The notes beneath the pieces were generated by a model that was given only the letters and a program-made list of their open reading frames with translations, did no database searches and was not told where the DNA came from. From positions 1 through 44,393 of IMG/VR virus record IMGVR_UViG_3300010430_000117: DNA of 44,393 nt. One strand, given 5' to 3'. This document shows, one piece after another, positions 1 to 44,393 of this stretch (position 1 is its first letter; the number at the start of each line of letters is the position of its first letter). This stretch comes from a virus. Made by a program: the position numbers and the translations under genes.

Positions 1-123
1 TATAAGGTTCTTTATATGCCCAGATGTGCATACGTTTTGGTTGGCTAGAGTTATTGAAGGATTTAACGAAAGTTATGAAAAAGAAGAAGGCTCATTTTTA
101 ATTGAGCGAAACAATATTGAAAA
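1..123. repeat. Left copy of the 123-bp terminal direct repeat
   Basis: These 123 bases are identical to 44271-44393. The simplest reading is that the contig is a closed circle, or a circularly permuted genome, with an assembly overlap; the unit length is then 44,270 bp. The reading frame at 44188 runs through the join without a break, which supports closure over a true short terminal repeat. Confidence 0.93.
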
Positions 124-271
124 AAAGGATAGGTCTGAAAAATTAACAAAGCAAAAGGTTGTTGATATAATAGAAGATGATGATTTTTCTAACTGGGATA
201 TTTACGAGTGCCAATCAATGGAAGAAGTTATTGATATTTTAGATGACGGCAACGGAATTGTAGAAGAATAA
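1..271 (+). CDS. 3' part of an early hypothetical protein that starts at 44188
   Basis: The frame is open from base 2 and stops with TAA at 269-271. An internal GTG at 26 is not the start: joined to the right end, the gene begins at ATG 44188 and encodes 117 residues. The protein is acidic (C-terminal part rich in D and E, ending GIVEE) and has no motif I recognise. It is the first gene behind the strongest early promoter of the genome (44131-44163), so it is probably among the first products made after infection. Function unknown. Confidence 0.8.
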   Translation, partial: IRFFICPDVHTFWLARVIEGFNESYEKEEGSFLIERNNIEKKDRSEKLTKQKVVDIIEDDDFSNWDIYECQSMEEVIDILDDGNGIVEE

Positions 272-283
272 ATAAAAAAAGAT

Positions 284-436
284 ATGGCAAAAAAAAGCAC
301 TTACCCACAATCAACATGGCTAGAACCAGACGAAATGAAAGTCTGGCTAGACCATAAGTTAAAGACAGGCGAAACGATACAGTACTGTCTTAGAGAAGCG
401 ATTAAAAGTTACACTAAAAAACTAAAGAAGAAATGA
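284..436 (+). CDS. Small basic hypothetical protein, 50 aa
   Basis: ATG at 284 to TGA at 436, overlapping the next start by four bases (ATGA). The product has a Trp/Pro-containing start (STWLEPDEM), two likely helices and a lysine-rich end (KKLKKK). The second half (GETIQYCLREAIKSYTKK) resembles the second helix of ribbon-helix-helix proteins, but the match is weak. Tight coupling to both neighbours supports a real gene. It could be a small DNA-binding or host-takeover protein. Confidence 0.65.
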   Translation: MAKKSTYPQSTWLEPDEMKVWLDHKLKTGETIQYCLREAIKSYTKKLKKK

Positions 437-636
437 GAACAATACTAACTTATACTCACACAAGAAATTTATTCACAAAAAATAATTTTAAACCGTTTGT
501 TGAAAAGTACTTTAAGAATGCAAGATTTGAGGGTTCAGATGGTGGTTGGAATGCTAAGTTAAGCATTACAAACTGGGATGAAGTGAAAAGTAATTTACCA
601 AAATACGCAATACCTGAAAGTTATGAGAACCAGTAA
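433..636 (+). CDS. Hypothetical early protein, 67 aa
   Basis: Starts at the ATGA overlap with the preceding small gene and overlaps the next gene by 14 bases, as expected for a translationally coupled early operon. The protein has basic and aromatic residues and a GSDGGWNAKLSITNW segment that may be a beta hairpin. I do not recognise a family; it is soluble and has no signal or membrane segment. Confidence 0.65.
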   Translation: MRTILTYTHTRNLFTKNNFKPFVEKYFKNARFEGSDGGWNAKLSITNWDEVKSNLPKYAIPESYENQ

Positions 637-871
637 TATCGGTGCAATCCAAATAATTGAGAGGTTTATTAATCATGAGTACGTCATTATAGGTACGTTT
701 GAAATGACTGCGCCTTATCAATGGTGGTGGACTTGTTATGATGCAAGTTTAGGTGTAGATGGATGTATTGAAAAACCTTATCATCAGGGTTGTGCTGCAT
801 CAAGGAAAGATGCTATTTATTACATCCGTAAGGAATATAGAGAACAATTAAAACAACTAAAGAAGAAATGA
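623..871 (+). CDS. Hypothetical early protein with a Trp-rich segment, 82 aa
   Basis: ATG at 623 lies inside the end of the preceding gene; the stop at 871 overlaps the next ATG by four bases. The middle holds PYQWWWTCYDASLG and two further cysteines, and the end is a charged helix (REQLKQLKKK). The early position and small size fit a host-interaction or accessory protein. No family recognised. Confidence 0.65.
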   Translation: MRTSNIGAIQIIERFINHEYVIIGTFEMTAPYQWWWTCYDASLGVDGCIEKPYHQGCAASRKDAIYYIRKEYREQLKQLKKK

Positions 872-1173
872 AACACACACGAGGAGAATGGTTTGCTCAA
901 GACAACGGCTTTGTGAAGTCTAAATGGATTGATGAAGATGGCGGAAATAATGGGGCTATAATTTGTGAATTGAAATATTCTAAAGATAAAGAAGCCAACG
1001 CTCAACTAATAGCCCAATCCCCTGAACTATTGAGGCAAAGGGATGAACTTTTGGAGTGTTTAAAGGAACTTGTTGAAGATATTGGAGAAATAAAAGCTTA
1101 TACGCATCGAGAATTTATAAGCCTTGAATTGTATAGAAAATCAGAACAACTAATCAAATCCATAGAGAAATGA
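868..1173 (+). CDS. Phage protein with an ANAQLIAQSPELL-type motif, 101 aa
   Basis: The stretch EANAQLIAQSPELL (about residues 42-55) is the hallmark of a very common phage early-protein group whose members read like 'NARLIAAAPELLEAL'. The N-terminus (HTRGEWFAQDNGFV) also fits that group. The C-terminal half is helical and charged. The biochemical role of this family is not established as far as I know. Overlaps both neighbours by four bases. Confidence 0.75.
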   Translation: MKHTRGEWFAQDNGFVKSKWIDEDGGNNGAIICELKYSKDKEANAQLIAQSPELLRQRDELLECLKELVEDIGEIKAYTHREFISLELYRKSEQLIKSIEK

Positions 1174-1391
1174 GACTAGAAACAAAACAAGCAAGAATGA
1201 TAGTTGAGTTACTAACCGATGCTGAATTATCAAATCTAATAAGCGATATTTTGCAAAGTGATACAGAGGCGACAATGGATAGGGTTAAGGGTTTAATGAG
1301 ATTAGCTTATTTAAAAGGGCGTCAAGACTTAACCAACGAAACGGCTGATATATTAGGTGAGTTAGTTAAAAATTCGGAGGAGGTGATATGA
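1170..1391 (+). CDS. Hypothetical helical protein, 73 aa
   Basis: ATGA overlap with the gene before and again with the gene after (ATG at 1388). The protein is nearly all helix, with acidic and leucine-rich segments (MIVELLTDAELSNLISDIL). A GGAGG run at 1377-1381, seven bases before the next ATG, is one of the few Shine-Dalgarno-like sequences in the genome and probably serves the next gene. Function unknown. Confidence 0.65.
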   Translation: MRLETKQARMIVELLTDAELSNLISDILQSDTEATMDRVKGLMRLAYLKGRQDLTNETADILGELVKNSEEVI

Positions 1392-1615
1392 CAGGAAACG
1401 GAATGATAGACGGAGACTTAGGCGACCATCCAAGTAGTCCTTATTACGATAGGGTTGAAGAAATATCTACTTGCGATGAATGCGGAATGGATGGAGATAT
1501 TATGTATTGTAAAGAAGTGGATAGTAATCTTTGTCCAGATTGCGTAAAAATCGAAGAAAAGAACATCGAGGACACAGAAGGAATACCAAGAATATTAATC
1601 TTAGAAAAGAAATAA
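1388..1615 (+). CDS. Small zinc-finger-like protein, 75 aa
   Basis: Two CxxC pairs, CDEC (about residues 29-32) and CPDC (about 48-51), with an extra Cys at about 41, suggest one zinc-binding treble-clef or zinc-ribbon module in a small acidic protein. The start at ATG 1388 has a Shine-Dalgarno-like GGAGG seven bases upstream. Such proteins in early phage operons often bind host polymerase or nucleic acid, but no target can be read here. Confidence 0.7.
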   Translation: MTGNGMIDGDLGDHPSSPYYDRVEEISTCDECGMDGDIMYCKEVDSNLCPDCVKIEEKNIEDTEGIPRILILEKK

Positions 1616-1616
1616 A

Positions 1617-1856
1617 ATGAGAAAGCTTAAAAAGTATAATGGAATGTTTAACGGTAAAATAAAAGTTTCAGTTGGTGCAACAAGTAAAAAGCAAGTAGCC
1701 GAGTTATTAAATACTGCCTTTAATGGTAAAAAAATGACTACTAATGAAGTATCTAATTATTTTAGTGATTGTTGGGGTAATAACATGAATGACATTGAAT
1801 TAACTGAACCATGTGTTTATGATTGCAGTCATAACCCACCTAAAAGAATAATTTAA
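1617..1856 (+). CDS. Hypothetical protein, 79 aa
   Basis: Begins at ATG 1617, one base after the preceding stop codon. The N-terminal half is basic (MRKLKKYNGMF) with VGATSKKQVAELLN; this could be a small DNA-binding fold in which KKQVAELLN is a helix-turn-helix start, but that is weak. The C-terminal half has three cysteines and a DCSHNPP segment. No family recognised. Confidence 0.65.
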   Translation: MRKLKKYNGMFNGKIKVSVGATSKKQVAELLNTAFNGKKMTTNEVSNYFSDCWGNNMNDIELTEPCVYDCSHNPPKRII

Positions 1857-1867
1857 AACCAAGTAAA

Positions 1868-2095
1868 ATGAAAGAAGTAATAAGAATTAATGAAGAAGAA
1901 AAGAAAGTAAAACCAGTTGAGTTTACGCATTACTTAGATGAAAGTAGAGGTTGGGAAAAAACATCGGATAACCCTGACCAAGATGATGAGGTAATATATT
2001 TAGGTTGTGATATTAAAGATGGAGATATGTTTGCCGTAAAAGGTCAAGGCTATATTATAATCTACAAAGGACATCTAAACAGCGGTAAATACTAA
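1868..2095 (+). CDS. Hypothetical protein, 75 aa
   Basis: Start ATG 1868 after an A-rich stretch (aaccaagtaaa), typical of Bacteroidota phage starts. Acidic protein with DNPDQDDEVIYLGCDIKDGDMF, which looks like alternating beta strands, followed by GYIIIYKGHL. It is the last gene before the promoter of the recombination module. Unknown function. Confidence 0.65.
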   Translation: MKEVIRINEEEKKVKPVEFTHYLDESRGWEKTSDNPDQDDEVIYLGCDIKDGDMFAVKGQGYIIIYKGHLNSGKY

Positions 2096-2104
2096 TAATT
2101 TAAC

Positions 2105-2112
2105 TATCTTTA
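2105..2112 (+). promoter_or_regulatory. Likely -7 box (TATCTTTA) upstream of the SSB-like gene
   Basis: TATCTTTA matches the Bacteroidota -7 consensus TAnnTTTG except for the last base, and lies 20 bases before the ATG at 2133 in the only gap of the area. It probably gives the recombination and replication genes extra transcription. Confidence 0.5.
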
Positions 2113-2132
2113 ATAACTAAACAAACAATAAA

Positions 2133-2429
2133 ATGAGCGAAAAAAAGTACTGCGGAAACGCAAGAGTTATCACAACACAATTCGGAGAATTAACAAAGGT
2201 TAGTTTTTCAGCTAGTGATTTAGAAACCTTAAAATCCTGTTTAGACAATGGCTGGGTAAATGCCGTTATCAAGGAAAAGAAAAATAAGGTCGAGGGAAAG
2301 CCTACACATTATTTAGAGATAGATACTTGGAAGCCTACAAATGGAGAAGGCGAAAGGTTAAAACAGCCTCACATGGAAGCGGCTGCAAAGACTACTGTAA
2401 GTGATGATGATAGTTCGTTACCATTTTAA
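2133..2429 (+). CDS. SSB-like single-stranded DNA-binding protein, 98 aa
   Basis: Likely to coat single-stranded DNA during phage recombination and replication. The body has a beta-rich layout (VITTQFGELTKVSFSASDL, then WVNAVIKEKK and THYLEIDTWKP) like small phage OB-fold SSBs. The end is the clearest sign: an acidic linker and terminal DDDSSLPF, which matches the SSB C-terminal tail (acidic residues followed by P-F) that recruits partner proteins. The Rad52-like annealing protein and the nuclease follow directly. Shorter than cellular SSB (about 170 residues). The OB fold itself is inferred. Confidence 0.65.
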   Translation: MSEKKYCGNARVITTQFGELTKVSFSASDLETLKSCLDNGWVNAVIKEKKNKVEGKPTHYLEIDTWKPTNGEGERLKQPHMEAAAKTTVSDDDSSLPF

Positions 2430-2448
2430 CCTAAAAGAGAAAAGAAAG

Positions 2449-2976
2449 ATGAAAGAAGAAATAGCATTAGTGAAAAAAGAGGAGTTATCATTTGTAAAAG
2501 ATAATAGCCTTAATGAGTATCAATTAGAACATATTCTAAAAAGGACACCTGCAAAATATAGGAAACAGCGACCCGCAAAAGGTGGGGGTACTTGGACTTA
2601 TGTAACTGGCGGATATGTGAAAAAGTGTTTAAACTTAATGTTTGGTTGGGATTGGGATTTTGAGGTAGTAGATGAAAAGGTTTTGCATGGTGAGGTTATT
2701 GTAAAAGGTCGGCTAACTTGTAGGACTAATGGTCGTGAGATAGTAAAGATGCAGTTTGGTAATAAGGATGTCATGTATAAGCGTGAACCCGATAAAGAAG
2801 GGAACAGAATACCTTTATCAATAGGCAATGACATGAAAGCTGCTGCAACGGATGCCCTTAAAAAGTGTGCGGCTGAAATAGGAATAGCGGCTGATGTTTA
2901 TAATGCAGAAGATTTTAACGAGGTTAATGTAGAAACTGCGGAGAAGTTAAAGAAATATGAGGAGGCTTTATCATGA
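2449..2976 (+). CDS. Rad52/22 (Sak-like) single-strand annealing protein, 175 aa
   Basis: Annealing recombinase that pairs complementary single strands produced by the neighbouring nuclease. After a short N-terminal region comes the Rad52/Sak core: LKRTPAKYRKQRP, GGTWTYVTGGYVKKCLNLMFG with WDWDFEVVDE, a GRLTCRTNGREIVKMQFG strand region, and GNDMKAAATDALKKCAAEIG, the conserved late helix of the family. I chose ATG 2449; the same frame extends to a GTG at 2401, but that would overlap the SSB gene, and ATG 2449 follows an A-rich tract. Its end overlaps the nuclease start by four bases. Confidence 0.82.
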   Translation: MKEEIALVKKEELSFVKDNSLNEYQLEHILKRTPAKYRKQRPAKGGGTWTYVTGGYVKKCLNLMFGWDWDFEVVDEKVLHGEVIVKGRLTCRTNGREIVKMQFGNKDVMYKREPDKEGNRIPLSIGNDMKAAATDALKKCAAEIGIAADVYNAEDFNEVNVETAEKLKKYEEALS

Positions 2977-3899
2977 AACTAGGAATACACAAGGATATTG
3001 ATATTGAAAAGTATCACGAGGATAGGACTATTTTGTCTTCAACAGGATTGAAAAAAGCTAAGAATAGTACAAGGGATTTCATTTATTATGTTCTTCATGG
3101 AAGTAAAGGAGGAAGTCATTTTGATTTCGGAAACGCTTTTGAGATTGCGGTAATGGATGCGGTTAATGGTACTAATTTCTTTGATAAAGAAGTAGCAGTA
3201 TTAGCTAGTGAAGAATGGGAACGGAAAGCCTTAGAACTGAACCCTGATTTAGTAAGTCCTAAAGCTTCAAAAGGATACAAGGAACTTAAAGCAAAGTTTG
3301 AAGCGGAAAATGATAGCAAGTATTTAATTAATGATGTTGGGGATACTGAAAGTGATTGGGCTTTACAACAAATGGTTAAGTCTTGCACTAATAACGAGGT
3401 TATAAGCCAACTTCTAAAAGGAACGGAATATCAAGTCAGTTTAGTCTGGGAGGACTTAGAAACGGGCTTAAAATTAAAAACTAGACCTGATGTTTGTAAG
3501 GCAAAGAAAAATGTAGTTGTTGACATTAAAACTTGCAAAGATGCTTCTCCACATGGATTTGCAAGAGATGCGGCAAACTTAGATTATCCATTGCAAGCGT
3601 GTATGCAAATTGACGGGGCTATTCAGACGGGTTTAATGGATACCGTAGATAGTTATTTTTGGTTAGCAGTCGAGAAAACACCACCTTATAATGTTGCTCT
3701 TTATGAGTTTCAACAAGAGGATATTAAGTTCTTCATGGACACGTATAGATTTTATCTGGATAGGTGCGCTAAAGGCTTAAAAGAATTGTCTGAACTAAAA
3801 GATTATGATTTAAGCGGTTTAAGCAGCTATGGTGAGCAAGCGGACAACAAGTTTGGAATACTTCAATTAGAGATACCTTTATGGTATAGGGGAATTTAA
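2973..3899 (+). CDS. RecE-like / PD-(D/E)XK exonuclease, 308 aa
   Basis: Probably resects double-stranded ends to give the single strands used by the Rad52-like protein, as in RecE/RecT and lambda Exo/Beta pairs. Visible motifs: FGNAFEIAVMD (52-62), matching the G-x-A-x-E helix of the YqaJ/Cas4/RecE group although the usual histidine is Phe; then RPDVC (D173), VVVDIKTCK (D184, K186) and YPLQACMQIDG (206-216). D173...D184-x-K186 forms the PD-(D/E)XK core. An ATGA overlap couples it to the annealing protein. Exact polarity is not visible. Confidence 0.78.
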   Translation: MKLGIHKDIDIEKYHEDRTILSSTGLKKAKNSTRDFIYYVLHGSKGGSHFDFGNAFEIAVMDAVNGTNFFDKEVAVLASEEWERKALELNPDLVSPKASKGYKELKAKFEAENDSKYLINDVGDTESDWALQQMVKSCTNNEVISQLLKGTEYQVSLVWEDLETGLKLKTRPDVCKAKKNVVVDIKTCKDASPHGFARDAANLDYPLQACMQIDGAIQTGLMDTVDSYFWLAVEKTPPYNVALYEFQQEDIKFFMDTYRFYLDRCAKGLKELSELKDYDLSGLSSYGEQADNKFGILQLEIPLWYRGI

Positions 3900-3949
3900 G
3901 ACATAAGCATATTACGTAAGAATGTAGAACAGTAGAAGAAACTAGATTA

Positions 3950-4498
3950 ATGAAACCAAAGAAGTGTAAGCAATGCAAAGAGAAGTTTGTTCCTAAGCGA
4001 CCACTTCAATTCGTTTGTAGCTTTGAGTGTTCTATTGACTACTCTTATGAGCAAAGAAAAAAGAAAGAGGCTAAAGAGAAAAAGGACTGGGCTAAAAAGA
4101 AAAGGGAGTTTAAAGAGAAAAATAAAACCTACACCCAAAGGGTAAACGAAGTAAAAAAAGTAGCGCAAGAGTATTGCAGGAAACGGGATAAAGACGAACC
4201 ATGTATAAGCTGCGGAACAATGACTAGCGATATTTGGGATGGAGGGCATTTTTTGAAAGCTGAACTTTATAGCGGTGTTATATTCAATGAAATTAATATC
4301 CATAAACAGTGCCGCAAATGCAATAGGTTCTTAGGAGGTAATGAATTGAACTATCGTGAGGGATTGATAAAAAAGATAGGTGAAAAGGCGGTCATGGAAT
4401 TAGAAGAGCAAAGCAAAAAGACACGACTATACAAGTACACACTTGAACAACTGGAAGAAACAAAAGAATACTTTAAGCAAAAACTAAAGGAGTTATGA
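3950..4498 (+). CDS. ninG: NinG/Rap recombination protein, 182 aa
   Basis: Member of the lambda NinG (Rap) family, a structure-specific nuclease acting on recombination intermediates. An N-terminal zinc knuckle (CKQC at 7-10, then CSFEC at 23-27) is followed by a long lysine-rich helix and the NinG core: CISCGTM, DGGHFLKAELYSGVIFN, INIHKQCRKCNRFLGGN and YREGLIKKIG. The conserved GGH, IHKQC and CN residues are all present. It completes the recombination set with the SSB-like, Rad52-like and RecE-like proteins. Separated from the nuclease by 50 bp; overlaps the next gene by four bases. Confidence 0.87.
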   Translation: MKPKKCKQCKEKFVPKRPLQFVCSFECSIDYSYEQRKKKEAKEKKDWAKKKREFKEKNKTYTQRVNEVKKVAQEYCRKRDKDEPCISCGTMTSDIWDGGHFLKAELYSGVIFNEINIHKQCRKCNRFLGGNELNYREGLIKKIGEKAVMELEEQSKKTRLYKYTLEQLEETKEYFKQKLKEL

Positions 4499-4749
4499 AA
4501 GGAATACCACTACTAGACACCAAGCAAATCTTTGAAGAATACCGAGACAATCTAACGGCTGAAATAGTCAATAGGATTGATAAATTTAACGACATAGGAA
4601 TAATTGAAAGCGGCGTTAAAAGTGCTTTATCTTCTACGTTATTAAAAGAGATTAAGGAGTTGAGCAAGGAGCGCAAGAAAGTTGATAGGATGCTAACAGA
4701 ATTGAACATCGAGCGTTCAGATGCAATGATACAAACTAGGGTTATATGA
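4495..4749 (+). CDS. Hypothetical coiled-coil protein, 84 aa
   Basis: ATGA overlap with ninG and again with the following gene (ATG 4746). Mostly helical; the C-terminal half (KEIKELSKERKKVDRMLTELN) reads as a coiled coil. It lies between recombination and methylation genes. No family recognised. Confidence 0.65.
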   Translation: MKGIPLLDTKQIFEEYRDNLTAEIVNRIDKFNDIGIIESGVKSALSSTLLKEIKELSKERKKVDRMLTELNIERSDAMIQTRVI

Positions 4750-5174
4750 AAATAACAGATAAGATAGAAGTAACCAACGAGGACTGCATGGAGTTGATGT
4801 CTCGCTATCCTGATAATCATTTTAAACCAATACCAGAGTTTCAGCATTATCTAATAGGGAGGTGTGGTAAAGTGTTCAATACCAGAACTGGAAACTTTAA
4901 AAAACCATCTATTGACCATAAAGGATATAATCGTATTAGGTTAATTGATGGAAGAAAAAGAGGTGCTACAAAGAAAATACACAGATTAGTTGCACAGGCA
5001 TTTATAGACGCCTATTCAGAGGATTTACAAGTTAACCACCTTAATTTTATTAAAACAGATAATAAAGTGGAGAATTTGGAAATGGTAACACAATCACAAA
5101 ATACTCAACACGCTTGGGATAACGGAAGAATGAAATTAACTAAAAAAGGAAATGATGGAAAGTTTTGTAAATGA
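4746..5174 (+). CDS. NUMOD4-HNH homing endonuclease fused to a methyltransferase N-terminus, 142 aa
   Basis: Residues 1-26 are the start of a DNA methyltransferase (IEVTNEDCMELMSRYPDNHF), not of a nuclease. From residue 27 the protein changes to a NUMOD4 DNA-recognition segment (KPIPEFQHYLIGRCGKV) and an HNH nuclease (IHRLVAQAF, then LQVNHLNF with H98, then NKVENLEM and QNTQHAW). The break falls just before the point where the intact methyltransferase continues with DLAICDVPY. A homing endonuclease gene therefore appears to have entered the methyltransferase gene and now uses its start codon. Internal ATGs at 4788 and 4797 are possible alternative starts. Confidence 0.82.
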   Translation: MKITDKIEVTNEDCMELMSRYPDNHFKPIPEFQHYLIGRCGKVFNTRTGNFKKPSIDHKGYNRIRLIDGRKRGATKKIHRLVAQAFIDAYSEDLQVNHLNFIKTDNKVENLEMVTQSQNTQHAWDNGRMKLTKKGNDGKFCK

Positions 5175-5823
5175 TAGTATTAAGATATTTAATGACGATT
5201 GCATGAATTTACTTAGGCAATCTAAAGACAATGAGTATGATTTAGCTATCTGTGATGTTCCATACGGAATAAATGTCACAAAAATGACTTTAGGGAATGG
5301 AAAAAAGAAAATAAATAGAGGCAGTTCAGATTGGGATGATAAAATACCAAGTGCTGAATATTTTCAAGAATTGTTTAGAGTTTCTAAAAACCAAATATTA
5401 TGGGGCGCGAATTATTTAACCAGTTTTTTACCTCCAAGCATGGGTTGGATATATTGGGATAAGGGGACTGGATTAAATGATTTCAGTGATGGTGAATTGG
5501 CTTATACATCATTTAATAGAGCATTGCGAGCCTACAAGGTTAGTTGGGTTGGTTCAAATGCTAATAACGGAACACCAAGAATACATCCCACAGAAAAGCC
5601 CATCAAACTCTACGAATGGCTACTAATAAACTACGCAAAACCAAACGACAAGATACTAGACACTCACTTAGGTTCTGGAAGCATAGCCATAGCAATAGAC
5701 AACGTCAACAAAATGGAAGGCTTAAACCTATCCCTGACGGCTTGTGAGTTGGATAAGGATTACTTTGATGCTTCGGTTAAAAGAGTACGTTCACAAATAA
5801 ACCAAATGAAGATAGGATTTTAA
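5152..5823 (+). CDS. Phage DNA adenine-type methyltransferase (N6/N4 class), 223 aa
   Basis: Probable N6-adenine methyltransferase that protects phage DNA against host restriction. Motifs: DVPY (35-38) in the place of catalytic DPPY, W-D and GANY segments typical of the phage group, IHPTEKP (144-150), the SAM-binding loop DTHLGSGS (170-177) and CELDKDYFDAS near the end. The motif order (IV before I) fits the beta class. The N-terminus (SIKIFNDDCMNLLRQSKDNEY) aligns residue for residue with the fragment fused to the HNH gene upstream, but in a diverged version. ATG 5152 or 5155 may be used; both lie in the end of the HNH gene. Confidence 0.85.
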   Translation: MMESFVNDSIKIFNDDCMNLLRQSKDNEYDLAICDVPYGINVTKMTLGNGKKKINRGSSDWDDKIPSAEYFQELFRVSKNQILWGANYLTSFLPPSMGWIYWDKGTGLNDFSDGELAYTSFNRALRAYKVSWVGSNANNGTPRIHPTEKPIKLYEWLLINYAKPNDKILDTHLGSGSIAIAIDNVNKMEGLNLSLTACELDKDYFDASVKRVRSQINQMKIGF

Positions 5824-5834
5824 TAAAAAATAGT

Positions 5835-5842
5835 TATCTTTA
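5835..5842 (+). promoter_or_regulatory. Likely -7 box (TATCTTTA) of the replication operon
   Basis: TATCTTTA lies 11 bases after the methyltransferase stop and about 140 bases before the replication gene, so transcription from here would produce a long untranslated leader. It differs from the Bacteroidota consensus only in the final A. Confidence 0.55.
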
Positions 5843-5844
5843 CA

Positions 5845-5973
5845 GCGTAGTTGAGGTAAGGCTACGACCACACTTAAAAAGCATCGGATTGAAAAACATT
5901 TTAAAATAGGGTTAAAACTTTTGCGAAGCCTACCGATGTGCTTCCAATAGGGGTGTTTCCAGCATCAACCCTA
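5845..5973 (+). ncRNA. Structured leader RNA with a possible pseudoknot before the replication gene
   Basis: This 159-base gap (5824-5982) has no convincing gene. It holds a hairpin CGTAG (5846-5850) with CTACG (5862-5866). Beyond it, two helices interlock: CATCGG (5882-5887) pairs with CCGATG (5933-5938), and TAGGGTT (5907-5913) pairs with AACCCTA (5967-5973). The order a-b-a'-b' is that of a pseudoknot. Its last strand ends ten bases before the ATG at 5983, so folding could block ribosome access. It may act as a translational switch for replication. A 10-mer, GCGTAGTTGA, is shared with the RNA region at 43102-43410. Confidence 0.5.
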
Positions 5974-5982
5974 CTTTATATT

Positions 5983-6588
5983 ATGGCAAAAGACCCCGCA
6001 TTTTTATTTTACAGTCAGGACTGGATTGTTGGAGCATTAACATTGACAATGGAAGAAAGAGGTCAGTACATCACAATAATAGCACAAATGCACCAACAGG
6101 GACGAATGGATGAAAAAACCATTAGGTTTTTGGTAGGTAATGTTTCGGATAACCTAAAGACTAAGTTTAAAATAGATAAAGATGGTAAGTGGTTTAATGA
6201 ACGACTTGAATTAGAAACATCTAAACGTAATAAATTTACAGCTAGTAGGCGTGAAAATGGTGCTAAAGGCGGTAGACCAAAGAAAAAACCACTAGGTTTA
6301 GATATGGATAACCATATGGGAAATGAAGATGAAGATGTAAATAATAATAAAGGTATCCCAACATTTGAAGAATTTAAATCCTATGCTTTAGAAAAGAAAC
6401 CTAAGATAAACCTTGAACATCTAAGAAATAAATATGATGCTTGGGTGGTAAACGGATGGAAGGACGGAAACGATAAAGATATTAAGAACTGGAAGTCTAA
6501 ACTATTACAAACTTTACCTCACATGAAAGAAGATAAAGAAGCCTCAAAGGATATGGGTATAAGAATAAAAGGATTTGCAGAACCATGA
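5983..6588 (+). CDS. DUF1376/YdaU-like replication protein, 201 aa
   Basis: The N-terminus (MAKDPAFLFYSQDWIVGALTLTMEE, residues 1-25, in part) is typical of DUF1376/YdaU proteins, found beside phage helicases and thought to act in replication initiation. It continues with RGQYITIIAQMHQQGR and a basic RENGAKGGRPKKKP linker that probably contacts DNA. The C-terminal part (FEEFKSYALEKKP...WKSKLLQTLPHM) resembles a helicase-loader tail. I chose ATG 5983; the same frame reaches back to a GTG at 5938, but that segment lies in the structured leader. Overlaps the next gene by four bases. Confidence 0.72.
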   Translation: MAKDPAFLFYSQDWIVGALTLTMEERGQYITIIAQMHQQGRMDEKTIRFLVGNVSDNLKTKFKIDKDGKWFNERLELETSKRNKFTASRRENGAKGGRPKKKPLGLDMDNHMGNEDEDVNNNKGIPTFEEFKSYALEKKPKINLEHLRNKYDAWVVNGWKDGNDKDIKNWKSKLLQTLPHMKEDKEASKDMGIRIKGFAEP

Positions 6589-6878
6589 ATTACTTAATTA
6601 CAAAATACGATTTAGATGCGGCTAGGTTCAGGTGCGAGGAGATAGAGGAGTGGCTACGTGAAACTAAAAGCGAGAACGCAAAAGTTAAAGATGCTATTCT
6701 AAACCTAATGACATCTCAAGAGGAAATAATAAAAGCAATGATATTTATATCTCAACAACAGACTAAGCTGGAAATGTTGGGCGGTGATTTATCCCGTAGT
6801 AATATCGTTAATATAAAGTTAGCGGCTGAAAATGAAGAGTTAAAAACCAAGTTTGAAAAGCTTAAAGAGGAATTATGA
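6585..6878 (+). CDS. Coiled-coil hypothetical protein, 97 aa
   Basis: ATGA overlaps on both sides place it between the replication initiator-like gene and the helicase. It is almost wholly helical with heptad-like repeats (AENEELKTKFEKLKEEL at the end). It may bridge initiator and helicase, but this rests only on position. No family recognised. Confidence 0.65.
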   Translation: MNYLITKYDLDAARFRCEEIEEWLRETKSENAKVKDAILNLMTSQEEIIKAMIFISQQQTKLEMLGGDLSRSNIVNIKLAAENEELKTKFEKLKEEL

Positions 6879-7834
6879 TTAAGAGAGTTGAAGAAATAAG
6901 CGAGGATATAACACAACTCTATCACAAAGGAATTGAAAGGGGTGAGTACTTAGGTTTCCTTTCTCTTAAAGACATAATGAGTTTTAGGTTAGGTTATCCA
7001 GTTTATGGATGCGGTGCGCCTTTCAGTGGAAAGACTGAATTTATGTTTGAAATCTTAATAAATTTGAGTAAATTAAAGGGATGGAAGCACGCAATATTCA
7101 CACCTGAAACGGGTACAGCAGAAGAGGTTGCAAGTGAGTTAATAAAGAAAGTAGTACAAAAAGACTTCTTTAATACCTACGGAAATCAAATGAGTGAGGC
7201 TGAAAGAATGACTGCGGCTGATTGGGTAAACAAACACTTTTGGATAATAGATGAAGAAGAAAGTCCAGAGTTTTACAGTCTGTTTAAAATGGTGGAAGAT
7301 TACGAGCGACTGCATGGTATTCATTTTCAGACCTTATTGATTGACCCGTTTAATGAGTGTAAACATGAGAAGCATGGAAAGAGGGATGATGAATACTTAG
7401 ATGAAGCATTAACTTTCGTAAGGATTAACGGACAAAAGAATAAACGGTGCAATATTATTCTTACCCATGCTAGAGACCAACAGGCGGAGTTTTATGATTA
7501 TGATGGAATAAAGACAAAGTTCTACCCTGCACCAACAGCGAGAGAGTGGGCTAATGGTCAAGTATGGTTTAGGAAAGGTTTTTTAATGTTTGCAGTTTGG
7601 AGACCACCGATAGGAATGATAGTTAACGGGATGCAAGTAGGAAGCAATGAAACGCATATCATTCTGCAAAAGCAAAAACCAAAAGGAATAGCAATAGCAA
7701 ACCCCGACCGACCAGATAGAGCAAGATTATACTTTGACTGGAAAAAGCATAGATATTACGAATTGGTAAACGACCAAAGAAGCTTTGCAGGCTTAATCGA
7801 AAATAAAGAATTTGATAATGAAGTTCCGTTCTAA
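6875..7834 (+). CDS. DnaB-like (RecA-fold) replicative helicase, 319 aa
   Basis: RecA-fold ATPase without an N-terminal primase domain, probably the replicative helicase. Walker A is GAPFSGKT (47-54); FTPETG follows the next strand, its Glu in the catalytic position seen in DnaB/RecA proteins; Walker B is LLIDPFNE (154-161); IILTHARDQ matches the following sensor motif (H-x-R). A late K-P-K-G motif (KQKPKG) fits an arginine-finger region. The protein ends EFDNEVPF, which copies the style of an SSB C-terminal tail. Shorter than full DnaB (about 450 residues). It may need a separate loader or primase from the host. Confidence 0.8.
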   Translation: MIKRVEEISEDITQLYHKGIERGEYLGFLSLKDIMSFRLGYPVYGCGAPFSGKTEFMFEILINLSKLKGWKHAIFTPETGTAEEVASELIKKVVQKDFFNTYGNQMSEAERMTAADWVNKHFWIIDEEESPEFYSLFKMVEDYERLHGIHFQTLLIDPFNECKHEKHGKRDDEYLDEALTFVRINGQKNKRCNIILTHARDQQAEFYDYDGIKTKFYPAPTAREWANGQVWFRKGFLMFAVWRPPIGMIVNGMQVGSNETHIILQKQKPKGIAIANPDRPDRARLYFDWKKHRYYELVNDQRSFAGLIENKEFDNEVPF

Positions 7835-7997
7835 AATAACCAAAGGACACGATATAATAACCTTACATGAAAGGTTTAAGATAGGTAGTACAGTATTCTG
7901 GACAATCCAAAAGAATGGCAGGACGGTATGGAGTAAGGTAAACGGAGTTCACGAGTATTTGGTAAAGGAAAAGGATTTAAGTAGTTTAGGATTTTAA
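7818..7997 (+). CDS. Small hypothetical protein, 59 aa
   Basis: ATG 7818 lies inside the helicase 3' end (17-base overlap). Basic protein with beta character (RFKIGSTVFWTIQKNGRTVW). A TTG six bases earlier is a less likely start. No family recognised. Confidence 0.6.
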   Translation: MKFRSKITKGHDIITLHERFKIGSTVFWTIQKNGRTVWSKVNGVHEYLVKEKDLSSLGF

Positions 7998-8012
7998 CTA
8001 AAAAATAGAGAT

Positions 8013-8183
8013 ATGGAAGAACAAGAAGAAGATTACGATTATGAATATGATGATGAATTTGAAGCTGATGAACCAGATTATTATTCCTGTACTGTATGCA
8101 ACCACACACAAGATAAACCAGGAATGGGTAACGGTTGTTATAACTGCGGTCTATTTAATGTAATGCAAGAAGAATATTTTTAA
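8013..8183 (+). CDS. Acidic zinc-ribbon microprotein, 56 aa
   Basis: The first 23 residues are nearly all Asp, Glu and Tyr; then come CTVC and CYNC about 15 residues apart, a minimal zinc ribbon. The acidic tract may mimic DNA or bind a basic partner. ATG 8013 follows an A-rich segment (taaaaaatagagat), and the gene fills the gap between its neighbours. Possible anti-host factor; function not known. Confidence 0.7.
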   Translation: MEEQEEDYDYEYDDEFEADEPDYYSCTVCNHTQDKPGMGNGCYNCGLFNVMQEEYF

Positions 8184-8198
8184 CTAAAACAAAATAAC

Positions 8199-8576
8199 AT
8201 GGTAGCAATAGAAGTAAACAACGAACAAGAATTTAATGCGCTAATGAAGCATTATAAGGAAATAGGTTTTGAGGCAGAAGAATTAAAATCTATCGGTATG
8301 TATTTACCATTTTGTATTACTTATGAAAAGGAATTTGAGTATGCACAAAGAAGTTATTACGAAGAAAAAGGAGTTGAGGTAATATCAATTAAAGCATTTG
8401 TAAAGATAAAAGGGATAGAGATGGAAGAAATGATAGAGTTAGGTGGTGGGTGGCTGTTAAGGAGGCAAGGTATTTTATATCGGTTCTACAAAGGTACTAC
8501 ACCTGATTGTGTATATGGTTTAGGTGATGAAGACATCAAAGCAATCGCAGAATACTACAACGAAAAGAACAAATAA
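8199..8576 (+). CDS. Hypothetical protein, 125 aa
   Basis: Starts at ATG 8199 after an A-rich stretch. N-terminal segment NNEQEFNALMKHYKEIGFE resembles small phage proteins built on a 'residue-number' helix, followed by charged helices and a beta-rich end (GGGWLLRRQGILYRFYKG). No catalytic motif. Member of the early accessory set. Confidence 0.65.
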   Translation: MVAIEVNNEQEFNALMKHYKEIGFEAEELKSIGMYLPFCITYEKEFEYAQRSYYEEKGVEVISIKAFVKIKGIEMEEMIELGGGWLLRRQGILYRFYKGTTPDCVYGLGDEDIKAIAEYYNEKNK

Positions 8577-8577
8577 G

Positions 8578-9102
8578 ATGAAATTAGAATTAAAGGATAT
8601 TAGTGGGTATTTGCCTTATGGATTACAGTTTATGTTGACTTGTGATTGGAGGGAGGATATAAATTGCGATGAGATAGGAATACCTGAAAATATATTAGAA
8701 CGTGGGCAGGTATGGGATTGGGTGGCTACAATAACAAACACTGACATAGGCATCCCTCTTTATGGGGATGGGGAATTAAGTAAACTAACCTTAGCTAAAG
8801 ACGGGTGTTGGATTTCCATATCAAATGGTGCTAAACCAATCCTATTCCCCTTAGACTGTTTAACCAAACCAATAGAGGTTAATGGAGAGGAGTTTGTGCC
8901 TGCGGATAGATTAGACTTACTAACGTGTGGGGAACTGCTTCTAAAAACATCTATTTATCGAGAACCTGAATGTTTGGTTATGGATGGTCAACCTTATAAT
9001 GTGATTAAATTTTTCCAAAATAACATGATAGACTACCAAGACTTAATAGGTAAAGGTCTTGCAGTTAGCGTATTTGATTTACCAGAAAATCCGTACAGAT
9101 GA
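8578..9102 (+). CDS. Hypothetical Bacteroidota-phage protein, 174 aa
   Basis: ATG 8578 gives MKLELKDISGYLPYGLQF, a start typical of a family common in Bacteroidota phages and prophages, whose role is not known to me. The frame extends 18 codons upstream into the preceding gene, but these are out of character and ignored. The protein is acidic with LYGDGELSKLTL and a late region VIKFFQNNMIDYQDLIGKG. It overlaps the next gene by four bases. Confidence 0.68.
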   Translation: MKLELKDISGYLPYGLQFMLTCDWREDINCDEIGIPENILERGQVWDWVATITNTDIGIPLYGDGELSKLTLAKDGCWISISNGAKPILFPLDCLTKPIEVNGEEFVPADRLDLLTCGELLLKTSIYREPECLVMDGQPYNVIKFFQNNMIDYQDLIGKGLAVSVFDLPENPYR

Positions 9103-9404
9103 GAAAAGAAAAAACAGAAAGAGGGTTTGATATTTATCAATTCAAAGATGAGGGAGGTAATGAATGTTCTATTCAAAAATCAAGTAGAGCTATGGAAGAT
9201 TGCATATGGCTCGGCTCAAATAAAATTGGATTACAGGAGTTTGTTGCTTACAGAAATCCAGCATGGAAAAGTAGAGAGGAGTTTGATGAACATACGATAG
9301 AACATCATTTTGTTGCCAACAATCGAATGCATTTAACAAGAGATACGGTCGCTGAACTTATACCAATATTGCAGAAGTTTGTCGACACTGGAGAGCTAAA
9401 ATAA
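9099..9404 (+). CDS. Hypothetical protein, 101 aa
   Basis: ATGA overlap with the gene before. Contains DEGGNECSIQKSS and CIWLGSN, then EHHFVANNRMHLTRDTVAEL and a helical end PILQKFVDTGEL. This layout (a small beta sheet and a final helix) is common among phage and prophage accessory proteins. No function inferred. Confidence 0.68.
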   Translation: MRKEKTERGFDIYQFKDEGGNECSIQKSSRAMEDCIWLGSNKIGLQEFVAYRNPAWKSREEFDEHTIEHHFVANNRMHLTRDTVAELIPILQKFVDTGELK

Positions 9405-9416
9405 TCCTTATAAGTG

Positions 9417-9584
9417 ATGGAAGAAAAAATTAATTGGTCAAAGCGTATTGAAAAACTTAAAAAGATTGATTTTAACAATCCTAAAATTAGAAGAGAATTT
9501 GAAAAAATTGAAGAGAGCAATAAGAAGTTAATTGAAAGCACGAAAGTTGATACTTCAAGGCTTCACATAACTTTTGATATATAA
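9417..9584 (+). CDS. Small charged hypothetical protein, 55 aa
   Basis: ATG 9417 to TAA 9584; one charged helical stretch (WSKRIEKLKKIDF, then REFEKIEESNKKL) that may form a coiled coil, ending HITFDI. It fills the gap between two other genes and starts 12 bases after the previous stop. Reality is likely, function unknown. Confidence 0.55.
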   Translation: MEEKINWSKRIEKLKKIDFNNPKIRREFEKIEESNKKLIESTKVDTSRLHITFDI

Positions 9585-9608
9585 AAGAATACTTTAAACT
9601 TAAATAAG

Positions 9609-9809
9609 ATGAAACTAACAGCAGAAAAAGAATGGCTATTTGAAAACTATCCTGAATGTAAGACGCAATGGTGTGAGACTGGTCACGATGATTTGTTTAT
9701 GCTAAGAATGATGCAAGAATACGCCCAAGCCTACCATAAGGCAAAGAGTAGAGAAGAAAATCTAATAAAAATGATGCAAGCAGATGAAAAGGATGGTATC
9801 TATGAATGA
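9609..9809 (+). CDS. Small hypothetical protein, 66 aa
   Basis: ATG 9609 follows the A-rich spacer aaacttaaataag. Contains YPECKTQWCETGHDD and a helix MMQEYAQAYHKAKSR. Two cysteines and a histidine could bind a metal, but there is no full motif. Unknown role. Confidence 0.6.
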   Translation: MKLTAEKEWLFENYPECKTQWCETGHDDLFMLRMMQEYAQAYHKAKSREENLIKMMQADEKDGIYE

Positions 9810-9903
9810 CTTTAAAAGACTAATTATAACCACAATCTTACTAAGTTTCACTATCTTTATAGTAGGGATATATGTTTTTGATTGGGTGTGTAGGAATGTT
9901 TAA
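9802..9903 (+). CDS. Tiny single-pass membrane protein, 33 aa
   Basis: ATG 9802 overlaps the previous gene by eight bases. Basic start (MNDFKR) and one hydrophobic span LIITTILLSFTIFIVGIYVF, then a short tail. Small membrane peptides of this kind in early operons often serve in superinfection control or host membrane changes. A TATCTTTA box inside it (about 9855) might serve the next gene. Confidence 0.5.
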   Translation: MNDFKRLIITTILLSFTIFIVGIYVFDWVCRNV

Positions 9904-9924
9904 CGTTAAAATATATGATTAGTT

Positions 9925-10188
9925 ATGACTAAAAAAATGGAACAGGCGTTAAACGATACGCCAATAGTAAATGCAATTTTAAACCACTCTGTTAACGAAG
10001 GTAATAGCATGGGATGGTTTGGTAGTAGTGGTGTTGAGTATAAAGTGAATACACTTACAGCACTTGTTAAAAGAGGGTTGTTGCAATTTGAATACAAGCA
10101 AGTTAAAACACCACGATTTGTAAAGAGAAATGAAACTCACGAAAAATTGCATTGGGTAAAGCAGAATGAATATTGGTTAACCTCATAA
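9925..10188 (+). CDS. Hypothetical protein, possible winged-helix fold, 87 aa
   Basis: Sequence order (TPIVNAILNHSVNEG, then YKVNTLTALVKRGLLQFEY) is like a small winged helix in which NTLTALVKRGLL would be the recognition helix and the next strand the wing. This is a guess from pattern only. The protein is basic, which fits DNA binding. Lies between the early accessory genes and the promoter at 10214. Confidence 0.55.
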   Translation: MTKKMEQALNDTPIVNAILNHSVNEGNSMGWFGSSGVEYKVNTLTALVKRGLLQFEYKQVKTPRFVKRNETHEKLHWVKQNEYWLTS

Positions 10189-10213
10189 TGAATTTTAGTT
10201 ACTGTTAAATTAC

Positions 10214-10221
10214 TATCTTTA
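10214..10221 (+). promoter_or_regulatory. Likely -7 box (TATCTTTA), nearly leaderless transcript
   Basis: TATCTTTA ends ten bases before ATG 10232, leaving a leader of only a few bases. Located in the 43-base gap after the preceding gene. Confidence 0.5.
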
Positions 10222-10231
10222 TTATCGCAAT

Positions 10232-10714
10232 ATGGAAAAAGAATTAGAAAGATTTGAAAATAACATGGAACAGATAAACCCAAAGGAGTTAAGGATAGGA
10301 AACTTGGTTGAGATAAATGGATTTGATATAAATCCACCTCATAAAAAGATAGTAAGCCATGTGCCTGTATTAACGATAGAAAGGAATGGTGTGTCTATTT
10401 CTAACGAAACAGATTTAGTAAAAAGCTATGGAATGTTTTGGGCTATACCTTTAACCGAAGAGTGGCTACTGAAGTTTGGGTTTGAGTTCCGTGAATGTGG
10501 ACAAGACATAAATAGCGGTGCTTATTGCCATTGGGACTATTGGGTTAAAGGTGATTTAGTGTTGCGAGGAAATAAAAATAGATTTGGGTTTGAAGGAATT
10601 AGCAGAAAGGGATTGAATATAAAACACATACACCAACTTCAAAACCTTTTTTACCATCTTTGTGGTAAAGAATTAATATTAAAAGACAATGAAAGAAGTT
10701 TGGAAATCAGTTAA
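10232..10714 (+). CDS. Bacteroidota-phage ELRIGNLV-family protein, 160 aa
   Basis: Holds the recognisable order PKELRIGNLVEING (19-32), IPLTEEWLLKFGFE and HIHQLQNLFYHLCGKEL, which defines a protein family very common in Bacteroidota phages and prophages; its function is not known. An internal ATG at 10265 may be the true start. The C-terminus (LCGKELILKDNERSLEIS) overlaps the HNH gene downstream, and this family end is repeated in diverged form at the end of that HNH gene, which points to an insertion. Confidence 0.72.
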   Translation: MEKELERFENNMEQINPKELRIGNLVEINGFDINPPHKKIVSHVPVLTIERNGVSISNETDLVKSYGMFWAIPLTEEWLLKFGFEFRECGQDINSGAYCHWDYWVKGDLVLRGNKNRFGFEGISRKGLNIKHIHQLQNLFYHLCGKELILKDNERSLEIS

Positions 10715-11276
10715 AGGGTTTGAAGACTACCTTATATCGAATTGTGGTAGGGTTAAAACAAAATCGAGAAGGGTAAGGTATGTACACGCTGTAACAAAAA
10801 AAGAGCATTTTAGAACCACCGAAGAGAAGTTTTTAAAGATTTATGAAAACCATAGAACTGGATATAAGTTTATTCAACTTTATAAAAACAAGAAATCAAA
10901 GAATAAAACTATACATCGATTGGTTTGTGAAAACTTCATTAAAAATCCAATAGAGTTAGGATATGTTAATCATATTGATGGAAACAAGCATAATAATCGA
11001 GTTGATAACTTAGAGTGGTGTACAAATGAATACAATCATAAACACGCAACAGAGGCTGGATTGAAAGCAAAGGGCAGTAAAATAGCATCATCTATTTTAA
11101 ATGATGCGTGTGTTTATGCAATAAAAAGATTGATATTAATAGGATGGAATGATAAAGAGATAGCTGAAATTTTTAATGTGTCACGGTCAAACATTAATTT
11201 GATAAGAAATCAATATACTTGGAAGCATATCGCTCTTACAGGAAAAGAATTAGAACTAAAAGAAGAAGCCGTATGA
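10689..11276 (+). CDS. NUMOD4-HNH homing endonuclease with a C-terminal helix-turn-helix, 195 aa
   Basis: Homing endonuclease in three parts: NUMOD4 (KEVWKSVKGFEDYLISNCGRV, residues 2-22 in part), HNH nuclease (TIHRLVCENF, then YVNHIDGNKHNN and DNLEWCTNEYNHKHA with all key His and Asn), and a DNA-binding helix-turn-helix (GWNDKEIAEIFNVSRSNINLI). The usual end of such proteins is 'WKHI'; here it is followed by ALTGKELELKEEAV, which copies the C-terminus of the ELRIGNLV-family gene upstream. The reading frame has thus run into target-gene DNA. It starts within the preceding gene and its stop overlaps the next start. Confidence 0.87.
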   Translation: MKEVWKSVKGFEDYLISNCGRVKTKSRRVRYVHAVTKKEHFRTTEEKFLKIYENHRTGYKFIQLYKNKKSKNKTIHRLVCENFIKNPIELGYVNHIDGNKHNNRVDNLEWCTNEYNHKHATEAGLKAKGSKIASSILNDACVYAIKRLILIGWNDKEIAEIFNVSRSNINLIRNQYTWKHIALTGKELELKEEAV

Positions 11277-11503
11277 AAGCTGAATTAACAATTAAAGATG
11301 CAACACACAATCTATTGTGCCGCCATGCCATTGGTAGACATGGAAAAAATTATCACATGAAAGCAGTACTTTTAGGGAAAACCAAGAAAGGCAAGAATAA
11401 GGTTTTAGTGTTTGGGGATAGGTATTGGGCTGGAAGGGAACACATTAAAAAAATAAGATATGTTGAAGATTATAAGCTTTCTCCTATAAAAGTAACAAAC
11501 TAA
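11273..11503 (+). CDS. Basic hypothetical protein, 76 aa
   Basis: ATG 11273 forms an ATGA overlap with the HNH stop codon; the frame runs further upstream, but that part is a shadow of the HNH gene. Basic protein (KTKKGKNKVLVFGDRYWAGR) with a beta-rich middle; perhaps binds nucleic acid. Last gene of the early half before the terminase promoter. Confidence 0.62.
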   Translation: MKAELTIKDATHNLLCRHAIGRHGKNYHMKAVLLGKTKKGKNKVLVFGDRYWAGREHIKKIRYVEDYKLSPIKVTN

Positions 11504-11507
11504 TTAC

Positions 11508-11515
11508 TATCTTTG
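11508..11515 (+). promoter_or_regulatory. -7 box (TATCTTTG) of the terminase / late operon
   Basis: Exact match to TAnnTTTG, directly after the early genes and 20 bases before the small terminase ATG. It marks the switch from early to structural genes. Confidence 0.7.
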
Positions 11516-11535
11516 TACTTTAAGGCGTAAGCATT

Positions 11536-11976
11536 ATGGGGAGACCCTCAAAATTTAAAGAAGAATATATTAAACTAGCATATAACTATGCTTTACTTGG
11601 TGCAACAGACAATGACCTAGTTGATTTCTTTGATGTAACAGAGAAAACCATAAATAATTGGAAGAAAGATTATCCAGAGTTTTTACAGTCCTTAAAAAAG
11701 GGTAAAGCACAAGCAGATGCTTTAGTTTCAAAAAGTTTATTTCAAAGAGCAAGGGGATATAAACATAAAGAGGATAAAATATTTAACGATAATGGTTCTC
11801 CTTTAATAGTACCGACTATAAAGCATTATCCTCCAGATGTTACAGCTTGTATCTTTTGGTTAAAGAATAGGCAACCATCCAAGTGGAGAGATAAGCATGA
11901 AAGTGATATAAGTAGTAATGGTGAACCAATCACATCAATAACAATAGTGCCAGCAAGTGGAAGTAGCAGTAAATGA
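11536..11976 (+). CDS. terS: Terminase small subunit, 146 aa
   Basis: Recognises phage DNA for packaging. Starts MGRPSKF and has an N-terminal helix-turn-helix (YALLGATDNDLVDFFDVTEK) of the phage small-terminase type, then a helical oligomerisation part (SLKKGKAQADALVSKSLFQRA) and the usual late motif FWLKNRQPSKWRDK, which is found in many small terminases. The large subunit begins 20 bases before its stop. Confidence 0.85.
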   Translation: MGRPSKFKEEYIKLAYNYALLGATDNDLVDFFDVTEKTINNWKKDYPEFLQSLKKGKAQADALVSKSLFQRARGYKHKEDKIFNDNGSPLIVPTIKHYPPDVTACIFWLKNRQPSKWRDKHESDISSNGEPITSITIVPASGSSSK

Positions 11977-13231
11977 TGCTTACATTCCCTTTATAACAAA
12001 TCAAGACAGGGTATTAATACTATATGGTTCAGCTGCATCAGGTAAATCATACTTCACAGCACAAAAGATAGTACTAAGAACCATTAGCGAATACGGGCAT
12101 CGATTTTTATGTCTAAGAAAGGTAGATAGAACGGTTAAGAACAGTATTTACGAACTTATTAAACACATAATTAGCCAAGTAGGTAAATACAACGAGTTCA
12201 ATATAAACAAGACCGAAAAGACCTTTACACATATTCCAACGGGAAACACTATAATGTGCATGGGATTAGATGACCCTGAAAAGGTTAAATCAATTCAAGG
12301 AATAACGGGAATGTGGTTAGAAGAGGCTACGGAGTTTAATGATGTAGATTTAGACCAGTTGAGGTTAAGGATAAGAGGTAAGCACTTAAACTACGTTCAG
12401 TATATTTTAACCTTTAACCCTATATCTGAATACCATTGGTTAAAAGAATTGGTAGATGACATTCAAGCGGGTAAAGAGGGATGGACTTATCACCATTCGA
12501 CATACAAAGATAATCTGTATTTAACAGAAGAAGATAAGGCGGTAATTGAAAGTTACAAGGAAACCAACTTTTTATATTATCAGATTTATTGTTTAGGTGA
12601 GTGGGGAATAGAAGATAAGACGGGTAAATTCGCATGGGCTTTCAGTGAGGAAAAGCACGTAAGGACGTTATGGGCTAATCCAGAGTATTCATATTTATAT
12701 CTAAGCTTTGACTTTAATAGAGACCCAATTACGTGTGGTGTTATTCAGGAGGTGGAAGGTGAGATAAGAGTTTTAGAAGCAATAGAATTGCCTAATTCAA
12801 ACATCTACTGGCTGTGTGAGCAGATAAGGGCTAAGTATCCCAATTACATTTACATCGTAACAGGGGATGCAACAGGGCGAAATCTAAGTGCATTAACTAA
12901 AGAGAATATCCATTATTACGATGTGATTAAACAGGAATTACAGTTGAATGAAACGCAAATTCAAGTACCATCTGTTAACCCTCCAATAGGTGAAAATAGA
13001 GTTCTGGTTAATGCTATTTTAGAAAATAGTAAAGTGTCAATAGATGAAGTTAAAGGAAAAGGTCTTATATTTGACCTAAAGTATGTTGAATTAGACGAGA
13101 ATAAGAAGATTAAAAAAGACAATCGAAGCGATAAGAAACAGAAAGCCGACCATTTGGATTGGTTTCGTTATCATCTAAATCAGCATCATAAAGACTTTTT
13201 ACGGATACCAAAAGAAATACTAGACTATTGA
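11957..13231 (+). CDS. terL: Terminase large subunit, PBSX type, 424 aa
   Basis: ATP-driven packaging motor and headful nuclease. Walker A GSAASGKS (24-31), Walker B MWLEEATE (119-126) and coupling motif TFNP (152-155) in the ATPase half; the nuclease half has D252 (SFDFNRDP), D304 (GDATGRN) and a late HLDWFRYH. Length is usual for PBSX-like (Terminase_3) enzymes. The start is GTG 11957, overlapping terS by 20 bases; no better ATG lies before Walker A. This class packages headfuls, which agrees with a circularly permuted genome. Confidence 0.93.
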   Translation: MEVAVNDAYIPFITNQDRVLILYGSAASGKSYFTAQKIVLRTISEYGHRFLCLRKVDRTVKNSIYELIKHIISQVGKYNEFNINKTEKTFTHIPTGNTIMCMGLDDPEKVKSIQGITGMWLEEATEFNDVDLDQLRLRIRGKHLNYVQYILTFNPISEYHWLKELVDDIQAGKEGWTYHHSTYKDNLYLTEEDKAVIESYKETNFLYYQIYCLGEWGIEDKTGKFAWAFSEEKHVRTLWANPEYSYLYLSFDFNRDPITCGVIQEVEGEIRVLEAIELPNSNIYWLCEQIRAKYPNYIYIVTGDATGRNLSALTKENIHYYDVIKQELQLNETQIQVPSVNPPIGENRVLVNAILENSKVSIDEVKGKGLIFDLKYVELDENKKIKKDNRSDKKQKADHLDWFRYHLNQHHKDFLRIPKEILDY

Positions 13232-13497
13232 GACTACTAATCCTATTCATGCTACTAGCAACGCTAAGTAAGGCGCAAAGTATTAAATACCCTAACTACA
13301 AGATAAAGCAAACGGGGGTTTATTTCTGTTATGGTGCAGTTGCATCACAAGTACTTTTAGTTGGTTTAGATAATAAAAATGAAATGGTTAAATACACACC
13401 TTTAGTTCTTTTAGCAAGTGGGTTATCAATGGTAATACCTAATTTAAAAGCAAAGAAAATAAGTATTCAAGGAGACAAACTAATCTATAAATTTTAA
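13228..13497 (+). CDS. Small exported or membrane protein, 89 aa
   Basis: TTG 13228 overlaps the terL stop (TTGA) and gives a good signal sequence (MRLLILFMLLATLSKAQS), with possible cleavage after SKA. ATG 13249 would cut this in half. A second hydrophobic region (LVLLASGLSMVIPNL) may be a membrane span. Position in the terminase-tail gap gives no function. Confidence 0.6.
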   Translation: MRLLILFMLLATLSKAQSIKYPNYKIKQTGVYFCYGAVASQVLLVGLDNKNEMVKYTPLVLLASGLSMVIPNLKAKKISIQGDKLIYKF

Positions 13498-13847
13498 TGA
13501 GCGCAATACTACTAAGAACAATGACAAGGAAGTCTAAATTTAAGATAGGTAAATGGTGTGATTATACCATACAGGAATTACTAGACTTAAGGAAAGGTTT
13601 ACAGCTAATTCAAACCTATTACAAATATGACACCATTAACTATACTGAGGACATACTAAAGGAGTTAAAGATTACTGGTGAATTTGTTATACCTAAACCT
13701 AGTAAGGACTTAGATAAGTATTATGAATTTCTAAATTCAAGAGGCTATCAAAAGCCTATACCACAAACTAGAGATGGTATTAATAAGTTGAAAAAGAAAC
13801 CTAGAATATCAAAAACAAAACTACAAGCAAAAAATCATGGTAGATGA
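13497..13847 (+). CDS. Basic hypothetical protein, 116 aa
   Basis: ATG 13497 is fused to the preceding stop (TAATG). Strongly basic, with helix-rich N-terminal half (YTIQELLDLRKGLQLIQTYY) and lysine-rich tail (KLKKKPRISKTKLQ). May bind nucleic acid or act in assembly. Cotranscribed with terL and the membrane genes that follow. Confidence 0.62.
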   Translation: MSAILLRTMTRKSKFKIGKWCDYTIQELLDLRKGLQLIQTYYKYDTINYTEDILKELKITGEFVIPKPSKDLDKYYEFLNSRGYQKPIPQTRDGINKLKKKPRISKTKLQAKNHGR

Positions 13848-14127
13848 CATATTACTAACCATGCTTTTAAACTCGTTTTTCATTATAGGGCTTTACATTT
13901 GCACCCGTGAAGACATGATATTCGGATTTGTTGAGAGGTACTATAATACTACTTTTGGGATATTAAAATGGATATTAACACCTATAATCGGATGTTATCA
14001 ATGTATGGCTTCTGTATGGTCAGTTCCTTTTTTTATCTTTGCAGGGTTGGAATGGTATTTATTAGTAGTGTATTCAGTATGTTTAGTAAGTCTTAACACA
14101 TTAATTGGTAAGTTGTCGGGTGTATGA
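13837..14127 (+). CDS. Membrane protein, DUF1360-like, 96 aa
   Basis: Three hydrophobic spans (about 6-20, 40-62 and 66-90). The motif ILTPIIGCYQCMASVW in the second span is like the 'GCxxCxxxW' of DUF1360 membrane proteins found in phages and in Gram-positive bacteria. It overlaps its neighbours by a few bases, which suggests coupled synthesis with the structural proteins. Function not known. Confidence 0.55.
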   Translation: MVDDILLTMLLNSFFIIGLYICTREDMIFGFVERYYNTTFGILKWILTPIIGCYQCMASVWSVPFFIFAGLEWYLLVVYSVCLVSLNTLIGKLSGV

Positions 14128-14267
14128 GTGAAAAGGAATATATTGAATGTTTACGTAAAGTTCAGGTTTTGATGGAGAAAGGTGACCCAAAAGAGAATGA
14201 ACAATTAAATAATTTAGTACTTAAAATTGAAGAGTATGAATATAAACACTATCCTAATTTAAGGTGA
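14124..14267 (+). CDS. Small hypothetical helical protein, 47 aa
   Basis: ATG 14124 in an ATGA overlap with the previous stop, and its own stop overlaps the next start (GTGA). One charged helix (EKEYIECLRKVQVLMEKGD) and a short second one. The tight coupling on both sides is the main support. Confidence 0.55.
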   Translation: MSEKEYIECLRKVQVLMEKGDPKENEQLNNLVLKIEEYEYKHYPNLR

Positions 14268-14497
14268 GTTTACAAGAAGCTATAAACTTTGTCGAAGTAA
14301 ACGGCTGGACGCTTCAAGGGTACTGTAGTTGTTATCCTAAATTAGGTAAATATCGCAATCCTAACCGTCAAGGTTGGGAGGTAAAACTAGGTAAGACAGC
14401 AAAGGTATATGTAATAAAACAAGGGAGTAAAACAGTAAAATCTGGTGACATATCTACTTTTCATTTGGCTTATGAAGAACTTTTACAAAAGGATTAA
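14264..14497 (+). CDS. Hypothetical protein, 77 aa
   Basis: GTG 14264 start overlaps the previous stop by four bases. Contains GYCSCYPKLGKYRNP, a Cys-Ser-Cys turn, then a beta segment (GKTAKVYVIKQGSKTVKSG). No family recognised; assembly genes follow. Confidence 0.58.
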   Translation: MSLQEAINFVEVNGWTLQGYCSCYPKLGKYRNPNRQGWEVKLGKTAKVYVIKQGSKTVKSGDISTFHLAYEELLQKD

Positions 14498-15110
14498 GGC
14501 ACGTTTACAGGGGAAACCATACTTCCCAACGGAACTACACCATCCCGTAGTATTTGCTTTCGAGAGTGGAGGTATTAAGTATTACCAATTCGAGAATATC
14601 TTTAACATGGCTCATGGTAGGGCATTTAAAGCGATGGACTACTATAATGAGTACACTATGCGATGCACCCGTGAACACTTAGATTATCACACAAGGGCAA
14701 TAGACAACATCCTTTCTACTAAGTCAATAACGGTTAAGGAATTACTATCTTTGCAAACATTGAATAATCAGTTAAAAGAGAGGCTACAATGGATTATCGC
14801 ACCAGATATACTATGGAAATTAGGTGCAGTTGTTTACTTTGATGAAAAAGAAAACCCATATGATTATGATTTCGCATATGGAAATGCTAAGATAGAGAAA
14901 TGGAAGAAGCACGATGACATACGTAGTTTTTTTTTGAACAAGCCTATCGCACCACAAGCCATCTTCACGGATATATCAGAACAAGATTTGGAGAACTATA
15001 TTCAGGTGGGGGAGAAACTGAACAAGGAACACTTGAAGACAATTTTCGACATGTCATCCAGCGAAGACAAGAAGACAGATTTCTTCAAAGCATTGCGGTT
15101 GGAGAGTTAA
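14475..15110 (+). CDS. Hypothetical protein before the tape measure, 211 aa
   Basis: ATG 14475 (MKNFYKRIKARLQG) is the best start; the frame runs ten codons further back to a non-ATG codon at 14445 with no support. The protein is helical with aromatic patches (HHPVVFAFESGGIKYYQFENIF). Its place just before the tape measure is where tail-assembly chaperones usually stand, but no slippery site or second frame is visible, so this role is unproved. Confidence 0.6.
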   Translation, partial: KNFYKRIKARLQGKPYFPTELHHPVVFAFESGGIKYYQFENIFNMAHGRAFKAMDYYNEYTMRCTREHLDYHTRAIDNILSTKSITVKELLSLQTLNNQLKERLQWIIAPDILWKLGAVVYFDEKENPYDYDFAYGNAKIEKWKKHDDIRSFFLNKPIAPQAIFTDISEQDLENYIQVGEKLNKEHLKTIFDMSSSEDKKTDFFKALRLES

Positions 15111-15115
15111 CTCAT

Positions 15116-15135
15116 TATCTTTGTCCCGTACGGGA
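15116..15135 (+). promoter_or_regulatory. -7 box (TATCTTTG) joined to a 12-bp palindrome
   Basis: TATCTTTG at 15116-15123 is an exact -7 box. It is followed at once by the perfect palindrome TCCCGTACGGGA (15124-15135), which lies where the RNA should start. A palindrome there could be an operator or the first hairpin of the mRNA. The tape-measure gene starts at 15192. Confidence 0.55.
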
Positions 15136-15191
15136 ATTAACGTACTATGAATACCATATTGCTTTAGAGCAGTTGGACAAGATAAATACAA

Positions 15192-17492
15192 ATGGCAACA
15201 GTTGAGAAGGTAGTAATTGAAATATCAGCCGACACTAAAGGAGTTGACCAAGCGACACAATCAATTGATAAACTTACCGCATCGGATAAGAAAGCGGCAA
15301 ATCAGTTTAAGAAGACACAAAAAGACTTTGAGACAGCAGCAAAGAAAAGGGAAAAGCTAATAAAGGAGGAGGAGCAGGATTTAAAGGAGTTACAAGCAAG
15401 GCGAAAATCAGCATATTCAGTAAAAGGAATTGAAAGCTATAATCAGCGAATATCGGAAACGCAAAAGAGAATTAAGATACTAAGAGGTGAAACCCAAAAG
15501 ATGCAGGGTTCTTTTACTAAGCTAAATAAAACATTAGGAACATTAGGATTAGCGATTAGTGGTGCTTTTGCTGTTCAGCAAATAATATCATTTAGTAAAG
15601 AGGCTGTAAAGTTAGCGGCACAAGCAGAGGGAATAGAAAAGGCATTTAGTAAACTTAGAAACTCTGAACGATTACTTCAAGACTTAAAAAAAGCTACTAG
15701 GGGAACGGTCAGTGAATTGGAGTTAATGCAAAGGGCGGTAAAAGCTAATAACTTTAAAATACCTTTAGAGCAATTAGCAACCCTTTTTGAATTTGCTACT
15801 AAGCGAAGTATTGAAACTGGTGAAAGTGTTGACGACTTAGTTGATAGGATGGTTAGGGGTATAGGTACTAAATCTTCAAGGGTGTTAGATGATTTAGGTA
15901 TATCGTTAATTGATATACAAAAGGAACTTTTAGTTACCGCTGATTATGCAGAAGCTATTGGAAACATAGCATCAAGAGAGTTAGCTAAAATGGGTGAGGT
16001 GGAGGACACTACTGCGGTTGCTTTGGCAAGATTAAATGCTTTAGCACAAAACTTTATTAAGGAAGGTGGTGACCAGTTGATAAAATGGGGGACGGGATTT
16101 GCTTATATTTTAGGTTTGATTGATGATGGATTTAATGAGGTTTCAGCATCACAAGAAAGAGCAAGGGACAACGCTAGGGAGTATGTAGCATGGATAAAAG
16201 AGAATGTAGAAGAAGGTGAAAGGTTGAATTTTGTCGTATCTGAAATGGTAGAGGCGCAAAATAAGCTTAATGAAGCTAATGAAAGGTTAGTGCAAATCAA
16301 TAATGAATTAAATAGCGAAGAAATAAGCGAGGGTAGAAGAAACCTATTAAAGACAGAGCAGAAGAACCTTGAAATGACAGCATCTAAATACAGGGCTTTA
16401 GCTGAAGGTTTAAAAGCTTTTTATGACCAATTAAACATATCGGATAGCGTAAGGGCTAGAACTTTGCAACAAATAGAGGCAGAATTAAAAATAAACCAAG
16501 AAGCTTTAAAAGAACTTGACATAGCAAGTGAAGACTACATAGAGACATTAAGGACTATTAACCGACTAGAGGAAGAAAGGGAAAGGGCTTTAAACTTATT
16601 GGTAGATGCTCAAAATAGGGCGGCTAGAGCGCAAAGGGCTGCTTTAAATGCAGGTGTTGATGGTGTTGGTGCCAGACCTTATGCTGAAATAACACAAGAT
16701 GATTTAGGTGAATTAAGCAAACAAGTAGATACTGCAAATGATATAATTAAGCAGGGTTATGAGGAAATAGCGAGAATACAGGAACAATTTGCAGAACAGG
16801 AAAAAGAAAGGCGAGAAGCAACACAAGAAGTAATAATTGATAGTGTATTAAATCTAAATGATATAATCAACGGTCTTAACCAACAGCAAACAGACCGATA
16901 CATCCAAAACCTAAGAGACCAATTAGACGCTGGCGATATAACCAGAGAAGAGTTTGAAAGGAAAAGAAAAGAAGCTTTAGAAAAGCAAGCAGAAGACGAT
17001 AAACAGGCAGCAGTATTTCAATCTATTGTTAATACCTTAGTAGCGGTAACAAAAGCATTAGCAATATCACCAGCAGCAGCGATAGCAGTAGGAGCAATAG
17101 GCGCACTACAAACGGCTTTAATATCGGCACAACCAATACCACAATTTGCAAAAGGGGGAATGGTAGATGGTAAATCGCATAAACAAGGCGGTGAGATAAT
17201 AGAAGCGGAGGGCGGTGAGTTCATCCTAAATAAGAAAGCAACCAAAGCATTTAACGAGCATCAATTAAAGATGTTGAATATGGGTGTTTTACCTATGTCT
17301 AAAAGCATAAAAGCAGGTCAGGCTAATGGTAGGGGTTTAGCTGAAAACATAGCTGAGAGCATACGTTATAATGGATTTGATGATTACCATATGATTAAGG
17401 CAATAAAAGAAACCAACAAAACAGAAATGGAAGCTGCCAGATACATTGTAAGTCAATTAAAAACAAAACGTAAATCTAGGGGTACTCAATGA
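15192..17492 (+). CDS. Tape-measure protein, 766 aa
   Basis: Sets tail length and forms the channel for DNA entry. Long coiled-coil regions (first 110 residues, and about 330-600) flank a hydrophobic segment LGTLGLAISGAFAVQQIISF (about 112-131). Near the end there is a second hydrophobic run rich in Ala and then FAKGGMVDGKSH, the typical tape-measure 'AxGGxVxG' end region. At roughly 1.5 angstroms per residue the length suggests a tail of about 115 nm. The last base overlaps the next gene. Confidence 0.9.
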   Translation: MATVEKVVIEISADTKGVDQATQSIDKLTASDKKAANQFKKTQKDFETAAKKREKLIKEEEQDLKELQARRKSAYSVKGIESYNQRISETQKRIKILRGETQKMQGSFTKLNKTLGTLGLAISGAFAVQQIISFSKEAVKLAAQAEGIEKAFSKLRNSERLLQDLKKATRGTVSELELMQRAVKANNFKIPLEQLATLFEFATKRSIETGESVDDLVDRMVRGIGTKSSRVLDDLGISLIDIQKELLVTADYAEAIGNIASRELAKMGEVEDTTAVALARLNALAQNFIKEGGDQLIKWGTGFAYILGLIDDGFNEVSASQERARDNAREYVAWIKENVEEGERLNFVVSEMVEAQNKLNEANERLVQINNELNSEEISEGRRNLLKTEQKNLEMTASKYRALAEGLKAFYDQLNISDSVRARTLQQIEAELKINQEALKELDIASEDYIETLRTINRLEEERERALNLLVDAQNRAARAQRAALNAGVDGVGARPYAEITQDDLGELSKQVDTANDIIKQGYEEIARIQEQFAEQEKERREATQEVIIDSVLNLNDIINGLNQQQTDRYIQNLRDQLDAGDITREEFERKRKEALEKQAEDDKQAAVFQSIVNTLVAVTKALAISPAAAIAVGAIGALQTALISAQPIPQFAKGGMVDGKSHKQGGEIIEAEGGEFILNKKATKAFNEHQLKMLNMGVLPMSKSIKAGQANGRGLAENIAESIRYNGFDDYHMIKAIKETNKTEMEAARYIVSQLKTKRKSRGTQ

Positions 17493-19360
17493 GCGATGGA
17501 ATAAGAGTTTTCGTTGATGGCGTAGAAATAAACGCTAAGTACATTTTAGGTTTAGAAGCTTTAGAAGAAAAGCTATCTTATCAAGAAGTTCTTAATTTCT
17601 ATTTAGTTGAGGTGATTGGAAACTTGAAATTTACAGGGGAACTATACGAAACGCTGTATAACAATTTTAAGACAAACCCATGTGGTGAAAGTGAAATCGA
17701 GATACTTGACAAACAAGAAATAATATTCACTGGTGTTATTATTTACAACGAGATACAATGGGATATTGTACGGTGTATTGCCGACTGTGAGATTACTGAT
17801 AATAACTACTTTAATTTAATAGATAATAATAAGTCTATCAAAGCCTACTTAGATGTAGCACGTTCAAAGAATGATAAGTTAAATGGGGTTGCTGCTATAT
17901 CTCTACAAACCAACATAACATTAAAAGACGAAACCAATGTCACGAGTTACACGGGTCGTAATGGAATAAGACTTTATGATGCTTTTAAGATGTTGGTCGA
18001 GTTTATGAGTGATGGTGAGGTGGAATTTGCAAGCGATTACTTTGACCCATCAGGAACTGGAACAGACTTAGCTAAGTATTCAGTCTTAATAACGGGAGTG
18101 AGTATTAGGGATGGTTCTGGCATATATCCCACAATGAATTTTGAAGACCTTTTTGATGATGTTAACAGGCTTTTTAACATAGCCGCAAGCATTGAGAAGT
18201 CAGGCGAAACAGTAACGCTAAGAATAGAAGATAAAGCATATTTCAGAGGCGCACCATCGACAACGGTCATAACAGCTCCAAAAGAGATTATTCAGAACAT
18301 AAATAGTGAGGACTTTTACGCTAAAGTAACTTTTGGAAGCAGGGATGTGAGTGATGATTTAACCTATTACCCAGACATTCCTTTTACAGGATTTCAACAA
18401 GAAGAATACCATTTATTAGGGCAATGCAACACGGGAAATGAATTAGATTTAAGACTTAAAACACTAATCACAGATACTAATATCATTCAGGATGTACTGC
18501 CATCAGGAACATCAAACGACAGCTATGATGATGATATATTCTTGGTTCAGTTAGATAGTGGGAACAATGCGGTTATGACCTTAGACCCAACGGCAACACA
18601 ATACTATTATAATGTAGGTTTAAGTAATTACGAGGTTAGCCAAAGATGGTTTAACGGCATACCAAACTCAATAGCTTCATGGCTAGTAGATGCAAGTACA
18701 GAGGGGTTTAGGGCTAGTAATTTAAGTGACTTATCCTTAACTCCAGCGGCATCAGTTGATATAGTGTTTTCAGATGATAGTACTTCACCTAATTATGACA
18801 CTGGTGGCAACTACGACACGGCAACAGGCAGATACACAGCCGCGCAAGCGGGTTCTTTTACCTTTCATCTAAGAATAAGTGCATTATGGTATCTGGCGTA
18901 TGGAAATTTAAGATTTTTAAGATATGATAGTTCAAATGTATTGCAAGAGGATATAACACTATTGAATACAGTAAGTATTTACCCTTTTTATAGTCAAGAT
19001 GATGACTACTATCACACTTTTAATATGCAAGTTGGAGATTATGTAGTTTGTAATTATGAGTGGTTAAATCATACGCTATTAGTTTCTTCAGTGGATATTT
19101 ATGCTTCTACCTATTTTGAGACAATATCCACAATAGACAGTGATATTATTGTGGAATACGATGTATCAGATGTTCCTTTACTACTAACTAATATCGAAAA
19201 AGTTGTTAACTTTGTAGACTGGAAAGCTATTAAAAGTGAACCTTATAAATTGTATTCCATCGATAATCCTTACAAACTAATAAAGGGTTATATTAACGAA
19301 GTATCAAGAAACATATTAAAAGGAGATACTAAAATGACCGTTAAAAGTGGGATAGAATGA
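17489..19360 (+). CDS. Tail protein, probably distal tail or hub, 623 aa
   Basis: Follows the tape measure with an ATGA overlap, where distal-tail and hub proteins stand. The protein is beta-rich; GIRVFVDGVEINAKYILG at the start suits a baseplate-ring domain, and a later region (SADITDLT-style strands from about 430) looks like added sugar-binding or beta-sandwich domains. No enzymatic motif seen. Assigned by position and composition. Confidence 0.5.
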   Translation: MSDGIRVFVDGVEINAKYILGLEALEEKLSYQEVLNFYLVEVIGNLKFTGELYETLYNNFKTNPCGESEIEILDKQEIIFTGVIIYNEIQWDIVRCIADCEITDNNYFNLIDNNKSIKAYLDVARSKNDKLNGVAAISLQTNITLKDETNVTSYTGRNGIRLYDAFKMLVEFMSDGEVEFASDYFDPSGTGTDLAKYSVLITGVSIRDGSGIYPTMNFEDLFDDVNRLFNIAASIEKSGETVTLRIEDKAYFRGAPSTTVITAPKEIIQNINSEDFYAKVTFGSRDVSDDLTYYPDIPFTGFQQEEYHLLGQCNTGNELDLRLKTLITDTNIIQDVLPSGTSNDSYDDDIFLVQLDSGNNAVMTLDPTATQYYYNVGLSNYEVSQRWFNGIPNSIASWLVDASTEGFRASNLSDLSLTPAASVDIVFSDDSTSPNYDTGGNYDTATGRYTAAQAGSFTFHLRISALWYLAYGNLRFLRYDSSNVLQEDITLLNTVSIYPFYSQDDDYYHTFNMQVGDYVVCNYEWLNHTLLVSSVDIYASTYFETISTIDSDIIVEYDVSDVPLLLTNIEKVVNFVDWKAIKSEPYKLYSIDNPYKLIKGYINEVSRNILKGDTKMTVKSGIE

Positions 19361-20964
19361 GATGGATTGAAAACCAACCCGTAATATTCAATCAGGCAAC
19401 ACCAGAGTGTCCTACAAATGGGCGTGATTGGTCACAACCTATAAAGTCGGGTGATGTAACTCACTTTCAATTCGAAGTTAGCCCTTGTTCTTATACACCC
19501 GACCAAGTAACTGACGGGGGTTTTACAAGTTCATCTAATTGGAATTTAGGCACAAATTGGGTTATTTCAGGTGGTCAGGCTTGTCATGCTTCTGGGGCTT
19601 CAAGTCAGTTAAGTCAATCAGGTGTCTTTACAAGTTCATCAGCTAACTATCGTGTTAATGTAACGGTAAGCGGAATGACTAAAGGTTCTTTGGTTGTTAA
19701 AGGGGGTTTAATTACGTTAGGTACAATATTAACCAATGGAAGTTACACCTTTTATTATTCGAGTGTTGTTACCACTTCGTCTTTAGTATTTCAAGCAGAT
19801 AGTGATTTTGACGGGTGTGTAGACCAAACATCAGTATTTATTTTAAGCAAGAAGCATAAGGTTATAATCTATGATTTAGATGGTAACGCTCAATCGGTAT
19901 TAGAAAACTCGGACGGCTATTTTAACTATACTAAGCAATGGTTGTCTGTTAGGGTGGATTGGACGGCTTTAGGAATAGTCAATGGGTGTTATTATATTGG
20001 AGTTGCTGACCCATGTGAAAATACTTGTTCACAGTTGTTATTAGTAGGTCAAGACTTTATAGACAGTACCTTATGGTCTTTTGGTCAAAACTCAAACACT
20101 ACATGGACGATGAGTGGTGGAACATTGGGTTATTCAAGCACTAATACGTCTGGTTCAGGAAATGTTGATGCAGATGCCTCTATTTGTGATACTATCACTT
20201 ATAACGTGACTTACACTATTTCTAACCTAGTGGGAGCGGCTAATGTTTATGTTAGCTTAGGGGGTACGAACGGAACTACTAGGACTGCAAATGGCACTTA
20301 CACCGAGCAAATAACATCAGCGGGAACATTATTCCAGTTTATTACCACTTCAAGTGTTAATCCTACGTCTTTTGATATTACAGATTTAACAATAGAGGCA
20401 ATAGATGAAGACATAGCCCCCGAATTTACAAGCAATGAATTTAATCTTCAAGACCATTGTTGTACTTTAGTTATCAATCAAGTATGCAATGAGAACAGTT
20501 TAGGTTTTGGATTTGTAGATACTAATTTTAATCCCACAACACGATTAGAAGCAAAGTTATTTCCATCAAGTTCAGTAGGTGAAAGGATAGTCAATGAGGA
20601 CGTAAACGGAACTGTAAGCACTAAGTATGGTCGTGTAAGGATGGGTAAACGGTTAAGGATTATAAACACTCCTGATTGGATTTGGAATTTCTTATTTTTA
20701 ACACCTTATTCTGACCAGTTTTACGTTAATAATGTAGAGTATCAAGTAAGGGAAGATGAAGTAGCAGACCCAAGACCAAACAGATTTCAGTATCTTTTTA
20801 CAGGGGATATTGAGATAGGAGAAAAGACACAATTAATTGAAAATAGGGAATGTGACAATAACGTAGTCATAGGAACGATTGGAGATGAACAGAATTGGGT
20901 AACTTCGCAGGGGGAAGCCATTACAACAAGTTTAGGATTACAGATAACCTTTCAAATAATATAA
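19357..20964 (+). CDS. Minor tail protein with two carbohydrate-binding-like domains, 535 aa
   Basis: Two jelly-roll repeats of the CBM4/9 style: from about residue 52 (TDGGFTSSSNWNLGTNW ... ANYRVNVTVSGMTKG ... FQADSDFDGCVD) and from about 225 (LVGQDFIDSTLWSFGQNS ... TYNVTYTISNLVG). Each has the opening 'F-x-SxxxW' and a late 'DFxDC' or 'SFDITDL'. Between and after them are Cys-rich segments (DPCENTCSQLL, DHCCTLVINQVCNE). Likely host-glycan contact at the tail tip. ATGA overlap with the gene before. Confidence 0.6.
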   Translation: MRWIENQPVIFNQATPECPTNGRDWSQPIKSGDVTHFQFEVSPCSYTPDQVTDGGFTSSSNWNLGTNWVISGGQACHASGASSQLSQSGVFTSSSANYRVNVTVSGMTKGSLVVKGGLITLGTILTNGSYTFYYSSVVTTSSLVFQADSDFDGCVDQTSVFILSKKHKVIIYDLDGNAQSVLENSDGYFNYTKQWLSVRVDWTALGIVNGCYYIGVADPCENTCSQLLLVGQDFIDSTLWSFGQNSNTTWTMSGGTLGYSSTNTSGSGNVDADASICDTITYNVTYTISNLVGAANVYVSLGGTNGTTRTANGTYTEQITSAGTLFQFITTSSVNPTSFDITDLTIEAIDEDIAPEFTSNEFNLQDHCCTLVINQVCNENSLGFGFVDTNFNPTTRLEAKLFPSSSVGERIVNEDVNGTVSTKYGRVRMGKRLRIINTPDWIWNFLFLTPYSDQFYVNNVEYQVREDEVADPRPNRFQYLFTGDIEIGEKTQLIENRECDNNVVIGTIGDEQNWVTSQGEAITTSLGLQITFQII

Positions 20965-20965
20965 T

Positions 20966-21451
20966 ATGCCAACGATATCACAACTACCAAGAGTAACCTC
21001 ATCACAAGAAGATGATTGGTTTGCTTTAGACAGGGGAACGACAAGCAATAAGATAGCTTCACAAGACTTAGGGTGGACTGAATGGCAGTCTTTTAATAAT
21101 CAAGATTTAAATTCAAATCCAGTTGATTTTGTAGGTCTTGAAGCGCCTGGAGCAGGAAAGATAATAATGCCAGAGTTTATACAATTTCAGTTAGATGCGG
21201 GAACTACTGTATATGACTTTGGTAATATCTTAAGATTATCATATTCAACAGACCCTTCTAATTCATATACAACCCTTGCGCAGATTGCAAGTATTAATTC
21301 ATCAACAGATACGTACGCTATTACATCTTGTACGATGAATTTAGCCATTGCTAATGATAAATTAGTAGTTTATTCAACAGCAGATGCAACGCAAGGTGAC
21401 GGCATATACTATGTAAGAGTTAAATATAGTATTCAAACAATACAATTCTAA
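20966..21451 (+). CDS. Tail or virion structural protein, 161 aa
   Basis: Beta-rich, Ser/Thr-rich protein beginning MPTISQLPRVTSSQEDD, a start common in phage fibre and virion proteins. LSYSTDPSNSYTTLAQI is typical of surface beta repeats. Stop and the glycosyltransferase start share bases (TAATG), so the two are translated together. Might be a fibre subunit. Confidence 0.5.
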   Translation: MPTISQLPRVTSSQEDDWFALDRGTTSNKIASQDLGWTEWQSFNNQDLNSNPVDFVGLEAPGAGKIIMPEFIQFQLDAGTTVYDFGNILRLSYSTDPSNSYTTLAQIASINSSTDTYAITSCTMNLAIANDKLVVYSTADATQGDGIYYVRVKYSIQTIQF

Positions 21452-22320
21452 TGAAAGAAGGAGTATTACTTACGGTATGGGGTTCAGCTAATTGGGGTAA
21501 ATACCTAATGCAGTTAGTGGCTTCGATTAAGTTTTCCAACCCTAATCTACCAATAACAGTAGCACATACAGGCGGTGCAATGTCTCATATTTACGGGCGT
21601 TATGATGAGTTTAAAAAACACATTAACCTGATTGAGATACCCGAAAAGATGTACTGGTGTAAAGACCATTATGATTATCTTAAAATCAAAACACATCTTA
21701 ATGAATTAAGCCCTTATAAGAAAACCTTATATCTTGATACTGACATGATAGCCCTGCCAAAGGGGAAAACATTGCATAGTTTGATTAATTCCTTTGAAGA
21801 TAAGCTAGTTATCCAAAACAGGGGCTGCATGAATATAAAGGAAGTAACGGAAACCCCTGCTTTATGGGCTGATGTTGGTGAGATAAAAGAGAACTACAAT
21901 ATAAAAGAAGGGGTTTATTATAATTTGGCTAGTGAGTTTATTTATTTCGAGAAGTGTAAAGAGGTGACTAAGTTCTTCAAGGATGCACAAAAGATATATG
22001 AAAACCCTAAAGTAAGTTTTAAACGGTTTAGCGGTGGGATGCCTGATGAACTAGCTTTATCCATATCCCTATTAAAAAACAATATTCAATTAAAGTCTCC
22101 ATTTCTGCCTGTATATTGGGAAGCTAGCGAGCGTAAGAACTTAAAGCAACACGAACTTTATGATAACTATTATGCTTATTCAATAGGTGGTAATTTGCCA
22201 GCACAAGGAATGGATAAGATGTACGATAATTTAGCCCGATTTTTCACAAATTGGTCGGGAATACCGTTTTTTCCTTACTCACCTAAGCGAAGATGGGTGA
22301 AAGACCGACATACAAGATGA
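21451..22320 (+). CDS. GT-A-fold glycosyltransferase inside the structural operon, 289 aa
   Basis: Transfers a sugar from a nucleotide donor. The N-terminal half is a nucleotide-binding fold (LTVWGSANWGKYLMQLVAS), and YLDTDMIAL (94-102) carries the metal-binding DxD; later SFKRFSGGMPDELALS resembles GT8-type acceptor sites. It sits between a tail protein (TAATG) and the portal (ATGA), so it is made together with the virion proteins. This position suggests a virion target, with the phage sugar cassette at 25978-33046 as the donor source. The target is not shown by the sequence. Confidence 0.75.
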   Translation: MKEGVLLTVWGSANWGKYLMQLVASIKFSNPNLPITVAHTGGAMSHIYGRYDEFKKHINLIEIPEKMYWCKDHYDYLKIKTHLNELSPYKKTLYLDTDMIALPKGKTLHSLINSFEDKLVIQNRGCMNIKEVTETPALWADVGEIKENYNIKEGVYYNLASEFIYFEKCKEVTKFFKDAQKIYENPKVSFKRFSGGMPDELALSISLLKNNIQLKSPFLPVYWEASERKNLKQHELYDNYYAYSIGGNLPAQGMDKMYDNLARFFTNWSGIPFFPYSPKRRWVKDRHTR

Positions 22321-24080
22321 AGCCAACAGAAATAGACGAAATAGTAAAGCCTTTTTTCAAGCAAGTACCAAAGCTTGATGATGATACTATTGACATTGCT
22401 CAACACTTAACCTTTCACTTTAACGGGCAAAAGAACATCATAACCCCTTATGAAAAGGATAACCCCTATTTCAGTAAGCTGATTTATGAACAACGCCCAA
22501 ATGAAAGTGAAGCAAGTAGAAAGCATAGAAAGGACACGTTTATTTCCATTACTCAACCTTTATGCTATAAAGTTTACACCTCATTAAAAAAGATAACTAA
22601 GTCCCCTGATTGGGTTGTTAACCATCCAGAGGATAAGATAGCAAAGATAAGGGATGGTGAGAGGTTAAAAGACTATACAGAAAAGAACTATCCGCACTTT
22701 AAGAGTATAACGGATTGGATGTTCACTTATGCTCTTTTAGAAGATTTAAAAGACCCTAATTTATTACTAGCGGTTACACCTTTCGAGTGGACAAAAGAAA
22801 ACCCTGAAATAGACACAAGTGAGTTTTTGAAGCCTTTGATGTATATTTTCAATTCACAAGATGTATATCATTACCAAGCTAACCAAATAGCCGTAGTAAA
22901 AGGAAAAGGAAAACACTATTTTATTGAGAAGGGAAATAAACATGAGGGTAAGGTCTTTTGGATATACACAAGAGATGCTTTCACTAAAGCTTTTCAAGTC
23001 AACTCAAAGGGAGATTTTAGAACAGAAAGGCATGAATATACTGAACAAAAGTCTATCCCTTGTTGGCGGTTTGGAAGTGATAAGATAAGAGACATTGAAG
23101 GAATGAATATCGTTTACGATAGTTTCATTTCTCCAATGCTTACAGGATTAGACAGGGCAACCCGTGAGAGTTCAGATTTAGATGCGGCTGTTATTCAGAC
23201 CATGTTTCCAACACTTTGGTATTTAGAAGGTCAAGAGTGTCAAAAATGTAACGGAACAGGTAAGGTAGCAAAAGAGGGTAAGAATTTAGAATGCTCTAAG
23301 TGCAAAGGTAACGGTCGAATGAATATGACCCCTTACGCTCAAATGGCTGTTAAGGTGGCAAAGGCGGGTGAAGCACAAACACCAACCCCTCCTGCTGGAT
23401 ATGTAGTAAAAGACACTGCACCAATAACCATACAAGATGAAAGGATAGCGAGGCATTTGTTAAGTGCCTTGAGTTCAATTAATATGCAATTCCTAGACTT
23501 ACAACCGTTAAACGTGAGTGGGTTAGCAAAAGAAGTAGATAGGGATGAGTTAAACAATTTCATATACTCGGTTGCGAGGCACGTTATATTAAACATGAAG
23601 ATGTGCTATAAATGGATAGCCTTCTTTAGGTATAATCAAGTGGTAAGTGAGGCTGAGATTGATAAGATGCAGCCCGAAATTCCTATACCAGAGAAATATG
23701 ATTTACTTTCCAATGCTACTTTAATAGAAGAAATCAAAAGTTTAACAGATGCTGGTGTAGCCTCAAATATTGTAAACGAGTTACAGATAGAGTTTGCTAA
23801 TAAAAGGTTTAAAAACAGTCCTGATATTAGGAAGAAACAATTAGCCATTATTGAATTAGACCCATTAGGTGGAGTTGGTGCAGAAGATATAGACAACGGG
23901 TTATTATCGGGAACTATAAGCCGAGAAAGTGCGGTCATATCAAATAATATCAATCAGTTGGTAATGTTATCTATTGAGAAAGAAGACGGCTTTTTAAATA
24001 AGCCTAGACCCGAACAAAGGGAAATAATCAAACGGTTAGCCGCAGAATTAAACCCAGATATAGAACCATCAATTGAGTGA
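22317..24080 (+). CDS. Portal protein with a DnaJ-type zinc-finger insertion, 587 aa
   Basis: Ring at the capsid vertex through which DNA enters. Helical regions (WMFTYALLEDLKDPNLLLAV, then STEM-like DAAVIQTMFPTLWYLEG) and the late helices suit a portal of about 550-600 residues. Unusually, CQKCNGTG (308-315) and CSKCKGNG (326-333) give the CxxCxGxG pair of the DnaJ zinc-binding domain, set after the stem. ATG 22317 overlaps the glycosyltransferase stop (ATGA); an upstream ATG at 22293 lies in that gene. The family is called by position and general pattern. Confidence 0.75.
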   Translation: MKPTEIDEIVKPFFKQVPKLDDDTIDIAQHLTFHFNGQKNIITPYEKDNPYFSKLIYEQRPNESEASRKHRKDTFISITQPLCYKVYTSLKKITKSPDWVVNHPEDKIAKIRDGERLKDYTEKNYPHFKSITDWMFTYALLEDLKDPNLLLAVTPFEWTKENPEIDTSEFLKPLMYIFNSQDVYHYQANQIAVVKGKGKHYFIEKGNKHEGKVFWIYTRDAFTKAFQVNSKGDFRTERHEYTEQKSIPCWRFGSDKIRDIEGMNIVYDSFISPMLTGLDRATRESSDLDAAVIQTMFPTLWYLEGQECQKCNGTGKVAKEGKNLECSKCKGNGRMNMTPYAQMAVKVAKAGEAQTPTPPAGYVVKDTAPITIQDERIARHLLSALSSINMQFLDLQPLNVSGLAKEVDRDELNNFIYSVARHVILNMKMCYKWIAFFRYNQVVSEAEIDKMQPEIPIPEKYDLLSNATLIEEIKSLTDAGVASNIVNELQIEFANKRFKNSPDIRKKQLAIIELDPLGGVGAEDIDNGLLSGTISRESAVISNNINQLVMLSIEKEDGFLNKPRPEQREIIKRLAAELNPDIEPSIE

Positions 24081-24972
24081 ATTTACGGACTTCGCTGAAA
24101 GGCTTGAAAAGATAGTCGATGAATTTGAGGCTTCACTTCCAAAGATTGAGGAGGGAATGGCTAGAAAGGTAACCGCCTTACTTAAAGAATTAGACTTACG
24201 TAGAAATGGAGATGTAGCGGTAACGGTCAGGAACTTGCGAAAGGTTCGTAGATTAAGGCGAATACTTGACGGGGTAATTAAAACACCTGCATATGAAAAA
24301 GAAGTCAGCAAGCTTTTAGATGCTTATAATCTAATAGAGGACGTTAATGATAAATTCTTCACACGGATAGTTAAAGACTTCGAGAAGCCAGCGATATTAG
24401 CCGAAATAAAGAAGTTAGCAGTTGATGATGCTTTAGAAAGTCTAACGGGTTCTGGCTTACAAAGTCAAGTAGTCGAGAATGTATTAGACATTATTTCAAG
24501 TGATGTTAAAAGTGGTGTTTCCTTTGGTGAGTTAGTTTCTAATGTTCGTTCTTTTATAAATGGCACACCAGAGCAAGACGGGAAGATGGTGAGGTATTCT
24601 AAACAAATTGTAAGGGATAGCATATTTCAGTACTCAGGTAGCTATAATAAAGCCCTCACAGAAGACTTAGGCTTAGAATGGTTTAGGTATGTAGGCGGAA
24701 CGGTAAAAGACAGCAGGGAACTTTGTATTAACCTAGTAGAAAAGGAATGGATACACGCTTCTGAATTACCTAATATAGTTGATGGGTTGGTTAATGTAAA
24801 AGGTAAGATGGTACAAGTGGAACTATACAAAGGAAAACCGCAAGGGCAAATGCCAGCTACTAATGCTGAAAACTTCCAAATAAAAAGGGGTGGGTTTAAC
24901 TGTATGCACTTAATGCAGTCGGTTAGTGAAAGTCAAGTACCAAAAGAATATAGAGAATTGTATAAAAATTAA
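24073..24972 (+). CDS. MuF-like / SPP1 gp7-like minor head protein, 299 aa
   Basis: Follows the portal with an eight-base overlap, using TTG 24073. The C-terminal part has YVGGTVKDSRELCINL and later GGFNCMHLM, which match the 'Gxxx-DSRxxC...H' core of the MuF/SPP1 gp7 family. The N-terminal part is helical (ERLEKIVDEFEASLPKIEEG). Such proteins help head assembly or early DNA injection. Confidence 0.72.
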   Translation: MSEFTDFAERLEKIVDEFEASLPKIEEGMARKVTALLKELDLRRNGDVAVTVRNLRKVRRLRRILDGVIKTPAYEKEVSKLLDAYNLIEDVNDKFFTRIVKDFEKPAILAEIKKLAVDDALESLTGSGLQSQVVENVLDIISSDVKSGVSFGELVSNVRSFINGTPEQDGKMVRYSKQIVRDSIFQYSGSYNKALTEDLGLEWFRYVGGTVKDSRELCINLVEKEWIHASELPNIVDGLVNVKGKMVQVELYKGKPQGQMPATNAENFQIKRGGFNCMHLMQSVSESQVPKEYRELYKN

Positions 24973-24980
24973 TATATTTG
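24973..24980 (+). promoter_or_regulatory. -7 box (TATATTTG) of a short transcript
   Basis: Exact TAnnTTTG, placed directly after the head-gene stop codon. The RNA would run about 65 bases to the terminator at 25026-25048. This arrangement recurs at 42671 and 43016. Confidence 0.5.
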
Positions 24981-25025
24981 TATCCACTTTCATATTCTTT
25001 TTTCTTTTAGTTAATCAGCAAATCA

Positions 25026-25048
25026 CCTCGCTCCATGCGGGGTTTTTT
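25026..25048 (+). terminator. Rho-independent terminator after the head genes
   Basis: Stem CCTCGC (25026-25031) with GCGGGG (25037-25042), loop TCCAT, then six T. Ends the 11508-24972 operon. Confidence 0.85.
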
Positions 25049-25081
25049 GTTTATAAAAAGTGATTACCTCAACAATTTTAA

Positions 25082-25089
25082 TATATTTA
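25082..25089 (+). promoter_or_regulatory. Likely -7 box (TATATTTA) for the HNH-related gene
   Basis: TATATTTA, one base from consensus, 49 bases before ATG 25139 and after the terminator; it would restart transcription into the next block. Confidence 0.5.
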
Positions 25090-25138
25090 CATCGAAAGTT
25101 CGTAAAGAAATAGGAATAGTTACGTCTAAAAACATGAA

Positions 25139-25939
25139 ATGAAAAAAATATCTTGGAATGGAATTGTTGATGGATATTATATATCTGAATATGGTGTTGT
25201 TTTCAGGAAACTAGTTAGTGGAAAATACAAACCCTTGAAACCTAAAAAGAACAGACAGAAAAGAAATGTAGTCTTACTTAAGACGGTTGAAAATAAATAT
25301 AGAGCCGTATTAGTATCTAGCATTGTTATGGAACATTTTATTGGAGGGTATTACAAGAAAAGGAAAATGGTACATATAGACGGAGATTTGAATAATTGTA
25401 GTATTTCAAATCTAAAATGGGCTAGAGGATTTGAAATGTCAATAGATAATTCTTATTTCAAAACAATCGACACATTAAACTTTAGATTAGACGACAAATT
25501 AGCCGTTAACTATATGCTTAACGGTGGTTTAGATAAACTCTATAATATTTTAGAGCTAAATAGGGGAATTGTCTACATAATAACTAAAAACAGATGGTTT
25601 TTAAGGTATCTTGACGAAGTAAAAAATATTGCCGTAGATAAACTAGAAAGGTGGATGGCTTCAGGTAGATACAAACCAGACGGCACGTTTAAGCATTCAG
25701 TAGTTAAGTTAGTTGTAAATTCAGTTAATGGCGCATGCTCAATATTAAAAAGACGTTTGATTAAAGAAGGAATACTTATGTCTTCTGTTGAAGATATAAT
25801 AGAAAAAAGCCAGTACGACATTAGAGATGCCGCTGGAGACAGGAAAATGCTAGTTGGTGTATTTGGTGACGGTATTATTAGCAACGATTGTAATTCAATA
25901 GAGGATGAGATAAGTGATATGTTTAATAGCCTTTCATAA
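25139..25939 (+). CDS. NUMOD4/HNH-related protein with an unusual C-terminal half, 266 aa
   Basis: The first 100 residues copy the shape of phage HNH homing endonucleases: a NUMOD4-like segment (ISWNGIVDGYYISEYGVVF) and an HNH-like one (MVHIDGDLNNCSISNLKWA). One His and the Asn-Leu are present, but the last His/Asn of the motif is not clear, so the nuclease may be inactive. The C-terminal 160 residues (about 107-266) are of another type, helical and basic to start and acidic at the end (DCNSIEDEISDMFN), which I cannot assign. It might be a DNA-binding regulator. Has its own promoter and stands between head genes and sugar genes. Confidence 0.6.
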   Translation: MKKISWNGIVDGYYISEYGVVFRKLVSGKYKPLKPKKNRQKRNVVLLKTVENKYRAVLVSSIVMEHFIGGYYKKRKMVHIDGDLNNCSISNLKWARGFEMSIDNSYFKTIDTLNFRLDDKLAVNYMLNGGLDKLYNILELNRGIVYIITKNRWFLRYLDEVKNIAVDKLERWMASGRYKPDGTFKHSVVKLVVNSVNGACSILKRRLIKEGILMSSVEDIIEKSQYDIRDAAGDRKMLVGVFGDGIISNDCNSIEDEISDMFNSLS

Positions 25940-25977
25940 AACCGTACTTAAAAATAAATTAGTACATTAGCCGCAAT

Positions 25978-26844
25978 ATGAAAACTTTAGTTACAGGAGG
26001 TAGAGGAATGGTTGGTAGCCATTTCAGCGAAAATTGTATTAAATTAGGTCGTGGTGATTACGATTTAAGGCGTATGGATAACGTATTAGAAATGATACGA
26101 AAGTACAATCCTAGAAAGGTTATACACTTAGCCGCAAAAGTAGGGGGTTTATATGATAACATGGCAAATCAAGCTACCTATTTCAATGATAACTTTCAAA
26201 TGAATTACAACATCATTAGGGCTTGTAATTTATTGAATGTTCCTGATTTAACGGTCATGTTATCTACTTGTATATTTCCACATGAACATCATGTGTTAGA
26301 TGTTAATGATATCCACGGTGGAGAACCTCACCCTACTAATTATGGATATGCTTATTCAAAGAGAATGGCTGAAGTAATGATTAGGGCGCATAATGACCAA
26401 TACGGTTCTAATTACAAAGTAGTAATACCAACAAACATCTATGGTGAGGGTGATAATTTTAATCTAAATACTGCTCATGTTATACCTGCATTGGTTCACA
26501 AGTTTTTCAAGGCTCAAAGGTTTGGTGAAAAGGTTATTATAAAAGGTGATGGTTCGGCTATTAGGGAATTTGTTTATGCCCCTGACGTAGCTAAGATATT
26601 AGAGGGTGATTATGAGCATAAAGCCGTGATAAGTTCTGGGAAAGGATATAGGATATTTGAGGTTGTGGAGTTGTTAAAATCAATGTCAAAGGTTACGGAT
26701 GTTGAATATGATTATAAAAGCACAAACGGACAACATATAAAGCAAACCCAAAACCAGCATCCATTTGATTATACACCTTTAGAGGTAGGGTTAAAACGCA
26801 CATGGGATTGGTTTAGTAATAACTACGATAAAGCAAGGAAATGA
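25978..26844 (+). CDS. fcl: GDP-L-fucose synthase (4-keto-6-deoxymannose epimerase/reductase), 288 aa
   Basis: Second enzyme of GDP-L-fucose synthesis: epimerises and then reduces GDP-4-keto-6-deoxymannose with NADPH. Short-chain dehydrogenase fold with TGGRGMVGSHF (6-16) for NADP, VIHLAAKVGG, STCIFP with C98 (equivalent to the catalytic Cys), YAYSK with Y124 and K128, NIYGEGDNFN, and HVIPALVHKF with H167. All catalytic residues of the E. coli enzyme have counterparts. Slightly shorter than usual (about 310-320). With the dehydratase gene at 27146 it completes the pathway from GDP-mannose. Confidence 0.9.
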   Translation: MKTLVTGGRGMVGSHFSENCIKLGRGDYDLRRMDNVLEMIRKYNPRKVIHLAAKVGGLYDNMANQATYFNDNFQMNYNIIRACNLLNVPDLTVMLSTCIFPHEHHVLDVNDIHGGEPHPTNYGYAYSKRMAEVMIRAHNDQYGSNYKVVIPTNIYGEGDNFNLNTAHVIPALVHKFFKAQRFGEKVIIKGDGSAIREFVYAPDVAKILEGDYEHKAVISSGKGYRIFEVVELLKSMSKVTDVEYDYKSTNGQHIKQTQNQHPFDYTPLEVGLKRTWDWFSNNYDKARK

Positions 26845-27149
26845 AACGTATTAAAACAAAGTTAATTATTTGGCTAGGAATTAAAGATTTGTGGGGTAGC
26901 TTGTATACTACTAATTCACAAATCGAGGATTTGAGATTTAAATGCGAATTTGGATTGAAAATAGGACAAAATATATCTTTTAAAAAAAATAGCATTCATT
27001 TAGGTGTTCAATCGGGAGATATGGTGATAACAGGAAAAAGCAATATAAAAGGTGATTTTTATTTACATGGAGTTGTTATTAAAGTTAGCGAGGGGTGTAA
27101 GAAAGGTGATTTGTTAACAATTAGAATAGAAGATAAGATTGATAAATGA
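26841..27149 (+). CDS. Hypothetical protein inside the fucose cassette, 102 aa
   Basis: ATGA overlaps on both sides place it between the two GDP-fucose genes. Begins with a basic and hydrophobic stretch (MKRIKTKLIIWLGIKDLWG), then beta-like repeats (SIHLGVQSGDMVITGKS, NIKGDFYLHGVVI) that could be the coils of a left-handed beta helix. I cannot name a family. Confidence 0.55.
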   Translation: MKRIKTKLIIWLGIKDLWGSLYTTNSQIEDLRFKCEFGLKIGQNISFKKNSIHLGVQSGDMVITGKSNIKGDFYLHGVVIKVSEGCKKGDLLTIRIEDKIDK

Positions 27150-28090
27150 AAGCTTTTATAACAGGAATAAGCGGTCAAGACGGTTCTTATTTATCGGAGT
27201 TACTATTGGAAAAGGGTTATGAGGTTCATGGCATAGTTAGACGTAACTCAATCAGCGAAAACCAAAGCCGTAGGATAGACCATTTAGACGTTAATCTTCA
27301 CTACGGGGATATGACAGACCAGACTTGTTTAGAAAGGTTGTTAGGTGAGATAAAACCTGATGAAATCTACAATTTAGCTGCTCAATCTCACGTAGGTATT
27401 TCTTTTGAAGTTCCTGAATACACTTGTCAAGTTGATGGGATGGGGGTTTTGAAACTATTAGAAGCTTATAAAAACCAATGTCCAGAGGCTAGATTTTACC
27501 AAGCGGGAACAAGTGAGATGTTTGGAAACAATGCAGGAAAAGACGGTTATCAAAGAGAAGATACACCAATGCACCCAGTAAGCCCATACGCTGCTTCTAA
27601 GGTGTTTGCTTTTAATTTATGTCGTATCTATCGTGAAGCCTACAAATTGCCTATAAGCAACGGAATACTGTTTAATCATGAAAGTCCGCGTAGAGGTTCT
27701 AATTTCGTAACTGCTAAGATTGTTAATACTGCTTTAGAAATAAAGAGAGGTGAGGCAGATAAAATAGTAATGGGTAATATTGAAAGTAAGCGAGATTGGG
27801 GACACGCTAAAGACTATGTGAAAGCTATGTGGTTAATGCTTCAAAACAAGCCTGATGATTATGTTTGCGCTACTGGTGAAACAGCGAGTGTTAGGGATGC
27901 TTTAAGGTTTGTTTTTGGTGAATTAGGGTTAGACTATAAAGACTATCTAAAACAGGATAGCAAGTACTTTAGAAAGAATGAATTGCACTACTTAAAAGGT
28001 GATGCAAGCCGTTTAAAAGAACTAGGTTGGAAACCTGAATACGATTGGAAGTCAACATTATTAGATATGATATATGCAGCCAAAAGATAA
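27146..28090 (+). CDS. gmd: GDP-mannose 4,6-dehydratase, 314 aa
   Basis: First enzyme of GDP-fucose synthesis: turns GDP-mannose into GDP-4-keto-6-deoxymannose. GISGQDGSYL (7-16) is the family NADP-binding start; NLAAQSHVGISFE follows; T122/E124 (GTSEMFG) and Y148-xxx-K152 (SPYAASK) are catalytic; FNHESPRRG (176-184) binds substrate. Length 314 is close to bacterial Gmd (about 340-370) and complete at both ends. ATGA overlap with the gene before. Sits 300 bases from its partner. Confidence 0.94.
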   Translation: MKAFITGISGQDGSYLSELLLEKGYEVHGIVRRNSISENQSRRIDHLDVNLHYGDMTDQTCLERLLGEIKPDEIYNLAAQSHVGISFEVPEYTCQVDGMGVLKLLEAYKNQCPEARFYQAGTSEMFGNNAGKDGYQREDTPMHPVSPYAASKVFAFNLCRIYREAYKLPISNGILFNHESPRRGSNFVTAKIVNTALEIKRGEADKIVMGNIESKRDWGHAKDYVKAMWLMLQNKPDDYVCATGETASVRDALRFVFGELGLDYKDYLKQDSKYFRKNELHYLKGDASRLKELGWKPEYDWKSTLLDMIYAAKR

Positions 28091-28259
28091 AGAGTTCTGG
28101 TTAAGTCTATCAAAGATTACAGACCCTAAATCAAAAGGGTTCAAACGGTCATTAGGTCAATCTTATAGCGATGCACCAGAAAGGGTTAAAAAAGAGTTAA
28201 GATTATTTTTAAGTATATTTATAAATGAAGATACTGGTAAAGATACCGTCAAGAAATAG
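28074..28259 (+). CDS. Small basic hypothetical protein, 61 aa
   Basis: ATG 28074 overlaps gmd by 17 bases and the next glycosyltransferase by 35. Basic and helical (KITDPKSKGFKRSLGQSY, VKKELRLFLSIFI). The double overlap suggests a translational coupler. No family seen; could be a non-functional overlap ORF. Confidence 0.45.
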   Translation: MQPKDKEFWLSLSKITDPKSKGFKRSLGQSYSDAPERVKKELRLFLSIFINEDTGKDTVKK

Positions 28260-28872
28260 ACCGCAAAAGCTTCTTAAATTATTAAAGGAGTACACGGAAA
28301 GTCAAACAACTAAAGATGTAATGTATTTAGTTTCCCTTGATGACAATGACCCCACCGCTACCTATCAGCTACAAAGTAAAATACTAAGCATGGCTGAAGA
28401 TATTATAATCCATATGGGTATATCAAAGAATAAGATAGCTGCTTGTAATAGGGATGTCTATAATTATAAGAATTGGGATATTTTAATTTTGGCTAGTGAT
28501 GACATGGAAGTTCAAGTAGTTGGATGGGATAAAATTATCATTGATGCTATGGGAAAAGATACAGACCAAGTATTATATTATCCAGACGGCTATACAAACT
28601 TAAATACAATGTGTATCTTGGGGAAAAAGTATTATGACCGCTTCGGGTATATCTATCATCCTGATTATATTTCTTTGTGGTGTGATAATCATTTTCAAGA
28701 AGTTGCACAAAGACTAGGAAAGGAAAAGAGATTTACAAAGGTTTTGTTTAAGCATCAACATCCTATGAATATAGGTAGTGGAAATGATGACCTTTATAAA
28801 AGGAATGAAAAGTATTATCACGAAGATAAAAAGACATTTGAACGGTATAAAAGAAACAATTTTGGACTATGA
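28225..28872 (+). CDS. Glycosyltransferase, GT-A fold, 215 aa
   Basis: Probable sugar transferase. N-terminal MKILVKIPSRNRPQKLLKLL is the opening of GT2-type enzymes (strand, then 'SRNRP' loop); LVSLDDNDP and WDILILASDDMEV hold two acidic pairs, the second likely the DxD/DDD donor site. A later HPMNIGSGNDDLYKRNE fits an acceptor region. It overlaps the gene before by 35 bases and ends in an ATGA overlap. Confidence 0.75.
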   Translation: MKILVKIPSRNRPQKLLKLLKEYTESQTTKDVMYLVSLDDNDPTATYQLQSKILSMAEDIIIHMGISKNKIAACNRDVYNYKNWDILILASDDMEVQVVGWDKIIIDAMGKDTDQVLYYPDGYTNLNTMCILGKKYYDRFGYIYHPDYISLWCDNHFQEVAQRLGKEKRFTKVLFKHQHPMNIGSGNDDLYKRNEKYYHEDKKTFERYKRNNFGL

Positions 28873-29447
28873 GATTATCTATCTTAATACCTAGCATTCC
28901 TGAGCGATTTGAAGCGGTTATTCCATTAGTAGACAAACTACAAAAGCAATCAGAAGGAAAAGAAGTAGAGATATTACTATTATGCGATAATAAGAAGATG
29001 TCCATAGGCTCTAAGAGACAAAAACTAAAAGAGTTAGCGATAGGTGAGTATTGGGCGTTTGTAGATGATGATGATGATATTTCAGAAGACTACATAGACC
29101 AACTATTAAAAGGATGTGAAAGTTGTAAGGATGTGATTACCTTTCATCAATGGAGTACTATTAATGGTGAAGGGTTCTTAGTTCAGTTTGGGTTAGATTA
29201 TGAAAACCAAGATGCAACACAAGTAGATGGACAATGGAAAAACATTAAAAGAAGTCCCTTTCATGTTTGCGCTTGGAAATCTTCAGTAGTTAAAAACTGT
29301 TTTTTTAGTGATAAGAACTACGGAGAGGATTGGGATTTTTGTAAGTTTGCAATTAAGGAAGTAATATCGGAACATAATATCCCTAAGATACTTCACTATT
29401 ATAAGTATGATGACCAAATAACGCAAGCATTTGAAAGCGATAATTAA
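28869..29447 (+). CDS. GT2-like glycosyltransferase, 192 aa
   Basis: Starts MRLSILIPSIPERFEAV; FVDDDDDIS (65-73) is the metal-binding aspartate run. GEDWDFCKFAI near the end (about 160) corresponds to the GT2 'ED' acceptor motif. It is a paralogue of the gene at 32498: both share the opening, SIG(S/K)KR, and DDDD positions. Soluble and small, with one GT-A domain and no membrane anchor. Part of the sugar cassette. Confidence 0.8.
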   Translation: MRLSILIPSIPERFEAVIPLVDKLQKQSEGKEVEILLLCDNKKMSIGSKRQKLKELAIGEYWAFVDDDDDISEDYIDQLLKGCESCKDVITFHQWSTINGEGFLVQFGLDYENQDATQVDGQWKNIKRSPFHVCAWKSSVVKNCFFSDKNYGEDWDFCKFAIKEVISEHNIPKILHYYKYDDQITQAFESDN

Positions 29448-30102
29448 CCTATCTACTGGTCGCTATGTAAAAGGGGCGCAAAGGCTAAGGAATAGTTTTA
29501 ATGACCCCGACATTGATTTATACACTTGGGATAGGGAGTATAAAATAGGTTCACCACCTCATAGAGAAAACCCCTACGCATTTAAGATATATGCCTTTGA
29601 AAAAGCATGGGAATTAGGTTATGAACAAGTGTTATGGTTAGATGCTTCTATTTATCCTGTAAAGCCTATGTTTCCCTATTTTAATCTGTTAGATGAGCAA
29701 GGTTATGTATTTGAGGAGGCTGGACATTGGGCAGGAACATAGACAAATGATAGGACATTAGAATACTTTGGAATAAGTCGAGATAAGGCGATGGAGATAC
29801 CTTTATTTAGTGCGGGCTTTATGTCATTAGATAGGACTTCACCAATGGCTATGGAGTTCTTTTATCAATGGAAGAAATCTATGGAAGCAGGAATGTTTAT
29901 AGGGGATTGGTCTAATGTGAATAAAACGGAAAGCCAAGATGCAAGATGTCAAGGGCATAGACATGACCTTTCTTGTGCTTCTATAATTGCTTATCAGCTT
30001 GGTATGCAGTTGGAGAGTGGAGGGACGTATATGGCGTATATTGGAGATGTTTATGGCGAACCAAATAAAACAGTAATTTTTCATGCAAAAGGGATAGTAT
30101 GA
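29431..30102 (+). pseudogene. Glycosyltransferase-like gene interrupted by an amber codon
   Basis: Two open segments, 29431-29742 and 29743-30102, are in the same frame and separated only by TAG at 29740-29742. The first half has NLSTGRYVKGAQRL and LWLDASIYPV (D71, GT-type); the second resumes NDRTLEYFGISRDKAM and GFMSLDRTSP, and ends with a histidine near VIFHAKG. TAG takes a place where TGG (Trp) would fit. It is not a genome-wide recoding, since TAG ends other genes (35756-35758, 38649-38651). So it is a fresh nonsense mutation, a case of readthrough, or a sequence error. The start is TTG 29431; an ATG at 29791 could start a short second product. Confidence 0.7.
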
Positions 30103-30311
30103 TAGAAGATATTGCATATTATGCTTTAGGAGGTTTATTAGGAGGGGTAGCTTTTATGATAATATCATTTATAGCTATAAACATATTTTTTTGGCGACAA
30201 AAAAGAAATCGCAACAAACCGAAAGGGTGTAAGAAAGGTGAGTATGAAATGTGTTCATTTTACACTGGCATTGAAAGGATTGGTATTGATTTATGTGATA
30301 AATGCAAATGA
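30099..30311 (+). CDS. Small membrane protein with Cys-rich tail, 70 aa
   Basis: ATGA overlap with the interrupted gene. One or two membrane spans (ALGGLLGGVAFMIISFIAINIFF), then a basic stop-transfer (WRQKRNRNKPK) and a C-terminal part with CKKG, MCSFY, and LCDKCK that may bind metal. Its stop is next to the methyltransferase start. Unknown role. Confidence 0.58.
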   Translation: MIEDIAYYALGGLLGGVAFMIISFIAINIFFWRQKRNRNKPKGCKKGEYEMCSFYTGIERIGIDLCDKCK

Positions 30312-30916
30312 TAGACCTAGCCCAAAGAGCATATTCCAACAAGGAAACATTACAGAACTCATTTGACTTAGCTTTAAAATGCAAGGACTTAAAAGGTGAT
30401 TTTGTAGAGTGTGGAGTAGCCGCAGGTAGTCAAGTAGCGGCAATGCACCGAGCAGCACCAAATAAAAAGATATGGTGTTTTGATAGCTTTGAGGGTATTC
30501 CATTGGCAGACCCTAAACATGATACTAGTCAGCCTGGCATTGGAAGAATAAAGCACAAAGAAAAAGATTTATTAGTAAGTTCTGGAATAACAAGTGTAAG
30601 CCTAAAACAAGTTAAACATCACTTAAAAGAGTGGCAATGCAACTTGAATAAATTTGAGTTTGTTGAAGGTTGGTTTGAAGAAACAGTAGAAAAAAGCAAA
30701 GTAAAATCAATATCTTTGTTGCGCCTTGATGGTGATTTGTATCATTCGACAAGGGTTTGTTTGGAGTATTTATATCCAAAATTAGTAAAAGGTGGTTACT
30801 TGATTATTGATGACTATGCTCTTGCAGGATGCTATAAAGCATTCCATGAATATTTCGGGGACATAGAAGTAACGAAAGTGCCAAATACTGAAACAGTAAT
30901 TTATATTCAGAAATAA
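30302..30916 (+). CDS. TylF/macrocin O-methyltransferase family protein, 204 aa
   Basis: SAM-dependent sugar O-methyltransferase of the TylF type. GDFVECGVAAGSQVAAM (32-48) is the SAM site; IWCFDSFEGIPLAD follows, then LLRLDGDLYHSTRVCLEYLY and GGYLIIDDYALAGC, all hallmarks of the family. The start may be ATG 30302 or 30308. Beside the glycosyltransferases it most likely adds a methyl to a sugar of the phage-made glycan. Confidence 0.88.
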   Translation: MQMIDLAQRAYSNKETLQNSFDLALKCKDLKGDFVECGVAAGSQVAAMHRAAPNKKIWCFDSFEGIPLADPKHDTSQPGIGRIKHKEKDLLVSSGITSVSLKQVKHHLKEWQCNLNKFEFVEGWFEETVEKSKVKSISLLRLDGDLYHSTRVCLEYLYPKLVKGGYLIIDDYALAGCYKAFHEYFGDIEVTKVPNTETVIYIQK

Positions 30917-31902
30917 TGGCAAACATAGTAATTACAAGTAACGGAAATTATATTAAAATTGATAGTGCAGAAACAATACCAAAGTCATACACATCCCCTA
31001 TTTATGCAAATTTTTTAAAAACCGAATGTAATTTTTCAAAAGATAAAAACGATAATTTAATAATTTACACCCCTTATGTGTCTTACACATTTGATACAGA
31101 TGACATTGCCTATCCAAGTGGAGACATTAACAATATAATAGATGCGATTTCATTATACTATGGAGGTAATACTGATTATAATACAGAGGTAGCACTAGGA
31201 AATGTTAGTGGGGCTGAAACATGGAATAAGTTTGGTTACAATCAGGATGTGGATGTAGGAACAGAAGTAGTAGCTTCTTTTGGTGCAATTTTCACACCTT
31301 TGACAACTGAAACTACCTTAACGATAGTGTCAACAAGTACAGATGATGATGATGGAGGTACGGGTACTAATTCAATAGTAGTCTATGGTATAGATGCAAA
31401 TAGGGATTTGGCTATTGAGGTAGTGACAATGAATGGAACTACTAATGTTGTGACTACTTCTGAATGGTTAGGTATTAATAGGGTGGCTATGTTTCTATGT
31501 GGAACTGGTAAAGTAAATGCAGGAACGATAAATGTAACAGCGACAACGGGAGGTAGTCAAATGGCTCAAATGCCCGTAGGTGATGGTGTGACGCAACAAT
31601 GCATTTTTCATGTGCCTAGAAATTACACTTTTATCGCAGAATGGTTGTCAGCTCACGCAATAAAGCCAAGCGCTCAAGACCCTATTGTAACGATTAAGAT
31701 GTGGGTATATTCAGCCGTTTCAAATGGGAGGCAAGAAGTATATAGAAAGTCTTTAGATACTTCCGTAGAAACAAGTGTAGATGAAAATCCTAACATCCCT
31801 TTTCCTATAAGTGAAAGTACGGTAGTTTGGCTAGAAGCTACAACTGATAAGAATGATACCATAGTAGAGGGTAGATTTAGTGGAAATTTAATTAGAATAT
31901 GA
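30916..31902 (+). CDS. Virion structural protein inside the sugar cassette, 328 aa
   Basis: Not an enzyme: beta-rich, with LTIVSTSTDDDDGGTGTNS and VYGIDANRDLAIEVVTMNG, which match a phage structural module seen in many marine phages ('TIVSTSxxDxxxGTGxxxVxVxGLDxNY'). Probably a decoration, fibre or tail component. It sits between two methyltransferases, with a TAATG join to the first. Its Ser/Thr-rich surface makes it a candidate acceptor for the phage glycan (inference). Confidence 0.6.
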   Translation: MANIVITSNGNYIKIDSAETIPKSYTSPIYANFLKTECNFSKDKNDNLIIYTPYVSYTFDTDDIAYPSGDINNIIDAISLYYGGNTDYNTEVALGNVSGAETWNKFGYNQDVDVGTEVVASFGAIFTPLTTETTLTIVSTSTDDDDGGTGTNSIVVYGIDANRDLAIEVVTMNGTTNVVTTSEWLGINRVAMFLCGTGKVNAGTINVTATTGGSQMAQMPVGDGVTQQCIFHVPRNYTFIAEWLSAHAIKPSAQDPIVTIKMWVYSAVSNGRQEVYRKSLDTSVETSVDENPNIPFPISESTVVWLEATTDKNDTIVEGRFSGNLIRI

Positions 31903-32501
31903 AAACATACAGTCAAGGTCAAGAACAGGACAAGATTTTAGAATACTTTAGAGAGTATGATTATGGTACTTTCTTAGATATTGGGGCGTATCACCCAGAA
32001 ACATTTAGTAACGTCAGGGGGCTTTATGAACTAGGATGGAAAGGGGTTTTGATAGAACCTGCTAAAGAGAACTTTGAAAATATACGTGATTACTATATCC
32101 GAGATAAGGAAATAGAAGTGGTAAACACTTGCATAGGTGATTATGATGGTGAAATAGAGTTCTTTGATAGTCAAGGAGATGCGATAGGAACAACGGATAA
32201 GTCTCATAGAGATTTATGGGCTAAGAATTATGGAGTACCTTATCAGTCTACAACGGCTAGTATAATGACCATTGAAACGCTATTATCAAAGACTGATTAT
32301 GAAACATTTGACTTTATAAATATTGACACTGAGGGTACTAATTATGAAATATTAATCACTATTCCTTTGCATCGTTTAGGGTGTAAGATGCTTTGTGTAG
32401 AATGGAACTCTAAAGACTTCACTAAGTACAATACTTACATGACCAATCAAGGTTATAGATTGATTTTTAAAAACGCTGAAAACCTAATTTACGTCCTTTG
32501 A
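31899..32501 (+). CDS. FkbM-family methyltransferase, 200 aa
   Basis: SAM-dependent methyltransferase. TFLDIGAYHPETFSN (24-38) forms the SAM loop, VLIEPAKENFEN places the acidic ribose-binding residue, and FINIDTEGTNYEIL (about 139-152) is the FkbM signature 'K/DxDxEGxE'. Such enzymes often methylate sugars or lipids. With the TylF-like gene this is the second methyl transfer of the cassette. ATGA overlap with the structural gene; the next gene overlaps its stop. Confidence 0.87.
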   Translation: MKTYSQGQEQDKILEYFREYDYGTFLDIGAYHPETFSNVRGLYELGWKGVLIEPAKENFENIRDYYIRDKEIEVVNTCIGDYDGEIEFFDSQGDAIGTTDKSHRDLWAKNYGVPYQSTTASIMTIETLLSKTDYETFDFINIDTEGTNYEILITIPLHRLGCKMLCVEWNSKDFTKYNTYMTNQGYRLIFKNAENLIYVL

Positions 32502-33046
32502 AGTGGTCTATCTTAATATTGACTATTCCTTCTCGACAACATAAACTTCAATCATTACTTAATGAATTGGATAAACAGATTACTAATTCCAATTTAAAAG
32601 ACATTGAGGTACTTGTAAATGGTGAAGATGGAAGTATAGGTAAAAAAAGAAATGACTTACTAAAAAAAGCTAAAGGCGATTATGTTTGCTTTATTGATGA
32701 TGATGACCGTATTTCACCTGATTATATTGTAAAGATTTACAGAGGCTTATTAGATGAACCAGACTGTATTTCTTTGATAGGAATAATGACCGTAAATGGA
32801 AAAGGTCAAAAGAGGTTTATTCATTCCTTGAAGTATAACAGCTATTTTGAAAAGGCGGGAACTTATTACAGACCTCCTAACCATTTGAACACCATAAAAA
32901 GGGAACTAGCTTTAAAAGTGAAATACCCTGACATTAATTTTGGTGAAGATACGGATTGGGCTATGAAACTAAGCCAGTCTGGACTTCTAAAAAAGGAATA
33001 CAAGATTAATACTGTTTTGTATTACTATCGTTTTCAGAATAAATAA
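32498..33046 (+). CDS. GT2-like glycosyltransferase, 182 aa
   Basis: Small single-domain GT-A enzyme and paralogue of the gene at 28869: WSILILTIPSRQHKLQSLL at the start, SIGKKRNDLLKKAKGDY, FIDDDDRIS (69-77) and NFGEDTDWAMKLS as the late ED motif. TTG 32498 overlaps the FkbM stop (TTGA). Last gene of the long block from 25139; beyond it comes a region without plus-strand genes. Confidence 0.82.
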   Translation: MKWSILILTIPSRQHKLQSLLNELDKQITNSNLKDIEVLVNGEDGSIGKKRNDLLKKAKGDYVCFIDDDDRISPDYIVKIYRGLLDEPDCISLIGIMTVNGKGQKRFIHSLKYNSYFEKAGTYYRPPNHLNTIKRELALKVKYPDINFGEDTDWAMKLSQSGLLKKEYKINTVLYYYRFQNK

Positions 33047-33077
33047 CAAAACCTAAGCAGCATCAAAACGCAGTTTA

Positions 33078-33106
33078 GCTAACTGTTAGCAGTAATAAAA
33101 ATTACT
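33078..33106. repeat. Tandem hairpins at the boundary of the sugar block and the minus island
   Basis: GCTAAC-T-GTTAGC (33078-33090) is an inverted repeat, and AGTAAT (33091-33096) with ATTACT (33101-33106) is another, loop AAAA. They lie where plus-strand and minus-strand transcripts meet and could end both. No T-run follows on either side. Confidence 0.5.
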
Positions 33107-33275
33107 TGCTTCGGTTTCCATATTTACGCTTTCTCCTACCTTCAACTTTTGCTTTATTTGCATGGTAGGTGCATAGCCACTTATCTGGGTGATATTCTTG
33201 GTTTTTAATTGTTGCTTCTCTTGTGCAATTTTCATGTTCACATTTCATATCCGTAATTTTTACATACTGCTAACA
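33084..33275. repeat. Inverted repeat flanking the minus-strand zinc gene
   Basis: The left arm (from 33084, TGTTAGCAGTA then about ten more bases) is repeated in reverse at the right (ending TACTGCTAACA, 33265-33275). Both share GTAATTTTTA next to it, with a one-to-two base difference between. In total 21 bases match. The arms enclose the gene at 33102-33248, like the ends of a small mobile unit, or an RNA stem around the ORF. The outer ends read TG...CA. No target duplication is clear. Confidence 0.55.
33102..33248 (-). CDS. Small zinc-binding protein on the minus strand, 48 aa
   Basis: ATG at 33248 reading leftward to TAA at 33102. CEHENC (3-8) and CTYH (26-29) form a C-x4-C...C-x2-H site; a very basic end follows (KVEGRRKRKYGNRSK), which fits nucleic-acid binding. 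Flanked by the inverted repeat described at 33084-33275. Second in a presumed minus-strand transcript after the ribbon-helix-helix gene, with a hairpin between. Could be a cargo gene of a small mobile unit. Confidence 0.6.
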   Translation of the reverse strand: MKCEHENCTREATIKNQEYHPDKWLCTYHANKAKVEGRRKRKYGNRSK

Positions 33276-33279
33276 ATAT

Positions 33280-33306
33280 GTAACAGGCATTAAAACGACC
33301 TGTTAC
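33280..33306. repeat. Perfect 8-bp hairpin between the two minus-strand genes
   Basis: GTAACAGG (33280-33287) pairs with CCTGTTAC (33299-33306), loop of 11 bases. On the minus transcript it lies nine bases after the stop of the first gene and 32 bases before the second start, so it may weaken read-through or be a protein-binding site. No U-run. Confidence 0.6.
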
Positions 33307-33314
33307 ACTCACCG

Positions 33315-33485
33315 TTATTTATTATCAGTTTCTGTTAGTATAGTCATTCCCTTTAACATCTTATTTACAGCCCTTGTAAAAGATAGATGCCGTTTGTGTT
33401 TCATTTTATATTGGTGTTGAAACTCAATTACTCGCTCGTAAGCTTCCCCACATATCTGAATTGTTCTTGTCGTACAATCTGCCAT
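33315..33485 (-). CDS. Ribbon-helix-helix DNA-binding protein on the minus strand, 56 aa
   Basis: ATG at 33485 reading leftward to TAA at 33315. A beta strand (TRTIQIC, 6-12), a helix (GEAYERVIEFQHQYKM) and a second helix (LSFTRAVNKMLKGM) give the Arc/MetJ/CopG shape; it would act as a dimer at palindromes. A suitable one, TACTA-5-TAGTA (33490-33504), overlaps its own transcript start, and the divergent capsid promoter is 40 bases away. Probably an autorepressor that also controls the head operon. Confidence 0.65.
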   Translation of the reverse strand: MADCTTRTIQICGEAYERVIEFQHQYKMKHKRHLSFTRAVNKMLKGMTILTETDNK

Positions 33486-33489
33486 TAGT

Positions 33490-33504
33490 TACTATTAATT
33501 AGTA
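33490..33504. promoter_or_regulatory. Candidate operator between the divergent promoters
   Basis: TACTA (33490-33494) and TAGTA (33500-33504) form an inverted repeat with a five-base centre. It overlaps the expected start of the minus transcript. Likely site for the ribbon-helix-helix protein (inference). Confidence 0.4.
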
Positions 33505-33505
33505 G

Positions 33506-33513
33506 CAAATATA
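33506..33513 (-). promoter_or_regulatory. -7 box (TATATTTG on the minus strand) of the minus-strand island
   Basis: The plus strand reads CAAATATA, so the minus strand has an exact TAnnTTTG box, 20 bases before the ATG at 33485. It shows that the minus genes are truly expressed from their own promoter. Confidence 0.65.
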
Positions 33514-33548
33514 CAAATCACCTTTTAATTAACAGCCTTTCATAGCTA

Positions 33549-33556
33549 TATTTTTG
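33549..33556 (+). promoter_or_regulatory. -7 box (TATTTTTG) of the head operon, leaderless
   Basis: Exact TAnnTTTG ending only four bases before ATG 33561, so the mRNA should start at or near the first codon. Divergent to the minus promoter at 33506. Confidence 0.65.
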
Positions 33557-33560
33557 TAGC

Positions 33561-33791
33561 ATGAAGGAAGTAAAAATAGTTTTAAGAGATGGTTCTGAGC
33601 ACATTATCCCTGAAATGAACCTACCTAGAATAGAGAGATTACATAGTGATGATGTAAAAGATGTAATCTACATTGAAACAGAACAAGACAAATTAGAACG
33701 TGAAGCAATACAAAGAGAAATAGCTGAACGACAAAAAAAGGGTAAGGCAGCCGCCCCTAAAAGGTCTGCATCAAAAAAACCAAAAAAATAA
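33561..33791 (+). CDS. Hypothetical basic-tailed protein of the head operon, 76 aa
   Basis: First gene of the capsid operon. N-terminal part is small and beta-like (KEVKIVLRDGSEHIIPEM), the middle is charged helix (DKLEREAIQREIAERQKKG), and the end is lysine-rich (RSASKKPKK), perhaps for DNA or scaffold contact. Ends in a TAATG join with the scaffold gene. No family recognised. Confidence 0.65.
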   Translation: MKEVKIVLRDGSEHIIPEMNLPRIERLHSDDVKDVIYIETEQDKLEREAIQREIAERQKKGKAAAPKRSASKKPKK

Positions 33792-34633
33792 TGCACGTAG
33801 GAAAATTCCTAATCAATCAATTATTGAAGGCAGGCGTTAAAGAACACGACCCTGTATTACAATCTTTCACAGAAAAACATTCATTTGAAGATGTAGACAT
33901 TCCTGATGAACTTGTGTCTAAGATTAACTCTTACTATCTAACACCAGAAATGGCAAAGAACGACCCTACTTTAAAGTCTCACTTTCGTAGTGAAGTCTTA
34001 AATGGACTTGACACACGAATTTCAGAAGAGATGGATAAGCTTGGATTTGACGATGCTACAAAGGCGGCTATTAATGCTGAAAAGAACTCTTATAATAAAG
34101 CTGTATTGTTTGCAGCTAAGAGGGCTGAAACAGCACCAACAGGCGATGATGAAAAAGTTAAGCAGTTGCACGACCAAATGAAGGAACTACAAAATCAGCT
34201 ACTTCAAAAAGACACGGCAATCACGGAAAAGGAACGTGAATTGTTAAATCAATTTGAAAGCGAGCGTTTGAATTGGAGTGTTGATAGCACTTTAAAGGGA
34301 CGTAAGTGGGCTAATGAAAATGTGGATGAAGATACAAACTCCCAGTTTGCAAGAATGTTACTAGACAAAGAATTGCAAACGAAAGGGTTAAAGCTTGTGA
34401 AAGGTGAACAAGGAATTGAGTTAAAGACCCAAGATGACTTAGATTATTTTGAAAACCATAATAAGGTTGGATTTAATGATTTTGTCGATGGTGTCCTTGC
34501 TAATAAGAAACTTTTAAAGGTTGCTGATAGTACGCCACCTGCTAATGTTACGCCACCCGTCACTGTTGACCCAACAGTTTCAGAAGCGGCTGCAAAAGCT
34601 AGAGCGGAGTATGAGGCAATCTCTCAACAATAA
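33791..34633 (+). CDS. Capsid scaffolding protein, 280 aa
   Basis: Helps the capsid assemble and then leaves or is degraded. Acidic, helix-rich, with a central coiled coil (KVKQLHDQMKELQNQLLQKD, then EKERELLNQFESERLNW, about 116-160) and a low-complexity Pro/Thr/Val region (TPPANVTPPVTVDPTV) before a helical end. It lies directly before the capsid gene, as scaffolds usually do. No protease motif is visible. Confidence 0.75.
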   Translation: MHVGKFLINQLLKAGVKEHDPVLQSFTEKHSFEDVDIPDELVSKINSYYLTPEMAKNDPTLKSHFRSEVLNGLDTRISEEMDKLGFDDATKAAINAEKNSYNKAVLFAAKRAETAPTGDDEKVKQLHDQMKELQNQLLQKDTAITEKERELLNQFESERLNWSVDSTLKGRKWANENVDEDTNSQFARMLLDKELQTKGLKLVKGEQGIELKTQDDLDYFENHNKVGFNDFVDGVLANKKLLKVADSTPPANVTPPVTVDPTVSEAAAKARAEYEAISQQ

Positions 34634-34645
34634 AAACTTAAAAAA

Positions 34646-35758
34646 ATGGCTTTAAATTTAGGAGTAGGTGCTGCACCATATATCCTTAGAGATATATCAG
34701 ACCTAACAACAATTAATACACCAATGTTGAAGTTGACACCTTCGGGCTTCACTTCATTTTTGATGGAAAACGGTGTTTCGGAAACATCAACTTTATCAAA
34801 TGCTGCGGGACATAAGAAAACGGTAAGAATTAAGCAGAAGCTTAGATTTACTGATGACTTTGTTCAGGACACGATTAGTTGTGATGATGTAAACACCAAT
34901 GGTTACAATGAAGTAGATGTTGACTTGTCAATCAATAAATCATTAAACCTTTATCTATCTGATGAATTGGTTTCATCTTACATGGATGAGGCAAGTGCTA
35001 GACAAAGCTTAGGCGCACCCCCAGTAGGTGCAAGTGCTGAATTGGTAGAGATGATTAAATCTTGCGCTAACGCAATGATTACAGCAGTTGATAAAGACTT
35101 GTTAACATCTCAATCTACTAAGTTCGGGGTAAACGTAGCGACAGGAAGTAATGCTGCTCAATCAGTAAACTTCCCACTTAACACTACTAACTTGCCTTTG
35201 GATGCGGGATTAACTAAAATTCAATCTGACTTTGCTTTGAATGAGGCAAATGGTAGAATGAAAGTGGTTGGTTCAGGATTGTTCAACAACTTTGCACTGC
35301 AACAAAGGGCTAAGTCTCCAGACCAATCAGGTTTCGATACTAGAGTTCAGTTTGATAATGTGGATTGGTACTACGATGTGAATGCTGCTTCAATTTGGGG
35401 TGCTAATCAAATCGGAGTATTTGAGCAAGGTTCAACACACTTAGTTCAGTACATGGATAATACAGGCTTCAAAGCTGGCGCAAAACCTGGAGCATCTCAA
35501 TTTGGTGTTCTTAGATTGCCTATGGATGTAGCGGGTTCAGTAGTTAGTGTTCCTTTCGACTTCCAGTTGAGGTACATTGATTGTCCTACTTCATTCACTG
35601 ATAGCTACTACGGAACGACTTCTACCTACGAAAGAGGGTATCAGTTAATACTTAGTAAGCAATTAGGACTATGGACAGTTGACACACAAGCGTATAGAGG
35701 TACTGATAGACTTTCTGGCAACAGAGGTTCTTACAGATACACTATCACAAACGTGTAG
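34646..35758 (+). CDS. Major capsid protein, 370 aa
   Basis: Starts MALNLGVGAAPYILRDIS after an A-rich spacer. Length 370 and position (after scaffold, before neck genes and a terminator) are typical of HK97-fold capsid proteins. The body is mixed alpha/beta, with LNLYLSDELVSSYMDEASARQ and many small residues, and a C-terminal part with aromatic turns (SFTDSYYGTTSTYERGYQL). It has the least AT-rich, most regular codon use of the region. Ends in TAG then TAA. No protease-cleavage site noted. Confidence 0.82.
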   Translation: MALNLGVGAAPYILRDISDLTTINTPMLKLTPSGFTSFLMENGVSETSTLSNAAGHKKTVRIKQKLRFTDDFVQDTISCDDVNTNGYNEVDVDLSINKSLNLYLSDELVSSYMDEASARQSLGAPPVGASAELVEMIKSCANAMITAVDKDLLTSQSTKFGVNVATGSNAAQSVNFPLNTTNLPLDAGLTKIQSDFALNEANGRMKVVGSGLFNNFALQQRAKSPDQSGFDTRVQFDNVDWYYDVNAASIWGANQIGVFEQGSTHLVQYMDNTGFKAGAKPGASQFGVLRLPMDVAGSVVSVPFDFQLRYIDCPTSFTDSYYGTTSTYERGYQLILSKQLGLWTVDTQAYRGTDRLSGNRGSYRYTITNV

Positions 35759-35773
35759 TAATTAACCTTTAAA

Positions 35774-35804
35774 AAAAGCCCCTGCTTAATCGGTAGGGGC
35801 TTTT
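35774..35804 (+). terminator. Terminator after the capsid gene
   Basis: AAAAGCCCCT (35774-35783) pairs with AGGGGCTTTT (35795-35804); the A and T runs make it work both ways. It probably lowers read-through so that capsid exceeds neck proteins. Its loop shares TTAATCGGT with the terminator at 42725. Confidence 0.82.
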
Positions 35805-35811
35805 ATAGGTA

Positions 35812-36837
35812 ATGGACTGCTTAGAAGATTGGATATTAGTTAAAACTTGCGCTACTACAACGCCTGATAGTGGCGTTTACTTAGAGGACTTGTATGGAGT
35901 GTCTTTAAGGCAGATTGACGAAATAGCTAATGAAGACCAAGTAAACTTCACGGGTGTATGGGCTGATATTCAAAAACGAGCATTAAACAGATTTAAGACA
36001 GACGTTATTTCAGGGCTTAAAAAGCGTTATCTATTAAAGACCTTAACAAGTAATGTATCAATAGGTAAGAACGTCTTACAGACCACCGAAACAGCATCAG
36101 CAAGCGAGTATAGAGGTTTAAGAATTGAATTAAACGATGAGAATGATGATTACGTTTATTCTAATTTACATCGAATATACATTCAGAATGTTCAAATCAA
36201 TCTAAAGAGTGCTGTTAATGCTGACATTAAGTTTTACGACTTAGACACGGGAACACTTCTATTAACTAAGACATATACAGGGGTTCAAGGTTGGCAATCA
36301 ATTAATGTTAATCAGTATTTCGATGTTCGCAGGTTATTTGTTGGTTATGATGCTAGTTTAGCTGATAGTATAGATACAGATATAAACAAAATTAGGAGTT
36401 ATTCAGAGACTATTTGTTGTGGTTTGGAAATTGATGGAGCAAGTTCAACACAAGCCGACCCGACCACTTTAACATTAGGTAATAACACATTTGGTTTAAT
36501 TATTAATTGTGCTGCTGTTTGTGGGTATGAAGCTTTAGTATGTAATAATAAAGACTTGTTTACTCAATCGCTTCTTTACCTATTAGGTATAGAGTTAATG
36601 AATGAACGTATCTATTCAGACCGTTTAAGCCGATATACGACCATTGATTTAAGACAAGCTGAGTTATTGAGACAGGAGTTTATGTCACGTTATAAAGGCG
36701 GTCAGGTCGATAATGGAACGGTAATATTATCTTTTGATGGTGAGTTACCAACCGCTTTAGATGGTATTCAATTAAATCAAAATGATTGTTGTATAGAATG
36801 TAATGACACAATAATGTTTAAGGATGCCAACTTATAA
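35812..36837 (+). CDS. Probable head-tail connector or adaptor protein, 341 aa
   Basis: First gene after the capsid terminator. N-terminal part is helical (WADIQKRALNRFKTDVISGLK), and the rest is beta-rich, with a Cys-rich stretch (ETICCGLEIDGASS, CAAVCGYEALVCNN). Proteins in this place join the portal to the tail. No exact family is recognised. It overlaps the next gene by 14 bases. Confidence 0.5.
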   Translation: MDCLEDWILVKTCATTTPDSGVYLEDLYGVSLRQIDEIANEDQVNFTGVWADIQKRALNRFKTDVISGLKKRYLLKTLTSNVSIGKNVLQTTETASASEYRGLRIELNDENDDYVYSNLHRIYIQNVQINLKSAVNADIKFYDLDTGTLLLTKTYTGVQGWQSINVNQYFDVRRLFVGYDASLADSIDTDINKIRSYSETICCGLEIDGASSTQADPTTLTLGNNTFGLIINCAAVCGYEALVCNNKDLFTQSLLYLLGIELMNERIYSDRLSRYTTIDLRQAELLRQEFMSRYKGGQVDNGTVILSFDGELPTALDGIQLNQNDCCIECNDTIMFKDANL

Positions 36838-37384
36838 AAGTAACCTTTCGGATGTTGTTAATAAGATTGACTTAAAGCTTGAAAGTGTTGAGAACACTGA
36901 CAAGTTAATTAGGACGTTAGCTACTAATTTACTAGCAAGCAATCAAAGGCGAATACATAATGATGGTAAGGATGTGAACTTAGCTAATATTGGAGGTGCT
37001 GAATATTCAACTACTCCTACCTATGTGAGTTTAGACCAAATGCCAGTTAAGAAAAAGGGAAGGGGAAAGAATAGTTCTAAGCCTTTTAAAAATGGTAATC
37101 CTAGAAAATCACGTTACTATGCAGGAGGATATAAAGGATTTAGAAGCGACCAACGTAGGCAGACATCAAAAGTAGATTTAAGGCTAACAGGACGTTTACA
37201 ATCTGATTTAGTAATTGCTGAAAAAAAGAATAGCTGGGTTGTTGGGTTTGCTACTGACTACGGTGTTGATATTAGTAATGGAATGGAGGAAAAGTACAAA
37301 CAAAGAATTTGGGGCGTGAGTAAGGATGATGATAAAATGATTTCTTTGGAGGTTAGTGACTTTGTAAAAAAACAGTTGAAATGA
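36824..37384 (+). CDS. Neck or tail-completion protein, HK97 gp10-like, 186 aa
   Basis: N-terminal helices (NKIDLKLESVENTDKLIRTLA), a basic, Gly/Ser/Lys-rich middle (KKKGRGKNSSKPFKNGNPR), and VDLRLTGRLQSDLVIAEKKN followed by VVGFATDYG, which is the 'LTGxLxxSI' core of gp10/gpG-like tail-completion proteins. Stands in the head-tail joining block. Ends in an ATGA overlap. Confidence 0.58.
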   Translation: MPTYKSNLSDVVNKIDLKLESVENTDKLIRTLATNLLASNQRRIHNDGKDVNLANIGGAEYSTTPTYVSLDQMPVKKKGRGKNSSKPFKNGNPRKSRYYAGGYKGFRSDQRRQTSKVDLRLTGRLQSDLVIAEKKNSWVVGFATDYGVDISNGMEEKYKQRIWGVSKDDDKMISLEVSDFVKKQLK

Positions 37385-37533
37385 TTGACTTAACTATCAG
37401 ATATACTAATTGGTTTTACACTATAAAACAAAGCCCTGAAAGCGTTAAACAGTTCTTTGCAGGTAAGAAGATAGCCGAGTATCAAATGAACGGGCAAACA
37501 CACGATATAATCTATTTTTATGAGCGACATTAG
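37381..37533 (+). CDS. Small hypothetical protein of the neck block, 50 aa
   Basis: ATG 37381 overlaps the gene before by four bases and its TAG stop (37531-37533) lies 14 bases into the next gene. Contains TIRYTNWFYTIKQSPESVKQ and a short end. The coupling supports it. Unknown role. Confidence 0.58.
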   Translation: MIDLTIRYTNWFYTIKQSPESVKQFFAGKKIAEYQMNGQTHDIIYFYERH

Positions 37534-38095
37534 TTCCATAGTAGATATTATAAATTCGACTTTGACCAACTCCACAACAGGAGTAATGAAGGATGAGCGT
37601 TTCCAAAGAGGTAAATTCTACGGGTTAACAGAATTAATTACTAGGGGTGATGAAACGATACCAACCTTAGTAGATAATAACAATAAAAAGATAGAGGTAG
37701 TTATAAATGATAGTTACCCTATACAGGTGTATCACAGGGTTTTAAGTGTACCACCTGCTGAACAAAATAATGATGGCTTTGGTGATGACATAAACTACAC
37801 GCAAAATTATTCGATGAAATTAGTGTGTATCAATGACAGAACAAAGACAAAAATTGATAAATTTGCATTGACGGAAGCCTTTTTGGTTGGCTTTCCATCA
37901 CAAATCGCAGAAACGACCTTTGTTTCTGATTATGTTAAGGCTACCAAAGTAACCGTTGGTGAGCCTGATTATGTAGGTGTTTACACGGAGGAATACAATA
38001 TTCCAGACACTAAAATACCTCCATACATTGATTTCTTTTCGGTTAATTACACGGTAAGTATGGAAATTTCAAAGGACTGTTATAGCCTTTGTTAA
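37520..38095 (+). CDS. Tail-terminator or neck protein, 191 aa
   Basis: Begins SDISSIVDIINSTLTNSTT, a helix common in tail-terminator proteins; the rest is a mixed beta sheet (KKIEVVINDSYPIQVYHRVL, TKTKIDKFALTEAFLVGFP). Position just before the tail-tube candidate suits a terminator that caps the tube. Family match is by position and pattern only. Confidence 0.45.
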   Translation: MSDISSIVDIINSTLTNSTTGVMKDERFQRGKFYGLTELITRGDETIPTLVDNNNKKIEVVINDSYPIQVYHRVLSVPPAEQNNDGFGDDINYTQNYSMKLVCINDRTKTKIDKFALTEAFLVGFPSQIAETTFVSDYVKATKVTVGEPDYVGVYTEEYNIPDTKIPPYIDFFSVNYTVSMEISKDCYSLC

Positions 38096-38108
38096 AAACT
38101 AAAAAATT

Positions 38109-38651
38109 ATGAGCGTAGTATATTATCCATCGTGTCCAGACACTATAACCGCACCTCTTTGTACTCCATGTCCTGCAAAGGAATTGGGAAGGGTAAGGTC
38201 AATAGTATTAAAGAAAAAAACATTCTCTTTCACAGATATAACCGATACCCAAGAATGGTATGATGCCATTTGCAACGAAGACATTTATGTAATCCCTAAG
38301 ACTAGGGGTTCAGTTGCGGTTTCGGAAGTAACTACAGAGGGTTTTGGAGACACATCAGAAGAAGTAGATAGTTATGATTATGTTCTTTCAGGTTTCGACC
38401 CTAATTACACCCAGAATGGTGATTTTTGGAAGTCAATCAGAAAGCATAGAGATTTCGAGGTTATCTATCGAACAGAAACAAAGTTACACCAATCAAGTAA
38501 TACGGTTAGCGTTTCAGCAATGAACCCTGTAGAAGATGACCCTGACAGTAAAGTGTTGTGGGCTATTTCTATAAAGTGGTCGCAAGAAGACCCAGTATTA
38601 CCTTTGGATATGCCAACGGATGTTTTTGACAGATGTGTTCAGTGTGCGTAG
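38109..38651 (+). CDS. Probable major tail (tube) protein, 180 aa
   Basis: Starts after an A-rich spacer (aaaactaaaaaatt). Size about 180 residues, beta-rich with an N-terminal Cys-Pro segment (YPSCPDTITAPLCTPCPA), then ARRSIVLKKKTFSFTDITDT-like strands, and DFEVIYRTETKLHQSSNTV late. The place between the tail-terminator candidate and the large adhesin, and the general shape, suit the tube subunit. Ends in TAG, which shows amber codons stop translation here. Confidence 0.5.
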   Translation: MSVVYYPSCPDTITAPLCTPCPAKELGRVRSIVLKKKTFSFTDITDTQEWYDAICNEDIYVIPKTRGSVAVSEVTTEGFGDTSEEVDSYDYVLSGFDPNYTQNGDFWKSIRKHRDFEVIYRTETKLHQSSNTVSVSAMNPVEDDPDSKVLWAISIKWSQEDPVLPLDMPTDVFDRCVQCA

Positions 38652-40361
38652 ATGTCATTCTGCGATACGGACATAACATTAGATTGTTCTACTTGTTATG
38701 AAATAGAGCAATCAGATTGTAACGACATTATAATCAGTGGTGGGTTAACTCCTGCCACTGTTTATTGGCTTATCTGTTATGATAAGTTTGGTAAGCGTTA
38801 TGATAATCAGGTAACTGTTGCTGGTGATGGTTCTTTCACCATTGACATCTCTAATTATCCAGAGGCTTTATTTAATCCTTATGCTGGTGATTTTCAGTTC
38901 ATCTTAACAGTTGACCAGAATAATATTGAAAGGGTTAATTTTAGCATATCATCCACTACCTATAATTGCATAGTAGCTAATTGGACGGTTACTTGTTGCG
39001 ATAGTTCCACTTACACACCACCAACAGCTTGTGAGAAGTTATTACAAACACTTTCTACGAGTGAAAAGAATGAGTGTATTTTACCTATTTATGACTTCGC
39101 TGATACGGATGTTCAGTCAAATGTAACATCAGGTCAACAAGTAGACTTAATAGCTTGGCTTTGTGTTTTTGGTTCTAATCCTTCCGTAGCTATTAGCACG
39201 GATGTAGACACTTTAGATTACGGGGATGTTGTAGCAATTACTTTAACACCTTCAGATATAACCCCAACGAATTACACGTTTATACTTCAGCATGGAGACG
39301 GAAGTGGTTTATATCACTACATTAATCAAGCAGGAGACACTTATAACTGGCATGTTCACCATGTAGGGGATATGGACTTGTGGGGCTATTGTGATGATGG
39401 TACGGATAGTGCTTCAGTTATAACTAAAAAAACTATCACCGTTAATGGATTGTGGTTCAATGACTATACTCCTTTAATGGGAATTTCGACCCAATTAAGA
39501 GACGGAAACTTCTCTAATCCATTAGTCAGAATACGAGAGGCAGGGGCTAATATGGAAGCCGATTTTAATTATGATAGCAGTTATGAAATTGGGTTAACCT
39601 CGATAGCTGAAAACTCAACAGGAGGTGCAAGTGATGGTGATACTCTTACTACTTTCGTAGGTGCAAATGATGGTTTTGTTTCTAAGGCGTATTCACAAGA
39701 AAACAATTATGTAGCTTATCAGACTGTTCTAAGCAAGCAACCCAAGATAGTGAATGCGGGTGCAATGATTACCCAAACTAAGAACGCTATTGAATACCTA
39801 GCGGCTAATGGTACAGACTTGTTTGTATTTGAGAATGAAATAGTAGCTACTGACTTTCAATCTTTAGATGATAATATTACAATATTTGGATGGTTTTACC
39901 CTTATTCAGTTGCGGGGACTTCAGCAAATTGGTACGCTAAATACACCGCAGTTGAATTAAGAGTTTTAGGAGGAGGTTCAGCAAACATTCCTTTTAATAT
40001 TGGTATTGATAATTCTAAATTGTTTGTGGGATGTTCAGACAATTACATTACAGGCTCGGATAGGATGTTTTCAACAGCTACCTTGTCTGTAAACACCCTT
40101 TATAAGTGGGCGGTTAAGTTCACAGGAAACGAGGTTAAGATATTTATAGATACTGGATTAGATAATACCATAACAACAACAGCAACGGGCGCAAGAAACG
40201 TAGGTACAAATTTATCTAACATGACTATCGGGTGTAGATCAAGGGACGGAGGTCAAGACGACCGAGACCACTTTGACGGCTTAATGATTGACAAGCCAGT
40301 TATTTATAACTCTTCTCTAAGTGACGCTAATATAGTTGACATTCTAACTAATTTGATATGA
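38652..40361 (+). CDS. Large adhesin with PKD/Ig-like, arabinofuranosidase-B-like and LamG-like parts, 569 aa
   Basis: Likely virion protein that meets host glycans. Residues 1-140 are Cys-rich beta strands; about 175-265 resembles a PKD/Ig-like domain (VDTLDYGDVVAITLTPSDI, then FILQHGDGSG and YNWHVHHVGD). About 290-395 matches the phage 'VRxSS...YDQSGNGxxATQ...QPKIVNAG' module kin to arabinofuranosidase B (TTFVGANDGFVSKAYSQE, SKQPKIVNAGAMITQ), and the rest to a LamG/concanavalin fold (DDNITIFGWFYPYS ... YKWAVKFTGNEVKIFIDTG). No catalytic residues can be confirmed. Confidence 0.65.
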   Translation: MSFCDTDITLDCSTCYEIEQSDCNDIIISGGLTPATVYWLICYDKFGKRYDNQVTVAGDGSFTIDISNYPEALFNPYAGDFQFILTVDQNNIERVNFSISSTTYNCIVANWTVTCCDSSTYTPPTACEKLLQTLSTSEKNECILPIYDFADTDVQSNVTSGQQVDLIAWLCVFGSNPSVAISTDVDTLDYGDVVAITLTPSDITPTNYTFILQHGDGSGLYHYINQAGDTYNWHVHHVGDMDLWGYCDDGTDSASVITKKTITVNGLWFNDYTPLMGISTQLRDGNFSNPLVRIREAGANMEADFNYDSSYEIGLTSIAENSTGGASDGDTLTTFVGANDGFVSKAYSQENNYVAYQTVLSKQPKIVNAGAMITQTKNAIEYLAANGTDLFVFENEIVATDFQSLDDNITIFGWFYPYSVAGTSANWYAKYTAVELRVLGGGSANIPFNIGIDNSKLFVGCSDNYITGSDRMFSTATLSVNTLYKWAVKFTGNEVKIFIDTGLDNTITTTATGARNVGTNLSNMTIGCRSRDGGQDDRDHFDGLMIDKPVIYNSSLSDANIVDILTNLI

Positions 40362-40555
40362 TACTACCATTTAACAGTAAAGAAGAAGCCGTAGAAAGGT
40401 CAAGGCAGGAGGCTGAAAAGCAACGGTGTGACATGGTCAATACCAAATATTATTGGGGTTGGAGTGATGACGATAATGAAAACTATTATTTGATTATTCC
40501 TAAAGGTGACGAAGGTTTACTAACAAAAAAAGAAATTGCAAGACTTGAAGATTAA
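40358..40555 (+). CDS. Small acidic hypothetical protein, 65 aa
   Basis: ATGA overlap with the adhesin. FNSKEEAVERSRQEAEKQ helix, then YYWGWSDDDNENYYLIIP, a beta-hairpin-like stretch. Found between adhesin and holin-like gene; unknown role. Confidence 0.6.
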   Translation: MILPFNSKEEAVERSRQEAEKQRCDMVNTKYYWGWSDDDNENYYLIIPKGDEGLLTKKEIARLED

Positions 40556-40568
40556 ATATTACTAAAAA

Positions 40569-40796
40569 ATGGAAGCAATAATAGAGGGTTTATTAAATTA
40601 CGGAATGAGTGGGATTGTAATAGCAATCCTATTATATTATTTAAATAAATTGACCACAATACATAGAGACGAGAGAAAGGAATGGGCTGATGCCAACAAT
40701 AGGCATGTAGAAAAATTTAGTCAGGTTATTAAAGATAATACAAAAGCTTTAACAGAAATGAGAAGTGATGTTAGGGATAATAAATGTAAAGCATAA
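40569..40796 (+). CDS. Holin-like protein (BhlA/UviB type), 75 aa
   Basis: One N-terminal membrane span (GMSGIVIAILLYYLNKL, about 13-29) followed by a charged helical tail with Arg, Asp and Lys, which is the usual layout of BhlA/UviB holins. Near the endolysin gene (42282) it would open the inner membrane at lysis. The family is called from topology alone. Confidence 0.55.
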   Translation: MEAIIEGLLNYGMSGIVIAILLYYLNKLTTIHRDERKEWADANNRHVEKFSQVIKDNTKALTEMRSDVRDNKCKA

Positions 40797-40883
40797 GTGC
40801 AGTTACAGGAATAGATATATGGAAAGCTGTTGTCGACAAAATCAACAAAGCAAGAGAGGATAAACTTGGTTAAAAAGAAATCA

Positions 40884-40891
40884 TATCTTTG
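40884..40891 (+). promoter_or_regulatory. -7 box (TATCTTTG) before the exonuclease gene
   Basis: Exact TAnnTTTG, 48 bases before ATG 40939. The RNA would pass through the first copy of the 15-base repeat (40907-40921). Confidence 0.6.
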
Positions 40892-40906
40892 ATAGAACAC
40901 CCAAAG

Positions 40907-40954
40907 TGATACATAAACGTCCTCTTTAAAAAGACTAAATGATACATAAACGTC
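40907..40954. repeat. 15-bp direct repeat that duplicates the start of the exonuclease gene
   Basis: TGATACATAAACGTC occurs at 40907-40921 and 40940-40954. The second copy is the beginning of the gene (ATG 40939); the first has GTG in the same place and soon meets a stop. Confidence 0.7.
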
Positions 40955-41712
40955 TATTTTTCGACCTCGAAACATCAATGACTTTAGCTTGGGTATGGAG
41001 GACGGGAAAGCAATATGTAGGCGCACATCAAATAGTTGAGGGAACAAAGATAATCTCAGCTCATTGGGGTTGGGAAGGTTCAGATGAAGTTTTTAATGTA
41101 GATTGGGGGCTTAAAAAGCAATGCGATAAGAAGCTGTTAAAAGTACTTATCAAAGAAATGGAAAAGGCAGATGAAATCATTTACCATAATGGAGATAGAT
41201 TTGATTTAAAATGGGTACGTTCTAGAGCTATGTTTCATGGCTTAGAAATGTTGCCAAGCTATAAGAGTATTGACACTTACAAAATCGCTAAGTCATATCT
41301 TAATTTACCGTCTTATTCACTTAAAGAAATCTGCAAGTATTACGGTTTGACTTCTAAATTAGATAGCAACGGAGCGCAAACATGGTACGATGTGCAGTTT
41401 AATAAAAGTCAAGAAGCATTAGACCATCTTTTGTATTATGGAGATGGTGATATTACAAGTCTTAAAGAAGTGTTTTATAAATTTAACCCGTATATTAAAA
41501 GAAGTACTCATTATTCTGTACTGTCAGGTGGTGATAAGTGGGAATGCCCAGAATGTACTTCTAATCAAGTGAAAGTTCATGGTAATTTTTATACAGCAAT
41601 GGGAACGCAACAAAAGAGAATGAAATGTAAGTCATGCGGAATTACTTATAAAATATCAATGAAATCATTTACCGATTATTTGCAATGGAAGATAAAGGAC
41701 AACCAAATTTAA
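40939..41712 (+). CDS. DnaQ/RNase H-like 3'-5' exonuclease with a zinc ribbon, 257 aa
   Basis: Degrades or proofreads nucleic acid ends. Exo I FFDLETS (D9, E11), exo II HNGDRFDLKWV (D89), exo III YGDGDITSLKE (D171): the acidic residues of the DEDD family, of the YprB/DNA-polymerase-B exonuclease type. C-terminal CPEC (203-206) and CKSC (230-233) form a zinc ribbon, an added nucleic-acid-binding part. It stands alone in the lysis half with its own promoter. No polymerase domain. Confidence 0.8.
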   Translation: MIHKRLFFDLETSMTLAWVWRTGKQYVGAHQIVEGTKIISAHWGWEGSDEVFNVDWGLKKQCDKKLLKVLIKEMEKADEIIYHNGDRFDLKWVRSRAMFHGLEMLPSYKSIDTYKIAKSYLNLPSYSLKEICKYYGLTSKLDSNGAQTWYDVQFNKSQEALDHLLYYGDGDITSLKEVFYKFNPYIKRSTHYSVLSGGDKWECPECTSNQVKVHGNFYTAMGTQQKRMKCKSCGITYKISMKSFTDYLQWKIKDNQI

Positions 41713-41978
41713 GATACTTATATTGGGATGACTGGATGTCTACACACTCTGTAAAATCTAAGCTAAAAGGTGAGGAGTTGACTAAGTACCATACCAATAA
41801 ATCAGTCAAGAGTAGGATAGATAAACTACTCCATGACAATCATTTATTACAGCAAGAGATTTGCAAGAGTACCACTAAAGAAGAAAAGGAACAGATAAAC
41901 AAGGAATGTGAAAAGATATTACAGAAAATTAAGGATATTGAGCCTAACTTTTTTAATTCAATAGATGCTGATATTTAG
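41685..41978 (+). CDS. Hypothetical protein, 97 aa
   Basis: Overlaps the exonuclease end by 28 bases, so likely coupled to it. DDWMSTHSVKSKLKGEELTKYH, then a coiled-coil-like helix (KEEKEQINKECEKILQKIKD). Possibly works together with the exonuclease. No family recognised. Confidence 0.6.
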   Translation: MEDKGQPNLRYLYWDDWMSTHSVKSKLKGEELTKYHTNKSVKSRIDKLLHDNHLLQQEICKSTTKEEKEQINKECEKILQKIKDIEPNFFNSIDADI

Positions 41979-41980
41979 CT

Positions 41981-42047
41981 TAATTCTGGAGTGAGAATTA
42001 GTTAATCCCAACACTAACACACCTTTACGGTCATAATGTTGGTTTTT
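41981..42047 (+). terminator. Hairpin and probable terminator after the exonuclease pair
   Basis: TAATTCT (41981-41987) pairs with AGAATTA (41994-42000), loop of six. Then CCAACA (42008-42013) pairs with TGTTGG (42037-42042), followed by five T. The second loop is long (23 bases), so this terminator may be weak. Confidence 0.5.
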
Positions 42048-42075
42048 ACTTTCATTTTATACCTTTAAAAAACAT

Positions 42076-42083
42076 TATCTTTG
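42076..42083 (+). promoter_or_regulatory. -7 box (TATCTTTG) of the lysis genes, leaderless
   Basis: Exact TAnnTTTG that ends four bases before ATG 42088. The same spacing as at 33549 makes a leaderless mRNA likely. Confidence 0.65.
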
Positions 42084-42087
42084 TAGG

Positions 42088-42285
42088 ATGAAATATACAG
42101 TAGACACAATTAATAAGACAATCGAGTTTGAGGGTGAACTAACTTCAAGTGAAGTTAAAAGCCTTTTAAAGAAGTATGAGGGGTATAAATTGGTGACAAT
42201 GCCGAATTACCCAACGTATGAAATAAATTGTGGTACTGATTTATTTAAAAAATTAGAAACCGTATTTGATAACTGCACACAATGA
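42088..42285 (+). CDS. Small hypothetical protein before the endolysin, 65 aa
   Basis: Probably translated from a leaderless mRNA. KYTVDTINKTIEFEGELTSSE is a beta hairpin, then a helix (VKSLLKKYEGYKL) and a strand region. Its stop overlaps the endolysin start (ATGA), so it might be a lysis-control protein. No family recognised. Confidence 0.6.
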   Translation: MKYTVDTINKTIEFEGELTSSEVKSLLKKYEGYKLVTMPNYPTYEINCGTDLFKKLETVFDNCTQ

Positions 42286-42662
42286 ACTGGAACGACTACC
42301 CAAATTTTAGCAAGTCAGAATTTGACTGCAAGCATACAGGTGAAAACGAAATGAAGCCCGAATTTATGTCTAAGCTTCAAGAGTTAAGGGATAGATACGG
42401 TAAGTCTATGCGTATTACTTCGGGATATAGAGATAAGACACACCCGATAGAAGTTAAAAAAACGGTATCAGGAGCGCATACAAGCGGTAAGGCAGCAGAT
42501 ATAGCAGTAGATAGGGGAAACGCTTACCAAGTGTTAAAGATAGCCTTAGAATTAGGCTTTACGGGAATAGGAATACAACAGAAAGGTTCTGGTAGGTTTA
42601 TTCATTTAGACACGATTGAGAATAATTCTAGTCAGCCTCGCCCGTCTATTTGGAGTTATTAA
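42282..42662 (+). CDS. Endolysin, M15 peptidase (VanY-like, Peptidase_M15_3), 126 aa
   Basis: Cuts the peptide bridges of peptidoglycan at the end of infection. ITSGYRDKTHP (45-55), SGAHTSGKAADIAV with H66 and D73, and RFIHLD with H109 are the zinc ligands of the M15 family; IGIQQKGSGR precedes the last. Length is usual for the single-domain phage forms, with no signal peptide and no binding domain, so it needs a holin for release. ATGA overlap with the gene before. Confidence 0.92.
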   Translation: MNWNDYPNFSKSEFDCKHTGENEMKPEFMSKLQELRDRYGKSMRITSGYRDKTHPIEVKKTVSGAHTSGKAADIAVDRGNAYQVLKIALELGFTGIGIQQKGSGRFIHLDTIENNSSQPRPSIWSY

Positions 42663-42670
42663 ATAATTAC

Positions 42671-42678
42671 TATATTTG
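42671..42678 (+). promoter_or_regulatory. -7 box (TATATTTG) of a short RNA
   Basis: Exact TAnnTTTG just after the endolysin stop. The transcript would run about 70 bases to the terminator at 42725, passing a perfect 7-bp hairpin (TACAAAG with CTTTGTA, 42688-42710 or so). Confidence 0.55.
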
Positions 42679-42724
42679 AAACCTATTACAAAGTTTCGCC
42701 GCTTTGTATTTGGCAATTGAACGG

Positions 42725-42753
42725 AAAGCCTCACTTTAATCGGTGGGGCTTTT
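42725..42753 (+). terminator. Terminator after the endolysin
   Basis: AAAGCCTCAC (42725-42734) pairs with GTGGGGCTTT (42743-42752), one T-G pair, followed by T. Shares its loop TTAATCGGT with the capsid terminator at 35774. It may end the endolysin mRNA or the short RNA from 42671. Confidence 0.8.
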
Positions 42754-42771
42754 AAACCTAAAAAATTAATC

Positions 42772-43008
42772 ATGGCAAAAAAAATATTTTTAGTAGAAAT
42801 AGAATTTACAGGAGTTGACCAATGGTATGTTAAAGATGGTGAACCGTTATACGCTAATGGTGATAGTGTAATAATTCCAGTAATGACAAATAACGCTTAC
42901 AACGCTAAAAGGAAAGTAGATAATAGTTTTTGTGGTTCTGAATATCCATCATTTAATATTAAGAGCGTGGAGAAATGTGATGAATTTTTATTCAAGCCTA
43001 TATTATAA
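42772..43008 (+). CDS. Hypothetical protein, 78 aa
   Basis: ATG 42772 after an A-rich spacer (aaacctaaaaaattaatc), just past the terminator, so it depends on read-through or on RNA from 42671. Beta-rich: KKIFLVEIEFTGVDQWYVKD, then SVIIPVMTNNAYNAKRKV. No family recognised. Confidence 0.6.
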   Translation: MAKKIFLVEIEFTGVDQWYVKDGEPLYANGDSVIIPVMTNNAYNAKRKVDNSFCGSEYPSFNIKSVEKCDEFLFKPIL

Positions 43009-43015
43009 AAAACAC

Positions 43016-43023
43016 TACCTTTG
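43016..43023 (+). promoter_or_regulatory. -7 box (TACCTTTG) of a short RNA
   Basis: Exact TAnnTTTG in the gap after the small gene; RNA would reach the terminator at 43059-43092 after about 60 bases. Confidence 0.5.
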
Positions 43024-43058
43024 TAATTCATTCGGGCGGCTATCCCTTTATAAAAATT

Positions 43059-43092
43059 CCTCATTCCATTTGTTTGGTTTGGGGTTTTTTTT
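43059..43092 (+). terminator. Terminator upstream of the non-coding RNA
   Basis: CCTCA (43059-43063) pairs with TGGGG (43080-43084), inner CCA with TGG, then eight T (43085-43092). It separates the small RNA from the next transcript. Confidence 0.65.
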
Positions 43093-43093
43093 A

Positions 43094-43101
43094 TATCTTT
43101 A
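43094..43101 (+). promoter_or_regulatory. Likely -7 box (TATCTTTA) of the structured RNA
   Basis: TATCTTTA overlaps the end of the T-run of the terminator; the first transcribed base would be about 43106. Same box as at 5835. Confidence 0.5.
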
Positions 43102-43410
43102 CCACAAATAAATGCGGGGTTACCACAGATTGACCGCTAAAAGGCTAGCCGTCTGAAAACAAGCTCAATCTTTATAAGTTTATAAACCCTATTCTCGGCA
43201 ATGTCGTCAAGGGTACAACCGAGCATAAAAGTCATGGCGTAGTTGAACGCTGATTAAAGTAAAGGGGGTTTTAGGTGCAAACTAGGTGAATAAAGAAAAG
43301 CCTACTAGCGAAAGATAGAAGTTCAACAAAACCTTTTTAGGTATTTCTATCGGGGGATGACTAAAACTAATAGGCTTGCTAAAACAGGGATGACTGTAAT
43401 ACCCTTGTTA
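43102..43410 (+). ncRNA. Structured non-coding RNA, about 300 nt, unknown class
   Basis: No gene fits this stretch. It has many possible helices: AGATTGA (43127-43133) with TCAATCT (43165-43171); ACCCT (43186-43190) with AGGGT (43210-43214) interlocked with CTCGG (43194-43198) and CCGAG (43219-43223), a pseudoknot; GCGT (43237-43240) with ACGC (43247-43250); AAGCCTA (43298-43304) with TAGGCTT (43371-43377); inside it GATAGAA (43314-43320) with TTCTATC (43345-43351) and ACCT/AGGT (43331-43342). GTTGAAC (43242-43248) could also pair with GTTCAAC (43321-43327). It has its own promoter and an upstream terminator. It does not read as tmRNA, RNase P or a group I intron. The 3' end is uncertain. Confidence 0.65.
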
Positions 43411-43465
43411 TGTTTGTTTGAATAAAAAAACTAATTTTACAAAATATGCAAAAGTTGCACATACC

Positions 43466-44086
43466 ATGAAAGAGCGTTTAATATACTTTGCGATAATACT
43501 AGGCTTAATCATTCTATTAGTACTTCAAAGAGAATGCACACCACCACCTCAAACAAAGTATGTAACGACATCAGACACTACAATAACACCAAAGGAAGTA
43601 AAAGGAAGTGATACACTCATAAACATACCAATAGATACTACCAAAGAATTTAACCAAGATTTATCAGCACTACCCGAAATATTAATTGACACGCTTTATA
43701 TTGATACCACTCCTATTTTAGTTGTAGATACTCAAGCTATAATACAAATGTTCCTAGACACTAACATTCAGAAATCAGCATATTCAGATAGTTCACTAAC
43801 TATTGACTTTGAAGACTGGATTACACAAAATAGAATAATAAGACGAGAATTAGAATACACCTTTAATTATAGTGATACTACCATCCACAACAATATCGTC
43901 CAAAAACAACGTGCCAAATGGTTTATTGGTGGAATGTTAAGTGGTGGTAAGAATACACTAGGCGTTACACCTCAACTCTACATCTTAACAAGAAAAGACC
44001 ACCTTTATCATGTAGGCACTAACCTACTAGAAGAGCAGCCAAATCTATCTGTTGGCATCGGTTGGAAGCTTCGTTTTAAACGCTAA
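43466..44086 (+). CDS. Membrane-anchored periplasmic protein, possible spanin-like, 206 aa
   Basis: ATG 43466 gives MKERLIYFAIILGLIILLVLQ, one N-terminal membrane span, then a Cys and a Pro/Thr-rich part (CTPPPQTKYVTTSDTT) and a long periplasmic region; TTG 43418 would add 16 residues without purpose. The end (NLSVGIGWKLRFKR) looks like a beta-strand terminus of outer-membrane type. Lies near holin and endolysin, so it may help outer-membrane disruption, but there is no clear spanin coiled coil. Confidence 0.55.
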   Translation: MKERLIYFAIILGLIILLVLQRECTPPPQTKYVTTSDTTITPKEVKGSDTLINIPIDTTKEFNQDLSALPEILIDTLYIDTTPILVVDTQAIIQMFLDTNIQKSAYSDSSLTIDFEDWITQNRIIRRELEYTFNYSDTTIHNNIVQKQRAKWFIGGMLSGGKNTLGVTPQLYILTRKDHLYHVGTNLLEEQPNLSVGIGWKLRFKR

Positions 44087-44187
44087 TTCGTGCTTAAAAT
44101 CAAAATAATTTAAAAAAAGATTAACTTTTATTTGGATTATATAAATATATAATTGTATATTTGTCGGGAACTTAAAAACTAAAAGAA
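44087..44187. other. 101-base AT-rich gap with the main early promoter
   Basis: Very AT-rich, with no ORF. Holds the promoter described at 44131-44163 and, before it, an A/T tract (44108-44127) that may help polymerase binding. Confidence 0.6.
44131..44163 (+). promoter_or_regulatory. Strong early promoter (-33 TTTG, -7 TATATTTG)
   Basis: TTTG at 44131-44134 and TATATTTG at 44156-44163, 21 bases apart, match both boxes of the Bacteroidota sigma-70 promoter. It lies 24 bases before ATG 44188. This is the best two-box promoter in the genome and should start the early operon that continues past the join into base 1 onward. Confidence 0.75.
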
Positions 44188-44393
44188 ATGGAATTTGAAT
44201 TTGCAAAGTACACAGAAATCACAGAATTATACAAAAAGCATAGCTTATCATTGCAAGATGGTGACGGATATATAAGGTTCTTTATATGCCCAGATGTGCA
44301 TACGTTTTGGTTGGCTAGAGTTATTGAAGGATTTAACGAAAGTTATGAAAAAGAAGAAGGCTCATTTTTAATTGAGCGAAACAATATTGAAAA
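44188..44393 (+). CDS. 5' part of the first early gene, continuing at base 1
   Basis: ATG 44188 after an A-rich spacer (ttaaaaactaaaagaa). The frame runs off the end; through the circular join it stops at 271 (117 residues in all). The N-terminal part MEFEFAKYTEITELYKKHSL is helical, and VHTFWLARVIEGF follows. Function unknown. Confidence 0.8.
   Translation, partial: MEFEFAKYTEITELYKKHSLSLQDGDGYIRFFICPDVHTFWLARVIEGFNESYEKEEGSFLIERNNIE
44271..44393. repeat. Right copy of the 123-bp terminal direct repeat
   Basis: Identical to bases 1-123; see the left copy. Confidence 0.93.

Follow-up and report, generated by a model that had tools for sequence, protein, structure and literature searches.

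Only a few large structured RNAs are known from phages. GOLLD and ROOL span 600-800+ nt, are often found near tRNA islands, and show both conservation and covariation in many phages (PMC12286853). The locus described here is similar to them in that it is phage-encoded and gene-free, with a proposed pseudoknot and loop-loop pairing, and the function is unknown in both cases. However, it covers only ~300 nt, is not close to tRNAs, has no relatives that we could find, and matches neither model. Another described system, the fourU thermometer of SP-beta blyA, is a structured 5' leader of a phage lysis gene (PMC10586365). Our candidate also lies directly upstream of a putative lysis gene and on the same strand, but it is much longer, has no identifiable sensor motif, and its regulatory role is only proposed. 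Shine-Dalgarno sequences are absent from the presumed host phylum (PMC6847099), so a mechanism that masks them is not transferable to this locus. The candidate shares with tmRNA its size range, a pseudoknot, and a G-rich 5' start (GGGGTTACC), but it lacks a tRNA-like domain and a tag frame, and it gave no match to RF00023 or with ARAGORN. Finally, the packaging RNA of phi29, which is 174 nt long, is tied to podovirus packaging. Complementary loops, through which RNA molecules could in principle associate, are common to this phage RNA and to our candidate, whereas the phage studied here has a PBSX-like terminase and the candidate has no Rfam match.

The window, i.e., the whole stretch of DNA that was analyzed (44,393 nt), is a single IMG/VR virus record (IMGVR_UViG_3300010430_000117). 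The record begins and ends with the same 123 bases (positions 1-123 and 44271-44393), a direct terminal repeat that indicates a complete, circularly assembled (circular or circularly permuted) phage genome of ~44.3 kb. Around 93% of the genome is coding and 7% intergenic, with almost all genes on the plus strand. Promoters of Bacteroidota follow the pattern TTTG/TAHHTTTG (PMC6847099). The plus strand has five exact promoters of this type (TTG-N17..22-TAnnTTTG), three of them within the 7% of intergenic DNA. The leaders of genes in related phages are A-rich and, by reading, without evident Shine-Dalgarno sequences. We infer that the host belongs to the Bacteroidota.

The capsid, the portal, and one tail protein had no match among 50,697 phage records, and among the proteins tested recognizable relatives were limited to those of the terminase, the M15 endolysin, and an exonuclease-like protein. 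In IMG/VR, the true relatives are four fragments (G005 to G008), whose terminases are 53-55% identical to that of the phage and whose capsid and portal proteins, where covered, are 45-49% and 32-39% identical. The phage thus appears to be part of a little-known lineage, whose structural proteins barely match those of any isolated phage. The structural module contains sugar-nucleotide and modification genes (25978-32501), which encode an epimerase/dehydratase family protein, a GDP-mannose 4,6-dehydratase, TylF and FkbM methyltransferases, and glycosyltransferase-like ORFs. Some of them are also present in G005, G006, and G007, and they possibly modify virion or host glycans. ORFs resembling HNH/NUMOD homing endonucleases, recognized by reading translations, are scattered over the genome (4746-5174, 10689-11276, and 25139-25939).

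The initial annotation proposed that positions 43102-43410 encode a structured non-coding RNA of about 300 nt with its own promoter. It regarded this as the longest gene-free stretch apart from an island of minus-strand genes. This is accurate, as only the island (33047-33560) exceeds the gene-free interval, which extends from a 78-aa ORF ending at 43008 to a lipoprotein-like ORF whose most plausible start is the ATG at 43466 (Table 1). The frames of the interval contain at most short stop-free runs and their six-frame read-through matched no Pfam family, in line with the claim that the stretch is non-coding. The island itself carries two small minus-strand ORFs, one of 48 aa with Cys and His residues (33102-33248) and one of 56 aa (33315-33485). 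The latter has a 43% match at the equivalent place in G007 (25689-25853) and no Pfam match.

Table 1. Features of the gene-free interval and of the adjacent gene, in positions of the window.
Feature	Positions	Strand	Basis
Gene-free interval, from the 78-aa ORF to the lysis lipoprotein-like gene	43009-43465	+	ORF lists; empty six-frame Pfam search
TACCTTTG, match to the Bacteroidota -7 consensus, possible promoter without a clear -33 TTG	43016-43023	+	Consensus TAHHTTTG (PMC6847099)
Terminator-like hairpin followed by T8	43059-43092	+	Fold of -10.9 kcal/mol, then TTTTTTTT
TATCTTTA, weak -7-like box, TTG 17 or 21 nt upstream	43094-43101	+	Lacks the near-invariant G
Candidate structured RNA, GC 39.6%	43105-43412	+	Pairings, pseudoknot and helix-chain statistics, G+C
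Putative H-type pseudoknot, ACCCT/AGGGT and CTCGG/CCGAG	43186-43223	+	0.5% of shuffles, 6/882 genome windows
Alternative pairing over long range, CAAGGGTA/TACCCTTG, the outer member of five nested perfect helices	43208-43407	+	Pairings in the sequence
GTTGAAC, loop of a small hairpin (43237-43251)	43242-43248	+	Complements GTTCAAC (43321-43327) of the apical hairpin
Local domain of highest stability, GATAGAA/TTCTATC enclosed by AAGCCTA/TAGGCTT	43298-43377	+	z = -2.37 for 43296-43380
Lipoprotein-like lysis (spanin-like) gene, possible cis target	43466-44086	+	Signal peptide with the end ...LVLQREC, read from the sequence

The interval is located where the late genes meet the early genes. This position, together with several inverted repeats, would suit an element acting as DNA, for instance as a replication origin, a packaging site, or a recombination site, rather than an RNA. 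We regard this as improbable, since no iterons or tandem direct repeats were found, the stretch is not AT-rich, and its inverted repeats are mostly widely spaced. The product of the downstream gene has distant relatives in IMG/VR (27-31%), and may act as a spanin. Of the 71 plus-strand genes (mean GC skew +0.23, sd 0.11), this is the only one with a negative skew, about -0.16, and comparable genes in other phages have skews of +0.12 to +0.17. In view of this unusual skew, the lysis cassette may be a recent import.

All the pairings put forward in the initial annotation are present in the sequence. The outer helix of the 3' domain joins AAGCCTA (43298-43304) to TAGGCTT (43371-43377) and encloses the pairing of GATAGAA (43314-43320) with TTCTATC (43345-43351). 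The pseudoknot combines ACCCT (43186-43190) and AGGGT (43210-43214) with CTCGG (43194-43198) and CCGAG (43219-43223). An alternative long-range pairing had also been mentioned, which most likely corresponds to the helix between CAAGGGTA (43208-43215) and TACCCTTG (43400-43407), with eight Watson-Crick pairs. This helix and the pseudoknot compete for one and the same AGGGT. It is the outermost of a nested chain that continues inwards with 43230-43235/43390-43395, 43268-43274/43379-43385, and the two helices of the 3' domain. A loop-loop contact between GTTGAAC and GTTCAAC is possible from their complementarity, and a palindrome, GGCTAGCC, is found at 43143-43150.

Are these structures more than expected by chance? 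Judged by folding energy, the stretch as a whole is not. The minimum free energy (MFE) of 43102-43410 on the plus strand is that of shuffled sequence (z = +0.15 against dinucleotide shuffles, with 55 of 100 shuffles as good), and the minus strand is if anything better (z = -1.88). The only clearly stable part is 43296-43380. Among 120-nt windows inside the candidate, only 43291-43410 comes near the best 10% of the genome, while most are around the genome median. For individual motifs, the answer is perhaps yes. We defined a pseudoknot of equal quality by two 5-bp helices containing G+C with short connections, and found it in 0.5% of 2000 shuffles and in 6 of 882 genome windows (0.7%). The chain, in which five perfect helices are nested (35 bp), was equaled in 0.4% of 500 shuffles, but in real sequence equal chains occur in 8 of 287 windows of the phage genome (2.8%) and 20 of 325 windows of its relatives (6%). 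Both statistics were picked after the structure was seen. As to composition, the G+C content is 39.6% in the candidate versus 32.3% in the other spacers of the genome (Fisher p = 0.013), and the plus strand contains 108 A, 78 T, 69 G, and 53 C. An RNA with the plus-strand sequence would be expected to show such richness in A, left unpaired, and such an excess of G over C, owing to G-U pairs.

These numbers bear directly on the explanation that the stretch is a non-functional spacer or the remnant of a lost gene, where helices found by eye are to be expected in 300 nt of such composition. The MFE, the unremarkable internal windows, and the share of ordinary windows with an equal chain (2.8-6%) all fit this explanation. 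The rarity of the pseudoknot and of the chain in shuffles (each <1%, though picked after the fact), the G+C content above that of other spacers, and the lack of any Pfam trace of a decayed gene speak against it. Moreover, phages seldom retain 300 nt of unused DNA. On balance, a spacer or remnant is a serious contender, if a doubtful one.

Part of the claims concerning transcription were not confirmed. A terminator was indeed reported ahead of the stretch, and a terminator-like hairpin followed by T8 is found there. The promoter assigned to position 43094 is unconvincing, because TATCTTTA deviates from the Bacteroidota -7 consensus (TAHHTTTG) at a G that hardly varies among the promoters of Flavobacterium johnsoniae (PMC6847099). 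There are 8 -7-like sites with this G-to-A change on the plus strand and 6 on the minus strand, i.e., the plus strand is not enriched. The best -7 match of the gene-free interval, TACCTTTG at 43016, lies upstream of the terminator-like hairpin. At the other end, the 3' hairpin of the stretch (-9.5 kcal/mol) lacks a T run. Hence, there is no clear RNA end before the lysis gene at 43466, and the chances of a long mRNA leader are no lower than those of a free-standing RNA.

Still, the stretch could encode a compact, trans-acting phage RNA of ~300 nt with its own promoter, possibly self-associating. The hairpin just upstream and the -7-like box at 43094 are compatible with such a molecule, as are the pseudoknot, the palindrome, and the complementary loops, and GOLLD and ROOL illustrate that orphan structured RNAs exist in phages (PMC12286853). 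Yet, the promoter is weak, the 3' end has no convincing terminator, the MFE is within chance, and no relatives were found. In addition, no antisense match elsewhere in the phage genome exceeds 12 nt, which is within chance. We see a free-standing RNA as a serious contender too, though a rather unlikely one.

In agreement with the initial annotation, which could not match the stretch to tmRNA, RNase P, 6S, or group I introns, no known family was recognized. The search with 4227 Rfam families at the gathering threshold, which include RNase P, 6S, SRP, group I and II introns, GOLLD, ROOL, and OLE, gave no match, and a relaxed search (E<=5) only returned one chance snoRNA match (E=1.1). ARAGORN found neither tRNA nor tmRNA, and the dedicated tmRNA model (RF00023) was silent in the phage genome while it was positive in 14 control genomes. 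That the stretch belongs to a known family (tmRNA, RNase P, group I or II intron, riboswitch) but has diverged very far would agree with the size and with the presence of a pseudoknot, but given these searches this explanation is very improbable and already largely refuted. Three more specific candidates were rejected. By manual inspection, an HDV-like ribozyme built on the pseudoknot would lack the P3 helix and the J4/2 segment for the catalytic C; a group I intron would lack recognizable P7 elements, besides the absence of an Rfam match; and a type III toxin-antitoxin RNA is at odds with the lack of unit repeats and of an adjoining toxin gene.

We also searched for homologs of the stretch. 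It has no relative by blastn in 50,697 phages or 72,556 plasmids. Exact scans of IMG/VR with a 14-mer and a 17-mer gave 69 and 8 matches, respectively, none of which extends past the motif, all being due to chance or to coding sequence. Peptides translated from its frames had no match in IMG/VR and GTDB genomes. Against 62 viral records linked by a common terminase or lysis gene, blastn returned matches of 14-27 nt at most. The best short match, in G005, was rejected because it falls within a reading frame that resembles a glycosyltransferase. For the 3' domain, a covariance model (R1) was run over 1.03 Mb and another 30 records and recovered nothing but itself, and Rfam searches of four relatives (G008, G010, G012, and G017) were empty. 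The contigs of G005, G006, and G007 stop short of the corresponding place. In the remaining fragment, G008, which extends over a comparable lysis lipoprotein gene (3174-3692), there is no gap >200 nt and no such leader. The relatives of the downstream lysis gene (L002 to L007) have no gap upstream of it. As no relative was found and G008 lacks the leader, the element appears to be specific to this phage or its close kin. Its absence from those relatives in which the place could be examined is also what a mere spacer would give.

Overall, of the proposed RNA of ~300 nt with its own promoter, the gene-free status, the helices, and the pseudoknot stand, while the global fold and the promoter were not confirmed. 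Since the stretch resembles nothing known, has no relatives, and folds as expected by chance, it is a candidate rather than a demonstrated RNA. We consider it a weakly supported candidate for an orphan structured phage RNA rather than for a new category. That it represents an undescribed class of compact phage RNA of ~300 nt, with an H-type pseudoknot, an exclusive long-range helix, and a loop-loop contact, and expressed with lysis genes in a little-known lineage of Bacteroidota phages, is conceivable but unlikely.

The explanation that we favor, albeit tentatively, is that of a structured plus-strand leader of the lipoprotein-like lysis gene at 43466, acting in place or after processing. We favor it because the stretch is on the same strand as the gene and directly upstream of it, with no clear terminator before the ATG. 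The pairings, which seem unusual as an ensemble, would be consistent with a leader. So would the G+C content raised over that of other spacers (39.6% vs 32.3%), the richness of the plus strand in A with G>C, and the retention of the stretch in an otherwise gene-dense genome. Against a leader stand the plus-strand MFE, equal to that of shuffles, with a minus strand that is if anything better; the lack of homologs and hence of covariation; and the equally long helix chains in ~3-6% of ordinary windows. The stretch is also far longer than the F. johnsoniae leaders, which average 33 nt (PMC6847099), and the nearest syntenic relative covering a comparable lysis lipoprotein gene, G008, has no such leader.

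If the stretch is a leader, it would form a structured, non-coding segment of a late or lysis transcript made on the plus strand. Its 5' half would form the pseudoknot until TACCCTTG, once transcribed, captures AGGGT and closes the nested domain (43208-43407). These two mutually exclusive folds might then set the amount and timing of the lysis protein. Such an RNA, if real, would enlarge the small set of known large structured phage RNAs, and would adjoin lysis genes in a lineage that barely matches isolated phages in its structural proteins. At present it is a single-sequence candidate, and its value is that of a testable target.

A second intergenic region, between the endolysin gene and the 78-aa ORF (42650-42760), contains an exact Bacteroidota promoter (TTG-N18-TATATTTG). 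It is followed after ~70 nt by a strong terminator-like hairpin (AAGCCTCAC...GTGGGGCTTTT, -14 kcal/mol), with no gene in between, making this region a possible candidate for a small RNA.
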